From Thermoanaerobaculum aquaticum (GTDB lineage: Bacteria > Acidobacteriota > Thermoanaerobaculia > Thermoanaerobaculales > Thermoanaerobaculaceae), in the NCBI RefSeq assembly GCF_000687145.1, contig NZ_JMFG01000011.1, forward strand, positions 12,511 through 67,441: a stretch of DNA of 54,931 nucleotides, written 5' to 3'. This document shows positions 1-54,931 of this stretch, piece after piece (position 1 is the first letter of the stretch; each line of letters starts with the position of its first letter). A program made the translations under genes and the position numbers. The notes under the pieces were generated by a model. It worked only from the letters and a program-made list of their open reading frames with translations, searched no databases and had not been told where the DNA came from.

Positions 1-1179
1 CCGCCACTGGCGGGGCACTCCTTGCCGCGCCAGGCAGGCCCGGGCGTCCCGACCCTCAAACCGGAAACCGGGGGGGAGAGATTCCACCGTCAGTTTGGCC
101 TCCCGAATTTGCAGGCTCAAGGAGACCCTGAACGCCGCCCGTTGCAGAGGGACCCCTAACCCCATATTGAAGCCGCCCGGCAGCCGGAAGACCCCGGGAA
201 CGGTCACCGCCATGGGCGGGAAAGGCTTTAAGGGAGGGGGATTGAGGACCAGTTGCCCCCGCTCCCGCGAAAGCACCCACCTCCCTCCCAAATCCAGGGC
301 CCGCGGCGTACCCCCCGCCACCAGCCGGGAAAAAAGCGCCTGTTGCTCCCGGGAAGGGGGCTCAGCCAGGGGGAGCGCGGAAGCCACCGCCAGAAGCCAG
401 CGCCGGCGCAGGGGGGCGGCAAGGGAAGCCACGGCCTCCATAGGAACCGGGCTTCCCAAACGGGCAAGCGGTGCCCGCCGCTCCATTTCCGCCTGCAGGA
501 AAGCCTCGTCTTCCGAAAGCTCCCCGGCAAAGGCGGCTAGGTGCTCCACCGCCCGGGGAAAGCCCTCCTGCAAAAGCGGTAAGACCCGCCAGCGCAAAAA
601 CGTGCGCGGACGGTCGGCGAGCAGGTTGGTGCTGTCCTCGCGAAAGCTTTGCCCCAGGCTTACCAGGTACTCCCGTAGCTGTCCCCGGCGAAAATCCAAA
701 AGCGGCCGGATGACGTGCCCCAGGCGCCGGCGAATGCCTGCTACCCCCCGGGGCCCCGAACCCCGTAGCAGCTTTAAGAGCACAGTTTCCGCCTGGTCAT
801 CCAGGGTATGGCCGGTGGCCACCGCGGCAGCCTGTGTGGTCACCCGCACCTCCTCCAGCACCCGGTAGCGCTCCTTCCGCCACCAGGCCTCCCGGGAAAC
901 CCCAGATGGCGGCAAGGCAAGCCTTTCCAGCTTCACCGGCCAGCCGAGCTGGCGCCCCAGGTCCTGGCAAAAGTCGGCATCGGCGTCCGCTTCGCTACCC
1001 CGCACGCCGTGGTGCACGTGCGCCAACACCAAGGAAATTCCCAGCTCCTGGGAAGTTCGGTGCAAAAGCAGCGCCAAAGCGGTGGAGTCGGCGCCACCGG
1101 AAACGGCAACTACCAGGCGTTGTCCCACGAGATCCGGAAAATGGTGGCGGAAGGCCGCGGCAAATGGGCGATCCAGCAT
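1..1179 (-). CDS. tilS: tRNA(Ile)-lysidine synthetase TilS, 3' end beyond window
   Basis: TilS attaches lysine to C34 of the tRNA-Ile that carries a CAT anticodon, so that it reads AUA instead of AUG. The reading frame is open over 393 codons without a stop, so the C-terminus lies left of the window. The N-type ATP pyrophosphatase PP-loop SGGADS is at residues 27-32, followed by the HVHHG segment and a GHTLDDQAET motif typical of the family. The last visible residues (LARQGVPRQWR) resemble the end of the TilS C-terminal domain. The ATG at 1179 lies only six bases past the CCA end of a CAT-anticodon tRNA and has no Shine-Dalgarno sequence, so the gene is probably cotranscribed with that tRNA. 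Confidence 0.93.
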   Translation of the reverse strand, partial: MLDRPFAAAFRHHFPDLVGQRLVVAVSGGADSTALALLLHRTSQELGISLVLAHVHHGVRGSEADADADFCQDLGRQLGWPVKLERLALPPSGVSREAWWRKERYRVLEEVRVTTQAAAVATGHTLDDQAETVLLKLLRGSGPRGVAGIRRRLGHVIRPLLDFRRGQLREYLVSLGQSFREDSTNLLADRPRTFLRWRVLPLLQEGFPRAVEHLAAFAGELSEDEAFLQAEMERRAPLARLGSPVPMEAVASLAAPLRRRWLLAVASALPLAEPPSREQQALFSRLVAGGTPRALDLGGRWVLSRERGQLVLNPPPLKPFPPMAVTVPGVFRLPGGFNMGLGVPLQRAAFRVSLSLQIREAKLTVESLPPGFRFEGRDARACLARQGVPRQWR

Positions 1180-1185
1180 GAACGT

Positions 1186-1260
1186 TGGTGCCGGCGAGTG
1201 GACTCGAACCACTGACACGGGGCTTATGAGACCCCTGCTCTGCCTCTGAGCTACGCCGGC
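1186..1260 (-). tRNA. tRNA with CAT anticodon (Met elongator, or Ile2)
   Basis: A 75-nt cloverleaf including an encoded CCA. The acceptor stem is GCCGGCG/CGCCGGC, the D arm GCTC/GAGC, the anticodon stem GGGGT/GCCCC with loop CTCATAA (anticodon CAT), and the T arm carries GGTTCGAGTCC. The paired G1-C72 argues against an initiator tRNA. Elongator Met is most likely. The isoleucine tRNA that TilS modifies has the same anticodon and cannot be excluded, although pairs 4-69 and 5-68 (both G-C) are not the C-G pairs of the E. coli TilS substrate. Confidence 0.93.
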
Positions 1261-1272
1261 CCGGCCGCGAGG

Positions 1273-1278
1273 ATTGTA
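1273..1278 (-). promoter_or_regulatory. -10 element for the tRNA(CAT)-tilS transcript
   Basis: TACAAT on the minus strand. Transcription would start near 1266, six bases before the tRNA. No convincing -35 hexamer is seen at 16-18 bp. Confidence 0.55.
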
Positions 1279-1303
1279 CCATCCCCAGCCCCACGGCAGG
1301 CCC

Positions 1304-1309
1304 TATACT
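1304..1309 (+). promoter_or_regulatory. -10 element for the Cys-rich small protein
   Basis: TATACT. The expected start at about 1316 is one base before the ATG at 1317, so the transcript would be leaderless. It diverges from the tRNA promoter about 30 bp away. Confidence 0.5.
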
Positions 1310-1316
1310 GGAAGCG

Positions 1317-1520
1317 ATGGTGGAAGAGGTTGGCCTTCAGACCCAGTGCCCCAAATGCGGCGAGCTGCGCCCCAGCTGGTCGGTGCGGGAGTGCCCCATT
1401 TGCGGTAAGTTCTCGTGCATGCGTTGCGGGGTGTGGCAGTACGGGCGGCTCTTCTGCTCCCCACACTGCGCGGCGTTCTTCTTCCACGGGGATCCCGAAG
1501 AAACCCCCGAGGAGGGTTGA
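1317..1520 (+). CDS. Small double zinc-ribbon protein (67 aa)
   Basis: The short protein has eight cysteines: C11 and C14, C26 and C29, C34 and C37, C47 and C51. The spacing (CxxC, CxxC, CxxC, CxxxC) suggests two structural zinc sites. There is no signal peptide or membrane segment, and the tail is acidic. I do not recognise a named family. The ATG directly follows a TATACT -10 element with no room for a ribosome binding site. Its 3' end carries the -35 element of the next gene, so the two genes are adjacent but have separate promoters. The regular cysteine pattern supports a real gene. A role in nucleic-acid or protein binding is only a guess. Confidence 0.75.
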   Translation: MVEEVGLQTQCPKCGELRPSWSVRECPICGKFSCMRCGVWQYGRLFCSPHCAAFFFHGDPEETPEEG

Positions 1521-1552
1521 AGGGGCGGGATGCTTTATGTACAATCGCGCAC
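1517..1552 (+). promoter_or_regulatory. Promoter of the aminomutase-like gene
   Basis: TTGAAG (1517-1522), a 17-bp spacer and TACAAT (1540-1545), with a predicted start near 1552. A strong RBS (GGAGGTA) precedes the ATG at 1571. This is one of the few complete -35/-10 promoters in the window. Its -35 overlaps the stop codon of the preceding gene. Confidence 0.75.
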
Positions 1553-1570
1553 TCCTGGAACGGAGGTAGG

Positions 1571-2827
1571 ATGGCACCGCGAACGGATGAGCTTTTGGCC
1601 CAGGCCAAGGAACTAGCCCCCATCGTTGCCCACCGCGGGCAACAGGGCTTGCTTTTGGCCAAGGCTCAGGGCTGCCGGGTCTTCGATGCCGACAACGTGG
1701 GCTTCGTGGACCTCACCTGCGGTGGCGGAAGCTGTCTTTTGGGCTACGCCAATCAGTACGTACTGGATGCCGTGCGCAAGGCTACCACCCTGGGTTTGGC
1801 CTCGGGGTTTGCCAGCACCGCCGAGGTGGAGCTGGCCGAAGCGTGCAGCGAGTTTTTGCCCAACTACGCCCCCTGGGTGTTCACCAGCAGCGAAACCGAA
1901 GCCTTCGAGCTTGCCCTTCGCTTTTGCCGCCGCCATACGGGGCGGATGCGGTTGGTGGTCTTCGACGGTAACCGTTCGGGGGCGGTGGAAACTCTCCAGG
2001 TGATCCCCGGCGGTCCCGTGGGGCTTTCGCTGCCCAAGATTTCCGGCTTGCTGCCGGAGCTGGCCCGCACCGTGCGGGTGGTGCCCTGGGGCAACGCCGA
2101 GGCCCTGGGACGGGTGCTGGAAGAGGTGGGGGTAGACACCGCCGCTGTGCTTTTGGACCCCATTGCCAGCCAGTTTGGGGTGATCCCCCCCGACCCGGGT
2201 TTCCTGCAAAAGGTCCGGGAACTCACCCGCAACGTTGGGGCGCTTTTGGTGCTGGACGAAACCCTCACCGGCTTCCGCGTGGACCGGGGGGGCGCCAACC
2301 AGGCCTTCCACATTGATGCCGACGTGCTGGTTTTGGGGGGCGTGCTGGGCGGTGGCGTGAGCAGCCTGGGGGCGGTGGCCTTTGCCAAGCACCTGGAGGT
2401 GACAGTGGCGGAAGAGGTGGCTCCGCCGCCTTCGCCCCTGGCGGTGTCAGCGGCCGTAGCCACCCTTTCGGTGTTGCGCAACGATGCTGGCTACCTGCGC
2501 TTGGAGGAACGCTCGGTACAGCTGGAAACCGGCGTGCAGGCGCTGGCGGAAAAGTTCGAGCGGCCGCTGCGGGTAAACCGTGTGGGCTCGATCTTTTCCT
2601 TCAGCTTCTCGCGCCAGGGGGTGCGGGATGCGGCTTCAGCTGCGGCTTGCGACCAGGCCACCTATCGGCGGTTTTACGAAGCGGTCAAAGACAACGGCGC
2701 CCTGCTCCCCGCCAAAAGCCCAGCACCGGCCTTTCTCTCCTTGGCCCACGGGGTAAAAGACGTAGAAGCCATCCTCCAGGCCATGGAAGCGGCCCTTCGC
2801 AAGATGCAAAAGGAAGACGAGGCGTAA
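1571..2827 (+). CDS. Glutamate-1-semialdehyde aminomutase-like protein lacking the PLP lysine
   Basis: At 418 aa it has the length of HemL-type class III aminotransferases and follows their layout: an N-terminal strand with HRGQQG, SSETEAFELALRFCRR (about residues 106-121) at the usual SGTEA position, and LVLDETLTGFR (about 226-236) with the cofactor-binding Asp229. In the family the cofactor lysine sits in LGKxxGGGxPxGA. Here the aligned segment reads VLGGVLGGGVSSLG, with Gly257 where the lysine should be. The His-containing YHG loop is also replaced (FDGNRSG). The protein is therefore probably not a normal PLP aminotransferase. It may bind a ligand, act as a scaffold, or have lost activity. 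The ATG at 1571 is chosen for its GGAGG and upstream promoter. Confidence 0.85.
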   Translation: MAPRTDELLAQAKELAPIVAHRGQQGLLLAKAQGCRVFDADNVGFVDLTCGGGSCLLGYANQYVLDAVRKATTLGLASGFASTAEVELAEACSEFLPNYAPWVFTSSETEAFELALRFCRRHTGRMRLVVFDGNRSGAVETLQVIPGGPVGLSLPKISGLLPELARTVRVVPWGNAEALGRVLEEVGVDTAAVLLDPIASQFGVIPPDPGFLQKVRELTRNVGALLVLDETLTGFRVDRGGANQAFHIDADVLVLGGVLGGGVSSLGAVAFAKHLEVTVAEEVAPPPSPLAVSAAVATLSVLRNDAGYLRLEERSVQLETGVQALAEKFERPLRVNRVGSIFSFSFSRQGVRDAASAAACDQATYRRFYEAVKDNGALLPAKSPAPAFLSLAHGVKDVEAILQAMEAALRKMQKEDEA

Positions 2828-2831
2828 AGGC

Positions 2832-3209
2832 TTAGAAGTTTTCCCCAGGGAAGTGGCGCCGGAGAGCAGCCAGCAGGGTTTCGGGTTCCAAGGGTTTTTC
2901 CAAATACTCGTCCACCTTGTAAACCGTCTTGGCTTCCGATTCCCAGCGGTAGCTCTTGTACACCGCGGTGACGATGAAAACCTTGGGTTGGTACTCAGGA
3001 AGCTTTTCCTTGAGCTTGGCAATCACATCAAAACCGGAAAGCCGGGGCATGAGGGCGTCCAGGATCAAAAGCTCGGGGCGGTAGGCCAGGGCGGCGTCCA
3101 GCGCCTGTTTGCCGTCCGCCGCCTCAAACACCGTAACCCCCTTTTCCTCCAGGAGCTCCTTCACCAAAACCCGAAAGATCCGGCTGTCGTCAGCCACCAG
3201 AACCTGCAT
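2832..3209 (-). CDS. Single-domain response regulator (CheY-like)
   Basis: A stand-alone receiver domain of 125 aa with no output domain. It has the acidic pair D7/D8, phosphoacceptor D51 in LLILDALMP, switch Thr81 and Lys105 in the EKP motif, that is, every residue needed for phosphorylation. Such proteins signal by protein contact. It lies beside the STAS and RsbW-like genes on the same strand but is separated by 142 bp, with its own -10 element and RBS (GGAGGGTGGC before the ATG). Its 3' end lies four bases from the convergent aminomutase-like gene. The partner kinase is not identifiable here. Confidence 0.92.
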   Translation of the reverse strand: MQVLVADDSRIFRVLVKELLEEKGVTVFEAADGKQALDAALAYRPELLILDALMPRLSGFDVIAKLKEKLPEYQPKVFIVTAVYKSYRWESEAKTVYKVDEYLEKPLEPETLLAALRRHFPGENF

Positions 3210-3225
3210 GCCACCCTCCGGGAAA

Positions 3226-3231
3226 ATGCTA
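3226..3231 (-). promoter_or_regulatory. -10 element for the CheY-like gene
   Basis: TAGCAT on the minus strand. The predicted start near 3219 leaves a leader of about ten bases that consists mainly of the GGAGGG ribosome binding site. Confidence 0.45.
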
Positions 3232-3325
3232 CCACCGACCCCGAGTTAAAAACCCAAAATCCACCCGCACACCCCACACCTAGGTTGCCGTCCTCATACG
3301 GCGCCCCACCAGAAAAGCAAACGCA

Positions 3326-3348
3326 GCCGCTCTCAGCTCCCCAGCGGC
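3326..3348 (-). terminator. Possible terminator after the STAS gene
   Basis: Inverted repeat GCCGCT/AGCGGC with an 11-nt loop just after the STAS stop codon, followed on the minus strand by TGCGTTTGCTTTTC. The T-run is interrupted, so this is a weak candidate. Confidence 0.4.
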
Positions 3349-3351
3349 AGC

Positions 3352-3693
3352 TCAAGCTTGAAAGCTCTGCAGCGCTTCCGCTTCGTTGTCGAAGACGTCA
3401 AACACCGTGATGAGTTGGGTGACCTGCAGGATGTCGTTGATCTTGGGAGGCAGGTTCACCAGCTTCATGCTCCCGCCCCGCCGCTTGACGGTAGTAAAGC
3501 ACGCCACCAACTCCCCGATCCCGGAAGAGTCAATATGGGTCACGTCCTTGAGGTTCACCAGGATGTTGGTCTTGCCCGCCGCCAAAGCCTCTTCCACCAG
3601 GCGCCGAAGCTCCACATCCCCAGCACCGATGGTGATTTTCCCGGACAAATCCAGCACCCTTACGCCTTGTACGTCGCGAAAACTCCCTTTCAT
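3352..3693 (-). CDS. Anti-sigma-factor antagonist (STAS domain)
   Basis: A 113-aa single STAS domain with the phospho-serine motif DSSGIGELV around residues 55-63, as in SpoIIAA/RsbV. In partner switching the unphosphorylated STAS protein binds the RsbW-type kinase and frees its target. The kinase gene lies directly upstream and the two overlap as ATGA, so they are translationally coupled and probably act together. No sigma factor or PP2C phosphatase gene is present nearby, so the final output is unknown. Confidence 0.93.
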   Translation of the reverse strand: MKGSFRDVQGVRVLDLSGKITIGAGDVELRRLVEEALAAGKTNILVNLKDVTHIDSSGIGELVACFTTVKRRGGSMKLVNLPPKINDILQVTQLITVFDVFDNEAEALQSFQA

Positions 3694-4115
3694 GCGCTCC
3701 TCCTTGCCAACTTCTTCCTAAGCTCGACCTTAGTCCCACCGCTTGCGGAGCGGTCGAAGCTCACCTCATCCATAAAGTGGCGGATGTAAAAAACCCCCCG
3801 GCCACTGTCCTTGAGCAAGTTTTCGGGGCTTCGGGGATCGCTGAGGCGTCCGGGGTCGAAGCCTTCCCCCTCGTCCTCCACGATCATCCTGAGCTCCTGC
3901 CCTTCCTCCAGTTGAATGGTAACAAAAACCCGCTTTTCCGGGTTAAGCTTGTTGCCATGTTTGATGGCGTTAGCCAGGGCTTCCCGCAAGGCCATAGCCG
4001 CCCAGTAGAGGTCTTCCTCGTTGACCTTGGCGCGGGCCACTTCAAAGAGCATTTTTTCCGCAAGCTCAATGTTCTCATACGCCGAGAAAATGGAAATTTT
4101 CGCTTCCACGGTCAT
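3690..4115 (-). CDS. RsbW-like anti-sigma / serine-protein kinase (HATPase_c)
   Basis: This 141-aa GHKL-fold kinase has the N box (REALANAIKHGN), G1 box (DEGEGFDP) and G2 box (GRGVFYIRHFMDEV). Proteins of this type phosphorylate STAS antagonists and sequester sigma factors or other targets. The start at 4115 gives the usual N-terminus (MTVEAKISIFSAYENIE). A longer frame to 4379 would run into the coding region of the divergent gene and is rejected. Its ATG shares the CATG at 4113-4116 with the start codon of the divergent secreted-protein gene. A TAAACT -10 at 4129-4124 puts the transcript start two bases before the ATG. Confidence 0.92.
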   Translation of the reverse strand: MTVEAKISIFSAYENIELAEKMLFEVARAKVNEEDLYWAAMALREALANAIKHGNKLNPEKRVFVTIQLEEGQELRMIVEDEGEGFDPGRLSDPRSPENLLKDSGRGVFYIRHFMDEVSFDRSASGGTKVELRKKLARRSA

Positions 4116-5274
4116 GCGTAGGAAGTTTACCACGTTCGCCGCCACCTTCTTTTTGGCCTTAAGTGCCTGGGCGGCCACACCCTGCCCCCCCGCTCTCCTC
4201 ACCGAAGTCCCCAGGGTAGCCCAGTTGCGCGGGCTGGATGGCCGCTGGCAGCCCCGGTGTGAGCTCCTGGCCGCCGCTTCCCTCAAGGACAGGCTGGCCA
4301 CAAAGCTTGCCAACGAGCTGCCGCTACCGCCAAAGCTGTACATGGAGGTGCTCCAGCGCCTGGGCTTTGTGCCCTCCACACCAGAGCTTTACGAGCGGCT
4401 TCTGGACTTTTACGCCAGCCAGGTCCTGGGCTTTTACGAGCCCTCCCGGGACACCATGGTGGTGGTGAACCGCCCCCTGCCCAGCGAGGAGGAAAGCTCG
4501 GTGGTATGGGTGCACGAGCTCGCCCACGCCGCCCAGGAGGCGCGCTTCGGCCTTCCCACCAAGCTCTTGAGCGTCAAGGACAACTCCGACCAGCAGCGCA
4601 GCTTTTCGGCCATCGCCGAAGGGGAAGCCATGCTGGTGATGTTGCTGCTGGAAAGCCCCTCGCCTCCCCCCACCGAAAGCCTCGAGCAAGCGGCCCAGGC
4701 GCTGGTGGAGGTCAGCAAGTCCCTGGCCCGCTCGGCCAACATCGGCGATTTTTTCGTGGAGGACCTGGCCTTCCCCTACGCCCAGGGCTTGCGCACGGTG
4801 CTTTCGGCTTACAAGAAAGGGGGGTGGCCAGCGGTGGACGGCCTTTTGACCAACCCGCCGACGTGCACGGCGCATTTGCTTTTTGGCTCGCCCTGTAATC
4901 ACCTGGCAAACCGCGCCTTGCCGCCCGTCCCGGAGGGCTTTCAGGAGCTTTTAACCGATAGCCTGGGGGCGTGGGCCGTAAAGTTTTGGTTTTCCCAGGT
5001 GGCTGGGGGGGAGGAAGCCGAAAAGCTGGCCAGAGCCTGGGACGGGGACCGCTTGCGCCTCATCCGCGATGCAAGGGTCCCCCAGCGCTGGGCCCTATGC
5101 TGGAAGCTCCGGCTGAAAAGGCAGGCAAAAGCGATCTGGGCGCAGGCCTTTGTCCGTCAGCACGTGTCCAAGCTTTTGGCTTCCTTCCGCCAGGGCCCGC
5201 CCCCCCAGGTTACGGTGGTGTCCGAGGGGAGAACCCTTACGGTTTGGGTGGATTGGCCAGCACCTCAGCCTTGA
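4114..5274 (+). CDS. Secreted HExxH (gluzincin-like) putative metallopeptidase
   Basis: The 386-aa protein begins with a signal peptide (MRRKFTTFAATFFLALSAWA, cut near A21/T22). The zinc-binding motif is HELAH (about residues 134-138) and a second acidic segment AIAEGEAMLV about 30 residues later could supply the glutamate ligand of a gluzincin. The start at 4114 is chosen because it gives the signal peptide; the longer frame from 4021 lies inside the rsbW-like gene. The C-terminal 38 bp overlap the convergent cyclophilin gene. The exact family is not recognised; secreted zinc peptidase is inferred from the motif. A non-catalytic HExxH protein is possible. Confidence 0.8.
   Translation: MRRKFTTFAATFFLALSAWAATPCPPALLTEVPRVAQLRGLDGRWQPRCELLAAASLKDRLATKLANELPLPPKLYMEVLQRLGFVPSTPELYERLLDFYASQVLGFYEPSRDTMVVVNRPLPSEEESSVVWVHELAHAAQEARFGLPTKLLSVKDNSDQQRSFSAIAEGEAMLVMLLLESPSPPPTESLEQAAQALVEVSKSLARSANIGDFFVEDLAFPYAQGLRTVLSAYKKGGWPAVDGLLTNPPTCTAHLLFGSPCNHLANRALPPVPEGFQELLTDSLGAWAVKFWFSQVAGGEEAEKLARAWDGDRLRLIRDARVPQRWALCWKLRLKRQAKAIWAQAFVRQHVSKLLASFRQGPPPQVTVVSEGRTLTVWVDWPAPQP
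4124..4129 (-). promoter_or_regulatory. -10 element for rsbW-STAS
   Basis: TAAACT on the minus strand, predicted start near 4117 and ATG at 4115. It lies inside the 5' coding region of the divergent gene that starts at 4114. Confidence 0.45.
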
Positions 5275-5812
5275 GGATCACCACCGGCTGTTGCGGCACT
5301 TCGGCAGGGAAGGGACCACCCGGGCCGGTGGGGATCTTGGCAATGGCGTCGGCCACCTCCATGCCCTCCACCACCCGCCCAAACACGCAGTAGCCGTAGC
5401 CCCGCGGGGTGGTCTCCCGATGGTCCAGGAAGGTGTTGTCCTTCAAGTTGATGAAGAACTGGCTGGTGGCGGAGTGGACCTCGGCGGTGCGGGCCATGGC
5501 CACTGTGCCCCGCAGGTTGGAAAGCTTATTGGTGGCTTCGTTTTCCACCGGGGGTTTGGTGGGCTTTTGCCGGAAAGCGGTATCAAACCCTCCCCCTTGA
5601 ATGACAAAGCCCGGCACCACCCGATGGAAGATCGTGCCGTTGTAAAAGCCCGACTGCACGTAGGCCAGGAAGTTGGCCACGGTTTTAGGGGCTTTGTCTG
5701 GGTAAAGCTCCAGCACCATCACCCCCTGGTTGGTTTCCAGACGAACTCGAGGGTTGGTTTGACCGAAGGCAACCAAAGGCAACAGCAAAAAAACCACAAT
5801 CCAAGCGTTCAC
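5237..5812 (-). CDS. Periplasmic cyclophilin-type peptidyl-prolyl isomerase
   Basis: A 191-aa protein with a signal peptide (MNAWIVVFLLLPLVAFG) and one cyclophilin domain. Family residues are clear: FHRVVPGFVIQGG, the RGTVAMART strand, SQFFINL, and YCVFGRVVEGMEV near the end. It would isomerise X-Pro bonds during folding of exported proteins. The start is GTG with RBS AAGGAGG. It lies ten bases downstream of the Ser/Thr kinase gene on the same strand and is probably in the same transcript. Its 3' end overlaps the convergent peptidase-like gene by 38 bp. Confidence 0.94.
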   Translation of the reverse strand: MNAWIVVFLLLPLVAFGQTNPRVRLETNQGVMVLELYPDKAPKTVANFLAYVQSGFYNGTIFHRVVPGFVIQGGGFDTAFRQKPTKPPVENEATNKLSNLRGTVAMARTAEVHSATSQFFINLKDNTFLDHRETTPRGYGYCVFGRVVEGMEVADAIAKIPTGPGGPFPAEVPQQPVVILKAEVLANPPKP

Positions 5813-5821
5813 GGCTCCTCC

Positions 5822-7696
5822 TTATTTGCGCGCCGAAAGGGAAAAGCGCGGCACTTCCTTTTCCGAAAACATCTCCACCCGCAGCACGTAACGGCCACCG
5901 GCCGCAAACTGAACGGTAAAGACCTGCTCCCCCAGCACCTCCCCCCGCTCGCCTTTGAGCCGCACCAAAAGCTTGTGCCCTCCCGCATTAACGGGAAAGG
6001 CATCTTCCACGATGCCGGTGCCCCGCTTGCGGATGCCCAAGAAACCCTTGCTGCCAAAGTCAAAGGCCTTGCGCCCCAAAAGGGCCCCGTCCAGCTCCAG
6101 CTCAAACTCCCCATTGCTCAAAGGCGAGTTGAAGTAAAGCTCCAGGCGAGCGGAACCACCCACCGGGGTGGATTGCGCCGCCTGCCCCAACCGCTGCACC
6201 TGGGCTTCCCCCGGACGTGACCCCCCACCCCCCCGGGAAAGCTCCAACCCCCTTTGCGCCAGCACGTTTTCCGGATCCAGCTCCAGCACGGCTTGAAACG
6301 CCTGCCTGGCCTGGGTCACCCGCCCCTGGCGCAAAAGCCCCATGCCCTCGTCCAGGAGCGCTTGGATTTTGGCCTGCTGGGTTGCCAATTCCTGACGATG
6401 GGCCAGGGCTTCCCGGGCTTTCTCGGCCACCGCTCGAGCCGCCGGGCTTTGGGGAGCTTGGTCCCAAACCGGTGCCAAAAGACCAAGGCTCCTTTCGGGG
6501 TCCTGGGAAAGCAACAAAGCCGCCTGCCGCACCGTCATGGCCAGCTGATGGCGGCGGGCCGGCTCGCCAGGGGGAGGCCCGGCAAAGGGACCGCGGTCAA
6601 TCTTGCCGTAAAGCACCGCCACCGTCACCAGGGGCGGCAGCAGGACAGCAGCCAGCAGGATCACCACCCAGCGGGTGGCAATGGGCAGCCGCCAAATGGA
6701 GGGGGTCTCCTCCTTCTCTTCCTGCTTTTCCCCACCTTCCGCCAAAACCGTGGCCTTGGTGGCGGTGGCTGCCATTTCCGGCTTGACCACCACCGCTTGC
6801 GAAGCGGCAGTGGCGGCTGGCTCGCCCTCGGGAACCCGGGGAACCGGAATTTCCCCGGTTCCCGCCAGCACCCGGCGGAGGGCTTCCAGGGCACGAGCTA
6901 CCTCCAGGCCCCGGGCGTAGCGGTTTTCCGGCTTTTTTTCCAGAAGCTTGAGGATGATCGGGTTAAAAGCCGGGGGCAGACCCGGACGGAGCTGCGAAGG
7001 CACCGGCGGTGGTTCGTGCACGATCTTGTAGGAAACCTCGGTGACGCTTTCACCGGCAAAGGGCCGCTTACCGGTGAGCAGCTCAAAAAGCACCACACCC
7101 AAGGAAAAGAGGTCCGACCGCCCATCCACCGGCGAGCCGGTCACCTGCTCGGGGGACATGTAGTTGGGGGTGCCGATGAACTGCCCGGTGGTGGTGAGGC
7201 TGGAGGTGGCAAGCCGCGCCACCCCAAAATCGGTGATCTTCACCGCCCCCTGGTCGGTAATGAGAATATTGGCGGGCTTGATATCCCGGTGCACCACGCC
7301 TTTGGCATGGGCGTAATCCAAGGCCACCGCCAAAGCTGCACCGATGCGCGCCACATCAGAGTAGGAAAACGGGTAGCCCTGGCGCATGAGGTCGCGCAGG
7401 CTCTTGCCCTCCACGAACTCCATGGCAATATAGGAAAGGCCAGTGGCCTCATCCACTCCGGCGTCGTACACGGTGACGATGCCCGGGTGGTTGAGGATGC
7501 CCGCCGCTTGCGCCTCCCGCAAAAACCGAATGCGGAACTCCTCGGCTTCGTCAGCCCCTTCGGGAAGCACCAGGGTTTTCAGGGCCACTTTGCGGCCAAT
7601 GACCGGGTCCCGGGCCAGGTACACCACCCCCATGGCCCCACGCCCCAAAACCCCCTCGATTTCAAACCGGCCTATGGCCTTCGGTTCCGCACCCAT
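5822..7696 (-). CDS. Membrane Ser/Thr protein kinase (Hanks type) with C-terminal beta domain
   Basis: The 624-aa protein has a complete N-terminal kinase domain: glycine loop GRGAMGVVY, lysine in KVALKTL, HRDIKPANIL near residue 135, DFGVAR, and the SPEQV segment. After a proline/alanine-rich linker there is one membrane span (about residues 335-360), then a helical TPR-like stretch and a beta-rich C-terminal domain that should be extracytoplasmic. There are no PASTA repeats. The start at 7696 is preferred over 7720 because the -10 element TACAAT lies between the two ATGs, so a transcript starting there would exclude the upstream ATG. It probably forms an operon with the cyclophilin gene. 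Confidence 0.93.
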   Translation of the reverse strand: MGAEPKAIGRFEIEGVLGRGAMGVVYLARDPVIGRKVALKTLVLPEGADEAEEFRIRFLREAQAAGILNHPGIVTVYDAGVDEATGLSYIAMEFVEGKSLRDLMRQGYPFSYSDVARIGAALAVALDYAHAKGVVHRDIKPANILITDQGAVKITDFGVARLATSSLTTTGQFIGTPNYMSPEQVTGSPVDGRSDLFSLGVVLFELLTGKRPFAGESVTEVSYKIVHEPPPVPSQLRPGLPPAFNPIILKLLEKKPENRYARGLEVARALEALRRVLAGTGEIPVPRVPEGEPAATAASQAVVVKPEMAATATKATVLAEGGEKQEEKEETPSIWRLPIATRWVVILLAAVLLPPLVTVAVLYGKIDRGPFAGPPPGEPARRHQLAMTVRQAALLLSQDPERSLGLLAPVWDQAPQSPAARAVAEKAREALAHRQELATQQAKIQALLDEGMGLLRQGRVTQARQAFQAVLELDPENVLAQRGLELSRGGGGSRPGEAQVQRLGQAAQSTPVGGSARLELYFNSPLSNGEFELELDGALLGRKAFDFGSKGFLGIRKRGTGIVEDAFPVNAGGHKLLVRLKGERGEVLGEQVFTVQFAAGGRYVLRVEMFSEKEVPRFSLSARK

Positions 7697-7706
7697 AGGT
7701 ACGCCC

Positions 7707-7712
7707 ATTGTA
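7707..7712 (-). promoter_or_regulatory. -10 element for the Ser/Thr kinase gene
   Basis: TACAAT on the minus strand. The expected start near 7700 is four bases before the ATG at 7696, leaving no room for a ribosome binding site. Confidence 0.55.
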
Positions 7713-7729
7713 CCCTGCACGCAGGGGTC

Positions 7730-10693
<2,964 letters not shown>

Positions 10694-10720
10694 CGTCGTT
10701 CGCGGCAAGCCTACCACAGC

Positions 10721-11614
10721 TTGTTCGCCCTTGTGCTTCTTTCTGCCAGCTCCGACCCGCTGGCGCTCGCTCGTAACCAGGTCCTGGCGCTGGTGAACGA
10801 AGCCCGAAGCCAGCACGGGCTGGCCCCGCTGGCACCCGACCCGCTTTTGCAAAAGGTGGGGGACGCTTTTTGCCACAAGCTGCTGGCGGAAGAACGGCGC
10901 GGCCACTTCGCCAGCGATGGGGTAGCCCCGCACCTGCGCTATGTGCTGGCGGGAGGCACAGGCTTCCACCGGGAAAACGTGGGCAGCTACCAAACCACCG
11001 GAACACTGTCGCCCGAGGCCATCCCCGCGCTGGCCGTGGAGCTCACCCGGGCCATGCTTGACGAAAAGCCACCCGCCGACGGCCACCGCCGTACGCTGCT
11101 CGTACCCGAGGCCACCCACCTGGGTGTGGGGCTTGCCTTCTCCCAGAATCGGCTGGTGCTCACCCACGAGGTGGCCACCAAGTTTGCCGAGCTTTCCGCC
11201 CCAGCGGCCATCTGCCCACCCAAGGGCCGGCTGGTGCTTTCCGGTCGCCTTCCGGCGCCCTGGCAACCGGCGGCGGTGGAGGTGCTTTGGGAGCCGCTCC
11301 CGGGAGCCGCTCCGGTACCGGAGGGAAACAGCTACAGCTACCCACCCCGACGGGGGTGGTTTCAGCCCCAGGAGTTCTTGCCCGGCACCCGCGTTACGCT
11401 CCCCGGGGCCCTTTCGGTTCAAGCTGGGGGCCGTTTTGAGTTTCGGTCGGCCACCGGACCGCACCAGGGCGTGGAGCTTCTGGTGCTCTGGGCCCAGAGG
11501 CCCGGCACCAGCGAGCTTTATCCCGTGGCCCTGAGCGGGTGCCTGGTGCTTTCGGAGCCGCCCAGCCCGGACATAGAGTTTTGGATAGCTTTGCAACGCA
11601 AGGAGTGGCCATGA
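10721..11614 (+). CDS. Secreted CAP/SCP-domain protein with C-terminal beta domain
   Basis: No ATG is available: the likely start is TTG at 10721 (or GTG at 10733), giving a short signal-like hydrophobic stretch FALVLLSASSDPLALA. Residues from about 17 to 150 form a CAP (SCP/PR-1) domain with NEARSQHGLAPLAPDPLL, a histidine-containing HFASDG segment and HRENVGSY. The remaining 140 residues look beta-rich and are not recognised. CAP proteins are extracellular and bind lipids or peptidoglycan-related ligands; the role here is unknown. The stop overlaps the start of the cysteine desulfurase gene (ATGA). The gap to the divergent mutase gene is only 27 bp. Confidence 0.8.
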   Translation: MFALVLLSASSDPLALARNQVLALVNEARSQHGLAPLAPDPLLQKVGDAFCHKLLAEERRGHFASDGVAPHLRYVLAGGTGFHRENVGSYQTTGTLSPEAIPALAVELTRAMLDEKPPADGHRRTLLVPEATHLGVGLAFSQNRLVLTHEVATKFAELSAPAAICPPKGRLVLSGRLPAPWQPAAVEVLWEPLPGAAPVPEGNSYSYPPRRGWFQPQEFLPGTRVTLPGALSVQAGGRFEFRSATGPHQGVELLVLWAQRPGTSELYPVALSGCLVLSEPPSPDIEFWIALQRKEWP

Positions 11615-12756
11615 CCAAGGTCATTTATCTGGACTACAACGCCACCACGCCGGTGGACCCGCAAGTGCTTCAGGCCATGCTCCCGGCTTTCACCGAGCAC
11701 TTTGGCAACGCCTCCTCCCGCACTCACGCCTACGGGTGGGCGGCCGCGGCGCTGGTGGATCAAGCCCGCACCACGCTGGCCAAGCTTTTAGGGGCAAACC
11801 CCGAGGAGCTGGTGTTCACCTCCGGCGCCACCGAAGCCAACAATTTGGCCATCAAAGGGCTTGCCCGCAGCAGCCGGAAGCGGCATATCGTCACCACGGC
11901 CATCGAGCACCCGGCCGTTCTGGAGGCTTGCGACAGCCTGCAAAGGGAAGGGTTTACGGTCACCCGGGTGCCGGTGGGGAAAAGCGGGGTGGTGGACCCC
12001 GAAGCGGTGGTCCAGGCCCTCACCGACGACACGCTTTTGGTTTCGGTGATGCTGGTGAACAACGAGATCGGCACCATCCAGCCGGTGCCGGAAGTTGCCC
12101 GCCTCTGCCACCAGCGGGGGGTGCTGGTGCACTGCGACGCCACCCAGGCCCCTGGCAAGCTGGAGGTTAACGTGCAGAAGCTGGGGGTGGACCTGCTTTC
12201 GCTTTCAGCGCACAAGTTTTACGGGCCCAAGGGGGTGGGGCTTTTGTACGTGCGCCGGCAAAAGCCGCCCCTGCGCCTGGAGCCCCTGCTGCACGGGGGC
12301 GGGCAGGAAGGCGGCTTGCGCTCGGGAACCCTCAACGTGCCTGGGATCGTAGGGATGGCCAAAGCCCTGGAGCTTTCGGTCGCAAACCTCGAGGAGGAAA
12401 GCAAGAGGCAAGCGGCCCTCCGCGACCGCCTGCGGGAAAAGCTACTGGAGGCGTTCCCGCGGCTTTTGGAAAACGGCGATGCCAGCCAGAAGGTCCCCAA
12501 CACCCTCAACGTTTCCTTTGTGGGCCTTGATGGCGGGGCCTTGGTGGCTTCCCTGCCGCGCCTGGCGGTGTCCCCGGCTTCGGCCTGCGCCACCGCCAAG
12601 CCCAAGCCCTCCCACGTGCTGCTGGCTCTCGGCAGGACCCCCGCCGAAGCCAACAGCGCCTTGCGTTTTTCCCTGGGCAGGCCCACCACCGAAGAAGAGG
12701 TGGAGGAGGCAGCGGCCATGGTGGCAGAAGCGGTGCGCAAGCTCACCCGTGGGTAG
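11611..12756 (+). CDS. Cysteine desulfurase (NifS/IscS family)
   Basis: A 381-aa PLP enzyme that takes sulfur from cysteine for Fe-S clusters or tRNA thiolation. It has the N-terminal YLDYNATTP, the GATEANNLAIKG cofactor segment, the PLP lysine in LSAHKFYGPKG, and the active-site cysteine in SPASACATAKPKPSHVLL. The active-site loop differs somewhat from the usual SSGSACSS but keeps the cysteine. No iscU or tRNA thiolase gene is adjacent. The ATG overlaps the stop of the CAP-domain gene, and mfd follows six bases downstream, so all three may be cotranscribed. Confidence 0.94.
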   Translation: MTKVIYLDYNATTPVDPQVLQAMLPAFTEHFGNASSRTHAYGWAAAALVDQARTTLAKLLGANPEELVFTSGATEANNLAIKGLARSSRKRHIVTTAIEHPAVLEACDSLQREGFTVTRVPVGKSGVVDPEAVVQALTDDTLLVSVMLVNNEIGTIQPVPEVARLCHQRGVLVHCDATQAPGKLEVNVQKLGVDLLSLSAHKFYGPKGVGLLYVRRQKPPLRLEPLLHGGGQEGGLRSGTLNVPGIVGMAKALELSVANLEEESKRQAALRDRLREKLLEAFPRLLENGDASQKVPNTLNVSFVGLDGGALVASLPRLAVSPASACATAKPKPSHVLLALGRTPAEANSALRFSLGRPTTEEEVEEAAAMVAEAVRKLTRG

Positions 12757-12762
12757 GGAGAC

Positions 12763-15700
12763 ATGAGCCGTTTCCCGCTTTTGCAGGAGGCCCTGAACGT
12801 GCTGGGGGCCACGTCACCCCAGCGGGTGGTAGGGGTGTGCCCCGGCGCCCGGGTCCTGGGGGTGGAGCTGCTCCTGGGCCAAAAGGAAAAGGCGGTGGTG
12901 GTGGTTCCCACCCCCAGCGACGCCCTGGAGCTGGCGGCAAGCTACGGGCTTTTCTTCCCCCAGCACCCGGCGGCGGCGCTTCCCGCCCACATGCTGCTCC
13001 CCTACGCCCCCCAGGGCACCCCCCTGGCTGCCACCGCTGAAGCCGTGACGGCCCTTCTTCGGTGGGCTGAGGGGGGTCTCAGCCGCCTGGTGGTTCCCGC
13101 CCGCCTGCTGCCGCTGCCCTTTCCCCGGCCCGAGAGCTTGCTGGCCCGCGTGCGGCGCTTCGTCCCCGGCGAGCCGCTGGACCTTCAGGAGCTAGCGGGT
13201 TTCCTCAGGGAAGAGGGGTGGCACCGGGTGGAGGTGGTGGAGGAAGCGGGGGAGTTTGCCCTCCGCGGCGAAGTTTTGGACTTAGGCACCACCGATGGCT
13301 TCTTCCGCCTGGTGGTGGATGTGGACCGCTTGGAGACCATCCGCGCCTTCAACCCGGAAAGCCAGCGCTCGGTGGAGGAAAGGGGCGAGCTGCAGCTTTC
13401 ACCCATGAGCCTTTTCCCCACCAACCCCCGCGTGCGCACGCGGGCTGCCGAACACTGGGAAAAACAGGGGTTTCCGTTCTTGGCGGAAATGCTGCGGGAA
13501 GGGGTGGCAAACCCGGTGGTAGCCCCCTTTGCCGCGGTGGGAGAGGCCTGCGGGCATCCCTGGGAGCTTTCGGAAGCCCTGGTGGTGGTGGAGCCCGCCG
13601 ACGTGGAAGCGGAGCTGGCCCGGGCCTGGACCGCCCTTACGAAGGCCCATGAAACCGCCTGCCGTCAGCTCCCCCTCCCTCCGCCGGAAGCGTGGCTCCA
13701 TCCACCCACCGAGTTGCTGGAAAAGCTGGGTAAGGCGCCGGTGGTAGAAGAGCTGGAAAGCGGAAACCGCCCCAACCCGCTTCGGCTGGTCACCCAGCCC
13801 GCGCCTCAGCTGGCCTCTCACCCCCAGCTTTTGCTTCAAGAGCTGCGGCGGGGTTTGGCGGAGCGCATGGCGCAAGTGCTGGTGGCCGGCAGCCCCGGGG
13901 AAGCCCAGCGGCTAGCCCACCTCCTCCGGGACCAGGAGCTGCCCTTCCGCGAGGGCTTTCCGGAAGCGGGCGGCATCGGTATCGTCCACGGCACCCTGGG
14001 GCACGGTTTTCTTTGGCCGCAAGCTCACCTCGCGGTGTTTGGCCGCCAGGACCTCACCAACTTGCCTAAAGCGCCGCCCCGCTCCCGCACGCTGGCGCAG
14101 GTGCTCTTCGACATTCGCGACCTCAAGGTGGGCGACTTCGTGGTGCACCGCGATCACGGCATCGGCAAGTTCTTGGGGTTTCGCACCGTCACCCTGGACG
14201 GCAGCAAACACGAGTGCGTGGAGCTGGAGTACGCCGGTGGTGCCAAGCTCCTGGTGCCCATGGAGCGGGCCGACCTTCTGGAAAAGTACACCGCCGGTGA
14301 GGCGGCTGCCCCGCGCCTGGACCGGCTGGGGGGCAGCACCTGGAAGGCCACCAAATCCAGGGTGAAAAAGGCCTTGAAGGATTTAGCCGAGGAGCTCCTG
14401 CGCGTGGCCGCTGCTCGCGAGCTGACCCCCGGCTACGCCTTTTCCAAAGACGGTCCCTGGCAAAAGGAGTTCGAAGCGGCCTTTGAGTGGGAGCTCACCC
14501 CGGACCAGGAGCAAGCGGTGGCCGAGGTCAAGCGCGATATGGAGTCGCCCCGCCCCATGGACCGCTTGCTGGTGGGAGACGTGGGCTACGGCAAAACCGA
14601 GGTGGCCATGCGGGCCGCTTTCAAAGCGGTGATGGACGGCAAGCAGGTGGCCTTTCTGGCGCCCACCACGGTGCTGGCGGAGCAGCACTACCGCACGTTT
14701 CTGCGCCGCTTTGCCGGCTTCCCCGTGGAAATCCGCATGCTTTCCCGCTTTTTGCCGGCTGCCGAACAAAAGGCCGTGCTGGCCGGCCTGGCCGAAGGAT
14801 CGGTGGACATCGTCATCGGCACCCACAGGCTTTTGGCCAAGGACGTCCGCTTTCGGGACTTAGGGCTTTTGATCGTGGATGAAGAGCAGCGCTTTGGCGT
14901 GGCGCAAAAGGAAAAGCTCAAGAAGCTCAAGGCCAACGTGGACGTGCTGGCGATGTCCGCTACCCCCATTCCCCGCACCCTGAACCTGGGGCTTTTGGGC
15001 TTGCGGGACGTCTCCATCATCGAGACCCCACCCCGGGATCGCCTGGCGGTGCAAACCCACGTGGTGCCCTTCAACCCCGAGGTCATCCGCGAAGCTATCA
15101 GCTTTGAGCTTTCCCGCCAGGGCCAGGTGTTCTTCGTGCACAACCGGGTGGCATCGCTGCCGGCCATGGCCAAGCTGGTGCGGGAGCTGGTGCCCGAAGC
15201 CCGGGTGGTGGTGGCCCACGGGCAGATGTCCGAGCGGGAGCTGGAGCGGGCCATGGATGCCTTCGTGGAGCACCGGGCCGACGTGCTGGTGGCCACCGCC
15301 ATCGTGGAAAACGGCCTGGACATCCCCAACGCCAACACCCTCATCGTCAACCGCGCCGACCGCTTCGGTCTTTCCCAGCTTTACCAGCTCCGGGGGCGGG
15401 TGGGGCGATCGGACCGACTGGCCTTTGCGTACCTGCTGATCCCCGAAGAAGCCGCTTTGAGCCAAACCGCCCGCTCGCGCCTGGCCGCCATTCTGGAGTT
15501 TGCCGATTTGGGGGCCGGCTTCCGCCTGGCCGCCCGGGATTTGGAAATCCGCGGTGCTGGCAACATCCTGGGCGCCGAGCAGCACGGCCACATGGAAGCG
15601 GTGGGCTACGAAACCTACTGCCGCTTGCTGGAAGAAGCGGTGGCGGAGCTCAAGGGGCAAGCGTTGCCCGAGGAGGCCCCAGCGGTGGAGCTGCATTTGG

Positions 15701-16083
15701 GCTTAGACATCCGCATCCCCGAGACCTACGTGGCCGAAGAAGCCCTGCGGCTTTCCCTGTACCGCCGGGTGGCCGCCGCCCGAACGCCGGCTCAGCTGGA
15801 AAGCCTGGCCGAGGAGCTGGCCGACCGCTTTGGGCCCTTGCCCCAGCCAGTGCGGAACCTCCTGGAGCTGCAAAAGCTGCGGCAAATGGCCCAAGCTCAC
15901 CGCATCCGCCGCATCCGCAGGACCCCTTCGGGCCTGGAGCTGACTCTCGACCCTGCCGCCCCCACCTCCCACGACTTGGCCTTGCGCTTGCTGGCGCGCT
16001 TCCCCGGCAGCCGCCTCACCCCTTCAGGTCAGGTACTGCTGCCGCCCCTTGGTCCAGGCGAGCTTCTGCAGGCCGTCGCCTGA
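12763..16083 (+). CDS. mfd: Transcription-repair coupling factor Mfd
   Basis: At 1106 aa this is a full Mfd, which removes RNA polymerase stalled at lesions and recruits UvrA. Order of parts: UvrB-like N-terminal region, RNA-polymerase interaction domain (LKVGDFVVHRDHGIGKFLG at about 450), and translocase domains with Walker A GDVGYGKTEVAMRAAF, DEEQRFGV Walker B, and the QLRGRVGRSDR motif VI. The C-terminal TRCF domain follows. The ATG at 12763 has a GGGAG ribosome binding site and follows the cysteine desulfurase stop by six bases. Confidence 0.97.
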   Translation: MSRFPLLQEALNVLGATSPQRVVGVCPGARVLGVELLLGQKEKAVVVVPTPSDALELAASYGLFFPQHPAAALPAHMLLPYAPQGTPLAATAEAVTALLRWAEGGLSRLVVPARLLPLPFPRPESLLARVRRFVPGEPLDLQELAGFLREEGWHRVEVVEEAGEFALRGEVLDLGTTDGFFRLVVDVDRLETIRAFNPESQRSVEERGELQLSPMSLFPTNPRVRTRAAEHWEKQGFPFLAEMLREGVANPVVAPFAAVGEACGHPWELSEALVVVEPADVEAELARAWTALTKAHETACRQLPLPPPEAWLHPPTELLEKLGKAPVVEELESGNRPNPLRLVTQPAPQLASHPQLLLQELRRGLAERMAQVLVAGSPGEAQRLAHLLRDQELPFREGFPEAGGIGIVHGTLGHGFLWPQAHLAVFGRQDLTNLPKAPPRSRTLAQVLFDIRDLKVGDFVVHRDHGIGKFLGFRTVTLDGSKHECVELEYAGGAKLLVPMERADLLEKYTAGEAAAPRLDRLGGSTWKATKSRVKKALKDLAEELLRVAAARELTPGYAFSKDGPWQKEFEAAFEWELTPDQEQAVAEVKRDMESPRPMDRLLVGDVGYGKTEVAMRAAFKAVMDGKQVAFLAPTTVLAEQHYRTFLRRFAGFPVEIRMLSRFLPAAEQKAVLAGLAEGSVDIVIGTHRLLAKDVRFRDLGLLIVDEEQRFGVAQKEKLKKLKANVDVLAMSATPIPRTLNLGLLGLRDVSIIETPPRDRLAVQTHVVPFNPEVIREAISFELSRQGQVFFVHNRVASLPAMAKLVRELVPEARVVVAHGQMSERELERAMDAFVEHRADVLVATAIVENGLDIPNANTLIVNRADRFGLSQLYQLRGRVGRSDRLAFAYLLIPEEAALSQTARSRLAAILEFADLGAGFRLAARDLEIRGAGNILGAEQHGHMEAVGYETYCRLLEEAVAELKGQALPEEAPAVELHLGLDIRIPETYVAEEALRLSLYRRVAAARTPAQLESLAEELADRFGPLPQPVRNLLELQKLRQMAQAHRIRRIRRTPSGLELTLDPAAPTSHDLALRLLARFPGSRLTPSGQVLLPPLGPGELLQAVA

Positions 16084-16125
16084 CCCCTTGCCCTCTAAGC
16101 TCTGCCGGCGGAAACGGCCCGGCAA

Positions 16126-16380
16126 CTAGGGCCACCACCACCAGAAGAAAAGGTCCAGTACCTTGCGAAAAAAGCGCTCGCCAAAGCGGGCTACGGCCAA
16201 GCCCGCCAAAACCGCAAGCACCGGGGGACCCAGAAAGTTAGTTGGCGAGCTCCAGTCGCTGGCAAGCCACCAGCGAAACAAAAGAGCAAAAGCCAAAAGA
16301 AACCCACAGCCGAAGCCTGCGCAACCGGGAGGCTGTTCTGGAAAGTATTCGTGGTCTAAGTGGAGCGTCCTGCGCTTCAT
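16126..16380 (-). CDS. Small membrane protein (84 aa), unknown function
   Basis: Two hydrophobic segments (about residues 25-40 and 48-64) flank a short polar loop, and the protein ends in an aromatic tail (FFWWWWP). No family is recognised. The 42-bp region after its stop separates it from the convergent mfd gene. A TAAGCT -10 element two bases plus spacer upstream puts transcription start at about 16382, and two GTTAAC palindromes lie further upstream. These promoter-like features support the gene, but short hydrophobic frames can arise by chance. Confidence 0.55.
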   Translation of the reverse strand: MKRRTLHLDHEYFPEQPPGCAGFGCGFLLAFALLFRWWLASDWSSPTNFLGPPVLAVLAGLAVARFGERFFRKVLDLFFWWWWP

Positions 16381-16388
16381 CCTGCCAA

Positions 16389-16394
16389 AGCTTA
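16389..16394 (-). promoter_or_regulatory. -10 element for the small membrane protein
   Basis: TAAGCT on the minus strand; predicted start near 16382 and ATG at 16380. Confidence 0.4.
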
Positions 16395-16415
16395 CCGTGG
16401 CCCCGGCAGGTCGCG

Positions 16416-16442
16416 GTTAACTGCCAGCAATCCTGCGTTAAC
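16416..16442. promoter_or_regulatory. Paired GTTAAC palindromes, possible operator
   Basis: GTTAAC occurs at 16416-16421 and 16437-16442, 21 bp centre to centre (two helical turns), each preceded on the plus strand by GCG or GCGG. They lie just upstream of the -10 of the small membrane protein gene, one overlapping the -35 region. Confidence 0.35.
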
Positions 16443-16476
16443 CCCAGACCGGGCGTGGTTCTCGAGCCCTTTGCGA

Positions 16477-16517
16477 GCCAGACCAAAGCTCCGAGCTGGC
16501 GCTTTGGCTTGCCTGGC
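16477..16517. repeat. Imperfect inverted repeat in the intergenic region
   Basis: CCAAAGC (16483-16489) pairs with GCTTTGG (16501-16507) across an 11-nt loop. GCCAG (16477-16481) and CTGGC (16513-16517) extend the stem. No T-run follows on either strand. Confidence 0.5.
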
Positions 16518-16535
16518 ACCGGTGCGGCAGCCCCA

Positions 16536-16587
16536 CGTTGGGCTAGCGCGCAGGGGGTGCTCCGCGACGCGCTTTATACGCCCAACG
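16536..16587 (-). repeat. Long stem-loop at the end of the AAA+ gene
   Basis: CGTTGGGC (16536-16543) pairs perfectly with GCCCAACG (16580-16587), and AGCGCG (16545-16550) pairs with CGCGCT (16568-16573). The right arm encodes the last residues and the stop region of the AAA+ ATPase gene. No U-run follows, so it may be an RNA 3'-end stabiliser or a terminator without a T-tract. Confidence 0.5.
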
Positions 16588-17722
16588 TGCGGCGAACCAG
16601 GTCGGCGGTGACGGTGAGGCGGAAGCCCCCTTCGGGTTTGGGTTTCACCAACCCCGAGCCAAAGGGGTCAAACTCCACGGGGTTCATGATCCTGCCCCAA
16701 ATCCCGCGCAAAGCGCGGGCACCGGTGCGGGTTTGCCGCTCCGCTTGCTCGGCAATGATGGCAGCGGCTAACTCTTCCACCTCCAGCTCAATGTCGAAAA
16801 GCGCCAAATACTTCCGCGTGCGCACCAGCGGCGAATCGTTGGCATAAAGGAGGATGGCCTTCAGCACGTCCACGGTGAGGTCGTTGAGGATCACCACGTT
16901 GTCAAAGCGGGCAATGAACTGCGGCACCATGCCGTAGGTGAAAAGGTCCTCCAGGCGGAAGAAATCGGCCAACGAGAAGCGGGTTTCAATGCGCACCTGC
17001 CCGTCGGCGGTGCGGATGGCGGTGCTTTTCAGCTTTTCCCCGGAACCGGGGCTGGTGACCCGGTAAAACACCTGGTCGTAAAGGCCCTCAAAAGCCCCGC
17101 CGCAAATGAACATCATGCCCTTGGTGTTGATGTCCAGCACCTTGGGTTGTTCCTCACCGTTTTCCACCACAAAGGTGCGGTATGGGACCACTTCCCCTTC
17201 CATGAGCGTCAACAGACCCTGCTGCAACACCACGCCAATGGGGTTGGGCTTGCCGGCTACCACCGAGGACATCTTGTCAATTTCGTCCACGCACACGGTG
17301 GCCCGCTCCATGAGCTCGGTAAGCTCAGCAGCCGAAGGCGGGTGGCCGATGACCGCCCGGGCCCGCTGCTCCACCGCCGACAAAAGCCTTTCCGGACGAA
17401 ACTCCATGCGGTCGGAATCCACCAGCAGGTTGGCGTTGATGATGGTCATGGCCCGCAGGGGCCTGAAAGCCGGCACCTCGTGGTAGAGGCGCTGGATTTC
17501 GTTCATGATCGTGGTTTTGCCGGTGCCGGAGTTGCCGATGAGCAGGAGGTTGCCGGGCAGGGTGCCGGTGGCGTGTTTGTACACCGAAACCGCCACGAAC
17601 TCCAAGGCCTTATCTTGCCCCAGCACCCCGGAAGAGAGCGCCTCAAAGATACGCCGGGGGGTGATCTCCCGAACGTTTTCGGGCCAGGGAGAAGCCGATT
17701 CTTGCTTGGCAAGCCCGGTCAT
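16574..17722 (-). CDS. ClpX-like AAA+ ATPase without zinc domain or canonical pore loop
   Basis: A 382-aa protein of the ClpX/HslU branch: Walker A GNSGTGKTT (63-71), Walker B TVCVDEIDKM (142-151), and a lid region with FIARFDNVVILNDLT that resembles ClpX (FIGRLPVV-like). It lacks the N-terminal Cys4 zinc domain of ClpX. The GYVG pore-loop segment expected after Walker A is replaced by INANLLVDSDRMEF. No ClpP-binding IGF tripeptide is seen. It is probably not a ClpP unfoldase. It is coupled by TAATG to a small coiled-coil protein upstream and sits at the end of the pheST operon. Confidence 0.82.
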   Translation of the reverse strand: MTGLAKQESASPWPENVREITPRRIFEALSSGVLGQDKALEFVAVSVYKHATGTLPGNLLLIGNSGTGKTTIMNEIQRLYHEVPAFRPLRAMTIINANLLVDSDRMEFRPERLLSAVEQRARAVIGHPPSAAELTELMERATVCVDEIDKMSSVVAGKPNPIGVVLQQGLLTLMEGEVVPYRTFVVENGEEQPKVLDINTKGMMFICGGAFEGLYDQVFYRVTSPGSGEKLKSTAIRTADGQVRIETRFSLADFFRLEDLFTYGMVPQFIARFDNVVILNDLTVDVLKAILLYANDSPLVRTRKYLALFDIELEVEELAAAIIAEQAERQTRTGARALRGIWGRIMNPVEFDPFGSGLVKPKPEGGFRLTVTADLVRRTLGV

Positions 17723-17946
17723 TAGACTCCCAAGCTTTCCAGCTGCTGCAACAGCTTAGAAAGCCTTTGCCGGAGCTTTTCCCGCTCCTCCCGGAGGGCG
17801 GCAAGTTCCTCCTGCAGCTTTTCCTGCTCCGCGTTTTCGCGCAAACGCTGGTTTTCCTCCTCCAGCTCCCGCACCCTCTCTTTGAGCTCGGTGTAGACCG
17901 CTATCAATCGGTCAATGCGCTGCTCGAGGATGTCCAGGCTTTCCAT
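17722..17946 (-). CDS. Short coiled-coil protein (ZapB-like architecture)
   Basis: 74 aa, nearly all one heptad-repeat coiled coil rich in E, L, R and Q (residues 5-70), with no membrane segment. The length and pattern resemble the cell-division protein ZapB or SlyX-type proteins, but low-complexity coiled coils match many families. The RBS (GGGAGGGGCC) is strong. It lies between pheT and the AAA+ ATPase gene, overlapping the latter as TAATG, so the two products may interact. Confidence 0.7.
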   Translation of the reverse strand: MESLDILEQRIDRLIAVYTELKERVRELEEENQRLRENAEQEKLQEELAALREEREKLRQRLSKLLQQLESLGV

Positions 17947-17955
17947 GGCCCCTCC

Positions 17956-19992
17956 CTAGCTAAACGAAACCGAAAGCTTGGCTGCCAAAGCCTCCATCAA
18001 CGCAAAATGGGCGGCGTTGACCTCTTCTTGGGTGAGGGAGCGCTCCCGGTGCCGGTAGGTAAGCCGCAGCGTGGTCTTCACCTCATCGGGCCCCACCTGC
18101 TCCCCCCGGTAGCGCACCACCGGCTCCACCCGCTCCAGGATCTCCGGAGCCAAAGACCACAGGGTGCTCACCAGGGTGCCGTAGGGGAGCGAAAGGGGGT
18201 GGCGCACGGTGAGGTCGGCCACCACCGCCGGAAAGCGGGAAAGCTCCTGGAATTTCGGTGGAGCGGGGGCAGCCGCCACGTCCAGAACCAGCTCCAGGGC
18301 CCAAAGGGGACGGGGGGCATCGTAAAGGGCTTGAGCCTTTTCGCTGAGCTTGCCCAGCACGCCCACCGCTTCCCCATCCCGTTGCATTACCGCCCCGCAG
18401 CCGTTGGCAAAAGGATCAGCCAGCGGGGCAAAGGCGCAAGGAGGAAGCCCCAGCCCTTCCGCCAGCGCCTCAGCCAACCCCTTGAGGTCCAAAAAGTCCA
18501 CCGGACGCCGGCGGTCCCACGCCCCCACCTCGCCGGAAAGCACCACCGCGAGCCTTTCCTCCTCCTGGACCTTGCCTTCCCTGGCAAAGAACACCCGCCC
18601 CACCTCGAAGAGCTGCACCCGCTCCGCGCCCCGCCGCAGGTTGGAAGCTGCCGCTTCCACCAACCCCGACCACAGCGTGCGGCGCATGACCGCCATGCGT
18701 GCGGACAAGGGGTTTTCCAGGCGTACCAGCTCCCCGCGGGCAACCAGAGGCGACGCCTGAAAGGAAAGCTCCACCTCCTCGGGGACAAAGGCGTAGGTAA
18801 TGGCCTCCGCCAACCCCAAGCCTTGGGCCAGATCCCGCGCCCGATCGGTGACCGGGAAGCTCCCCCGCCGCTCCCCTGGGCCTTCTCGCAGCGGTGGAAG
18901 CACCGAGGGGATGCGGTCGTAGCCCCAGTGGCGGAGGATCTCCTCGTAAAGGTCTTCGGGAAGCTCCAGATCCACCCGGTGGGTGGGTACCTGGCAGGAA
19001 AAGCTGTGACCCTGCACCTGGAAGGGGATTTCCAGGGCCGTGAGCACCTCCCGAACGAAGGCTTCAGGAATCGCCACGCCAGCAAAGGCCGAAAGCCCCT
19101 CCAGCGTGAAGGAGATGGTGGCCGGAGACGGCAGCTCCCGGCAGGAGTCCAGAACACCGGAGGCTACCTCGCCCCCCGCCAGCTCCACGATGAGCTGAGC
19201 CGCCGCATCCACCGCAATGCGGGCCATGGCGCGATCGGCCCCCCGCTCAAAACGGCGGGACGCCTCGGTATCCAGCCCCAGCCGCTTGCGGGTGCGGCGG
19301 ATTGCCGTAGGGGCAAAGTACGCCGATTCCAAAAGCACGTCCTGGGTGGTATCGGTGATTTCCGAGTTGGCCCCGCCCATGATCCCCGCCAGCGCCACCG
19401 CCTTGGTTTCGTCGGCAATCACCAGGTCCTCAACGGTAAGGGTTCGCTCCTCGCCGTCCAGAGTGACGAGCTTTTCGCCGGCGCCCGCTCTTCGAACGCG
19501 GATGTGCCTGCCTTCCACCCTGGCCAAATCGAAGGCGTGGAGGGGATGACCTAAGTCCAAAAGCACGTAGTTGGTGGCATCCACCACGTTGTTGATGGGG
19601 CGAATGCCACAGGCGGCAAGGCGGTCGGCCAGCCACTGGGGTGACGGACCCACCTTTACCCTACGGATCACCCGGGCACAGTAGCGGGGGCAACCTTCGG
19701 GGTCCTCCACGGTGACCCTGGCCAGCTGCTCCACCGCCGGCCCCTTTTCCGAGACCGTCACCTGCAAGGGCTTGAGCCGCCCGCTACCGGCTGCCGCCGC
19801 TTCCCGGGCCAGGCCCCGGTGGTTCAAGCAGTCGGGGCGGTTGGTGGTGACATCCACCTCCCAAATCTCGTCATCCCCCTGGGGGGTGCGCAGCTCCACG
19901 TTGAGCCCGGCAGCGGTCAAGCGCTCGGCCATCTCGGCAGCTGGCAGAGTCCCTTCCAAATGCTCGCAAATCCAGGAATAAAGCACCTTCAC
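17956..19992 (-). CDS. pheT: Phenylalanyl-tRNA synthetase beta subunit, short form
   Basis: The beta chain of the alpha2-beta2 PheRS. At 678 aa it is about 115 residues shorter than the E. coli form. After the N-terminal helix (MKVLYSWICEHLEG) the sequence passes directly from GLNVELRTP to DEIWEVDVTTNRPDCLNHRGLARE, so the EMAP/OB-fold tRNA-binding domain is absent. B3/B4 editing (HPLHAFDL), B5 and the C-terminal anticodon-binding FDX-ACB domain (FQELSRFPAVVADLTV) are present. The GTG start overlaps the pheS stop (GTGA). Confidence 0.96.
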   Translation of the reverse strand: MKVLYSWICEHLEGTLPAAEMAERLTAAGLNVELRTPQGDDEIWEVDVTTNRPDCLNHRGLAREAAAAGSGRLKPLQVTVSEKGPAVEQLARVTVEDPEGCPRYCARVIRRVKVGPSPQWLADRLAACGIRPINNVVDATNYVLLDLGHPLHAFDLARVEGRHIRVRRAGAGEKLVTLDGEERTLTVEDLVIADETKAVALAGIMGGANSEITDTTQDVLLESAYFAPTAIRRTRKRLGLDTEASRRFERGADRAMARIAVDAAAQLIVELAGGEVASGVLDSCRELPSPATISFTLEGLSAFAGVAIPEAFVREVLTALEIPFQVQGHSFSCQVPTHRVDLELPEDLYEEILRHWGYDRIPSVLPPLREGPGERRGSFPVTDRARDLAQGLGLAEAITYAFVPEEVELSFQASPLVARGELVRLENPLSARMAVMRRTLWSGLVEAAASNLRRGAERVQLFEVGRVFFAREGKVQEEERLAVVLSGEVGAWDRRRPVDFLDLKGLAEALAEGLGLPPCAFAPLADPFANGCGAVMQRDGEAVGVLGKLSEKAQALYDAPRPLWALELVLDVAAAPAPPKFQELSRFPAVVADLTVRHPLSLPYGTLVSTLWSLAPEILERVEPVVRYRGEQVGPDEVKTTLRLTYRHRERSLTQEEVNAAHFALMEALAAKLSVSFS

Positions 19993-21017
19993 CGCCCAAG
20001 CCCTCCGGGAAACTGCCGCAACATCCGCTCATCTCCGGAAAACAGCAAGCGCAAATCGGGGATTTGGTACTTCAACATGGCCACACGATCGAGACCCAGG
20101 CCAAAGGCAAAGCCGGTAAAGCGGGTGGCGTCAATCCCCACCGCCCGGAAAACCCGGGGGTCCACCATCCCCGCCCCCAGGATTTCCACCCACCCGGAAC
20201 CCGAGCAAACCCCGCAGCCTTTGCCCCGGCACAGCACGCAGGTGATGTCCACCTCCGCCGAAGGCTCGGTGAAGGGGAAAAAGCTCGGGCGCAGGCGAAC
20301 CTGAAGGGAGGGATCGAACAAGCGGTGGAGAAAGGCTTCCAGAGTGGCCTTGAGGTGGGCAAAGGAGATGCCCTCGTCCACCACCAACCCCTCCACCTGG
20401 TGGAACATCGGGGAGTGACGCAAATCCGAGTCCCGCCGATAAACCCGACCGGGGATGATCACGCGAATGGGCGGCTTGAACTGCTCCATGGTGCGGATTT
20501 GCACCGGCGAGGTGTGGGTGCGAAGCAACAGCCCCCCGGGGAGGTAAAAGGTGTCCTGGGTGTCGCGGGCCGGGTGATCGGGGGGGATGTTCAGGGCTTC
20601 GAAGTTGTGCCAGTCATCCTCCACCTCAGGGCCATCGGCCACCGAGTAGCCCATGCGCAGGAAGATCTCTTCAATTTCCCGCCGCACCAGCGTTACCGGG
20701 TGCAGCGCCCCCAGGGTGGGCTTGCGCCCGGGGAGGGTAACGTCCACGTCCTCCCCTTTGGCCTTGGCGGTGCGGGCCTTTTCGCTGGCGGCTTTGAGCT
20801 GTCCTTCGATGTACGCCTTGAGCTCGTTAAGCCCCTTGCCAAAGGCGGGTTTTTCCTCCCGCGGCAGGGAGGCGAGCTTTTCCTCCAGCTTGCGCAGGAT
20901 ACCCGCTTTGCGGCCGGCAAACTGCACCCGCACCTCTTCCAGCTGGCGGGGATCGTCGCCGGCCGCGGCCAAGGCCCGATCAAACTCAAGCCTTACCTGC
21001 TCAAGCTCCGAAAGCAT
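19989..21017 (-). CDS. pheS: Phenylalanyl-tRNA synthetase alpha subunit
   Basis: The catalytic subunit (342 aa) has an N-terminal coiled coil, class II motif 2 (FHQVEGLVVDEGISFAHLK) and motif 3 in the region FAFGLGLDRVAMLKY. Two segments carry four cysteines, CVLCRGKGCGVC (about 260-271). The ATG shares a base with the rplT stop (TAATG), and its own stop overlaps pheT, giving a tightly coupled rpmI-rplT-pheS-pheT order. Confidence 0.97.
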   Translation of the reverse strand: MLSELEQVRLEFDRALAAAGDDPRQLEEVRVQFAGRKAGILRKLEEKLASLPREEKPAFGKGLNELKAYIEGQLKAASEKARTAKAKGEDVDVTLPGRKPTLGALHPVTLVRREIEEIFLRMGYSVADGPEVEDDWHNFEALNIPPDHPARDTQDTFYLPGGLLLRTHTSPVQIRTMEQFKPPIRVIIPGRVYRRDSDLRHSPMFHQVEGLVVDEGISFAHLKATLEAFLHRLFDPSLQVRLRPSFFPFTEPSAEVDITCVLCRGKGCGVCSGSGWVEILGAGMVDPRVFRAVGIDATRFTGFAFGLGLDRVAMLKYQIPDLRLLFSGDERMLRQFPGGLGR

Positions 21018-21385
21018 TACCCGCTGACCTTAGAGGCCAAGCCTTTCTTGGCAACCTTCACCAGCTCCTCAAAGGCCGCCGCATCCCGCACCGCAATGTC
21101 CGCCAGCATCTTGCGGTTGACTTCCGCCCCGGCCGCCTTAAGCCCAGCAATGAACTGGGAGTAGGAGAGGTCGTGCAGGCGAGCAGCGGCGTTGATGCGC
21201 ACAATCCACAGAGCCCGCATTTGCCGTTTGCGCTGACGACGATCCCGGTAGGCGTAGACCAGCGACCGCTCCACCTGCAGCTTGGCAATGCGGTAAGCGT
21301 TGTGCCGGGTCAGGTAGTAGCCCTTGGCCAGCTTCAAGATTTTCTTTCGCCGCTGAACGCGGTGGTTACCCCTTTTGATCCTCAT
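21017..21385 (-). CDS. rplT: 50S ribosomal protein bL20
   Basis: A 122-aa basic protein with the typical bL20 sequence: [20 protein letters not shown], then [30 protein letters not shown] and the [12 protein letters not shown] segment. It binds 23S rRNA early in large-subunit assembly. RBS GAGGGTT lies before the ATG. It follows rpmI by 12 bases. bL20 often represses its own operon, but I see no obvious rRNA-mimic leader here. Confidence 0.98.
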
Positions 21386-21397
21386 GGTGAACCCTCC

Positions 21398-21598
21398 TCA
21401 GTGGGCGTAGGGGAGCATGCGCTCCACCTTGGCCTTGTCCGCTCCGGAAACCAGGGCTTCTCGCCGCAAATGCCGCCGCCGCTTGGCCGATTTTTTGGTC
21501 AAGATGTGGCTGTGAAAGGCGTGATGGCGCAAGAACTTCCCCGTTCCCGTGCGCTTAAACCTCTTGGCTGCTGCTTTTAACGTCTTGATCTTTGGCAT
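21398..21598 (-). CDS. rpmI: 50S ribosomal protein bL35
   Basis: A 66-aa, very basic protein with the family start [20 protein letters not shown] and the central [15 protein letters not shown] motif. RBS GGGAGGCCAC is close to the ATG. It lies 12 bases downstream of thrS; infC, which normally sits between thrS and rpmI, is absent. Confidence 0.98.
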
Positions 21599-21610
21599 GT
21601 GGCCTCCCTT

Positions 21611-23551
21611 TTAGTTTTCTTCCCACGGTGCAAGCTTCCGGGACGCTTTGGCTTCCCGCAAGCGCTCAACCACCTCCGCCACCGGGTGCGCCCCCAAATC
21701 GCCCCGATGCCGGAGGCGCACCGAAACCGTTCCCTGCTCCAGCTCCTTGCCTCCTACGATCAAAAGCACCGGCACTTTGGCGAGCTCCCCATCGCGGATC
21801 TTGGCCCCCAGCTTTTCGTTGCGGCTGTCCACGGAAGCCCGCAGGCCAGCTTGCCGGAAGCGCTCGCCAATGGTCTGGGCCCCTTCCAGGAACTTGTCGG
21901 AAACCGGCAGCACCCGCACCTGCTCCGGGGCCAGCCAAAACGGCAAGTCGCCGGCAAAGTGCTCCAACATCACACCAAAAAACCGCTCAATGGAACCCAG
22001 AACCGCCCGGTGGATCATCACCGGCGTCTTTTCGCTGCCATCCTCTGCGGCGTAGGTGAGCTCAAAGCGGCGGGGCAGGTTGAAATCCAGCTGAATGGTC
22101 CCCAGCTGCCATTCCCGGCCAATGGCGTCGTGCACCACAAAGTCAATCTTGGGCCCGTAAAACGCCCCCTCCCCGGGGTTGACGGTGTAAGCCACACCAC
22201 GGTTTTTGAGGCACGCTTCCAGTGTGGCTTCGGCGTGCTGCCAGAGCTCCGGCTCGCCAATGGCCTTTTCCGGCTTGGTGGAAAGGTAAATGTTGGGAGA
22301 GGTAAAGCGGAACAGGTGGTACACCTCGAACATCAGGTCGAAAAGCCTGTCAATTTCCGGGCCGATGTGCTCGGGCATGCAAAAGATGTGCGCGTCATCT
22401 TGGGAAAACGAGCGAACCCGGGTCAAACCCTGCACCACACCGGACCGCTCAAACCGGTGCAAGCGGCCAAAATCCGCCAAACGCAGCGGCAGCTCGCGGT
22501 AGGAACGGGCTGCCGACTTGTAAATCAAGCAGTGGGAAGGGCAGTTCATGGGCTTGAAGGAAAACTCCCGCCCCTCCACTTCGGTGAGGAACATGTTTTC
22601 CCGGTAGTTATCCCAGTGGCCGGAGATCTTCCACAGCTCGGCGTCAAAAAGCTGGGGGGTGATGACCTCCTGGTAGCCGTACTTTTGGTAAAGCTCGCGC
22701 ATGAGGCCGATGAGCTCGTTGTACACGATGGCGCCTTTGGGGTGAAAAAACGGCGAAGCCGGGGCCAGGGGGTGGAAGGAAAACAAATCCAGCTCGCGGC
22801 CCAGCCGTCGGTGATCCCGGCGCCTGGCCTCCTCAATGCGGGCAAAGTAGGCGTCCAGCTCCTCCTTGGTGGCAAAAGCCGTGCCGTAAATGCGCTGGAG
22901 CATCTCGTTGCGCTCATCGCCCTTGAAGTAGGCCCCCGAGGTTTCCAAAAGCTTAAAGGCGCCAATTTGCCCGGTGCGCTGCACGTGCGGACCTCGGCAC
23001 AGGTCCACAAAATCCCCATGCCGGAAAACCGTGATTTCCTCGCCTTCGGGAATGTCCTGGAGGCGGATGAGCTTGAGCTCCTCACCGCGAGCCTTGAAAA
23101 GCTCGAAGGCCTGTTCGCGGGTGACCACCTCCCGGGTGAAGGGGAGGTCCTGGGCGATGATGCGCGCCATTTCCTCTTCGATTTTGGCCAGATCTTCCGG
23201 GGTAAACGGCCGAGGATGGCGGAAATCGTACTGGAACTTCTCCGAGTGATCCTGCCGGCCGGCGTCAATGATGGTCCCGGGGAACAGGCGCTCGACGGCA
23301 TCGGCCAGCACGTGCTCGGCGGAGTGGCGGATGACCTCACCGGCTTCGGGGTCGCTCACAAAAAGCAAGCGGAAGGGACCCGAGGCGGGAATGGGAGCCC
23401 GCAAATCCACGATGCGACCGTCCAGAAGGCCGGCCACAACCTCGGCAAGGCGATCCCCGGCCAGCTCGCGGGCCACGTCCATGGGCGTGGTTCCCTGGGG
23501 AAACTCCCGCGTGACTCCGCCTTCCAGCTCCAGCACGATGCGCTCGCTCAT
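21611..23551 (-). CDS. thrS: Threonyl-tRNA synthetase
   Basis: A full-length ThrRS (646 aa): N-terminal TGS domain, editing domain with the HSAEH motif, class II core with zinc ligands (MNCPSHCLIYK, and later histidines), motif 2 (RLHRFERSGVVQGLTRVRSF) and a C-terminal anticodon-binding domain. The start at 23551 (MSERIVLELEGG) is preferred over 23653 because the longer frame would translate through tRNA-Val and a terminator hairpin. No separate promoter fits between the upstream terminator and the ATG, so thrS appears to depend on read-through from the tRNA-Val transcript. Confidence 0.97.
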   Translation of the reverse strand: MSERIVLELEGGVTREFPQGTTPMDVARELAGDRLAEVVAGLLDGRIVDLRAPIPASGPFRLLFVSDPEAGEVIRHSAEHVLADAVERLFPGTIIDAGRQDHSEKFQYDFRHPRPFTPEDLAKIEEEMARIIAQDLPFTREVVTREQAFELFKARGEELKLIRLQDIPEGEEITVFRHGDFVDLCRGPHVQRTGQIGAFKLLETSGAYFKGDERNEMLQRIYGTAFATKEELDAYFARIEEARRRDHRRLGRELDLFSFHPLAPASPFFHPKGAIVYNELIGLMRELYQKYGYQEVITPQLFDAELWKISGHWDNYRENMFLTEVEGREFSFKPMNCPSHCLIYKSAARSYRELPLRLADFGRLHRFERSGVVQGLTRVRSFSQDDAHIFCMPEHIGPEIDRLFDLMFEVYHLFRFTSPNIYLSTKPEKAIGEPELWQHAEATLEACLKNRGVAYTVNPGEGAFYGPKIDFVVHDAIGREWQLGTIQLDFNLPRRFELTYAAEDGSEKTPVMIHRAVLGSIERFFGVMLEHFAGDLPFWLAPEQVRVLPVSDKFLEGAQTIGERFRQAGLRASVDSRNEKLGAKIRDGELAKVPVLLIVGGKELEQGTVSVRLRHRGDLGAHPVAEVVERLREAKASRKLAPWEEN

Positions 23552-23584
23552 TGTTTTTCCCTCTGCTCCGCAAAAAACAAAAAA

Positions 23585-23605
23585 GCCGTCCAAGCTGGGG
23601 ACGGC
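23585..23605 (-). terminator. Rho-independent terminator/attenuator between tRNA-Val and thrS
   Basis: Perfect 7-bp stem GCCGTCC/GGACGGC with a 7-nt loop, followed on the minus strand by TTTTTTGTTTTTTG. It lies 12 bases past the tRNA-Val CCA end and about 33 bases before the thrS start codon. Confidence 0.88.
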
Positions 23606-23617
23606 AGGGCTGGCGCA

Positions 23618-23693
23618 TGGTAGGCGCGTGCGGGCTCGAACCGCAGACCTCATCCGTGTGAGGGATGCGCTCTACCAACTGAGCTACGCGCCT
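23618..23693 (-). tRNA. tRNA-Val (anticodon CAC)
   Basis: A 76-nt cloverleaf with encoded CCA. The acceptor stem is AGGCGCG/CGCGCCT, the anticodon stem CATCC/GGATG with loop CTCACAC (anticodon CAC), and the T arm TGCGG/CCGCA with loop TTCGAGC. It shares its acceptor stem with the neighbouring tRNA-Val(GAC). Confidence 0.97.
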
Positions 23694-23727
23694 ATATCCT
23701 CATCGTGCGCAAGCGGAGCAAAACCGA

Positions 23728-23804
23728 TGGTAGGCGCGAGCGGACTTGAACCGCTGACCTCTACCGTGTCAAGGTAGCGCTCTAACCAACTGAGCTACGC
23801 GCCT
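23728..23804 (-). tRNA. tRNA-Val (anticodon GAC)
   Basis: A 77-nt cloverleaf with encoded CCA. The acceptor stem is AGGCGCG/CGCGCCT and the anticodon stem CTACC/GGTAG with loop TTGACAC (anticodon GAC). It is the first gene of the tRNA-Val pair and is separated from the second by 34 bases. Confidence 0.97.
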
Positions 23805-23820
23805 GCTCCGCGGGCTGCCG

Positions 23821-23853
23821 GCAGGTAGGCTTTGCAAGCCTTTTGCAACCTGC
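23821..23853 (-). promoter_or_regulatory. Stem-loop in the tRNA-Val leader
   Basis: Nested stems in the 97-nt leader: AGGCTT/AAGCCT around a GCA loop, enclosed by GCAGGT/ACCTGC with a 6-nt bulge. TTGCAAA occurs twice within it. It could protect or regulate the primary transcript; there is no T-run. Confidence 0.5.
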
Positions 23854-23884
23854 CCTCGTCCCCTTGCTTGGCAAAGAACCCCTT

Positions 23885-23901
23885 CTCCGGCATTGCCGGA
23901 G
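23885..23901. promoter_or_regulatory. 17-bp perfect palindrome at the tRNA-Val transcription start
   Basis: CTCCGGCA-T-TGCCGGAG, an 8-bp perfect inverted repeat around one base, covering predicted positions +1 to +17. It could be a repressor operator or a 5' RNA hairpin. Confidence 0.5.
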
Positions 23902-23936
23902 GCCTTGAATATACCCCAGGCCACCCAACCCGTCAA
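23901..23936 (-). promoter_or_regulatory. Promoter of the tRNA-Val/thrS operon
   Basis: TTGACG (23936-23931), a 17-bp spacer and TATATT (23913-23908) on the minus strand, with predicted start 23901. This is the closest match to the sigma-70 consensus in the window, as expected for a stable-RNA promoter. Confidence 0.82.
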
Positions 23937-23986
23937 GGCTTCCCCCTTCCGGTCCCCTACTGCGGCCCTTCCGCTAGCGGGCGGCC

Positions 23987-24021
23987 AAAAAACAGCGCCA
24001 TCCCGGTGAGGCAAGCCGCTG
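23987..24021 (-). terminator. Possible terminator after the glycan operon
   Basis: CAGCG/CGCTG (24021-24017 and 23997-23993) with a long loop, followed on the minus strand by TTTTTT. The 5-bp stem makes this a weak candidate, but its position between the glycan operon and the tRNA-Val promoter fits. Confidence 0.4.
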
Positions 24022-24045
24022 GCAGGCCACGAAAACCGGAAGAAA

Positions 24046-25575
24046 TCAACGTTCGCTGGACGGCAGGCGGGGGCGGTAAACCCGGCAGTCGCACAGGTCC
24101 TCTCCGGCCTGCCAAGCCTCGGCCAAGTAACGCTCCAGACGCTGGGGTTTAAGCGGCCAGCTCCCCTCTTGCCAGCACACCCAGCCAATGTGGCCGTTTT
24201 CCAAGGCATGAACCACTTGCTCCTCCCCATGCCGGCCAAAGGCCGTGCTCATGGGGTAGTCGAAGGGGGTGGGGTTTTGGATGTCCGCGGCCAAGTACCA
24301 AAACCCGGCAAACGGGGAAAGCAAAAAGCCCGGAGAGTTGCTCGCCAACGCGCGCAAGCGCGGGGCTTGAAGCTCAGCTTTTTGCACCCAAGAGGCGGGC
24401 AGCAACGCGCCACGGAAGTGCGGTCGCAACGCCAACACCAAATCTCCCCGGGCAAGTCTCACCACCGGCAGCACCAGCTGGCCGACAAGCGCCAGGGCCA
24501 GGGCAGCTCCCACAGCCAAAACCCAGACCCGAGCCCCAGGCGCTTGCGCCAACCGCTGCTTCCAAATGACGCTTGTCAAGATCACCAGCGCAAAGAGAAA
24601 CACCGGCAAGGTCCCGAGCACGTGGTAAAGGTCAAACCGCGGGTAAATCCCCGCCCAGGCAGCTAGGAGGAACACCCCCAGGGCCAGAGGGAGACGCTGC
24701 CACCCGCGCCACCGGTAAAAAACAAGAAAAAGCCACCCAACCCCCACCACCAGCGGCAGGGTGTAGGCAAAAAGCTGGCCCAGCTGCACCGCCGCCCGCC
24801 AATCCCAGCTGTGTAGCGCTCCGCCCGCTTTTTCCAAGGCTTCCCCGAGGCCACCAAAATACGGGAGGGAAGCCTGCTTGAGGTAGTTGCCCTTGCCGAA
24901 GACGAGGTATTCCAGGCATGGTCCCCCTGCTCCCTGCAGCACCACGGGGACCAACCCGGCAAGGGAGGTTATCCCAAAGGCCAAGCCACACCTTACGACC
25001 TCCCGAACTGGCTGCGGCTTCGCCAAAAGGAACGCCACAAGCCCCGCAGCCAGGGCCAAAGCGCCCACGTTGTGCTTGGCCAAAAACGCCAGGCCGGCAC
25101 TGAAGCCCGCCAGGCTAGCCCAGGAAACCCCGGGGCTGGGACGTCCCTGAGCGCAGGCCACAAAAGCCACCAGGCTGCCCATGAAACCGGCCATGGCCAG
25201 CAGGTGGTAGGGCGAGGTGGGGAAAGGCGGGGCCAAAGCCAGGCTTAAGGCCACGAAGGCCAGGCGAAAAGAAGGTCCAGCACCTAACAAGGACAGACCC
25301 TGCCAACCCAGGAAAAGCAAACAAGCGTACGAAAGAGCCGAAACGAGCTTCACCACCAAAATTTCGGGACCCAAAACCCAGAGAAACGGCATGCTCACGT
25401 ACACGGACAGCGGTGGTGTACCGAAAAACACGTCGCGGTATAAGGTTTCTCCTTGGTAGATGCGACACAGCACCTGGAGAAACCAGGCCTCATCCGCAGG
25501 GTTCACACCCAGGCCCCAGGAAACGTAAAGGCTTGCCAGGAAAAGCGCAAAGCCCGCTGCCGCTTTCTTCAGCAC
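24046..25575 (-). CDS. GT39-like polyprenyl-sugar glycosyltransferase, integral membrane
   Basis: A 509-aa protein with about ten or more hydrophobic segments. The first extracytoplasmic loop contains NPADEAWFLQVLCRIYQGE, the acidic-pair signature of GT39/GT83 (ArnT/PMT-like) enzymes, which transfer sugar from a lipid carrier outside the cytoplasmic membrane. The GTG start at 25575 overlaps the stop of the methyltransferase (GTGCTGA); a longer frame to 25788 would overlap that gene entirely. It is the last gene of a six-gene surface-glycan operon. The acceptor cannot be told. Confidence 0.82.
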   Translation of the reverse strand: MLKKAAAGFALFLASLYVSWGLGVNPADEAWFLQVLCRIYQGETLYRDVFFGTPPLSVYVSMPFLWVLGPEILVVKLVSALSYACLLFLGWQGLSLLGAGPSFRLAFVALSLALAPPFPTSPYHLLAMAGFMGSLVAFVACAQGRPSPGVSWASLAGFSAGLAFLAKHNVGALALAAGLVAFLLAKPQPVREVVRCGLAFGITSLAGLVPVVLQGAGGPCLEYLVFGKGNYLKQASLPYFGGLGEALEKAGGALHSWDWRAAVQLGQLFAYTLPLVVGVGWLFLVFYRWRGWQRLPLALGVFLLAAWAGIYPRFDLYHVLGTLPVFLFALVILTSVIWKQRLAQAPGARVWVLAVGAALALALVGQLVLPVVRLARGDLVLALRPHFRGALLPASWVQKAELQAPRLRALASNSPGFLLSPFAGFWYLAADIQNPTPFDYPMSTAFGRHGEEQVVHALENGHIGWVCWQEGSWPLKPQRLERYLAEAWQAGEDLCDCRVYRPRLPSSER

Positions 25576-26297
25576 TGGGTACCCCAAAAGGCCTGGAACG
25601 GCAAGACGGGCTGCAGCAGTTTCCGCCGCTCCAGGGCGCGCTCCACAGGGATCAACCACCGGCGGTTGGCCAACAAAGGCGGGAAAAAACCAAAGCGCTT
25701 TACCCCCACCCCCGCAAAACCCGCCGCCTGCAAAAGCCCCTGCAAACGCGGCGCGTGCATGTGGAGAATCCCGCGCTCGGCCTTCCACGACATGCCCGGA
25801 GTGAGGAAGATCTGCAGGTAGTAAAGCGGATTGAGTGGGTTGGGCTCCACAAAACCGATCTTGCCCCCGGGTTTTAAAAGCAGCTTCATGGAGGCAAAAG
25901 CCCGCGGCAAATCGGCCAAGTGATGCAACACAAAAAACCCCACCACAGCATCGAAGCGGCCGCGAAGCTCAGGAGGGAAGCTGTGGATGTCGCCGCAGTG
26001 CATGGGAAAAGGCGGCTGCGGTCCGGCCAGCTCCTGGAACTTGGCCACAAGAAAAGGGGAAAGCTCCAACCCTTCCACCTGAAAGCCCATTTCCGCCAGG
26101 ATGAAGGCGTGCCGTCCCAGACCCGCACCCACCTCCAGCAGCCGGGCCCCCGAATCCAGGTTCAAGCAGGCCATCAGCACCTCCACGTGATGGCACACGT
26201 AGGGGGTTTTTTGCGGAAGCATGGTTTTTTTGATGCGCCGGCCAAAGTACTCCCGCTGCAAAGCGTTGTGAAGCTCCACTGGATCGTCAGCTGGCAT
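25569..26297 (-). CDS. SAM-dependent methyltransferase in glycan operon
   Basis: A 242-aa class I methyltransferase with motif I LLEVGAGLGRHAF, an acidic residue ending strand 2 (VEGLELS), and motif post-I CGDIHSF followed by FDAVVGFFVLHHLAD. Starts at 26354 and 26297 are both possible; 26297 (MPADDPVELHN) gives the small overlap with the GT2 gene that is usual in this operon. The context implies methylation of a sugar or lipid-linked intermediate. Confidence 0.85.
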   Translation of the reverse strand: MPADDPVELHNALQREYFGRRIKKTMLPQKTPYVCHHVEVLMACLNLDSGARLLEVGAGLGRHAFILAEMGFQVEGLELSPFLVAKFQELAGPQPPFPMHCGDIHSFPPELRGRFDAVVGFFVLHHLADLPRAFASMKLLLKPGGKIGFVEPNPLNPLYYLQIFLTPGMSWKAERGILHMHAPRLQGLLQAAGFAGVGVKRFGFFPPLLANRRWLIPVERALERRKLLQPVLPFQAFWGTQC

Positions 26298-27084
26298 CGC
26301 GGAAAACCTCCCAGGATCGCTTTTCGTGCTCGCTTGACCCACCGATGCACTCACGGATGGGCCACGGGGCCCGGCCCCGGGGCGGCATATGTAGCTTCAA
26401 GCGGAGGGCAAGGCCCAACGCCCGCAAAGCCAACACCAGCCGCCGCCAGGAGCTGTAGCTTGACACCCCTGCAGGCCTGAGCGGGCGGGTTACTGGTAAG
26501 GAAACGAAGGAAGCGCCGGCGCAGGCCAGCATGACCTGAAGGTACGGGCGGGGCACGTCCCAGCGGGCCAGGCACGCCACAGCTTTGCGGTTCATCACGC
26601 AAAACAAGCCAGCATCAGCCGGCAGACCCAGCCAAAGGTGCAGCAGGTGCTTGAAAAAACGGGAGGTCACCATCCGCGGCCACGACTGATACCGCCCCTG
26701 CCGGCCGGCAAAAACCACGGTTGGCTTTTCCGCTCCCGCATCCTGGAGGGCCCTGAGGACAGCCGGGAGCGCTTCCGGGGGGTCCTGGAGGTCGGCATCC
26801 ATAACCGCCACCATCTGCCCCCGGGCACGCTGAAGACCCAGCCAAACCGCCCGGTGTTGCCCTACGTTTTCCGCCAAGGCTAGCACCACCACCCGGGTAT
26901 CCTCCTGGGCTAGTTTTCTCAGGTGCTGGAGGGAACCATCGGGGGACGCATCGTCCACGAAAATCAGCTCCCAGGTGCCGCCCAGGGATTGCAGCACCGT
27001 GGCCACACGACGGTAAAGCTCCAAAACCGTTTCGGCGTTTTTGAAAACCGGGACCACCACGGAGGTATCAACCGAGCTGATCAT
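26287..27084 (-). CDS. Glycosyltransferase family 2 (DPM1/ArnC-like)
   Basis: A 265-aa GT-A enzyme with SVVVPVFKNAETV at the N-terminus, the nucleotide-sugar/metal motif DADLQDPPEALP, and the RPAGVSSYSSWRRL segment that resembles the R-x-G-x-SxYS motif of dolichol/undecaprenyl-phosphate sugar synthases. It probably loads a sugar onto undecaprenyl phosphate for the downstream GT39-like enzyme. The start at 27084 overlaps the end of the epimerase gene; the longer frame to 27174 is less plausible. Confidence 0.87.
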   Translation of the reverse strand: MISSVDTSVVVPVFKNAETVLELYRRVATVLQSLGGTWELIFVDDASPDGSLQHLRKLAQEDTRVVVLALAENVGQHRAVWLGLQRARGQMVAVMDADLQDPPEALPAVLRALQDAGAEKPTVVFAGRQGRYQSWPRMVTSRFFKHLLHLWLGLPADAGLFCVMNRKAVACLARWDVPRPYLQVMLACAGASFVSLPVTRPLRPAGVSSYSSWRRLVLALRALGLALRLKLHMPPRGRAPWPIRECIGGSSEHEKRSWEVFRDAS

Positions 27085-28021
27085 GGTGCTCCTGCATCCA
27101 GGTGAGGGTTTTCCGCAGCCCTTCTTCCAGGGAATGAGCCGGGGCCCACCCCAGAAGGGCTCGTGCTTTGGCAATATTGGCCTGCCAGTGGTGGGTGTCC
27201 GGAGGTTGCGCCGGGTATGCCCCCACCCTCACGGGCAGGCGATGGCCCACCAAACGCTCCACCAAAGCCACAACCTCCTCGTTGGCCCACTGCTGGCCGG
27301 AACCGATGTTGAACACCTCCCCCGAGGCCAGCTCCGCTTCCGCCGCCCGCAGGCAAGCGGCCACCACGTCCTCCACAAACACAAAATCGTGGCGAAACCC
27401 GGGAGCGGTGAGGCGAATTTCCTCTCCCTGAAGGGCTGCGCGCAAGACCGTAGGGATGAAGCGGCTTGGGCTTTCCCAGGGGCCATAGACGGAAAAGAAG
27501 CCCAGGATGGTTACGTTCAGCCCGCCGTGAAGGGCGTACCAGCTCGCCACCATGCTGGCGGTGGCTTTGGCCAAACCCCGGAAGGTCTTGGGCTGGAGCG
27601 GATCGCTTTCCTCCAATGCCCTCTCCCGCGGGCCGTACTCCAGCGAGCTTCCCCCGTGAACCACCCGGGCAACCCCCGCGGCCCGCGCCGCCTCCAGCAG
27701 ATGGGCGGTACCCAACGTGGCCACCGCCAGCGACAAGCTTCGCTCCGCCGGCGAGGAGGGGTGCCCCGGCGCCATGGCCAGGTGGAAGATCCCCTGGGGT
27801 TGGGCCGCCTGCACCACGGCTTGCACCGTTTCGGCCTCCAAAAGGTCAGCTTGGTGGATGGTGAGCCGGTCCTTGAGGTCGTTAATCCGCCAAAAGGAGC
27901 TTGAAGGCTGGCAGAGGAGGTGCACCGAAGCGCCCCGGGAGAGGAGCGCTCGAGTCAGGTTGGCGCCGATAAAACCGGTGCCTCCGGTAAGCAAGACGCG
28001 GGTCCCCTCTTGCAACCTCAT
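27068..28021 (-). CDS. NAD-dependent epimerase/dehydratase (extended SDR) with altered YxxxK
   Basis: A 317-aa extended short-chain dehydrogenase. The nucleotide-binding motif GGTGFIGANL is at about residues 13-22, and the substrate strand GGSSLEYGP is normal. Where the catalytic YxxxK is expected, the sequence reads KTFRGLAKATAS, so the tyrosine is replaced (Arg or Phe, depending on alignment) while the lysine remains. Good C-terminal matches (HDFVFVEDVV, NIGSG) show the fold is intact. Catalysis may use another residue or be lost. It overlaps the aldolase gene as TTATGA. Confidence 0.88.
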   Translation of the reverse strand: MRLQEGTRVLLTGGTGFIGANLTRALLSRGASVHLLCQPSSSFWRINDLKDRLTIHQADLLEAETVQAVVQAAQPQGIFHLAMAPGHPSSPAERSLSLAVATLGTAHLLEAARAAGVARVVHGGSSLEYGPRERALEESDPLQPKTFRGLAKATASMVASWYALHGGLNVTILGFFSVYGPWESPSRFIPTVLRAALQGEEIRLTAPGFRHDFVFVEDVVAACLRAAEAELASGEVFNIGSGQQWANEEVVALVERLVGHRLPVRVGAYPAQPPDTHHWQANIAKARALLGWAPAHSLEEGLRKTLTWMQEHHDQLG

Positions 28022-28836
28022 AACCCTTCCCCGCGGTTTCGGGCAGCAAAGAACGCCTCGGCCCTTTCAATGGCCGCCAGCAGCTCCCGGTGGTCGCTGA
28101 CCACCTGCTCCGGTGAGCGGCGGCGGGCTTGTTCCAAAGCGGCACGGATTTTCCCCACAGCAGCAGCAGGGTCACCTGAGCCCACATCCCGCTTGAAAGA
28201 GCGGCGGAGAAAGCTAAAGCCTGCCGACAGGCGGGCCATTTCGCCAATGAGCAGGCGGCAAGGGATGGGAAACCCTTGGTCTGGTACGGTAAGGCCACCA
28301 AAACCGAAGGGCACCTGGAAGACCTGGCGCAGCAGCTCCACCGTGCCGTCAGCTAAAGCTCGAAAGATGTTGGCACAACCACGGTCAATGGCCAAGTCGT
28401 TGAGCCCCACGTACACCCGGGAAAGGGGATAGCGGGCAAGCTCCTGGGCCATGGCCACCGCGGCCTGGGTTTCCACCAGGATCCCGAGCCCAGCTCGCCC
28501 CGCCAGCCACTCCAAAATCTGCTGCACTTCCGCCGTGGTCCGCACCATGGGGAGGAGGACTTCGTCCGCTCCCCCGCCAATAGCTCGCTCCAGCTCCTCT
28601 CGGGTAGCCGGGTGGAAAGCGTTCACGCGGCAAACGACCCGGGCTTCCGTGGCAGCCCGAACCCGCTGGAGGTCCTCAAAGGTGTCGGCGTTTATTTCCG
28701 TGTCAAATCCCCACTGGCGTTTGGCTTTCCCCGCCACCTCCCAATCCACCACCACTGCGCTCACGCCCCCGGCCACGGCCCTGCGAATAAAGGCGGGATC
28801 GGTGGAAAAGAGGAACAGCTCAAAAGGACCGCTCAT
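28018..28836 (-). CDS. HpcH/HpaI aldolase family protein
   Basis: A 272-aa TIM-barrel class II aldolase-like protein. Recognisable elements are RVNAFHPATREELERAI (phosphate/carboxylate-binding Arg), GGGADEVLLPMV, the metal ligand region LVETQAAVAMAQEL, and the VGLNDLAIDRG loop. Family members cleave or form 2-keto acids (HpcH/HpaI, citrate lyase CitE). Here it lies in a glycan operon between a methyltransferase and an epimerase, so it may make or cleave a branched or keto-sugar precursor. The substrate is unknown. It overlaps the upstream methyltransferase by four bases. Confidence 0.85.
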   Translation of the reverse strand: MSGPFELFLFSTDPAFIRRAVAGGVSAVVVDWEVAGKAKRQWGFDTEINADTFEDLQRVRAATEARVVCRVNAFHPATREELERAIGGGADEVLLPMVRTTAEVQQILEWLAGRAGLGILVETQAAVAMAQELARYPLSRVYVGLNDLAIDRGCANIFRALADGTVELLRQVFQVPFGFGGLTVPDQGFPIPCRLLIGEMARLSAGFSFLRRSFKRDVGSGDPAAAVGKIRAALEQARRRSPEQVVSDHRELLAAIERAEAFFAARNRGEGL

Positions 28837-29618
28837 CCCCGGAAGCCCTCCCTTGGCTTAAAGGCCAAACCCACCAGGGAGGAGCCCAGCGGCCAGGATA
28901 TCCAGCGGCCGACTCCCACCTCCCCGCGCACCAAAACGTACCCCAGGGTGTTGGCGAGCTTCCCGGGCCTTTCCTCCAGCTGCTCGGAAGCAGGCCAAAA
29001 GCGCGCAAGCAGACGGCTTACAAGCACCACCGGCAGGAGGAGAAAGAGATAGTAGCGCAGCTCCTGCGGGATAAAGCCCGCCTGAATAAGCAAACGCCTC
29101 ATTTGCTTGCGAGTGTAGCGGCAAAAGTGACCGGCGCCCTCATCCCGGCGGCTCCAAAGCCAGGGCAAGGACGGAACCGAGAAGATCAAGAACCCGCCGG
29201 GCGTAAGGACCCGCCATACCTCGCCCAGCGCCTGCTCGGCCGGGACGTGCTCGAGAACGTCCATAAGCAGCGCGCCTTGGAGGGATCCGGGGCGAAAGGG
29301 CAAGCTCAGGGCGCTCCCCTGCACCAAATGAAGTCTCGGTTTTCGGTGGGCCGCCAGCCGCAGGCCCTCCAGCATGGGGTCCAAAGCCACGACCGGAAAG
29401 CCCTGGGACGCCAGCAACGCCGCCGAAAAACCCGTGCCGCAACCGATATCCAACACCGGCCCTGAGGAAGCGCCCCGCACCATCTGGAGAAACCGCTGCA
29501 CCCAAAGCCAACGGCCCCGAAACCAAAAGTGATCCTCCTCCATGGCCGCCAAGCGCTGCAGACGCTCGACAGAAAAAGACACGGCCCCTGCCGCTTCTGC
29601 CTTTTCCTTGGCGGGCAC
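28833..29618 (-). CDS. SAM-dependent methyltransferase, first gene of glycan operon
   Basis: A 261-aa class I methyltransferase: motif I VLDIGCGTGFSAALL, acidic strand-2 end VALDP, and LLMDVLEHVPAEQ before a beta-hairpin. After the methyltransferase core there is a hydrophobic stretch (YYLFLLLPVVLVSRLL, about 195-210) that may anchor it to the membrane. The start is GTG at 29618. An extended -10 (TGCTAAGCT) at 29633-29625 puts transcription start on this GTG, so the whole glycan operon may begin with a leaderless message. Confidence 0.85.
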   Translation of the reverse strand: MPAKEKAEAAGAVSFSVERLQRLAAMEEDHFWFRGRWLWVQRFLQMVRGASSGPVLDIGCGTGFSAALLASQGFPVVALDPMLEGLRLAAHRKPRLHLVQGSALSLPFRPGSLQGALLMDVLEHVPAEQALGEVWRVLTPGGFLIFSVPSLPWLWSRRDEGAGHFCRYTRKQMRRLLIQAGFIPQELRYYLFLLLPVVLVSRLLARFWPASEQLEERPGKLANTLGYVLVRGEVGVGRWISWPLGSSLVGLAFKPREGFRG

Positions 29619-29624
29619 CGCCGT

Positions 29625-29633
29625 AGCTTAGCA
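29625..29633 (-). promoter_or_regulatory. Extended -10 promoter of the glycan operon
   Basis: TGC TAAGCT on the minus strand. The predicted start is 29618, the G of the GTG start codon. No -35 is evident. Confidence 0.55.
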
Positions 29634-29715
29634 AACGCAAGAACTTTGCACAGCTCTGGCAAGTCGCGATAAGCGGCCGTCTTTGCCGCTGCAGCGCAAA
29701 GCCCAAAAGGCTTTT

Positions 29716-29724
29716 TGCTAGCAT
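29716..29724 (+). promoter_or_regulatory. Extended -10 promoter of the DUF4097 gene
   Basis: TGC TAGCAT, predicted start near 29731. A strong RBS (AAGGAGG, 29730-29736) sits at the very 5' end before the ATG at 29742. Confidence 0.55.
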
Positions 29725-29741
29725 GGGCTAAGGAGGCGCGT

Positions 29742-30662
29742 ATGCGGAAGAGCTGGATGGGGCTCGTGCTCATGCTTTTTGGCCTTTGCCTGGAGGCTGC
29801 CGAGCGCAAGGAAACCATCGTCAAGCAAGCGGCGGCCAAAGAAGGCATGCACGTGGTGGTGGAAGCGGGCTCCCTGGACCTGGTGGTGCGGGTTTCGGCC
29901 ATTGATGAGGTGCGGGTGGAAGTGGAGCTGGCTTGCGCCGGGTTGAAGGAAAAAGCCGTAGAGGCGTGGATGGCGTCCCACCGCCCGCAATTTGTGGAGG
30001 AACCTGAAGCCTTCAAGGTGCTGGTTCAGCCTACGGAATCCGCTTTTTTCAAGGGCGTGGTGGTCACCCGGGCGCGTTTGAACCTGGTGGTGCCGCCGTA
30101 CGTGCAGCTGGACCTCTCCTCCACCTCCGGAAACCTGCAGCTGGACGGGGAACTGCCCAAGGCTCGGCCCTTGCGCTTGCGTTCCGCCAGCGGCGACATT
30201 GAGTTTGTGGGTTACGCCCCGGAAGTGGAAGCCCGCACCACTTCCGGTGACATGCGCCTGCGCTTTTCCAAGCCCGTGGACTCGGCCTTTGCCCGCACCT
30301 CCTCCGGGGACGTGGAGCTGGTGGGCGGAGCACGGCTGGTGCGGGCGGACAGCTCCTCGGGAGAGGTGCGCATGACCGGGCTCTTGGGGCCGGTAGGGGT
30401 GGCCACCACCTCCGGCGACGTGGCGCTGAGCTTTGACGCCCTCCCCGAAGGCAGCGAAGTCCGGGTCACCACCACCTCGGGCAAGGTGCGCCTTGTCTTG
30501 CCCCCGGGAAGCAAGCCCGCTGGCGAGGTTTCCTCGGTCAGCGGGGAGATCCGCTCCGCCTACCCCGGGGAAACCCCAGGAAAGGGCGGCAAGCTGGTGC
30601 TTTCGGGCAGCGGACCCAAGCTCTTGGTGAGCACCACCAGCGGGCGTATCGAGCTTTACTAA
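29742..30662 (+). CDS. Exported DUF4097 beta-helix-like repeat protein
   Basis: A 306-aa protein with an N-terminal signal peptide (MRKSWMGLVLMLFGLCLEAA). The body consists of repeating strands with the motif (S/T)(T/S)SG(D/N/E/K)(V/L/I) (STSGNLQL, SASGDIEF, TTSGDMRL, TSSGDVEL, SSSGEVRM, TTSGDVAL, TTSGKVRL, SVSGEIRS, TTSGRIEL), the DUF4097/adhesin-like beta repeat. These proteins are exported; their function is generally unknown. It is probably cotranscribed with the ArnT-like gene 15 bases downstream. The ATG at 29742 is preferred over 29715 for its RBS and signal peptide. Confidence 0.9.
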   Translation: MRKSWMGLVLMLFGLCLEAAERKETIVKQAAAKEGMHVVVEAGSLDLVVRVSAIDEVRVEVELACAGLKEKAVEAWMASHRPQFVEEPEAFKVLVQPTESAFFKGVVVTRARLNLVVPPYVQLDLSSTSGNLQLDGELPKARPLRLRSASGDIEFVGYAPEVEARTTSGDMRLRFSKPVDSAFARTSSGDVELVGGARLVRADSSSGEVRMTGLLGPVGVATTSGDVALSFDALPEGSEVRVTTTSGKVRLVLPPGSKPAGEVSSVSGEIRSAYPGETPGKGGKLVLSGSGPKLLVSTTSGRIELY

Positions 30663-30677
30663 GGGAGGGCAGGGGGC

Positions 30678-32120
30678 ATGAACGCCCCCAGGATTGCCAC
30701 CGTTCTGGCATTGGCCATCCTCTTGGCGGTGGCCGCCTGGGCGCCCCTGGTGGACCGGGACGAACCGCGTTACGCCCGGGCCGTGCGGGAGATGCATCAA
30801 TCCGGCGACCTTTTGGTGCCCAAAAACTTTGGCCAGCTGCGCCCGGACAAGCCCATTCTCATTTACTGGTTGCAGTGGGCCGCCACCACGCTGGTGGGGG
30901 AAAGGGAGCTGGGCTTTCGCCTGCCTTCGTTTTTGGCGTTGTTGGCATGGCTTTGGCTGGCCGCTCAACTAGCCCAGGAGCTTTGCGGAGAGAAACGCTG
31001 GGCGCTCTTACCCGGGATAGCCCTGGCTGGGGTTTTGGCCACCCCCGACGCGCTGGTGGGAGCGCTCACCACCGCTTCTCTGTTAGCCTTCGTGCGAGTA
31101 GCCAAATGTCGCAGTCCCAGATGGGCGTTTCTGGCCTGGCTGCTGTTTGGGCTGGGGGTGTTGGCCAAAGGACCGGTGACGCCGCTGTTTGTGCTGCCCG
31201 CCTTAGCCGGCTACTGCGGGAGGGGCAAAGAGCTCTGGCGGGCGGCAGTGCCGTGGTGGGGGCCGTTGCTTTCGGCCGCCGTGGTGGCCGCTTGGTTTCT
31301 GCCGGCCAACCTCGCCACCGACTGGGATTTTGCCCGGTTGGGCCTGGGCAAGCACGTGGTGCAAAGGGCGCTTTCGCCGCTGGAAAGCCACGGCATTCGC
31401 GGACCCCTGGGCGTTCTTCTGGGACCGCCTTTTTACGTTGCCAGCTTGGCGGTTGCCGGCTTTCCGCTGCTGTTGAGCTTGGTTCGTTTTCTTCGCGCGG
31501 ATGAGAAGAAGGACCCCCAGGTGTGGCGAACGGTGGTGTGGGGCGTTCTGGGCCCTATGGCCGTGCTCAGCGTCGTAGCCACCAAGCTTCCCCACTACAT
31601 CCTGCCGGCTTTGCCACTTCTTTTTGTGGCCTCAAGACCCACCCGGGGCCAGCAGGTCGCGGGAGCCATTGCCAGCGCTGTCCTCGCCCTGGGGCTTTTG
31701 CTTTTGACCTTGGGAACGCCTTACCGCCCCGCAGGGCTTTTGGTGCGCCGCCTGCCCCAACTCACCTGCGCCTTCCCCTTGCAGGAGCCCAGCTTGCGCT
31801 TTTACGCCGGGGAGAAGCTGATCGTAACGCCCTCTACCAACGGAGGTTGTGGCTTTTGGCTGCTGCGGGCCGGTGAGGAAGAAAAGCTTGAGGAGTTCCT
31901 CGCCCCAAACGCTCAACCAATCAGCACCTTTTCCGGCTGGAACCTGGCCAAAGGCCGGAAGGAAACCCTCCGCCTTTACCAGCTCAAGATCGGCCGCCGG
32001 GAAAAGGAAAACCCAGGGCCGGGAGGCTCTTCCGCCGAAAGCCCCACCGGCCGGGGCTTCATTTTGGCAGCAAAAAACGGCTTACCCAGCACCCGCAGAA
32101 CCGCCATCTTGGCACGGTAG
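30678..32120 (+). CDS. ArnT-like glycosyltransferase (GT39/GT83), membrane
   Basis: A 480-aa polytopic membrane protein. The first periplasmic loop LVDRDEPRYARAVREMHQSG has the acidic DE pair typical of ArnT, followed by RPDKPILIYWLQ. ArnT-type enzymes move a sugar from undecaprenyl phosphate to lipid A or another surface acceptor. The last 45 codons lie antisense to the radical SAM gene, with a convergent overlap of 145 bp. The residues after about 438 (ENPGPGGSSAESPTG...) look unlike the family and may be a non-conserved tail. RBS GGGAGG precedes the ATG. Confidence 0.85.
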   Translation: MNAPRIATVLALAILLAVAAWAPLVDRDEPRYARAVREMHQSGDLLVPKNFGQLRPDKPILIYWLQWAATTLVGERELGFRLPSFLALLAWLWLAAQLAQELCGEKRWALLPGIALAGVLATPDALVGALTTASLLAFVRVAKCRSPRWAFLAWLLFGLGVLAKGPVTPLFVLPALAGYCGRGKELWRAAVPWWGPLLSAAVVAAWFLPANLATDWDFARLGLGKHVVQRALSPLESHGIRGPLGVLLGPPFYVASLAVAGFPLLLSLVRFLRADEKKDPQVWRTVVWGVLGPMAVLSVVATKLPHYILPALPLLFVASRPTRGQQVAGAIASAVLALGLLLLTLGTPYRPAGLLVRRLPQLTCAFPLQEPSLRFYAGEKLIVTPSTNGGCGFWLLRAGEEEKLEEFLAPNAQPISTFSGWNLAKGRKETLRLYQLKIGRREKENPGPGGSSAESPTGRGFILAAKNGLPSTRRTAILAR

Positions 32121-33280
32121 GCTCGCTCCCGCAGGGAGTTTTTGGCAAGGTAAACGGTGTCTCCAGGCTGCACCACCAGCGAAACCTGGATGTTGGGGAT
32201 TACGTCGGTGGGGATGCCGTATTTAACGCAGCAATCCCACAAATGGGCAAAAACCCGCTTCATGGCTTCCGGCTCGGGGGAAGGGTGGTTTTCCATGAGG
32301 GAGCCCTGCAGCGGGCGGAAGATGCATACCGTAGGGAAAGCCCCCAGCGAGGTGATGTAGTCAATGGCCCGCAGCGTGTCCTCCACGGGCTCCACACCGG
32401 CAATGATTTCTCCGGAAACCGCACCCTTACCCAGCTTTTCCGCGGTGTATTCCATGGCCTCGAAGAAGGCCCGCTGCCCCAGAGCCCCACACTTGCCCGG
32501 GCAGTACCGCTCGAAGTAGAGGGGGTTGTGGAACTCGTAACAAAACGAAAAGTGATCGGCGCCCAGGGCAATGAGCCAGTCGTACTTCCAAAAATCGTGG
32601 CGAAGCACCGGCGCCACCTGCACGCCAATGAAGCCGCCCACCTGCTCACGGATGGCTTTGACGTAAGGTGCCGCCAGGTTAAGCCCGTGGTAAGGGCTGG
32701 CATCGGGGCGGTCCTCCCGCTGGTAGCCGGCGTTGAAGTGGAAAAACGTCACGCCGGACTCCTCCTTGGCGGCCTTTGCCACCTCCACCACCTCATCCAC
32801 CGGCTTGCGCAACACCTCGGCCTTGCCCACGTTGAGCCCGGAGGTGCAAAAGTGGCAGTGGCGGTCGTTACCGGGGTCCCAGAAACGGCAGGTTTCGGAA
32901 ATGTAAACCCCCAGGTAGGTCCCCTGCAGCACCCCGATGCTGGCCATCTCGTGGCCGCGGGAGGTCTTCCGCCGGTACCAGGAGGGCTCCGGCGGTACAA
33001 TCACCTGATAGGCTTCGTCGCTGCGGGTGTCCACCACCACGTAGCGCCCGTTTTCCTTCACCAGCAGAAACGGCGAGGCGGCGCAGAAGTGCTCGAAAAC
33101 CGGGACGTTGCACCAGATGTCCTTGAGCCTACCCGGGATCACCAGCTCCAGCCCCGAGCCCAAACCGGCGCGGGTGCGGCGAAACCCGCGGGCGTCCTCC
33201 TCCAAAGTGCACGAAGAATCAATACGCAGACCCCGACAGAAAAGCTCAATTTCCAGCTCGCACGGGTTTAAGCTTGCCAC
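31976..33280 (-). CDS. Radical SAM protein with unusual CX10CX2C cluster motif
   Basis: A 434-aa protein with a long N-terminal region (about 115 residues), then a radical SAM-like TIM barrel. The cysteines C131, C142 and C145 are in ETCRFWDPGNDRHCHFC, spaced CX10CX2C instead of CX3CX2C. The cluster-adjacent aromatic before the last cysteine (HF) is normal for the family. GGFIGVQVAPVLRHDFWKYD and IIAGVEPVEDTLRAIDYITS later in the barrel also fit. The substrate is unknown. The start is GTG with RBS GGGGAGGGG. The leader can form alternative hairpins over the RBS. The 3' end overlaps the ArnT-like gene by 145 bp. Confidence 0.8.
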   Translation of the reverse strand: MASLNPCELEIELFCRGLRIDSSCTLEEDARGFRRTRAGLGSGLELVIPGRLKDIWCNVPVFEHFCAASPFLLVKENGRYVVVDTRSDEAYQVIVPPEPSWYRRKTSRGHEMASIGVLQGTYLGVYISETCRFWDPGNDRHCHFCTSGLNVGKAEVLRKPVDEVVEVAKAAKEESGVTFFHFNAGYQREDRPDASPYHGLNLAAPYVKAIREQVGGFIGVQVAPVLRHDFWKYDWLIALGADHFSFCYEFHNPLYFERYCPGKCGALGQRAFFEAMEYTAEKLGKGAVSGEIIAGVEPVEDTLRAIDYITSLGAFPTVCIFRPLQGSLMENHPSPEPEAMKRVFAHLWDCCVKYGIPTDVIPNIQVSLVVQPGDTVYLAKNSLRERAYRAKMAVLRVLGKPFFAAKMKPRPVGLSAEEPPGPGFSFSRRPILSW

Positions 33281-33310
33281 CGCCCCTCCCCTTGAGGGGG
33301 TTTTGCCCCC
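33281..33310 (-). promoter_or_regulatory. Possible RNA switch in the radical SAM leader
   Basis: Two mutually exclusive hairpins: GGGGG-CAAAA-CCCCC near the 5' end, and CCCC-TCAA-GGGG, which would hide the first half of the GGGGAGGGG ribosome binding site. Both use the same C-run. No ligand-binding domain is apparent. Confidence 0.3.
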
Positions 33311-33327
33311 GTGTTAGGATAACGCTT
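33292..33327 (+). promoter_or_regulatory. Promoter of tRNA-Ala
   Basis: TTGAGG (33292-33297), a 17-bp spacer and TAGGAT (33315-33320). The start is predicted near 33327, eight bases before the tRNA. It overlaps the divergent radical SAM promoter. Confidence 0.7.
33316..33321 (-). promoter_or_regulatory. -10 element for the radical SAM gene
   Basis: TATCCT on the minus strand. It almost fully overlaps the TAGGAT -10 of tRNA-Ala on the other strand. Predicted start near 33309. Confidence 0.45.
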
Positions 33328-33334
33328 GCCTGGT

Positions 33335-33410
33335 GGGGCCGTAGCTCAGCTGGGAGAGCGCCAGAATCGCACTCTGGAGGTCGGGAGTTCGATCCTCCTC
33401 GGCTCCACCA
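33335..33410 (+). tRNA. tRNA-Ala (anticodon CGC)
   Basis: A 76-nt cloverleaf with encoded CCA. The acceptor stem is GGGGCCG/CGGCTCC (with the G3-U70 wobble pair that is the alanine identity element), the anticodon stem CCAGA/TCTGG with loop ATCGCAC (anticodon CGC), and the T loop TTCGATC. The stop codon of the convergent phosphatase/TPR gene starts at the next base. Confidence 0.97.
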
Positions 33411-35723
33411 TTACTCCAGCATTCTCAAGGCTTGTTTAAGCTCCGGTTGGTTGGGGTTGAGCACCAGGGAGCGTTCCATCCAGGTTTTGGCGCTCGCCGT
33501 ATCGCCGGCACAGGCGGCCGAAAGCCCGGCAAAAGCCAAAACCGCCGCATCCTGAGGGAAGGCCGAAACCGCCTCCCTCGCCTTTTCCACCGCCTCACCG
33601 CAGCGGTTGAGCTCCAGCAGGTACCGCAGCACCGCCGCCCGCAACATGGCATCCCGGGGGAAAAGCGTAACCGCCGAGCTGGCCAGGCTCGCTGCCCGCT
33701 CCCGCAAGCCCAGGCGCTCGTAGTCGGCCAGGGCTCGCTGCAACGCCCCGCGCCCATCGCGCAAACCCAGGCGCAGGGCCTCCAGGAGCTCGCGATCCGC
33801 TTCCTCGTAGCGTTCGCTTTCAAAGTAAAGCCGACGCAGGTTGTAATGCGGAGACGCATAGGCAGGATTGGCAGCAATGGCTTTTTTGAAAGCCTCCTCA
33901 GCCTCCTGCAACCGCCCCGCTTCCAGATGCAAAAGCCCCAGGTTGTTGAGCTCACCTTCGGTGTTGCTCCCGGAGCCACCCTGGGTTTCCCCGCCTTCCA
34001 GGTAGCCTAAGGCCTTAAGCTGCGCCACGTACTCCGCTGAGGGTTTCACCTCCTGAACGCGGGGGCGGTAGCTTTCCGGTGGCACCAGCTCGCTCCAGGC
34101 TACTTTTTCCCCTGACGCAAGCGAAACGCCCGGCAACGGCTTTCCCGGCCAGCTGGCCCCAAGAGGCAAACCCAAAAGCACCGCTACCGTGGGGGCCACG
34201 TCGTACACCGAAGCGGGCTCGCCCGTCCGCCCCTTGGCCATGACCCCATTACCCGCCAGCACAAAGATCCCCTTGGGCCGATGCCAAAGGGCCGCGGTGG
34301 CGGCGGCCACACCCGAAAACTCCCGGGGACGGTCGCTCCCCCACTTGAAACCGTGGTCGGAAACCACAAGCACCGCGCACTCCGAAAGCGGGCATTGCTC
34401 CAAAAGCCGTCCCAACCAGCGGTCCACCACCGCAAAGTAGCGTTCCACTGCCGGTGGTGCAGCCTGCACCAGGGCGGGATCGGCACCGGGGGAAGCTGGG
34501 GGGAGGTAAGGCCCCAGCAGGTGGCCAATTTCATCGGTGCCAATGCAGTACGCCATCAGGAGGTGCGGCTTGGACTCGGCAATTTTAAGCGCAGCCCCCA
34601 TGTACACGCGGGTGCCCACCAAAATCCGCCGGAAGCCGTCAATGGGGTCGGCCATCCCGCGCCCCTGGGCTAAGGCCTCCTGAATGCGGGGCAGTTCTAA
34701 AGGCAAGAAAGTGGCAACCGTTGGCGCACCGGTTTCCACCTTGGCCCGTTCCGCCAGCTCGCGGAAGCTGGCCTCGTGCTCCGGCGGAAACACCACGGTA
34801 CCGGGAGGGGCATCCCCGGGGGCATCGGAAAGCAGGAAAAACAGGCGATCGGAAACCAGCACCCCGTTTACCGCTTCTGCCGGCCAGCTGGCCCACCAGC
34901 CGCTCACCCCCACGGTCAGCCCGGCAGCCGAAGCCATGTTCCACAACGCTGGAACCTTCCTCTTACGGCTGGTCACCGGAACCCGCGCTCCGGTAGCCGC
35001 GTCCGCCTCCAGAAAGTCCAGGATGCCGTGCACTTCCGGTGGCTCGCCGGTGGCCATGGTGGTCCAAATCAGCGGGGAAAGCAGCGGCGTGAGGGAAGAA
35101 AGCTCACCGTAGGTGCCCACCGCCATGAGCTTTTGCAAGTTTGGCATGAGCCCCCGGGCCACGAGCTTTGAAAGCAGCTCCCAGTCAGCCCCATCCCAAC
35201 CCACCACCAAAACCCGCCGGCGTGGCGGCGAGACCCTTTGCCGCAGCTCCTGGCGACGGAAGGCCAACAAAGCCGCGGGGTCAGGCTCTAACACCACAGA
35301 AGCTTTCGCAGACCCCGAAGCCAGCCGCTGCAGGCTGGCTTCCATTTCCTCCTGAAGCTTTTGGCGACAGGTGTTCTGCGCCAAACACCCAAGCTTTGCT
35401 GTGGGTGCCAGCTGTCCGGCCTTAACGGCCAAGCCCTGTTCAGGAGTAGGAGCGGCAGCCAGCTGCAGGTGCGCCCCAGGGCCTAACTCCAGCTGCACCC
35501 GCGCCGTTACCGTGGCCCCCTCGGGGGTGGTGAAAGTCGTGGTGGTCGCGACCCGCGGCAAGACCACCGCCTTCCCCCACCGCGGCACCAGCGTCCACGA
35601 GGAACAAACCCGCAGCGTTCCAGACGCGGAATCCCACAGGGCGCTGCTCGGGCCTACCGGCCGGAAAAGCGCAACGGCCACCCCCATCAAGACGAAAAGA
35701 AGTGGAAGAAAAAGCTTTTTCAT
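33411..35723 (-). CDS. Alkaline-phosphatase-superfamily hydrolase with TPR tail, exported
   Basis: A 770-aa protein with an N-terminal signal/anchor (MKKLFLPLLFVLMGVAVALF). The middle is a type I phosphodiesterase/nucleotide pyrophosphatase domain: VVGWDGADWELL (metal Asp, near residue 175), SLTPLLSPLIWTTMATGEPP with the Thr/Ser nucleophile, YCIGTDEIGHLLGP, and VVSDHGFKWGSDRP. The last 190 residues are TPR repeats (ELNNLGLLHLEAGRLQEAEE, NPAYASPHYNL). Such fusions are frequent in Acidobacteriota-like genomes, with unknown substrates. A leaderless-type promoter precedes it. Its stop abuts the tRNA-Ala 3' end. Confidence 0.9.
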   Translation of the reverse strand: MKKLFLPLLFVLMGVAVALFRPVGPSSALWDSASGTLRVCSSWTLVPRWGKAVVLPRVATTTTFTTPEGATVTARVQLELGPGAHLQLAAAPTPEQGLAVKAGQLAPTAKLGCLAQNTCRQKLQEEMEASLQRLASGSAKASVVLEPDPAALLAFRRQELRQRVSPPRRRVLVVGWDGADWELLSKLVARGLMPNLQKLMAVGTYGELSSLTPLLSPLIWTTMATGEPPEVHGILDFLEADAATGARVPVTSRKRKVPALWNMASAAGLTVGVSGWWASWPAEAVNGVLVSDRLFFLLSDAPGDAPPGTVVFPPEHEASFRELAERAKVETGAPTVATFLPLELPRIQEALAQGRGMADPIDGFRRILVGTRVYMGAALKIAESKPHLLMAYCIGTDEIGHLLGPYLPPASPGADPALVQAAPPAVERYFAVVDRWLGRLLEQCPLSECAVLVVSDHGFKWGSDRPREFSGVAAATAALWHRPKGIFVLAGNGVMAKGRTGEPASVYDVAPTVAVLLGLPLGASWPGKPLPGVSLASGEKVAWSELVPPESYRPRVQEVKPSAEYVAQLKALGYLEGGETQGGSGSNTEGELNNLGLLHLEAGRLQEAEEAFKKAIAANPAYASPHYNLRRLYFESERYEEADRELLEALRLGLRDGRGALQRALADYERLGLRERAASLASSAVTLFPRDAMLRAAVLRYLLELNRCGEAVEKAREAVSAFPQDAAVLAFAGLSAACAGDTASAKTWMERSLVLNPNQPELKQALRMLE

Positions 35724-35731
35724 GCCGTCTA

Positions 35732-35740
35732 AGGATAGCA
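35732..35740 (-). promoter_or_regulatory. Extended -10 promoter of the phosphatase/TPR gene
   Basis: TGC TATCCT on the minus strand. The predicted start near 35725 is two bases before the ATG at 35723. Confidence 0.5.
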
Positions 35741-35752
35741 GGGCAAGAAAAA

Positions 35753-35772
35753 GGGGGGCCTTGCGGCCCCCC
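35753..35772 (-). terminator. Rho-independent terminator after the TonB receptor gene
   Basis: Perfect 8-bp stem GGGGGGCC/GGCCCCCC with a 4-nt loop, then TTTTTCTT on the minus strand. It lies 23 bases past the receptor stop codon and just upstream of the next gene's promoter. Confidence 0.92.
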
Positions 35773-35795
35773 TTTGGGTTTCAGCGTGAGCTCAA

Positions 35796-38747
35796 CTAGA
35801 AGCTGATGCGCACACCCAACCGCAAGCTACGCGGAGACTGCCAAGCGTTGGGCGTGTTGAACGCCGGGTTCGTAGGTGGACGATCGGCATCGCCGGGCTT
35901 GATGGGCGGCTCGTACGCGCCGGTGTCGTAGTTGATGGGCGTGTAATCCTCGCCCAAGTCGTAACGCATGTTGCGGCCCACCTCACCTTGGCGGTTGAAG
36001 AGGTTGAACACGTCAGCCAAGAACTTGACCTGGATGCCACCGAACTTCACCGGGTAATCCAAGTGGAGGTCGGCTTCCCACTCGTCGTCGGTGCGGCCAA
36101 AGGCGCCCCGCTCGGAGAGGTAGTACTCCCAGTTCTGGTAGGCAATGGAGTAACCCATCGCGGTCACAGGCAGACCCGTGCGGTAGTAGGCAGAGAGACC
36201 CACGGTGAGGTTGAAGGGGAACACGTAGTAGCCGTCCACCTTGAACTGGTGACGACGGTCGTTGGAGAGGTAACCCTTGTTGTTGACCTGGAACTCGGCG
36301 TAGTCAAACGCGGAGTTCAGGTTGGGGTCGAGCTGACCGGTGGAAACCTGGAAGGTCCCGTCGTAGTTGCCCTCCAGCTTGGACCAGAGGTAGGAAGCGA
36401 TCATGCCCCAGTTGTTGGAGAAGCGCTTGCGGGCCACGAGCTCAATGCCCTTGAAGGTGCGCTTGGGCTCGGGCACCGGGTAGGACCGCTCGTAGTTCAT
36501 ATCCCAGGACTCGCGGAGCAAACCACGGCCGGGGTTGCCGATGTAGTAGCCCTGGTCGAAACCAAGGGCGTCCTCAATCACACGGCCCAGGTCGCGGTAG
36601 ATGTACTTGGCGCCTACGGCCAGGTCTTTCATGACCTCGTACTCACCGCCCACCACCGCCTCGTCAATGTACTGACCCTGGAGGTTGGGGTCCACGGGCG
36701 TGAAGTCGTGGCCGAGGATCGAGCAACGGCGGAAGGCATCCACCGCCGGATCGCAAGCCACGTTGTAACGGGTGGAGGGATCCTCTTCCCGAGCGCCGTG
36801 GTAGTTGTAGGTAAAGGCGGTGATTTCCTTCCCGAAGGAACGGATCACCATATCCATGGGGATGGTTTCGTAAAAGCGGCCAAAGTGAGCGAAGACCTTG
36901 GCGGTACCATCACCCTTGGGATCCCAAACCACACCCACACGGGGCGCCCACTCGTCGTTGAGCTTGGCGTTGACCTTGCCCTCGGAGTTGAACAGCTTCT
37001 GCTGCTCCCAGCGAACGCCCACGTTCAAAGTCAAGTTGGGCGTGAGACGCCAGGTGTCCTGCACGTACATGGCGAAGTTCTCGGACTTGGAGTCCACCAC
37101 CAGAGGCACTAGGATGTCGGCGTTGGTGATGGCAAAACGAGACGAGGGGAACGACCGCATAAAGAACCGGTGACGGTAGTAAATCTCGCGGCCGCAGGGT
37201 TGAGCACCGTCACCCGTGTAGCCACCGCGGCAAAGCCCGTAAATGCGCTGGCCGCCGGTGTTGTAGTTCTTGTTGTTCACCGAGATGTCCTCAAACTCGG
37301 CCCCGAACTTGAACTCGTGGTCACCCAGGAAGTTGTTCAGGAAGTAGGACACATCGCCCTTATACACATCGCGGCCGAACTCCTGGCGCTGGGCAAAGCC
37401 GAAGCCATCCCACACCGGAACCACGCCGGTTTGGGCGTAAATGGGGTTGGAGTACTCAATGAAGGCCACCTGGTTCAAACCGCGGCCACCCTCATTGGAC
37501 TTCTCCTTGTGCTGACCCGCCAACAGGTTGACCACCCAGTTGGTGCCGAAGACGCCCTCGTACTTAGCCACGAGGTCCGTGCCGCCCTCATCCACCGTAC
37601 CCATGAAGGAGTCGGGGTTGCCGGCCAGACCACGGATGGGGCCCTCGGTCTTGGAGGGGTCGCCAAAGCCAGAAAGGATGAAGGAGTGGTTCTGGCTCAG
37701 GCGGTAGGTGAACTTGGCCGACCAGAGGTCCCGGGTTTGGGAGTTGGTGAAGATCGAACCGTAGGCCGGGAAACCGTAGTCGTGGGCGTTATATTGACGC
37801 GCCAGCGCCTGGAAGTCCTGAATGACCTTGCGGTCCTCGTCGTTCTTCACGTAGTCGTAAGAACCGTAGAACCACAAAGTGTCCTTGATGAAGTAGCCAC
37901 CCAAGCCAAAGCCGAAGTCCTTACGGGTGTAGCCATCCACCAGGTAGGACCGAGAAAGGCGGGAAGCCCAGTAGTTCACATCAGCGGCCGGTTTGGCCTG
38001 AGCCGCGTCGGAGTCGTAGTAGCCAAAGACGTCGCCGTGGAACTCGTTACCACCGGACTTGGTGATCACGTTGATCATACCGCCGGTGGTGCGGCCGAAC
38101 TCAGCCTGGTAGCCGCCGGTCTTCACCTGCACTTCCTGGATGAACTCGAAGTTCAGGACCTTACCCTGGGTACCCAGCTCCACGCCGGTGGTGTTGATGC
38201 CGTCAATGTAGTAGGCGTTCTCAGCGCCCGTGGACCCGTACACGGTGACGCCGGCAGCGTCGTTGCCGGTACCGGGGGCCACACGCACCACCGAGGCGTA
38301 GTTACGGCCGATGGGCAGGTTGGTGAAGAAGTCCTTGTCCAGGTTGACGCCCACCTCGGCGGTCTTGGTGTCCACCGTTGGCGCCGCGCCGGACACAATG
38401 ACCTCTTCCTTAAACGCAGAGCTCATCTGCACGTTCAAGGTCACCACGCGGCCCAAGCCCACCTTGATGTCGGTTTGCTCGGTGGGAGCAAAACCGGACA
38501 AGGTGAACTTCACCGTGTAGCTCCCAGGAGGCAAAAGCACCAAACGGAACTTGCCCTGGGTGTCGGTGACCGCCACCTTGGTGCCCTGCAACGCCGGGGA
38601 AGTAGCTTCCACGGTGACACCCGGCAGCGGCACATTGTTCTCGTCCACCACCACGCCCTCAATGGAGCCGGTAGTTTGGGCGAAGGCCCCGGTTACAAAC
38701 AGGCCCATCGCCAAGAATGCTAGGAAATACCAGCCTATCTTCCTCAT
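35796..38747 (-). CDS. TonB-dependent receptor with carboxypeptidase-regulatory-like N-domain
   Basis: A 983-aa outer-membrane protein. The signal peptide MRKIGWYFLAFLAMGLFVTG is followed by a CarboxypepD_reg-like beta-sandwich (TTGSIEGVVVDENNVPLPGV, about residues 25-110), a plug domain (VIVSGAAPTVDTKTAEVGVN, with VTKSGGNEFHGDVFGYYDSD), and a large barrel ending in LRLGVRISF with the C-terminal aromatic needed for BAM recognition. It is the OmpA-related/Oar-like type common in Acidobacteriota. The substrate is unknown. RBS AAAGGAGGAAGT precedes the ATG. The promoter is about 100 bp upstream, and the leader encodes a possible short Arg-rich peptide. Confidence 0.95.
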   Translation of the reverse strand: MRKIGWYFLAFLAMGLFVTGAFAQTTGSIEGVVVDENNVPLPGVTVEATSPALQGTKVAVTDTQGKFRLVLLPPGSYTVKFTLSGFAPTEQTDIKVGLGRVVTLNVQMSSAFKEEVIVSGAAPTVDTKTAEVGVNLDKDFFTNLPIGRNYASVVRVAPGTGNDAAGVTVYGSTGAENAYYIDGINTTGVELGTQGKVLNFEFIQEVQVKTGGYQAEFGRTTGGMINVITKSGGNEFHGDVFGYYDSDAAQAKPAADVNYWASRLSRSYLVDGYTRKDFGFGLGGYFIKDTLWFYGSYDYVKNDEDRKVIQDFQALARQYNAHDYGFPAYGSIFTNSQTRDLWSAKFTYRLSQNHSFILSGFGDPSKTEGPIRGLAGNPDSFMGTVDEGGTDLVAKYEGVFGTNWVVNLLAGQHKEKSNEGGRGLNQVAFIEYSNPIYAQTGVVPVWDGFGFAQRQEFGRDVYKGDVSYFLNNFLGDHEFKFGAEFEDISVNNKNYNTGGQRIYGLCRGGYTGDGAQPCGREIYYRHRFFMRSFPSSRFAITNADILVPLVVDSKSENFAMYVQDTWRLTPNLTLNVGVRWEQQKLFNSEGKVNAKLNDEWAPRVGVVWDPKGDGTAKVFAHFGRFYETIPMDMVIRSFGKEITAFTYNYHGAREEDPSTRYNVACDPAVDAFRRCSILGHDFTPVDPNLQGQYIDEAVVGGEYEVMKDLAVGAKYIYRDLGRVIEDALGFDQGYYIGNPGRGLLRESWDMNYERSYPVPEPKRTFKGIELVARKRFSNNWGMIASYLWSKLEGNYDGTFQVSTGQLDPNLNSAFDYAEFQVNNKGYLSNDRRHQFKVDGYYVFPFNLTVGLSAYYRTGLPVTAMGYSIAYQNWEYYLSERGAFGRTDDEWEADLHLDYPVKFGGIQVKFLADVFNLFNRQGEVGRNMRYDLGEDYTPINYDTGAYEPPIKPGDADRPPTNPAFNTPNAWQSPRSLRLGVRISF

Positions 38748-38784
38748 ACTTCCTCCTTTCGTTTAGGCTTTGCTGATGCCAGAT

Positions 38785-38850
38785 TCAAGCCACACGCAAC
38801 CTCACTCCTTCTTTTCCTGGCTTTGCCCTCCTTTCTCTAAGACGCTTCAT
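38785..38850 (-). CDS. Putative 21-residue Arg-rich leader peptide
   Basis: ATG at 38850 to TGA at 38785 gives a 21-residue peptide with six Arg and three Lys. Four of the six arginines use AGA/AGG (Arg5, 7, 8, 17), which look uncommon in this GC-rich sequence. The predicted transcript start (about 38851) is next to the ATG, so it would be read as a leaderless ORF. It ends 37 bases before the TonB receptor start codon. It could be a regulatory leader peptide; it could also be chance. Confidence 0.35.
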   Translation of the reverse strand: MKRLRERRAKPGKEGVRLRVA

Positions 38851-38857
38851 AGCCGGT

Positions 38858-38887
38858 TTTCTACCACAAAAGCTAGGCTTGTGGCAA
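38858..38887 (-). promoter_or_regulatory. Promoter of the TonB receptor gene
   Basis: TTGCCA (38887-38882), an 18-bp spacer and TAGAAA (38863-38858) on the minus strand. The predicted start near 38851 gives a leader of about 104 bases that is purine-rich and contains a small ORF. Nothing else is seen in the rest of the 38748-39026 gap. Confidence 0.55.
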
Positions 38888-39026
38888 CACCCGGCCTTAA
38901 ATCTTGTGAGCAAAAAGCGTGCCACCCCCTGCCCATGTAAAACCCTTTTGCTTGCAAGAACGTAGCTCGGTCGCCCAAAACCAGAATATTCCAGTTTTTG
39001 GAGGAACATTCAATTTTCCGAACAAA

Positions 39027-39521
39027 CTACCCCACCACCGCCAGCACCTGCCCCGCCTCCACGGTGGTCCCGGGCTTGACACGCACCTCGCGCACCCTTC
39101 CCCCCAGCTGGCTGGTGATGAGGTTTTGCATTTTCATCGCTTCCAGCACCACGATGGGCGTTCCCGCCGAAACCTCGCTCCCCGCTGCCACCAAAACCTG
39201 CACAACCCTCCCGGGTATGGGAGCCACCAGCTCCTCCTGCCCGTCGTGGCTGCGACCGGTTCCACCACGCCCTTGCAGCGGGTCTTCGAGGGCCACCTTT
39301 TGCTCTACACCTTCGATAAAGAGCTGCCACACTCCCGAACCCAACCGGGAAAACCAAAAGGGCTTGACCTCCCCGGGAAGCTCCACCTTTCCGCGGTGCG
39401 GTCCGGCAAGCGTCAAGCGAAACCGGAAGAGCTCACGCCCCACCCGCACTTCCACTTCTCCGGCCAGCACCCGAACCAAAACCTCGACTTCACTTTCGGC
39501 AAGCCGAAAACGCCGGATCAT
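39027..39521 (-). CDS. Biotin carboxyl carrier protein of acyl-CoA carboxylase
   Basis: A 164-aa protein whose C-terminal 75 residues form a biotinyl domain, with the modified lysine in VLEAMKMQN. The N-terminal half is a beta-rich region (FRLAESEVEVLVRVLAG) like the BT domain of propionyl-CoA carboxylase alpha subunits. Start at 39521 (ATGA overlap with the biotin carboxylase stop); a GTG at 39530 in the same frame is an alternative. It is encoded separately here, whereas many propionyl- or methylcrotonyl-CoA carboxylases have BC and BCCP fused. Confidence 0.92.
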   Translation of the reverse strand: MIRRFRLAESEVEVLVRVLAGEVEVRVGRELFRFRLTLAGPHRGKVELPGEVKPFWFSRLGSGVWQLFIEGVEQKVALEDPLQGRGGTGRSHDGQEELVAPIPGRVVQVLVAAGSEVSAGTPIVVLEAMKMQNLITSQLGGRVREVRVKPGTTVEAGQVLAVVG

Positions 39522-41005
39522 GGCACCCACCGTGACCGCAAACGCTGACGGCCAGCCTCTCGCCAGGGGGAAAGCTCCCCTTCGTGGCCGTAGGGCTCAG
39601 CCGGCGAACCCACACCCAGGGTTTGCAGGGCCGCTGCTAAAGCCACCGCCAACGGCCGGTGGCTTTCCCGCCACTGCCTCAGGAACTCCGGTAAAAAGCC
39701 GGTATCCACCTTACCCGCCCCGAACCGGGGGTCAACGCTTAATGCTTGAAAAAGCGGCAATGTGGTTCGCACCCCCAGCACCACAAACTCACCCAGCGCC
39801 CGACGCAAACGGCAAAGCGTTTGCCCCCGGGATTCACCCCAGACGATGAGCTTGGCGAGAATGGGGTCGTAATCCAGAGGCACCACCAAGCCCTCGGCAA
39901 TGCCGCTGTCCACCCGCACCCCGGGACCCGAGGGCTCCCGGTACACCTGGATCTTCCCCGGAGAAGGGGCAAAATCGCGAGCGGGGTCTTCGGCGTACAG
40001 TCGGCACTCCAAAGCGTGGCCGCGGGGGACAAGCGCTTCTTGCCGGAGGGTAAGCTCCTCACCCAACGCCAGCCGCATCATCCATTGGGCCAAATCCACG
40101 CCATAAACCACTTCCGTCACCGGGTGCTCTACCTGCAGGCGGGTGTTGACCTCCAAAAAGTAAAAGGAGCCGTCCGGCGCCAGGAGGAACTCCACGGTGC
40201 CAGCGGTCACGTACGAAGCCGCCCGTGCCACCGCCACGGCCGCCGCTCCCAGCTTTTCCCGCAGTACCGGAGAAACTGCCGGCGAGGGGGATTCCTCTAA
40301 GAGCTTTTGATGTCGCCTTTGCAGGGAGCACTCCCGCTCCCCCAGGTGCACCACATGGCCGTAGCGGTCCGCCAGGATTTGCACTTCCACGTGCCGCGGG
40401 CGCTCAATGAGCTTTTCCGCGTAAACCCGGGGATCGTTAAAAAACGCCTGCCCTTCCGCCGAAGCACGGGCAAAAGCGTCGGCCAGCTCGCGGTCGCTTC
40501 CCACCACCCGCATGCCCTTGCCCCCTCCCCCGCCCACGGCTTTGAGGAGGATGGGGTAGCCCACCTCTTGGGCAAACCGCCGGGCCTCGCTTTCGTGGGC
40601 CAGGGGTTCGGTGCCCGGCACCACCGGCACCCCCACCTGGGTGGCCAACCGGCGGGCTGCCACCTTGGAGCCCAAAAGCTCGATCACCGCCGGCGATGGG
40701 CCCATCCAGGTAAGCCCAGCACCTTCCACGGCGCGGGCAAAGCTGGCGTTTTCCGCCAAAAAGCCGTACCCGGGGTGCACCGCCTCACAGCCGGTGCGGC
40801 GGGCGGCTTCCAGGAGCGCGGAAATGTTGAGGTAGGAGGCCTGCGGCGCCGAAGGACCCAGCAACACCGCCGCATCCGCCGCCAGCACGTGCGGCTGTTC
40901 GGCATCCACCTCCGAGTACACCGCCACCGCCTCCCACCCCAGCTCGTGACAGGCGCGGATGAGGCGCAGGGCGATTTCGCCGCGGTTGGCAATAAGGACG
41001 CGCAT
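39518..41005 (-). CDS. Acyl-CoA carboxylase, biotin carboxylase subunit
   Basis: A 495-aa biotin carboxylase: N-terminal MRVLIANRGEIALRLIRA, ATP-grasp glycine loop AVGGGGGKGMRVV, and FLEVNTRLQVEHPVTE with catalytic residues. It carboxylates biotin on the downstream carrier using ATP and bicarbonate. The start at 41005 is the canonical N-terminus and lies within two bases of the carboxyltransferase stop. The order carboxyltransferase, biotin carboxylase, BCCP forms one coupled operon; propionyl- or acetyl-CoA is the likely substrate. Confidence 0.96.
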   Translation of the reverse strand: MRVLIANRGEIALRLIRACHELGWEAVAVYSEVDAEQPHVLAADAAVLLGPSAPQASYLNISALLEAARRTGCEAVHPGYGFLAENASFARAVEGAGLTWMGPSPAVIELLGSKVAARRLATQVGVPVVPGTEPLAHESEARRFAQEVGYPILLKAVGGGGGKGMRVVGSDRELADAFARASAEGQAFFNDPRVYAEKLIERPRHVEVQILADRYGHVVHLGERECSLQRRHQKLLEESPSPAVSPVLREKLGAAAVAVARAASYVTAGTVEFLLAPDGSFYFLEVNTRLQVEHPVTEVVYGVDLAQWMMRLALGEELTLRQEALVPRGHALECRLYAEDPARDFAPSPGKIQVYREPSGPGVRVDSGIAEGLVVPLDYDPILAKLIVWGESRGQTLCRLRRALGEFVVLGVRTTLPLFQALSVDPRFGAGKVDTGFLPEFLRQWRESHRPLAVALAAALQTLGVGSPAEPYGHEGELSPWREAGRQRLRSRWVP

Positions 41006-41007
41006 GG

Positions 41008-42555
41008 CTAGAGCGGTATGTTCCCGTGTTTTTTGGCCGGCATCCAGTCCCGCTTGCCCCAAGCCAAGGCGAAGCTCTGGATGATGAGCGGCCTGGTGCT
41101 CCGGGGCTCAATGACCGCATCCACAAAACCCCGTTCCGCCGCCACCAAGGGGTTAGCGAACTTTTCCGTGTACTGCTGGACCAAGGCCCGGCGCAGGGCG
41201 TCCGGGTCCTGGGCTTGCTCCAGCTCCCGGCGGTAAAGGATGTTCACTGCACCCTGGGGACCCATCACCGCAATTTCAGCGGTGGGGTAAGCAAAGTTAA
41301 AGTCCGTGCGGATGTGCTTGGAGCCCATCACGCAGTAGGCGCCGCCGTAGGCTTTCCGGGTAATCACCGTGACCTTGGGCACCGTGGCTTCCGCCAAGGC
41401 GTAAAGCAGCTTGGCCCCGTGCTTGATGATGCCGCCGTGTTCTTGCGCTACCCCGGGCAAGAAGCCCGGGACGTCTTCCAGGATCAAAAGCGGGATGTTG
41501 AACGCATCGCAAAAACGCACAAAACGGGCCCCCTTCACCGAGGCGTCAATGTCCAAAACGCCAGCGAGGTGCATGGGCTGGTTGGCCACCACCCCGGTGG
41601 GGCGACCCGCCAAGCGGATAAAGCCCACCACGATGTTGCGGGCAAAGTGCTCGTGGACCTCGAAGAACTCGCCATCATCCGCCACCGAGCGAATAATGGC
41701 CTTGATGTCGTAGGGCTTTTCCGGGTCCTCGGGGACCACCGAATCCAGCGCCGGGTCCTCCCGGTTGGGGGGGTCCTGCGTGGCTTTTGTGGGCGGGTCG
41801 CCGGCGTTGTTCAAGGGCAAAAAGCCCACCAGCTGCCTGATGGCCGAAAGCACCTCCTGCTCCGAGTCCCGCACGAAGTGGGCCACACCCGAGACCCGCG
41901 CGTGGACATCGGCCCCACCCAGCTTTTCCATGGTCACCTCTTCGTGGGTGACGGTGCGGATCACCTCGGGACCAGTGACAAACATGTAGCTGGTGCCCCG
42001 GGCCATGAAGATAAAGTCGGTAATGGCCGGAGAGTACACCGCCCCCCCGGCGCAGGGTCCCAAAATCGCCGAAATTTGCGGGATGACCCCAGAGCACAGG
42101 GTGTTTCTCAGGAAGATGTCGGCGTACCCGCCCAAGGACACCACGCCTTCCTGAATCCTCGCCCCCCCGGAGTCGTTGAGTCCAATGACCGGAATCCCAA
42201 ACTTCAAAGCCAAATCCATGACCTTGCAGATCTTTTCCGCATGAGCTTCGGAGAGGGAGCCGCCAAACACCGTAAAGTCCTGGGCGAAAACCGCCACCGG
42301 CCGGCCATCAATGCGGCCAAAACCGGTCACCACCCCATCGCCGGGGATGCGCTGGGACTCCATGCCAAAGTCGTGGCAGCGGTGGGTGACCAGCCGATCC
42401 AGCTCAGAAAAGGAGCCCTCGTCTAAAAGCAGCGCCAGGCGCTCCCGGGCCGTGAGCTTGCCGGCGGCGTGCTGGCGGGCGATCCGCTCTTCACCACCGC
42501 CCATGAGGCTCGCCTCGGTGAGCTCAGCAATCTTCTCGCGGATGCCCCCGCCCAT
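41008..42555 (-). CDS. Acyl-CoA carboxylase, carboxyltransferase subunit (PccB-like)
   Basis: A 515-aa carboxyltransferase with the two crotonase-like domains. Recognisable segments are [38 protein letters not shown]-like sequence (here [13 protein letters not shown]), [30 protein letters not shown], and in the C-domain [19 protein letters not shown]. It transfers carboxyl from carboxybiotin to an acyl-CoA (propionyl-CoA type). The start at 42555 has RBS GGGAGGTGGCG; the longer frame to 43152 lies antisense to tldD. Confidence 0.96.
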
Positions 42556-42579
42556 CGCCACCTCCCGGCAAAAGCACCT

Positions 42580-42590
42580 TATGCTAGCAC
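42580..42590. promoter_or_regulatory. Palindromic bidirectional extended -10 (TGCTAGCA)
   Basis: TGCTAGCA is self-complementary: the plus strand reads TGC TAGCAC and the minus strand TGC TAGCAT. Plus-strand start is predicted near 42592-42597, at the tldD-like ATG (42595). Minus-strand start near 42574 gives a 19-base leader with an RBS for the carboxylase operon. Confidence 0.5.
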
Positions 42591-42594
42591 TGGG

Positions 42595-43776
42595 ATGGAC
42601 GGCCTGGCGCCCCTGGTGGAGGTTTTGGCTCGCAAAAAGCCCAAAGCCTGGGAGCTCTACCTTTGGCAGGAGCTGCGCCTGCAGTTTTTCTGGACGGGCA
42701 CGCAAATTTCCCGGCTTTCCGCCCGCACCCGCGCCGCTTGTTCGCTGCGGGAGGAAAACTCGCTGTTGGCTGTGGATGGCTGCGGAAGGGAGCACCTGGC
42801 CAGGCTTTTGGGGGCAAAACCCCGCGCGCTTCCCGCGTGGTCCTGGGTCGGGGAGCTCACCCTGCCGGACCCGCAGGTGCTGGCACTGCTTTTGCCCGGA
42901 CTTCCCCTGCAGGTGGGGTTGACCACCAGCCGAATTGCGGTGGTGCGGGCCGATGGAGCGTTTGCGGCTTCCCGTCCGGTGGTGGTGGATGCCAGAAACC
43001 AAGCGGGGGAAACCTTCACCTGGGTTTTCGGGGATAACCCCCCAAACCTGGAGGAGGCCCAGAGCGGGAGCGCAGCACCGCCGGGTGGCGGCTTTCGCGC
43101 CCTCCTCCACCCGCAAGCCGCAGCGGTGCTGTGCCACGAGCTTTTCGGCCACCCCCTGGAAGCCGACAGCTTCTTTGCCCGCCAGTCCCCCTGGACCGGG
43201 CGCATGGGAACCCGGATCACCTCAGTACCGCTGCACGTGGTGGATGACCCCACGTTGCCCCTGCCCGGTGGTTTCTTGCGCGATGATGAGGGGGAAGCGG
43301 CGCGGCCCAAGCCTTTGGTCACCGCCGGCGTGCTCACCGGCGTGCTGGCCGACCGCAGCTACGGGGCCTCCTGGGCCGCGGAGCCCGGCAACGCCCGGCG
43401 GGCCAGCCCCCACCACCCGCCCATGCCCCGCCTTTCCAACCTCATGGCCTGGGTGGAAGGGGGCGAGGCCACTCCGCCCCTGGCGGAAGCGCGGGTGGAA
43501 ATCGTGCGGGTGCGTTCCGGCCTTTTTGTTCCCGCCGAGCGCTCCCTGCTTTTGGCCGTCTCGGAAAGCTACACGCTTTTTCGCGGGAAGCGGAAGCAAA
43601 AGCTGGCCCCATTTTTCTTGAAGCTGCCTTTGGATGCCAGCGGTCCCCGCATCCTCGCCGGCGGCAGCCCTTCTGTCACCGTGGCGGAACCGGGATGGTG
43701 CGGCAAGAACCACCAGTTCCTGCCGGTGGGGGCGGCGGCCAGCTGGCTGCTTCTGGAGCGGGTGGAGGCGGCGTGA
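42595..43776 (+). CDS. TldD-like metalloprotease subunit
   Basis: A 393-aa protein of the TldD/PmbA family. The metal-binding HELFGH motif (HExxxH, about residues 181-186) identifies it as the catalytic TldD-like member, which with TldE degrades unstructured peptides and matures peptide products. It is shorter than typical TldD (about 480 aa). The C-terminal domain contains [16 protein letters not shown]. The start at 42595 follows the -10 element directly, with no RBS. Its stop overlaps the partner gene start (GTGA). Confidence 0.88.
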
Positions 43777-44999
43777 AGGGGGCAAGCGTAAACCTCGCCT
43801 CAGCGGTCCACGCCGCCCAGCAAGGGGTAGGCGGAAAGGTGGATGCTCTGGAGGTCTTCTGCCGCCGGGCCGAGAGCTTCCAGCTCACCGCCGATCGCCG
43901 CGGCTTCCTCTTGCGGCGGGAAGCCACCGAGCTGGGTGTCGCCTGTCGCCTGCAAAAGGGCGAGCTGGTGGGCTTCGGGCGGGCCTCGGGCAGCGAAAAG
44001 GAGGCCGGACGGGAAGCAGCGCGGCTGGCGTGGGCTTTCTTAAGCCCCGGTCACCCACCGCTGCCCGAGCCCCACCAGCTCGGAGCGGTGCCGGTGCCCC
44101 CCGGCCGCAAGGCCAACCGGGATGAGGTGGAGGGGCTTTTTTCTGAGCTGGCCCAAGATCCGGCAAGAAAAGAGCTCACCGTCACCCTGGTCAGCGCCGA
44201 AACGCTTTTCTTCCGCAGCGAAGGCTTTACGGTTTCATGGGAAAACCGGCTTTTCCTGGTGGAATGGCAGCAGGAGGTGCTTCCCGGCGTGGTCGTTGCC
44301 TTCCGCCGGGCCGGCCGGCACGCGGAAGACTTCAGAGCGCCCTCGTGCCTAAAGGTTTTGGAACCCGGGCAGCACTTGCCTCCCCTGCGCCGGGAGCGGG
44401 GTTTGCTGCGGGTCTTGCTGGCCCCCGATGTGGCCGCCCCTCTCCTGGTTTCCCTGGCCCGCAGGGGACCACCGGGGAAAGCCCAGGCTTTCCCGCCCTG
44501 GGACCTCTGGGACCTTCGGCAGGGAAGGGAGGCCTTTTTGCCCATGGCTTGCGACGGGGAAGGCTACGCCGCCCAGAACCTTCCCGTTCTCGTGGGCGAA
44601 CCCCCAGAGGCTCCCCACCGGCGGCCAGAAGCCGGCGGAGCTCCCCGGGGCGCGGTGCGGGTTCCGTGGGATGCCCCACCGGCTCCCCACCCCGTCCATC
44701 TTTGGCAGGCTCCGCCGGTCCCTGGCTCGGAGGCGCCACCCCCGGGCTTTGAGGGCCTCATGGCTCTGGCACCGGTGAGCGAGGTGGTGATGGAGGGCGA
44801 TGGCCGTTTCCGGCTTTTGGTGCTGGCGGTGGAGTCCCACGGGGGCAAGATCCAAGCGCAAGGTGTTGTGGTGCTTTCGGGGTCCTTGACGCGGCTTTCG
44901 CGCTCCCTGGTGGCCACCTTTGGGCCGCAGGAGCACGTGGCCCTGGGTTGCGTGGTGAGCACCCCCTGGCTTTTCTTTAAAAACCTGGAGGTGAGCTGA
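43773..44999 (+). CDS. TldE/PmbA-like partner protein
   Basis: A 408-aa protein that looks like a divergent TldE/PmbA (non-catalytic partner): it lacks an HExxxH motif, but has the N-terminal FQLTADRRGFLLRREATELG pattern and the C-terminal FKNLEVS, close to the SDLEVxG end common in the family. The GTG start overlaps the TldD-like stop, so the two are translationally coupled and probably form the heterodimeric protease. A central proline-rich insertion (residues 300-325) is unusual. The match is weaker than for the catalytic partner. Confidence 0.75.
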   Translation: MKGASVNLASAVHAAQQGVGGKVDALEVFCRRAESFQLTADRRGFLLRREATELGVACRLQKGELVGFGRASGSEKEAGREAARLAWAFLSPGHPPLPEPHQLGAVPVPPGRKANRDEVEGLFSELAQDPARKELTVTLVSAETLFFRSEGFTVSWENRLFLVEWQQEVLPGVVVAFRRAGRHAEDFRAPSCLKVLEPGQHLPPLRRERGLLRVLLAPDVAAPLLVSLARRGPPGKAQAFPPWDLWDLRQGREAFLPMACDGEGYAAQNLPVLVGEPPEAPHRRPEAGGAPRGAVRVPWDAPPAPHPVHLWQAPPVPGSEAPPPGFEGLMALAPVSEVVMEGDGRFRLLVLAVESHGGKIQAQGVVVLSGSLTRLSRSLVATFGPQEHVALGCVVSTPWLFFKNLEVS

Positions 45000-45006
45000 A
45001 ACCGCG

Positions 45007-45012
45007 TACAAT
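45007..45012 (+). promoter_or_regulatory. -10 element for the ychF-like gene
   Basis: TACAAT in the context ACCGCGTACAATG, identical over 13 bases to the selA promoter context. Predicted start near 45019; a GGAGG lies just before the ATG at 45028. Confidence 0.5.
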
Positions 45013-45027
45013 GGCGGCGGAGGCTGC

Positions 45028-46095
45028 ATGGAGTTTGGCATTCTGGGACTTGCTGGCGCCGGAAAAACCACGATCTTCTCGCTGCTCACGGGAGCCGAGG
45101 TGCCTTTTGGCACAGGGAAAAGCCACGTGGGGATTGCCAAGGTCCCCGATCGCCGGCTGGACTTGCTCTCCGAGCTCTTCAAGCCCCGCAAGCACACCCC
45201 TGCCACCGTGAAGTTCGTGGACGTGCCCCCGGTGACCAAAGGCGGCGCTGCCACTTTGAACCTGCCGGAGCTCCGCACCATGGACGGGCTGGCTCTGGTC
45301 CTGCGGGGCTTTACCAACCCCCAGGTTCCCCACCCCGAGGGCCAGCTCAACCCCCAACGGGACCTGGAGCTCATCGAAACCGAGCTGTTGCTTTCCGATT
45401 TGACGGTGGCCAGCGGGCGGCTGGAGCGCCTGGCCAAGGAGCTCCCCAAGCACCGCACCCCGGAGCTGGAACGGGAAAAGCAGGTGCTGGAACGGTGTCT
45501 GGCTTTTCTGGAAGAAGGGCGGCCGCTGCGGGAGCTTGCCTTGACGCCCGAAGAAGAGCGGGTGCTCAAGGGCTTTACCTTCCTCACCCGCAAACCTTTG
45601 CTGTTGATCCTGAACGCCGACGAGGCCGAAGCCAGCAACCTGCCCCAGGCCCTGGCGCGCTGGGGCTTGCAGGAGCTGGAAAGCCGCCCGCGGGTGGCGG
45701 TTACCGCCGTATGTGCCAGCCTGGAGGAGGAAATTTCCCGGCTGGCAGCGGAAGACCAGGAAGCTTTCCTGAAAGAGCTGGGGCTCCCCGACCGGGCCCT
45801 TTCCCGGGTACTGGAAAAGGCCTATGCGCTTTTGGGGCAAATTTCGTTTTTCACCGTGGGTGAAGACGAGTGTCGGGCCTGGTCCATCCCCCAAGGCACC
45901 ACGGCCGTAAAAGCCGCGGGGGTCATCCATTCGGACTTCGAGCGGGGCTTCATCCGCGCCGAGGTGGTGCGATGGGATGAGCTTTTAGCCTGTGGGTCGC
46001 TGGCCGTCTGCCGCAGCAAAGCGCTGTTGCGCCAGGAGGGGAAGGACTACGTGGTGCAAGACGGCGACGTGATCACCTTTAAGTTCAACGTCTAA
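45028..46095 (+). CDS. Divergent YchF/OLA1-family ATPase
   Basis: A 355-aa protein with the order of YchF/OLA1: P-loop GLAGAGKTT (7-15), a G4-like LILNADE, a coiled-coil insertion, and the C-terminal TGS/DUF933 domain (FFTVGEDECRAWSIPQGTTA ... VVQDGDVITFKFNV). The G3 motif, usually DxAG, reads DVPP, and the glycine-rich segment that normally follows (KGEGLGNKFL) is missing. A histidine at the position of the YchF catalytic loop (QVPHPEG) remains. It may be a divergent paralogue with altered nucleotide chemistry. The gene ends 11 bp inside the convergent TPR gene. Confidence 0.88.
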   Translation: MEFGILGLAGAGKTTIFSLLTGAEVPFGTGKSHVGIAKVPDRRLDLLSELFKPRKHTPATVKFVDVPPVTKGGAATLNLPELRTMDGLALVLRGFTNPQVPHPEGQLNPQRDLELIETELLLSDLTVASGRLERLAKELPKHRTPELEREKQVLERCLAFLEEGRPLRELALTPEEERVLKGFTFLTRKPLLLILNADEAEASNLPQALARWGLQELESRPRVAVTAVCASLEEEISRLAAEDQEAFLKELGLPDRALSRVLEKAYALLGQISFFTVGEDECRAWSIPQGTTAVKAAGVIHSDFERGFIRAEVVRWDELLACGSLAVCRSKALLRQEGKDYVVQDGDVITFKFNV

Positions 46096-46918
46096 GCCGC
46101 AGCGGCCGCGAGACGTTGCCCAGGGGGAGCAACGGCCTCTGAGGGGTGGCACCGGCATCCTCGCTGGGCGTCGGTGAAGGCGAAGGGGGCGGGGAGGCCT
46201 TGCCTTCGGGGGTTACCTGGTCACCCTTTGCCGGCGGTAAAGGCAGTGGGCTTTGGCCTTTGTCCGCAGGAGGCGGCGCCGGCTGAGGGGCCGGCGGTGC
46301 AGCTGGCGGCGTTGCCGGCGGCTTGGCCAGCATCATTTGCCTCACCGCCTGGGGGTCCAGCGGCTGGAGCTTGAGGGTGGCGCTGGCCACCTCCCGCCTG
46401 TACCGCAGGAGCTGCGCCTGGGTTTGCAGCTTGGAGTCCAACACCAGCGGGTTTTTGGCCGCGTCAGCCAGCGCCGGGTTGTGCTTGTAAGCCTTGGCGT
46501 AGGCTTTGATGGCCGCCCGCCGGTGGCCGCTGCGCTCCAGAGCCAGACCCAGCATGAACTGGGCTTCCGCAAAGCCCGGCCGAGCCTTGATCACCTTCTT
46601 GTACTCCCGGGCCGCCGCCCCGTCCCGACCTAGCCGCTGCAGCACCAAGCCCAGGCGATAGCGGGCTTGCACGTTTTTCTTGTCGAGCTTTAAAGCCTTC
46701 CGTAAGTAGGTCTCGCCATCCTGCGGAAAGCCCTTTTCCACGAGCAGCACCGCCAGCTCCGCGAGATCGTTGCTCGTGGCTTTACCTTCCTTTTCCAGCT
46801 GCAAATAACCGAGGATGGCCCGATCCCGGGGCACGTTGGGGTCCAAAAAGCGCTCAAAAACCGCGGCGCTAATCACCCCAGCCCAAAGCACGCCAAGCAA
46901 GCACAAAACCTTCCTCAT
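46085..46918 (-). CDS. Exported TPR protein with proline-rich tail
   Basis: A 277-aa protein with a signal peptide (MRKVLCLLGVLWAGVISAA), two or three TPR units (about residues 55-160: AELAVLLVEKGFPQDGETYL, YRLGLVLQRLGRDGAA, FMLGLALERSGHRRAA), and a C-terminal tail that is rich in proline, alanine and serine (about 200-265). The tail could span peptidoglycan. No catalytic motif is seen. The ATGA overlap links it to the upstream MXAN_5187-like gene. Its 3' end overlaps the convergent ychF-like gene. Confidence 0.82.
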   Translation of the reverse strand: MRKVLCLLGVLWAGVISAAVFERFLDPNVPRDRAILGYLQLEKEGKATSNDLAELAVLLVEKGFPQDGETYLRKALKLDKKNVQARYRLGLVLQRLGRDGAAAREYKKVIKARPGFAEAQFMLGLALERSGHRRAAIKAYAKAYKHNPALADAAKNPLVLDSKLQTQAQLLRYRREVASATLKLQPLDPQAVRQMMLAKPPATPPAAPPAPQPAPPPADKGQSPLPLPPAKGDQVTPEGKASPPPSPSPTPSEDAGATPQRPLLPLGNVSRPLRLRR

Positions 46919-47430
46919 GAGCCCTCCTTCTTCTTGCGGGCCTTAGCCTTCAGCGACACCCCACCGCCACTGGCCACCAACGAAAACCCCTGGACCTCGA
47001 AGCCCTGCTCCTCCAGCCGCCGCTTTTGGCCGTCCAAAAACCGCCGCAAGCCCTCGCGATCCCAGGCCGGTTTCTTGCCCGCCCGCTCCATGGCCTCCAC
47101 GTAGTCCCGATACAAACGATCCACCTCGTCCGCTGGCTTTACGGATGCCGCGGCCAAAGCGTCGGCTGTGCGCCGGGCTTCGTTTCTGGCCCGCAGCTGC
47201 CGCTCCCAGAGCTGGCAGTAGCTGGAAAAACGGTGGAGCAGGCCGTCCAGCCGAAAACGCACCGCCGTGGGCAAGCCCTCCATGCGCGAAACCACCTGCA
47301 GTTGGCGAGCCAGTGCTTGCCGCTCCCGCTCGGGGGGAATGGGCACCTCGCGGTCCCCGGCAAAATACCGCTCCCATTTGCGAGCCAAAAGCTCCAGCTT
47401 CTTTTCCAAATCTTCCAGCGGTACGTCCAC
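46915..47430 (-). CDS. MXAN_5187 C-terminal-domain-like protein
   Basis: A 171-aa, basic, largely helical protein. The segment RLDGLLHRFSSYCQLWERQLR (central) resembles the conserved core of MXAN_5187-type proteins, which are poorly characterised and common in Myxococcota and Acidobacteriota. The C-terminus is lysine-rich. The GTG start at 47430 coincides with the predicted transcription start from a TAAGCT -10 element, so it would be leaderless. It is the first gene of a two-gene operon with the TPR protein and diverges from selA. Confidence 0.75.
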   Translation of the reverse strand: MDVPLEDLEKKLELLARKWERYFAGDREVPIPPERERQALARQLQVVSRMEGLPTAVRFRLDGLLHRFSSYCQLWERQLRARNEARRTADALAAASVKPADEVDRLYRDYVEAMERAGKKPAWDREGLRRFLDGQKRRLEEQGFEVQGFSLVASGGGVSLKAKARKKKEGS

Positions 47431-47436
47431 GGGGAT

Positions 47437-47442
47437 AGCTTA
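47437..47442 (-). promoter_or_regulatory. -10 element for the MXAN_5187-like gene
   Basis: TAAGCT on the minus strand; predicted start 47430, the G of the GTG start codon. Confidence 0.5.
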
Positions 47443-47449
47443 CACCGCG

Positions 47450-47455
47450 TACAAT
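47450..47455 (+). promoter_or_regulatory. -10 element for selA
   Basis: TACAAT; predicted start 47462, the A of the selA ATG. The divergent -10 lies only 7 bases away. Confidence 0.55.
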
Positions 47456-47461
47456 GCCCCC

Positions 47462-48784
47462 ATGAGTGGGCACCCGCCGGCGGTCCACAGGCTTTTGGCG
47501 GCCCTGGGGGATGCGGTTTTCCGTCTGGGGCGGGAAACGGTGAAGGGGGTCATCCGCGACCACCTGGCCCAACTGCGAGCGGCAGGGGGGCCGTTTCCGG
47601 AAGCTTCCGAGATCATCGGGCAACTCAAGGCAAAGCTGGCCGCAATGGCCCGCCCTTCTTACCCCCCCGTGATCAACGCCACCGGCGTATTGATCCACAC
47701 CAACCTGGGGCGAAGCCCGCGTCTGCCGGTGGAAGCCCCCGGCTACCTGGCCCTGGAGTTCGATTTGGAAAGCGGGGAGCGGGGGGAGCGGCTGGCTCCA
47801 GTGCGGGAGAAGCTCTGCCGCTACTTTGGCACCGAGGACGCGCTGGTGGTCACCAACAACGCCGCAGCGCTCCTCTTGCTTCTGGCGGCCCATGCCCGCG
47901 GTCGCCAGGTCATCGTTTCCCGGGGGGAGCTCATCGAAATTGGTGGCTCTTTTCGCCTGCCGGAAATCATGGCGGAAGCGGGGGCCAGGCTCGTGGAGGT
48001 GGGGTGCACCAACCGCACGCATATTGCCGATTACCGGAAAGCGCTTTCCCCGGAAACCGCCGCCATCCTCCAGGTACACCGCTCCAACTTCGCCATGACC
48101 GGCTTTGTGGCCACCCCGGATACGGCCAGCCTGGCCCAGCTGGCCCACGAAGCGGGGGTGGGGTTTTGGGTGGACCAGGGCTCCGGCTGTCATGTGGACC
48201 TGCGCCCCTACGGGCTGAAGGACGAGCCCACGGTGCAGGAGCTTTTGGCTGCCGGCGCCGACGTGGTGCTGTTTTCCGGTGACAAGCTCCTGGGCGGCCC
48301 ACAGGCCGGCATCCTGGTGGGCCGAAAACAGGCGCTGGCCCCGCTGCGGCAACACCCCCTGCGACGGGCGTTGCGCCCGGACAAAAGCGCCCTGGTGGCT
48401 TTGGCCGCCACATTGGACTGTTACTTGAGCGGCGATATCCAGCGGGTGCCCCTGTACCGGCTGCTGGCCCAAGGGGAAGCCCAGCTGAAAGAGCGCGCCC
48501 AGCGGCTGGCGCGGCAGCTGCAGGCTGCCGGCGTGCCGGCCAGCGCAGTCCCCACGCAAGCGGTTTTGGGGGGAGGGACCACCCCCGGCCAGGGGCTGGC
48601 CTCCTGGGCCGTGGCTTTGCCCGAGGCGCCAGCGGTGGCCAGGGCGCTGCGCTTAGGTGAGCCGCCAGTGGTGTGCCGGCAGGAGCAGGGCAAGCTCCTT
48701 CTGGACCTAAAGGCGGTGTTTCCCGAGCAGGACGGCACGCTGGCAGTTGCCGTCCGGCGGGCCTGGGCTTACGAGAGCACGTAG
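47462..48784 (+). CDS. selA: L-seryl-tRNA(Sec) selenium transferase
   Basis: A 440-aa PLP enzyme that converts seryl-tRNA(Sec) to selenocysteinyl-tRNA(Sec) using selenophosphate. Recognisable parts are the N-terminal domain, INATGVLIHTNLGRSP, VVTNNAAALLLLLAA, VDQGSGCHVDL, and the PLP lysine in VLFSGDKLLGGPQAG. A selenocysteine pathway is thus likely in this organism; selB, selC and selD are not in the window. The ATG at 47462 is preferred over upstream starts, which lie antisense to the divergent gene. The 3' end overlaps the convergent response regulator gene by 16 bp. Confidence 0.95.
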   Translation: MSGHPPAVHRLLAALGDAVFRLGRETVKGVIRDHLAQLRAAGGPFPEASEIIGQLKAKLAAMARPSYPPVINATGVLIHTNLGRSPRLPVEAPGYLALEFDLESGERGERLAPVREKLCRYFGTEDALVVTNNAAALLLLLAAHARGRQVIVSRGELIEIGGSFRLPEIMAEAGARLVEVGCTNRTHIADYRKALSPETAAILQVHRSNFAMTGFVATPDTASLAQLAHEAGVGFWVDQGSGCHVDLRPYGLKDEPTVQELLAAGADVVLFSGDKLLGGPQAGILVGRKQALAPLRQHPLRRALRPDKSALVALAATLDCYLSGDIQRVPLYRLLAQGEAQLKERAQRLARQLQAAGVPASAVPTQAVLGGGTTPGQGLASWAVALPEAPAVARALRLGEPPVVCRQEQGKLLLDLKAVFPEQDGTLAVAVRRAWAYEST

Positions 48785-50016
48785 CGGGAAAGCTCTTCCC
48801 CTTCCTCCCCGGCAAACTCCAGCGCCAGCTCTCGCACCTCCGGTTGCTCCCAGCCCTGCCGCAACAGCTCCCGGGAAAGCTGCAGCTCCCCCGGCCCCAC
48901 CCGCTCGCCCGCGGAGAGGATGGCCACCCTTTCCATGTGGTTGGCGAGCTCCCGGATGTTGCCGGGCCAAGGGGGGAGCACCAGCGCTCCCAGCGCCGAG
49001 GGCCGCAACAGCGGCAAGGGCAGGCCGTTTTTGGCGCTGGCCCGGGAAAGCAGGTGCAGCGCCAAAGCCGGAATGTCCCGCCGGCGCTCCCGCAGGGGGG
49101 GCAGGGTAACGGGAAACACGTTCAAGCGGTGGTAGAGGTCGGCGCGGAAGTTTCCCCGCACCACGCTTGTGGCCAAATCGCGGTTGGTGGCCGCCACCAA
49201 CCGCACGTCCACGCTGATCTCCCCGCTGCCACCCAGGCGGCTGATGCGCCGCTCCTCCAAAGCCCGCAGCAGCTTGACCTGCACACCGGGGCCAATTTCG
49301 CCAATTTCGTCCAAAAACAGCGTGCCGGAAGAGGCCTGTTCGAAACGCCCCAAATGCCGCGCGGTGGCACCGGTGAACGCTCCCCGCTCGTAGCCAAAAA
49401 GCTCGGCCTCCAAAAGGGTTTCCGGCACCGCCGCACAGGCAAAGGCCACGAAAGGCCCATGCCGACGGGGGGAGTAGGCGTGGAGGGAGCGGGCAAAGAG
49501 CTCTTTGCCGGTGCCGGACTCCCCCAAAAGCAGCACCGAGGCTTCCGTGGGCGCCACCCGCCGCAGCGCCTCCAAGGCCGCCAGGAAGTTGGGGCTTTCC
49601 CCCACCAGCGTGGGGGCCCCGGGAGCCGGCTCCAGGGCCAGGAGCTGACCGCGGGCGCTAGCCGCCGATCGCAACGCCACCAGCAGCCGGGCCATCTCCA
49701 GGGGCTTAGGGAAGTAATCCCGGGCGCCCAGCTTCAGCGCCTGCACGGCGGTTTCCACCGTGGCAAAGGCGGTGATCAAAAAAACCGGCAGTTGGGGATC
49801 GCGGCGGCGGGCGGCCTGCAGCACCTCCAGGCCGTCGGCACCGGGCAGCTTCAAATCGGTAATGACCGCCAGCAGGTTGGGGCCATGGGCAATGCGCTCC
49901 ATGGCCTCATCCCCCCGGTACACCACCTCCACGGCGTACCCTTCCCGGGTGAGGGTTTCCGCCAGCATGGCGGCCAGCTGCTCCCGGTCCTCCACCACCA
50001 GAACCGGGCCCATCAC
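48769..50016 (-). CDS. NtrC-family sigma-54 response regulator without DNA-binding domain
   Basis: A 415-aa regulator: an N-terminal receiver (VLVVEDREQLAAML, phosphoacceptor Asp in VITDLKLPG, KP at the end), then a complete AAA+ sigma-54 activation domain with Walker A GESGTGKELFAR, the GAFTGA loop (in YERGAFTGATARHLG) and LFLDEIGEI. After the AAA+ domain the protein ends within about 50 residues (ELALEFAGEEGEELSRYVLS) with no Fis-type helix-turn-helix. It may activate sigma-54 polymerase from solution. A GTG at 50016 overlaps the kinase stop; an ATG at 50013 is the alternative. Confidence 0.93.
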   Translation of the reverse strand: MMGPVLVVEDREQLAAMLAETLTREGYAVEVVYRGDEAMERIAHGPNLLAVITDLKLPGADGLEVLQAARRRDPQLPVFLITAFATVETAVQALKLGARDYFPKPLEMARLLVALRSAASARGQLLALEPAPGAPTLVGESPNFLAALEALRRVAPTEASVLLLGESGTGKELFARSLHAYSPRRHGPFVAFACAAVPETLLEAELFGYERGAFTGATARHLGRFEQASSGTLFLDEIGEIGPGVQVKLLRALEERRISRLGGSGEISVDVRLVAATNRDLATSVVRGNFRADLYHRLNVFPVTLPPLRERRRDIPALALHLLSRASAKNGLPLPLLRPSALGALVLPPWPGNIRELANHMERVAILSAGERVGPGELQLSRELLRQGWEQPEVRELALEFAGEEGEELSRYVLS

Positions 50017-51314
50017 GGCGAGGCCTCCTGGGGGAAGCGGGCCACAAACGCCGTAGGCTCACGGGCGGACACCAGCTCCACCTCCCCGCCCATGGCCCGG
50101 GCCAGGCGCCGGGCCAAAGCCAAACCAATGCCACCGGCGGGCTTTTGCGAAACAAAGGGCTCAAAAAGCGTGCCCCGCTGGTCTTCGGGAATGCCCGGGC
50201 CGTTGTCCTCCACCACCACCTGCACCTTTCGCGCCTCAAGCTGCACGGTGGCCTTCACCCGGCCATCGGCCCGGCGGGAGGCCGCTTCACAGGCGTTGCG
50301 CAGGAGGTTTTCCAGCACCACCCGCACCGCCGTGGGGTCAGCCACCAGCTCGGCATCCCCCACACACTCCAGCTTCACCTGGGGGAAGGCGGAAGCCAAA
50401 CGGGAAGCCACTTGCGTGACCAGCGGCCCAAGGCGGAAGGTGGTTTTTTGCGCCGCCACCGGTCGCACAAAGGTCATGAAGCGCTCCAAAAACTCCCTTT
50501 GCGCTTGCACCTCCGCCGCTAAAACCTGCAGGTAGCGGGCCAGCTCCTGGGGGTTTTCCCGGGCTAACCGCAGGTAGCCCTCCATCACCGAAAGGTTGTT
50601 GCGCAGCTCATGGGCTAAGCCAGCGGAAAGCTCCGAAAGCTCCTGGGCCCGGGCGGCCAGCTCCCGCTCCTGCTCCTCCACCCGTTGCACCGCCTGGCGG
50701 AAGGTGCTCACCAGGAAAACGTCCTCGGGGCCACCGCCCATCCTGCCCGAAAACCTCCTGGCTTCTTCCAGCAGCTCGCCGTAAGGGGAAAGCACCCGCC
50801 CCACCAAAAACCAGGCCAGGCCTCCACCGGCCAGGGCCAAAACCAGGGAAAGCAACACCGTGGCCGCAAGCCACCGCTGGTGGCGGTTTTCCTCCACCGG
50901 GGCCACCACCTGCAAGAGCCGATCCTCCCCCACCGGCCAAAGCACCACCCGCAGCCTCTGCCCCTGCCATTCCCCCTGGGCCACCGTTGGCCGTCCCGCC
51001 TGTTCCCAGCCGGCACGGCTAGGGAAGGGCCAGTAGGGGGTGGGAGGCACCGCCCCTACCTTCCAAAGACCTGTTTCCCCCCGGTAAAGGGCCACGCCCA
51101 CCTTGGTCCCGGGCACCACCGGCAGCTGCCCTTCCTGGATGGCCGCCGCCACGGCAGCCGCGGTGGTCATCAGCGGGTCGGGATCCTCCCGCGGGGCGTA
51201 GGCCATGACGTAAAGGCCCACCAACGGCAACAGGCACCCTAAAACCAAAAGCAGGATGACCAAAAGGAGAAGCGCCCTCACCTCGGCAAAGCGGCGCACC
51301 GGCAAGCTCTTCAC
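50013..51314 (-). CDS. Membrane sensor histidine kinase
   Basis: A 433-aa kinase with a membrane span near the N-terminus (ALLLLVILLLVLGCLLPLVG), a periplasmic sensor region of about 120 residues, a second span (VLLSLVLALAGGGLAWFLVG), and a cytoplasmic kinase core: H box ELSAGLAHELRNN, N box LLRNACEAA, G1 VEDNGPGIPEDQ and G2 ALARRLARAM. The HELRNN-type H box matches NtrB-like kinases that pair with NtrC regulators. The GTG start overlaps the prepilin peptidase stop, and its own stop overlaps the regulator. Confidence 0.93.
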   Translation of the reverse strand: MKSLPVRRFAEVRALLLLVILLLVLGCLLPLVGLYVMAYAPREDPDPLMTTAAAVAAAIQEGQLPVVPGTKVGVALYRGETGLWKVGAVPPTPYWPFPSRAGWEQAGRPTVAQGEWQGQRLRVVLWPVGEDRLLQVVAPVEENRHQRWLAATVLLSLVLALAGGGLAWFLVGRVLSPYGELLEEARRFSGRMGGGPEDVFLVSTFRQAVQRVEEQERELAARAQELSELSAGLAHELRNNLSVMEGYLRLARENPQELARYLQVLAAEVQAQREFLERFMTFVRPVAAQKTTFRLGPLVTQVASRLASAFPQVKLECVGDAELVADPTAVRVVLENLLRNACEAASRRADGRVKATVQLEARKVQVVVEDNGPGIPEDQRGTLFEPFVSQKPAGGIGLALARRLARAMGGEVELVSAREPTAFVARFPQEASP

Positions 51315-52093
51315 GGCTGGCTCCAGCTCCAAAACGTCAAAAGCTTTTCGCCCCAAAAAAGCACCACGATGGCGGCCGCGCAAAGGAAGGTGCCAAAGGG
51401 GAGCTCGGTTTGCCGCGAGCCTTTCCCCAGCAGGATCAACCCCACCCCCACCAAAGCTCCCGCCACCGCTCCCAGGGCTAAGGTGAGCAGCATCCCCTGC
51501 CAGCCCAAAAAAGCCCCCAGCATGGCCAACAGCTTCACGTCACCCAGGCCCATCCCCTCCACCCCGCGAAGCCAACGGTAAGCCCAAATGATCGAAAGCG
51601 GCAGCGCCGCCCCCAGCACTGTGCCTATGACCGCGGGGAGCAAAGGGGTGGGCCCACCCAGCCAGGCGAAAAGCAAGCCCAAAGCCACGCCCGGAAGGGT
51701 GAGGGCATCGGGCAGGATCATGTGCTCCAGGTCAATGAGGGCCAAGGCCAGGCAAAGGCTTCCCAACACCACCGCATGAAAAACCCAAAGCCACTGGGGA
51801 AGCTTCAGCGCCGCCGCGAAAAACAGCAGGCCCGTGGCCGCTTCCACCAGCGGGTAACGGGGGGAGATGGGAGCCCGGCAGTCCCGGCAACGCCCCGCCA
51901 AAAAGAGGTACGACAACACCGGCACGTTGTCGTACCAGCGGATGGCCGCCCCGCACCGGGGGCAGCGGGAAGGGGGGTGGGAAAGGGACTCCCCCCGGGG
52001 CAAGCGGTGGATGACCACGTTGAGAAACGAGCCCACCACCAACCCCACGTTGGCTGCAAGAACCGGAAAAAACCAAGCCGGCAGCTCGCTCAT
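51311..52093 (-). CDS. pilD: Prepilin peptidase (A24, PilD-like)
   Basis: A 260-aa integral membrane aspartic peptidase that cleaves and N-methylates type IV prepilins and type II secretion pseudopilins. The N-terminal cytoplasmic domain has two CxxC pairs (CPRCGAAI and CRDC). The two catalytic aspartates are in ALIDLEHMILPD and GLGDVKLLAML (the GxGD motif). Seven to eight hydrophobic segments are visible. It overlaps the GT4 gene and the histidine kinase gene, so pilus processing and the two-component system are probably in one transcript. Confidence 0.96.
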   Translation of the reverse strand: MSELPAWFFPVLAANVGLVVGSFLNVVIHRLPRGESLSHPPSRCPRCGAAIRWYDNVPVLSYLFLAGRCRDCRAPISPRYPLVEAATGLLFFAAALKLPQWLWVFHAVVLGSLCLALALIDLEHMILPDALTLPGVALGLLFAWLGGPTPLLPAVIGTVLGAALPLSIIWAYRWLRGVEGMGLGDVKLLAMLGAFLGWQGMLLTLALGAVAGALVGVGLILLGKGSRQTELPFGTFLCAAAIVVLFWGEKLLTFWSWSQP

Positions 52094-53241
52094 GATCCCA
52101 CCCTTTGCCCCCAGAGCTTAAGGTACAGAGCTTCCTGGTCGGCCACCATCCTTTCCACCGAAAACTCCTCCAGGCCCTGCTTCCCCGCTTCTCCCAGGGC
52201 CCTGGCCAGCTCCGGGTTGGCCAGCAACAAGGCCACCTTTTCCGCCATGGTGGCCACATCCCCGGGGGGGACCAAGAAGCCGTTGACCCCATCCACCACC
52301 ACCTCCACCACCCCGTCCACCGCCATGGCCACCACCGCCACCCCGGCGCAGCGGGCCTCCACCAGCACCCGGGGCAAGCCCTCAAAGCGCGAGGTAAGGG
52401 TCACCACGTTGGCTGCCCGCAAAAGCCGCGGTACATCCCGCCGCCAGCCCAAAAAGTGCAAGCGCTGCTCCAGGCCCCACTTCTGCCGCAAGCGCTCCAG
52501 ACGCTCCCGCAACTCGCCATCGCCCACCAAAAGGAAACGCGCTTCCGGAAGAACCGGCGCCAGCCGCGCCGAAAGCTCCACAAAGCGCTCGGGGGCTTTC
52601 TGCGGCTTAAAGCAGGAAACCTGCAGCACCACCGGAGCTTCCGGGGGGATAGCCAGCTCCTCCCGCACGGCTTGGCCGTCGGCCGCCTGGGAAAACGCCC
52701 GCAGGTCAATGCCCGAGCGGATCACCGTGACCCGCTCCCGGGGAAAAAGCCCCAGCTGCACACCGGTTTCCAGGTTTTCCCGGGAAACCGCAATGAAAGC
52801 CGTGGTCATGGTGGCAACGAGCTTTTCTGCGGCCATAAAAGCGGCCCGCACCGGCAGCCACTGGTGCGGGCCAAAGCCAAAGCCGTGCACCGAGTGGATG
52901 ATGATGGGGACCCCCTCACACCAGGCGGAAAGCCGCCCCAGCACGCCGGCTTTGGAGGAGTGGGTATGCACGATGTGGGGGGAAAAGGCGCGGATGGCGG
53001 AGCGCAGCTCCCCAAAAGCGCGCCAATCGGAAAGCGGGCGCACCTCCCGCCGCAAATGGGGAATGGGGAAAAACTCCGTGTCCGGCAGGCTTGCCCCTTC
53101 CGGGTAAAGCTCCCCACCCAAGCCACACGCCAGCCCCAGCGTAAACCGCTGCCGATCCAGCTGCCGAACGGTGTCCAGGGTGTTGCGCTGGGCGCCTCCC
53201 AGCTCCAGCATGGTGATGACGTGCAGAACCCTGAGCTTCAC
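52090..53241 (-). CDS. Glycosyltransferase family 4
   Basis: A 383-aa GT-B enzyme. The N-domain has GGAQRNTLDTVRQLDR and IVHTHSSKAGVLGRLSAWC, and the C-domain has the donor-binding EX7E-like region EGLPRVLVEARCAGVAVVAM. It transfers a sugar from a nucleotide donor in surface glycan assembly. The GTG start at 53241 gives the usual KLRVLHVITMLE beginning and overlaps the flavoprotein stop (GTGA). It is part of the 48.8-54.9 kb cluster. Confidence 0.9.
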   Translation of the reverse strand: MKLRVLHVITMLELGGAQRNTLDTVRQLDRQRFTLGLACGLGGELYPEGASLPDTEFFPIPHLRREVRPLSDWRAFGELRSAIRAFSPHIVHTHSSKAGVLGRLSAWCEGVPIIIHSVHGFGFGPHQWLPVRAAFMAAEKLVATMTTAFIAVSRENLETGVQLGLFPRERVTVIRSGIDLRAFSQAADGQAVREELAIPPEAPVVLQVSCFKPQKAPERFVELSARLAPVLPEARFLLVGDGELRERLERLRQKWGLEQRLHFLGWRRDVPRLLRAANVVTLTSRFEGLPRVLVEARCAGVAVVAMAVDGVVEVVVDGVNGFLVPPGDVATMAEKVALLLANPELARALGEAGKQGLEEFSVERMVADQEALYLKLWGQRVGS

Positions 53242-54530
53242 CGCTGAACCACCTTGCGCGCCACCGCCGCCCCGTCCCACAGGGCATCCTCCATGGTGGA
53301 GTACTTCCACTCCGCCCACCGCCCGCAGAGGAACACGTTGGCTTTGCGGAAAAAGTCGCGGACCGCCGCCACCGCTTGTGTTCGCCGGGGGTTGAAGATC
53401 ACGTAGGCGGGGTCCACCCTGGCCACATGGGAAAACGCCACGTCACTGCGGGAAGACAACAGGCCTTCCCGGACCAAAGCGTCCAGGCAAGCTTCCTGCC
53501 ACCCCGGGGGCGGTTCTTGTCCCGAGGGCACGCTCACCTCCACCGAAACCGTGTGGAAACCCTCCGGCGCCAAAACCCCGTGGTTACAGGGAAAACCTAC
53601 CCGGTAAAAGGGCAGGTGCTCCTCGGGGCAGTAAATCCAGTGCTCCCTCCGCTTGGCCTGACCCCGCACCGCCAGGTTCAAGTTCCAAACCCCCACCGCC
53701 GCCAGCTCTTTCGCCTTTTCCCGGAGCTCATCCGGCACCGGCTCAGCCATGGCCAGAAGCTGCGGCAGGGGGCAGGTGGCAATAAGGGCGTCAAAGGGCA
53801 CCGCCTGCCCGTTGGCCAAAAGCACCTGACGTTGCTTCAAGCGCACGGCCACCACCGGCGAGTTCAGGAAGAGCCTGGGAACCCTCTGGGCTAAGGTTTG
53901 GGGCAAGAGGCCAATGCCGCCCACCCGGGGGTAGAGAAACCAGGCGTTGTAACCCACCGCCCGGGATTTGGGGAAAAGCCCCAGAGCCCCGTCCACCACG
54001 TCGGCAAGCTCCGGCCTGGGCACGTAGCGCCCCACCCACTCGCAGGTCAGGGCAAAAGGGTCCGTACAGAAGAGCTTGCGGTTGTAGGGGAAGAAAAAGT
54101 GCCGGGCAAAGCCCTCCCCAAAGCGGGATAGCACCCAGGAGCCAAAGCTGCCGTCGTCCTCTCGCTTTTGCGCCCAGGCCTGGATAAACCCCAAAAGGCA
54201 GTCCCGGCGGATCTCCCGGGGCAGGCGGGCGGTGTGGATCTGGATAGGGTAAGGGGTCACCCGGCCAGCAAGCAAAATACCCGCCCGCCGCTTGTGGCGG
54301 CGAAAGGCGTGGCCTAACCCCAGTTGCTGCAGAAGAGTGCGGCTTTCGGGCAGGCGCAGGTGCAGCAGGTGGCCGGTAAAGTCAAAGGCAAAGCCGTCCC
54401 GCACCACCGTTCGACAGGCCCCACCGGCTTCCGCTTCCTTTTCAAAAACCTGCGCCTCCACCCCGGCTTGGGCCAAATGCCAAGCGGCCGAAAGCCCCGA
54501 TAGGCCGGCACCAACGATCACCACCTTCAT
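53238..54530 (-). CDS. FAD-dependent amine-oxidase-family protein
   Basis: A 430-aa flavoprotein with N-terminal dinucleotide motif VVIVGAGLSGLSAAWHLA and FEKEAEAGGACRTV, FAFDFTGHLLHL, and a C-terminal ADP-binding region ALWDGAAVARKVVQR. It belongs to the protoporphyrinogen-oxidase/UDP-galactopyranose-mutase-like superfamily. Among glycosyltransferase genes, a role in surface-sugar chemistry is more likely than in haem synthesis, but the substrate is unknown. The ATG at 54530 overlaps the WecA-like gene stop. Confidence 0.85.
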   Translation of the reverse strand: MKVVIVGAGLSGLSAAWHLAQAGVEAQVFEKEAEAGGACRTVVRDGFAFDFTGHLLHLRLPESRTLLQQLGLGHAFRRHKRRAGILLAGRVTPYPIQIHTARLPREIRRDCLLGFIQAWAQKREDDGSFGSWVLSRFGEGFARHFFFPYNRKLFCTDPFALTCEWVGRYVPRPELADVVDGALGLFPKSRAVGYNAWFLYPRVGGIGLLPQTLAQRVPRLFLNSPVVAVRLKQRQVLLANGQAVPFDALIATCPLPQLLAMAEPVPDELREKAKELAAVGVWNLNLAVRGQAKRREHWIYCPEEHLPFYRVGFPCNHGVLAPEGFHTVSVEVSVPSGQEPPPGWQEACLDALVREGLLSSRSDVAFSHVARVDPAYVIFNPRRTQAVAAVRDFFRKANVFLCGRWAEWKYSTMEDALWDGAAVARKVVQR

Positions 54531-54931
54531 GGCTTCACCGGCACAAAGCTCAAGCGCAAAAGCCACAGGGCCCAGGCCAGCCACACCACGACAAAGGCCC
54601 CTAAAGTCAGCTCAAAGGACGGCACGAGGGCCAGGGCCAGCCCCACCCCCAGGAAGGCCAAACCCACAAGGTAGCAGCGCAACACCGTGCCGCGGGTGTC
54701 CCCCGCGTGCAGGGCCCGCCAGCGAAGGGCAAAGTGGTCGGGGCTGCCCTTCCAAAAGGGGATCCCCTGGCGCGCCCGCAGCAGCGTCACGTAACCCACC
54801 TCCGAAAGCGGCAACGCCAGAAAAGCCAGGGGCGCCAGAAAACCCGCCGGTGAAACCTCGCTCCACTTTACCGCCAGCGCCAGAGCTCCCAGGGTGAGCC
54901 CCACCGACAAACTCCCCGCGTCCCCCAGGTA
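54527..54931 (-). CDS. WecA/MraY-like undecaprenyl-phosphate sugar-phosphate transferase, 5' partial
   Basis: The last 134 codons of a membrane protein that continues past the right edge. At the edge it reads YLGDAGSLSVGLTLGALAL, which matches the conserved GD(A/S)GS motif of the MraY/WecA family. It then has several hydrophobic segments, with an HFALRWRALHAG loop between them. Family members begin lipid-linked polysaccharide synthesis on undecaprenyl phosphate. The gene is likely first or near first in the glycan cluster with the flavoprotein and GT4. Confidence 0.82.
   Translation of the reverse strand, partial: YLGDAGSLSVGLTLGALALAVKWSEVSPAGFLAPLAFLALPLSEVGYVTLLRARQGIPFWKGSPDHFALRWRALHAGDTRGTVLRCYLVGLAFLGVGLALALVPSFELTLGAFVVVWLAWALWLLRLSFVPVKP

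Follow-up and report, generated by a model that had tools for sequence, protein, structure and literature searches.

Identity and locus of the protein

The window analysed here, a stretch of 54,931 nt of DNA taken as a whole, carries a gene that raises a particular question: is a full-length homologue of glutamate-1-semialdehyde aminomutase (HemL/GSAM) that has no lysine at the PLP-binding position still an enzyme, a gene in decay, or a protein retained for some other purpose? An earlier note, drawn up from the sequence of the window, had described a full-length HemL-like protein at this position, and this identification holds. The ORF is intact and its product, termed pHemL (Table 1), belongs to the GSAM fold class, with an AlphaFold2 model (mean pLDDT 82) that superimposes on GSAM structures with a Z-score of 48.8 (to 5i92) and 2.2 A across 397 residues. 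Its top curated matches are likewise HemL models, each reaching less than two thirds of its cut-off (TIGR00713, 244.5 bits vs a curated cut-off of 527.3; NF000818, 256.6 bits vs 398), whilst the general class III aminotransferase profile, PF00202, is matched with 119.8 bits (gathering cut-off 30.5). By the latter profile and by predicted fold, pHemL is a member of the class III aminotransferases; by lysine, score and contact residues it falls outside catalytic HemL (GSAM; TIGR00713/PRK00062), the pyridine-contact aspartate being the one feature of this kind that is present. Compared with HemL proper (TIGR00713, EC 5.4.3.8), it is alike in full-length homology, predicted fold and this aspartate, but differs in score and in having lost the catalytic lysine, the phosphate site, YHG, the Asn of ENMG and the GTLSGNP motif. 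Because the PF00202 score is so far above cut-off, automatic annotation is likely to yield 'PLP-dependent aminotransferase', a label that would be wrong.

Among named records, those closest to this genome come from two MAGs of Thermoanaerobaculum (92 and 83 percent identity), and the published genome of Thermoanaerobaculum aquaticum MP-01T consists of 68 contigs totalling 2.66 Mb (PMC4056298). As the genome matches a cultured organism, the function of pHemL is open to experiment.

Table 1. Coordinates of pHemL, its key residues and its upstream elements in the window
Feature	Position	Strand	Basis or remark
pHemL, K-less HemL-like protein, probable pseudoenzyme, 418 aa	1571..2827	+	Intact ORF, ATG start, TAA stop
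Gly257, in place of the PLP-binding Lys	2339..2341 (codon GGC)	+	Alignment to solved GSAMs and 51 HemL rows
Asp229, corresponding to the Asp that contacts the PLP pyridine N; only retained cofactor contact	2255..2257 (codon GAC)	+	Alignment
Sigma-70-like promoter, TTGAAG-N17-TACAAT (putative)	1517..1545	+	Pattern; spans end of zinc-finger gene and gap
Shine-Dalgarno sequence GGAGGT before ATG 1571	1562..1567	+	Sequence pattern, good RBS
67-aa zinc-finger protein, 8 invariant Cys, acidic tail	1317..1520	+	Directly upstream of pHemL

Loss of the cofactor site

The tree set comprised 28 lysine-less (K-less) orthologues, which belong to two families within the order Thermoanaerobaculales, and these were compared with 51 HemL rows. 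All 51 HemLs carry the PLP lysine and none of the K-less group does, residue 257 being glycine in 18 orthologues, alanine in six, serine in three and arginine in one. The replacement of the lysine by glycine, first read from the window alone, is thereby confirmed, with LGGVLGGG standing where HemL has LGKxxGGG; and a sequencing error, which orthologues with a normal lysine would have suggested, is rejected as the cause, since that residue is absent from all 28. Outside Thermoanaerobaculales, neither the related loci that were read out of the genome contig scan nor the phylum loci read contained a K-less HemL.

Most residues of the surrounding site have also been lost. The YHG loop is indeed lost, reading NRSG, and the Ser-Gly-Thr phosphate site is S-E-T in the pHemL of the window and missing from most orthologues. 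The Asn of ENMG is replaced by Gln or Arg in the K-less set, GTLSGNP has lost its Thr and its Asn, and the Trp of SWG has become Gly. The phosphate, ring and pyridine contacts assigned here to single GSAM residues are those that we take to be general to the family. In the sister family a large part of the active-site-loop segment, which in GSAM governs access to the active site (PMC3747428), has also been deleted from pHemL.

The aspartate is a different matter. Asp229 of the DE motif is retained as the earlier note had it, and both it and Glu230 are invariant among the orthologues; it is nevertheless no evidence that PLP is bound, since the other contacts to the cofactor have nearly all gone. 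With the pyridine aspartate as the one remaining contact, binding of PLP by pHemL appears improbable, and PLP catalysis very unlikely, now that lysine and phosphate site are missing and the ring contacts are mostly lost. Amongst the columns that are invariant in HemL, 57 are lost from the K-less set (including those of SGT, YHG, the ENMG Asn and the Tyr-Gln-Ala-Gly-Thr-x-Ser-Gly-Asn-Pro motif) and 22 are kept, and 42 positions have become newly invariant, for example K31, N42, N61, Q62, D66, R239, S300, N304 and R331. Loss of catalysis-related positions together with new constraint is the outcome predicted for a changed function.

Conservation and selection

Identity to pHemL ranges from 59 to 92 percent in genomes of the same family that have the full-length gene, and is about 36-45 percent in the sister family. 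When the genome that holds the window is compared with that of its nearest congener, dN/dS (Nei-Gojobori) comes to 0.047 (pHemL), 0.063 (resident hemL) and 0.039 (hemB); the three genes are alike in this respect, the ratios being approximate because synonymous distance is near 1. Two marks of a conserved pseudoenzyme are found, namely a catalytic residue missing throughout (28 of 28) and purifying selection; a third, the lack of activity or PLP binding in the protein, is predicted. A protein that is under constraint as strict as that on an active enzyme, and has no catalytic lysine, is very probably a non-catalytic member of the HemL family kept for another job, as judged from these comparisons.

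Genomic context

The earlier note had called pHemL an expressed pseudoenzyme rather than a decaying gene, pointing to a strong promoter and RBS. Both elements are recognisable as patterns: a scan returned one promoter-like site of this kind against 0.1 expected, the nearest congener has exactly the same site, and TACAAT recurs in a second congener. Since this site overlaps the 3' part of the zinc-finger gene and extends into the gap, and is unchanged in the congener, pHemL may also be transcribed on its own. The reading of a pseudoenzyme that is not decaying is supported by the absence of the lysine in two families, the low dN/dS and the presence of a true hemL elsewhere, whilst expression is predicted from sequence patterns.

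In both families the zinc-finger gene lies directly upstream of pHemL, with tilS-hpt-ftsH divergent on its far side. Its product has the cysteine pattern CxxC-x11-CxxC-x4-CxxC-x9-CxxxC, an FCS motif and an acidic tail; no Pfam family matched it above cut-off and no Foldseek match reached E <= 0.001, although it may still belong to a known fold or family. Across the class the gene is present in 74 of 148 genomes, mostly adjoining divergent tilS, and also occurs where pHemL is not beside it. A tRNA with anticodon CAT, called as tRNA-Met, is located between the zinc-finger gene and tilS (1186-1260, minus strand). TilS modifies tRNA-Ile2 (CAU), so this tRNA may be tRNA-Ile2. Downstream, the neighbours differ between the two families. 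In the window, genes for a response regulator, a STAS-domain protein and a histidine-kinase-like ATPase (2832-4379, minus strand; named by eye, of partner-switch type) converge on pHemL; in the sister family the next genes on the strand of pHemL are hflX and one for an FmdB-like zinc-ribbon protein.

A true hemL was sought elsewhere in the genome and is found on contig C15 in a hemB-hemL-hemE cluster, with hemA about 1.7 kb upstream of hemB; its product keeps FGKVIGGG, SGT, YHG and GTLSGNP. In relatives, the heme genes appear at the zinc-finger locus itself. In family f7, hemB comes after the zinc-finger gene; a single genome of family f4 (G038) also has hemB at this place, and next to it a lysine-containing hemL with LGKILGGG. 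These arrangements give pHemL the appearance of a former catalytic hemL.

Proposed function and related systems

The explanation that we favour, with some reservation, is that of a conserved pseudoenzyme with a history of displacement and a scaffold or regulator role. In an ancestor, the locus with divergent tilS would have held a catalytic hemL close to hemB and the zinc-finger gene. Synthesis of 5-aminolevulinate would then have passed to another hemL lineage, the one that now sits between hemB and hemE, and the old copy would have lost its lysine and PLP/PMP site and, in the sister family, most of the active-site loop. The fold, presumably dimeric, would have been kept and would have acquired its own set of invariant residues. 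The simplest reading is that it was kept for its binding surfaces; pHemL would most likely act as a scaffold or regulator, binding a partner or ligand in the altered cleft of the active site or on the surface of the dimer.

The leading candidate partner would be the first tetrapyrrole step (HemA or its unstable product). Complexes of HemL with HemA are documented (PMC6399207), and a HemL-derived protein could thus act on this step; an interaction of pHemL with HemA is put forward as a hypothesis. In its fullest form, the proposal is that a displaced ancestral hemL was recycled order-wide, together with the zinc finger, into a regulator or scaffold of 5-aminolevulinate synthesis that binds HemA, GSA or heme. 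We regard this extended version as speculative and rather unlikely; if true, it would provide a bacterial HemL-derived regulator of tetrapyrrole supply. A role for pHemL in heme control is conjectural, and the link is made doubtful by the class-wide occurrence of the zinc finger without pHemL and by one genus (G026) that has lost pHemL whilst keeping both zinc finger and hflX.

A pseudoenzyme unconnected to tetrapyrroles, serving as a scaffold with the zinc finger or with the tRNA, ribosome and stress neighbours (tilS, hflX), is the chief rival, a reasonable possibility that nonetheless stands below even odds. Heme genes no longer adjoin pHemL, the zinc finger is the sole same-strand partner common to both families, and hflX and the FmdB-like gene share its strand in the sister family. 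The dissimilar downstream neighbours in the two families weigh against such a partnership, however, as does the persistence of the zinc finger without pHemL in G026 and in other families.

Returning to a conserved pseudoenzyme of scaffold or regulator type, several known systems are comparable. The deoxyhypusine synthase prozyme of trypanosomatids (PMC3663545) similarly has a fold that selection has maintained although its catalytic residues are gone; it coexists with a working relative and forms a complex with this active enzyme. For pHemL such a pairing would be a candidate, the active HemL apparently being of another lineage. The indole-synthesis pseudoenzyme of eudicots (PMC12727527) is again a dead enzyme fold beside a working relative. 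The papers searched gave no description of a lysine-less HemL family and nothing relevant on HemL pseudoenzymes. In serine palmitoyltransferase, SPTLC1 is a catalytically dead paralogue that acts on its active relative. To our knowledge, GluTR-binding protein is not derived from HemL. A likeness to pHemL is proposed for it (PMC9614494) and for the HemA-HemL complex (PMC6399207) in that the first tetrapyrrole step is organised by non-catalytic proteins or by partners.

Phylogeny and origin

In the best tree the K-less rows form one clade (100/100), on a long stem that could mislead the tree, and join the HemLs of families f4, f7 and f9 (97/95), whilst the resident hemL clade lies separately with f8 and one copy from G047 (100/100). 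This last genome, of family f9, has two lysine-containing HemLs of different lineages (C8:84546-85772 and C1:274670-275842), of which one adjoins hemB and belongs to the resident lineage, whilst the other is solo. The solo copy has YYG instead of YHG, and may represent an intermediate state.

Duplication of the resident hemL, as opposed to displacement, is an unlikely origin. Constraining K-less and resident HemLs together costs 14.7 log units, but is not rejected (AU p 0.17). A sister-group relationship of the K-less clade with G038 alone is a candidate that was not rejected either (p 0.305). Displacement is preferred because of synteny and because pHemL does not have the ANAGLLLQRREFL-type motif, a derived feature of the resident HemLs, the best tree and synteny both leading to the f4/f7/f9 lineage. 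It is therefore probable, on synteny and, to a moderate extent, phylogeny, that pHemL is a former catalytic hemL whose place was taken by another hemL lineage and which has survived as a pseudoenzyme. The locus would then offer a traceable route from a core metabolic enzyme to a non-catalytic protein, with catalytic sister lineages and the ancestral context still visible.

Residual activity and decay

That pHemL is still an enzyme, either needing no Schiff-base lysine because it employs PMP or some other cofactor, or using K31 or K396 instead, is highly improbable. GSAM does cycle between PMP and PLP (PMC3747428), and the pocket-lining Asp229-Glu230 and glycines are kept in pHemL. When a substitute lysine was sought by conservation, K31 and K396 alone proved invariant in all 28 orthologues, and neither is convincing: K396 is common in ordinary HemLs (20 of 51), and K31 lies in a region of low-confidence prediction in the AlphaFold2 model. 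The loss of phosphate and ring contacts, and the extensive deletion of the active-site loop in the sister family, speak further against retained activity.

Decay or sequencing error is a negligible prospect for pHemL as a whole, as the frame break in one low-coverage MAG and the absence of the gene from one genus are outweighed by strong purifying selection, by a promoter region kept within the genus and by the ORF itself, which is full-length in almost every genome of the two families. The genus in question, G026, has a clean zinc-finger-to-hflX junction (L193, C166). A joint loss of pHemL and zinc finger there was considered and is not supported, the zinc-finger ORF being intact and the flagged TGA its normal stop. 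The frame break, in a congener MAG (G001, L066, C38), falls near residues 251-266 on a contig with a coverage of 4.3, and is probably an assembly error.
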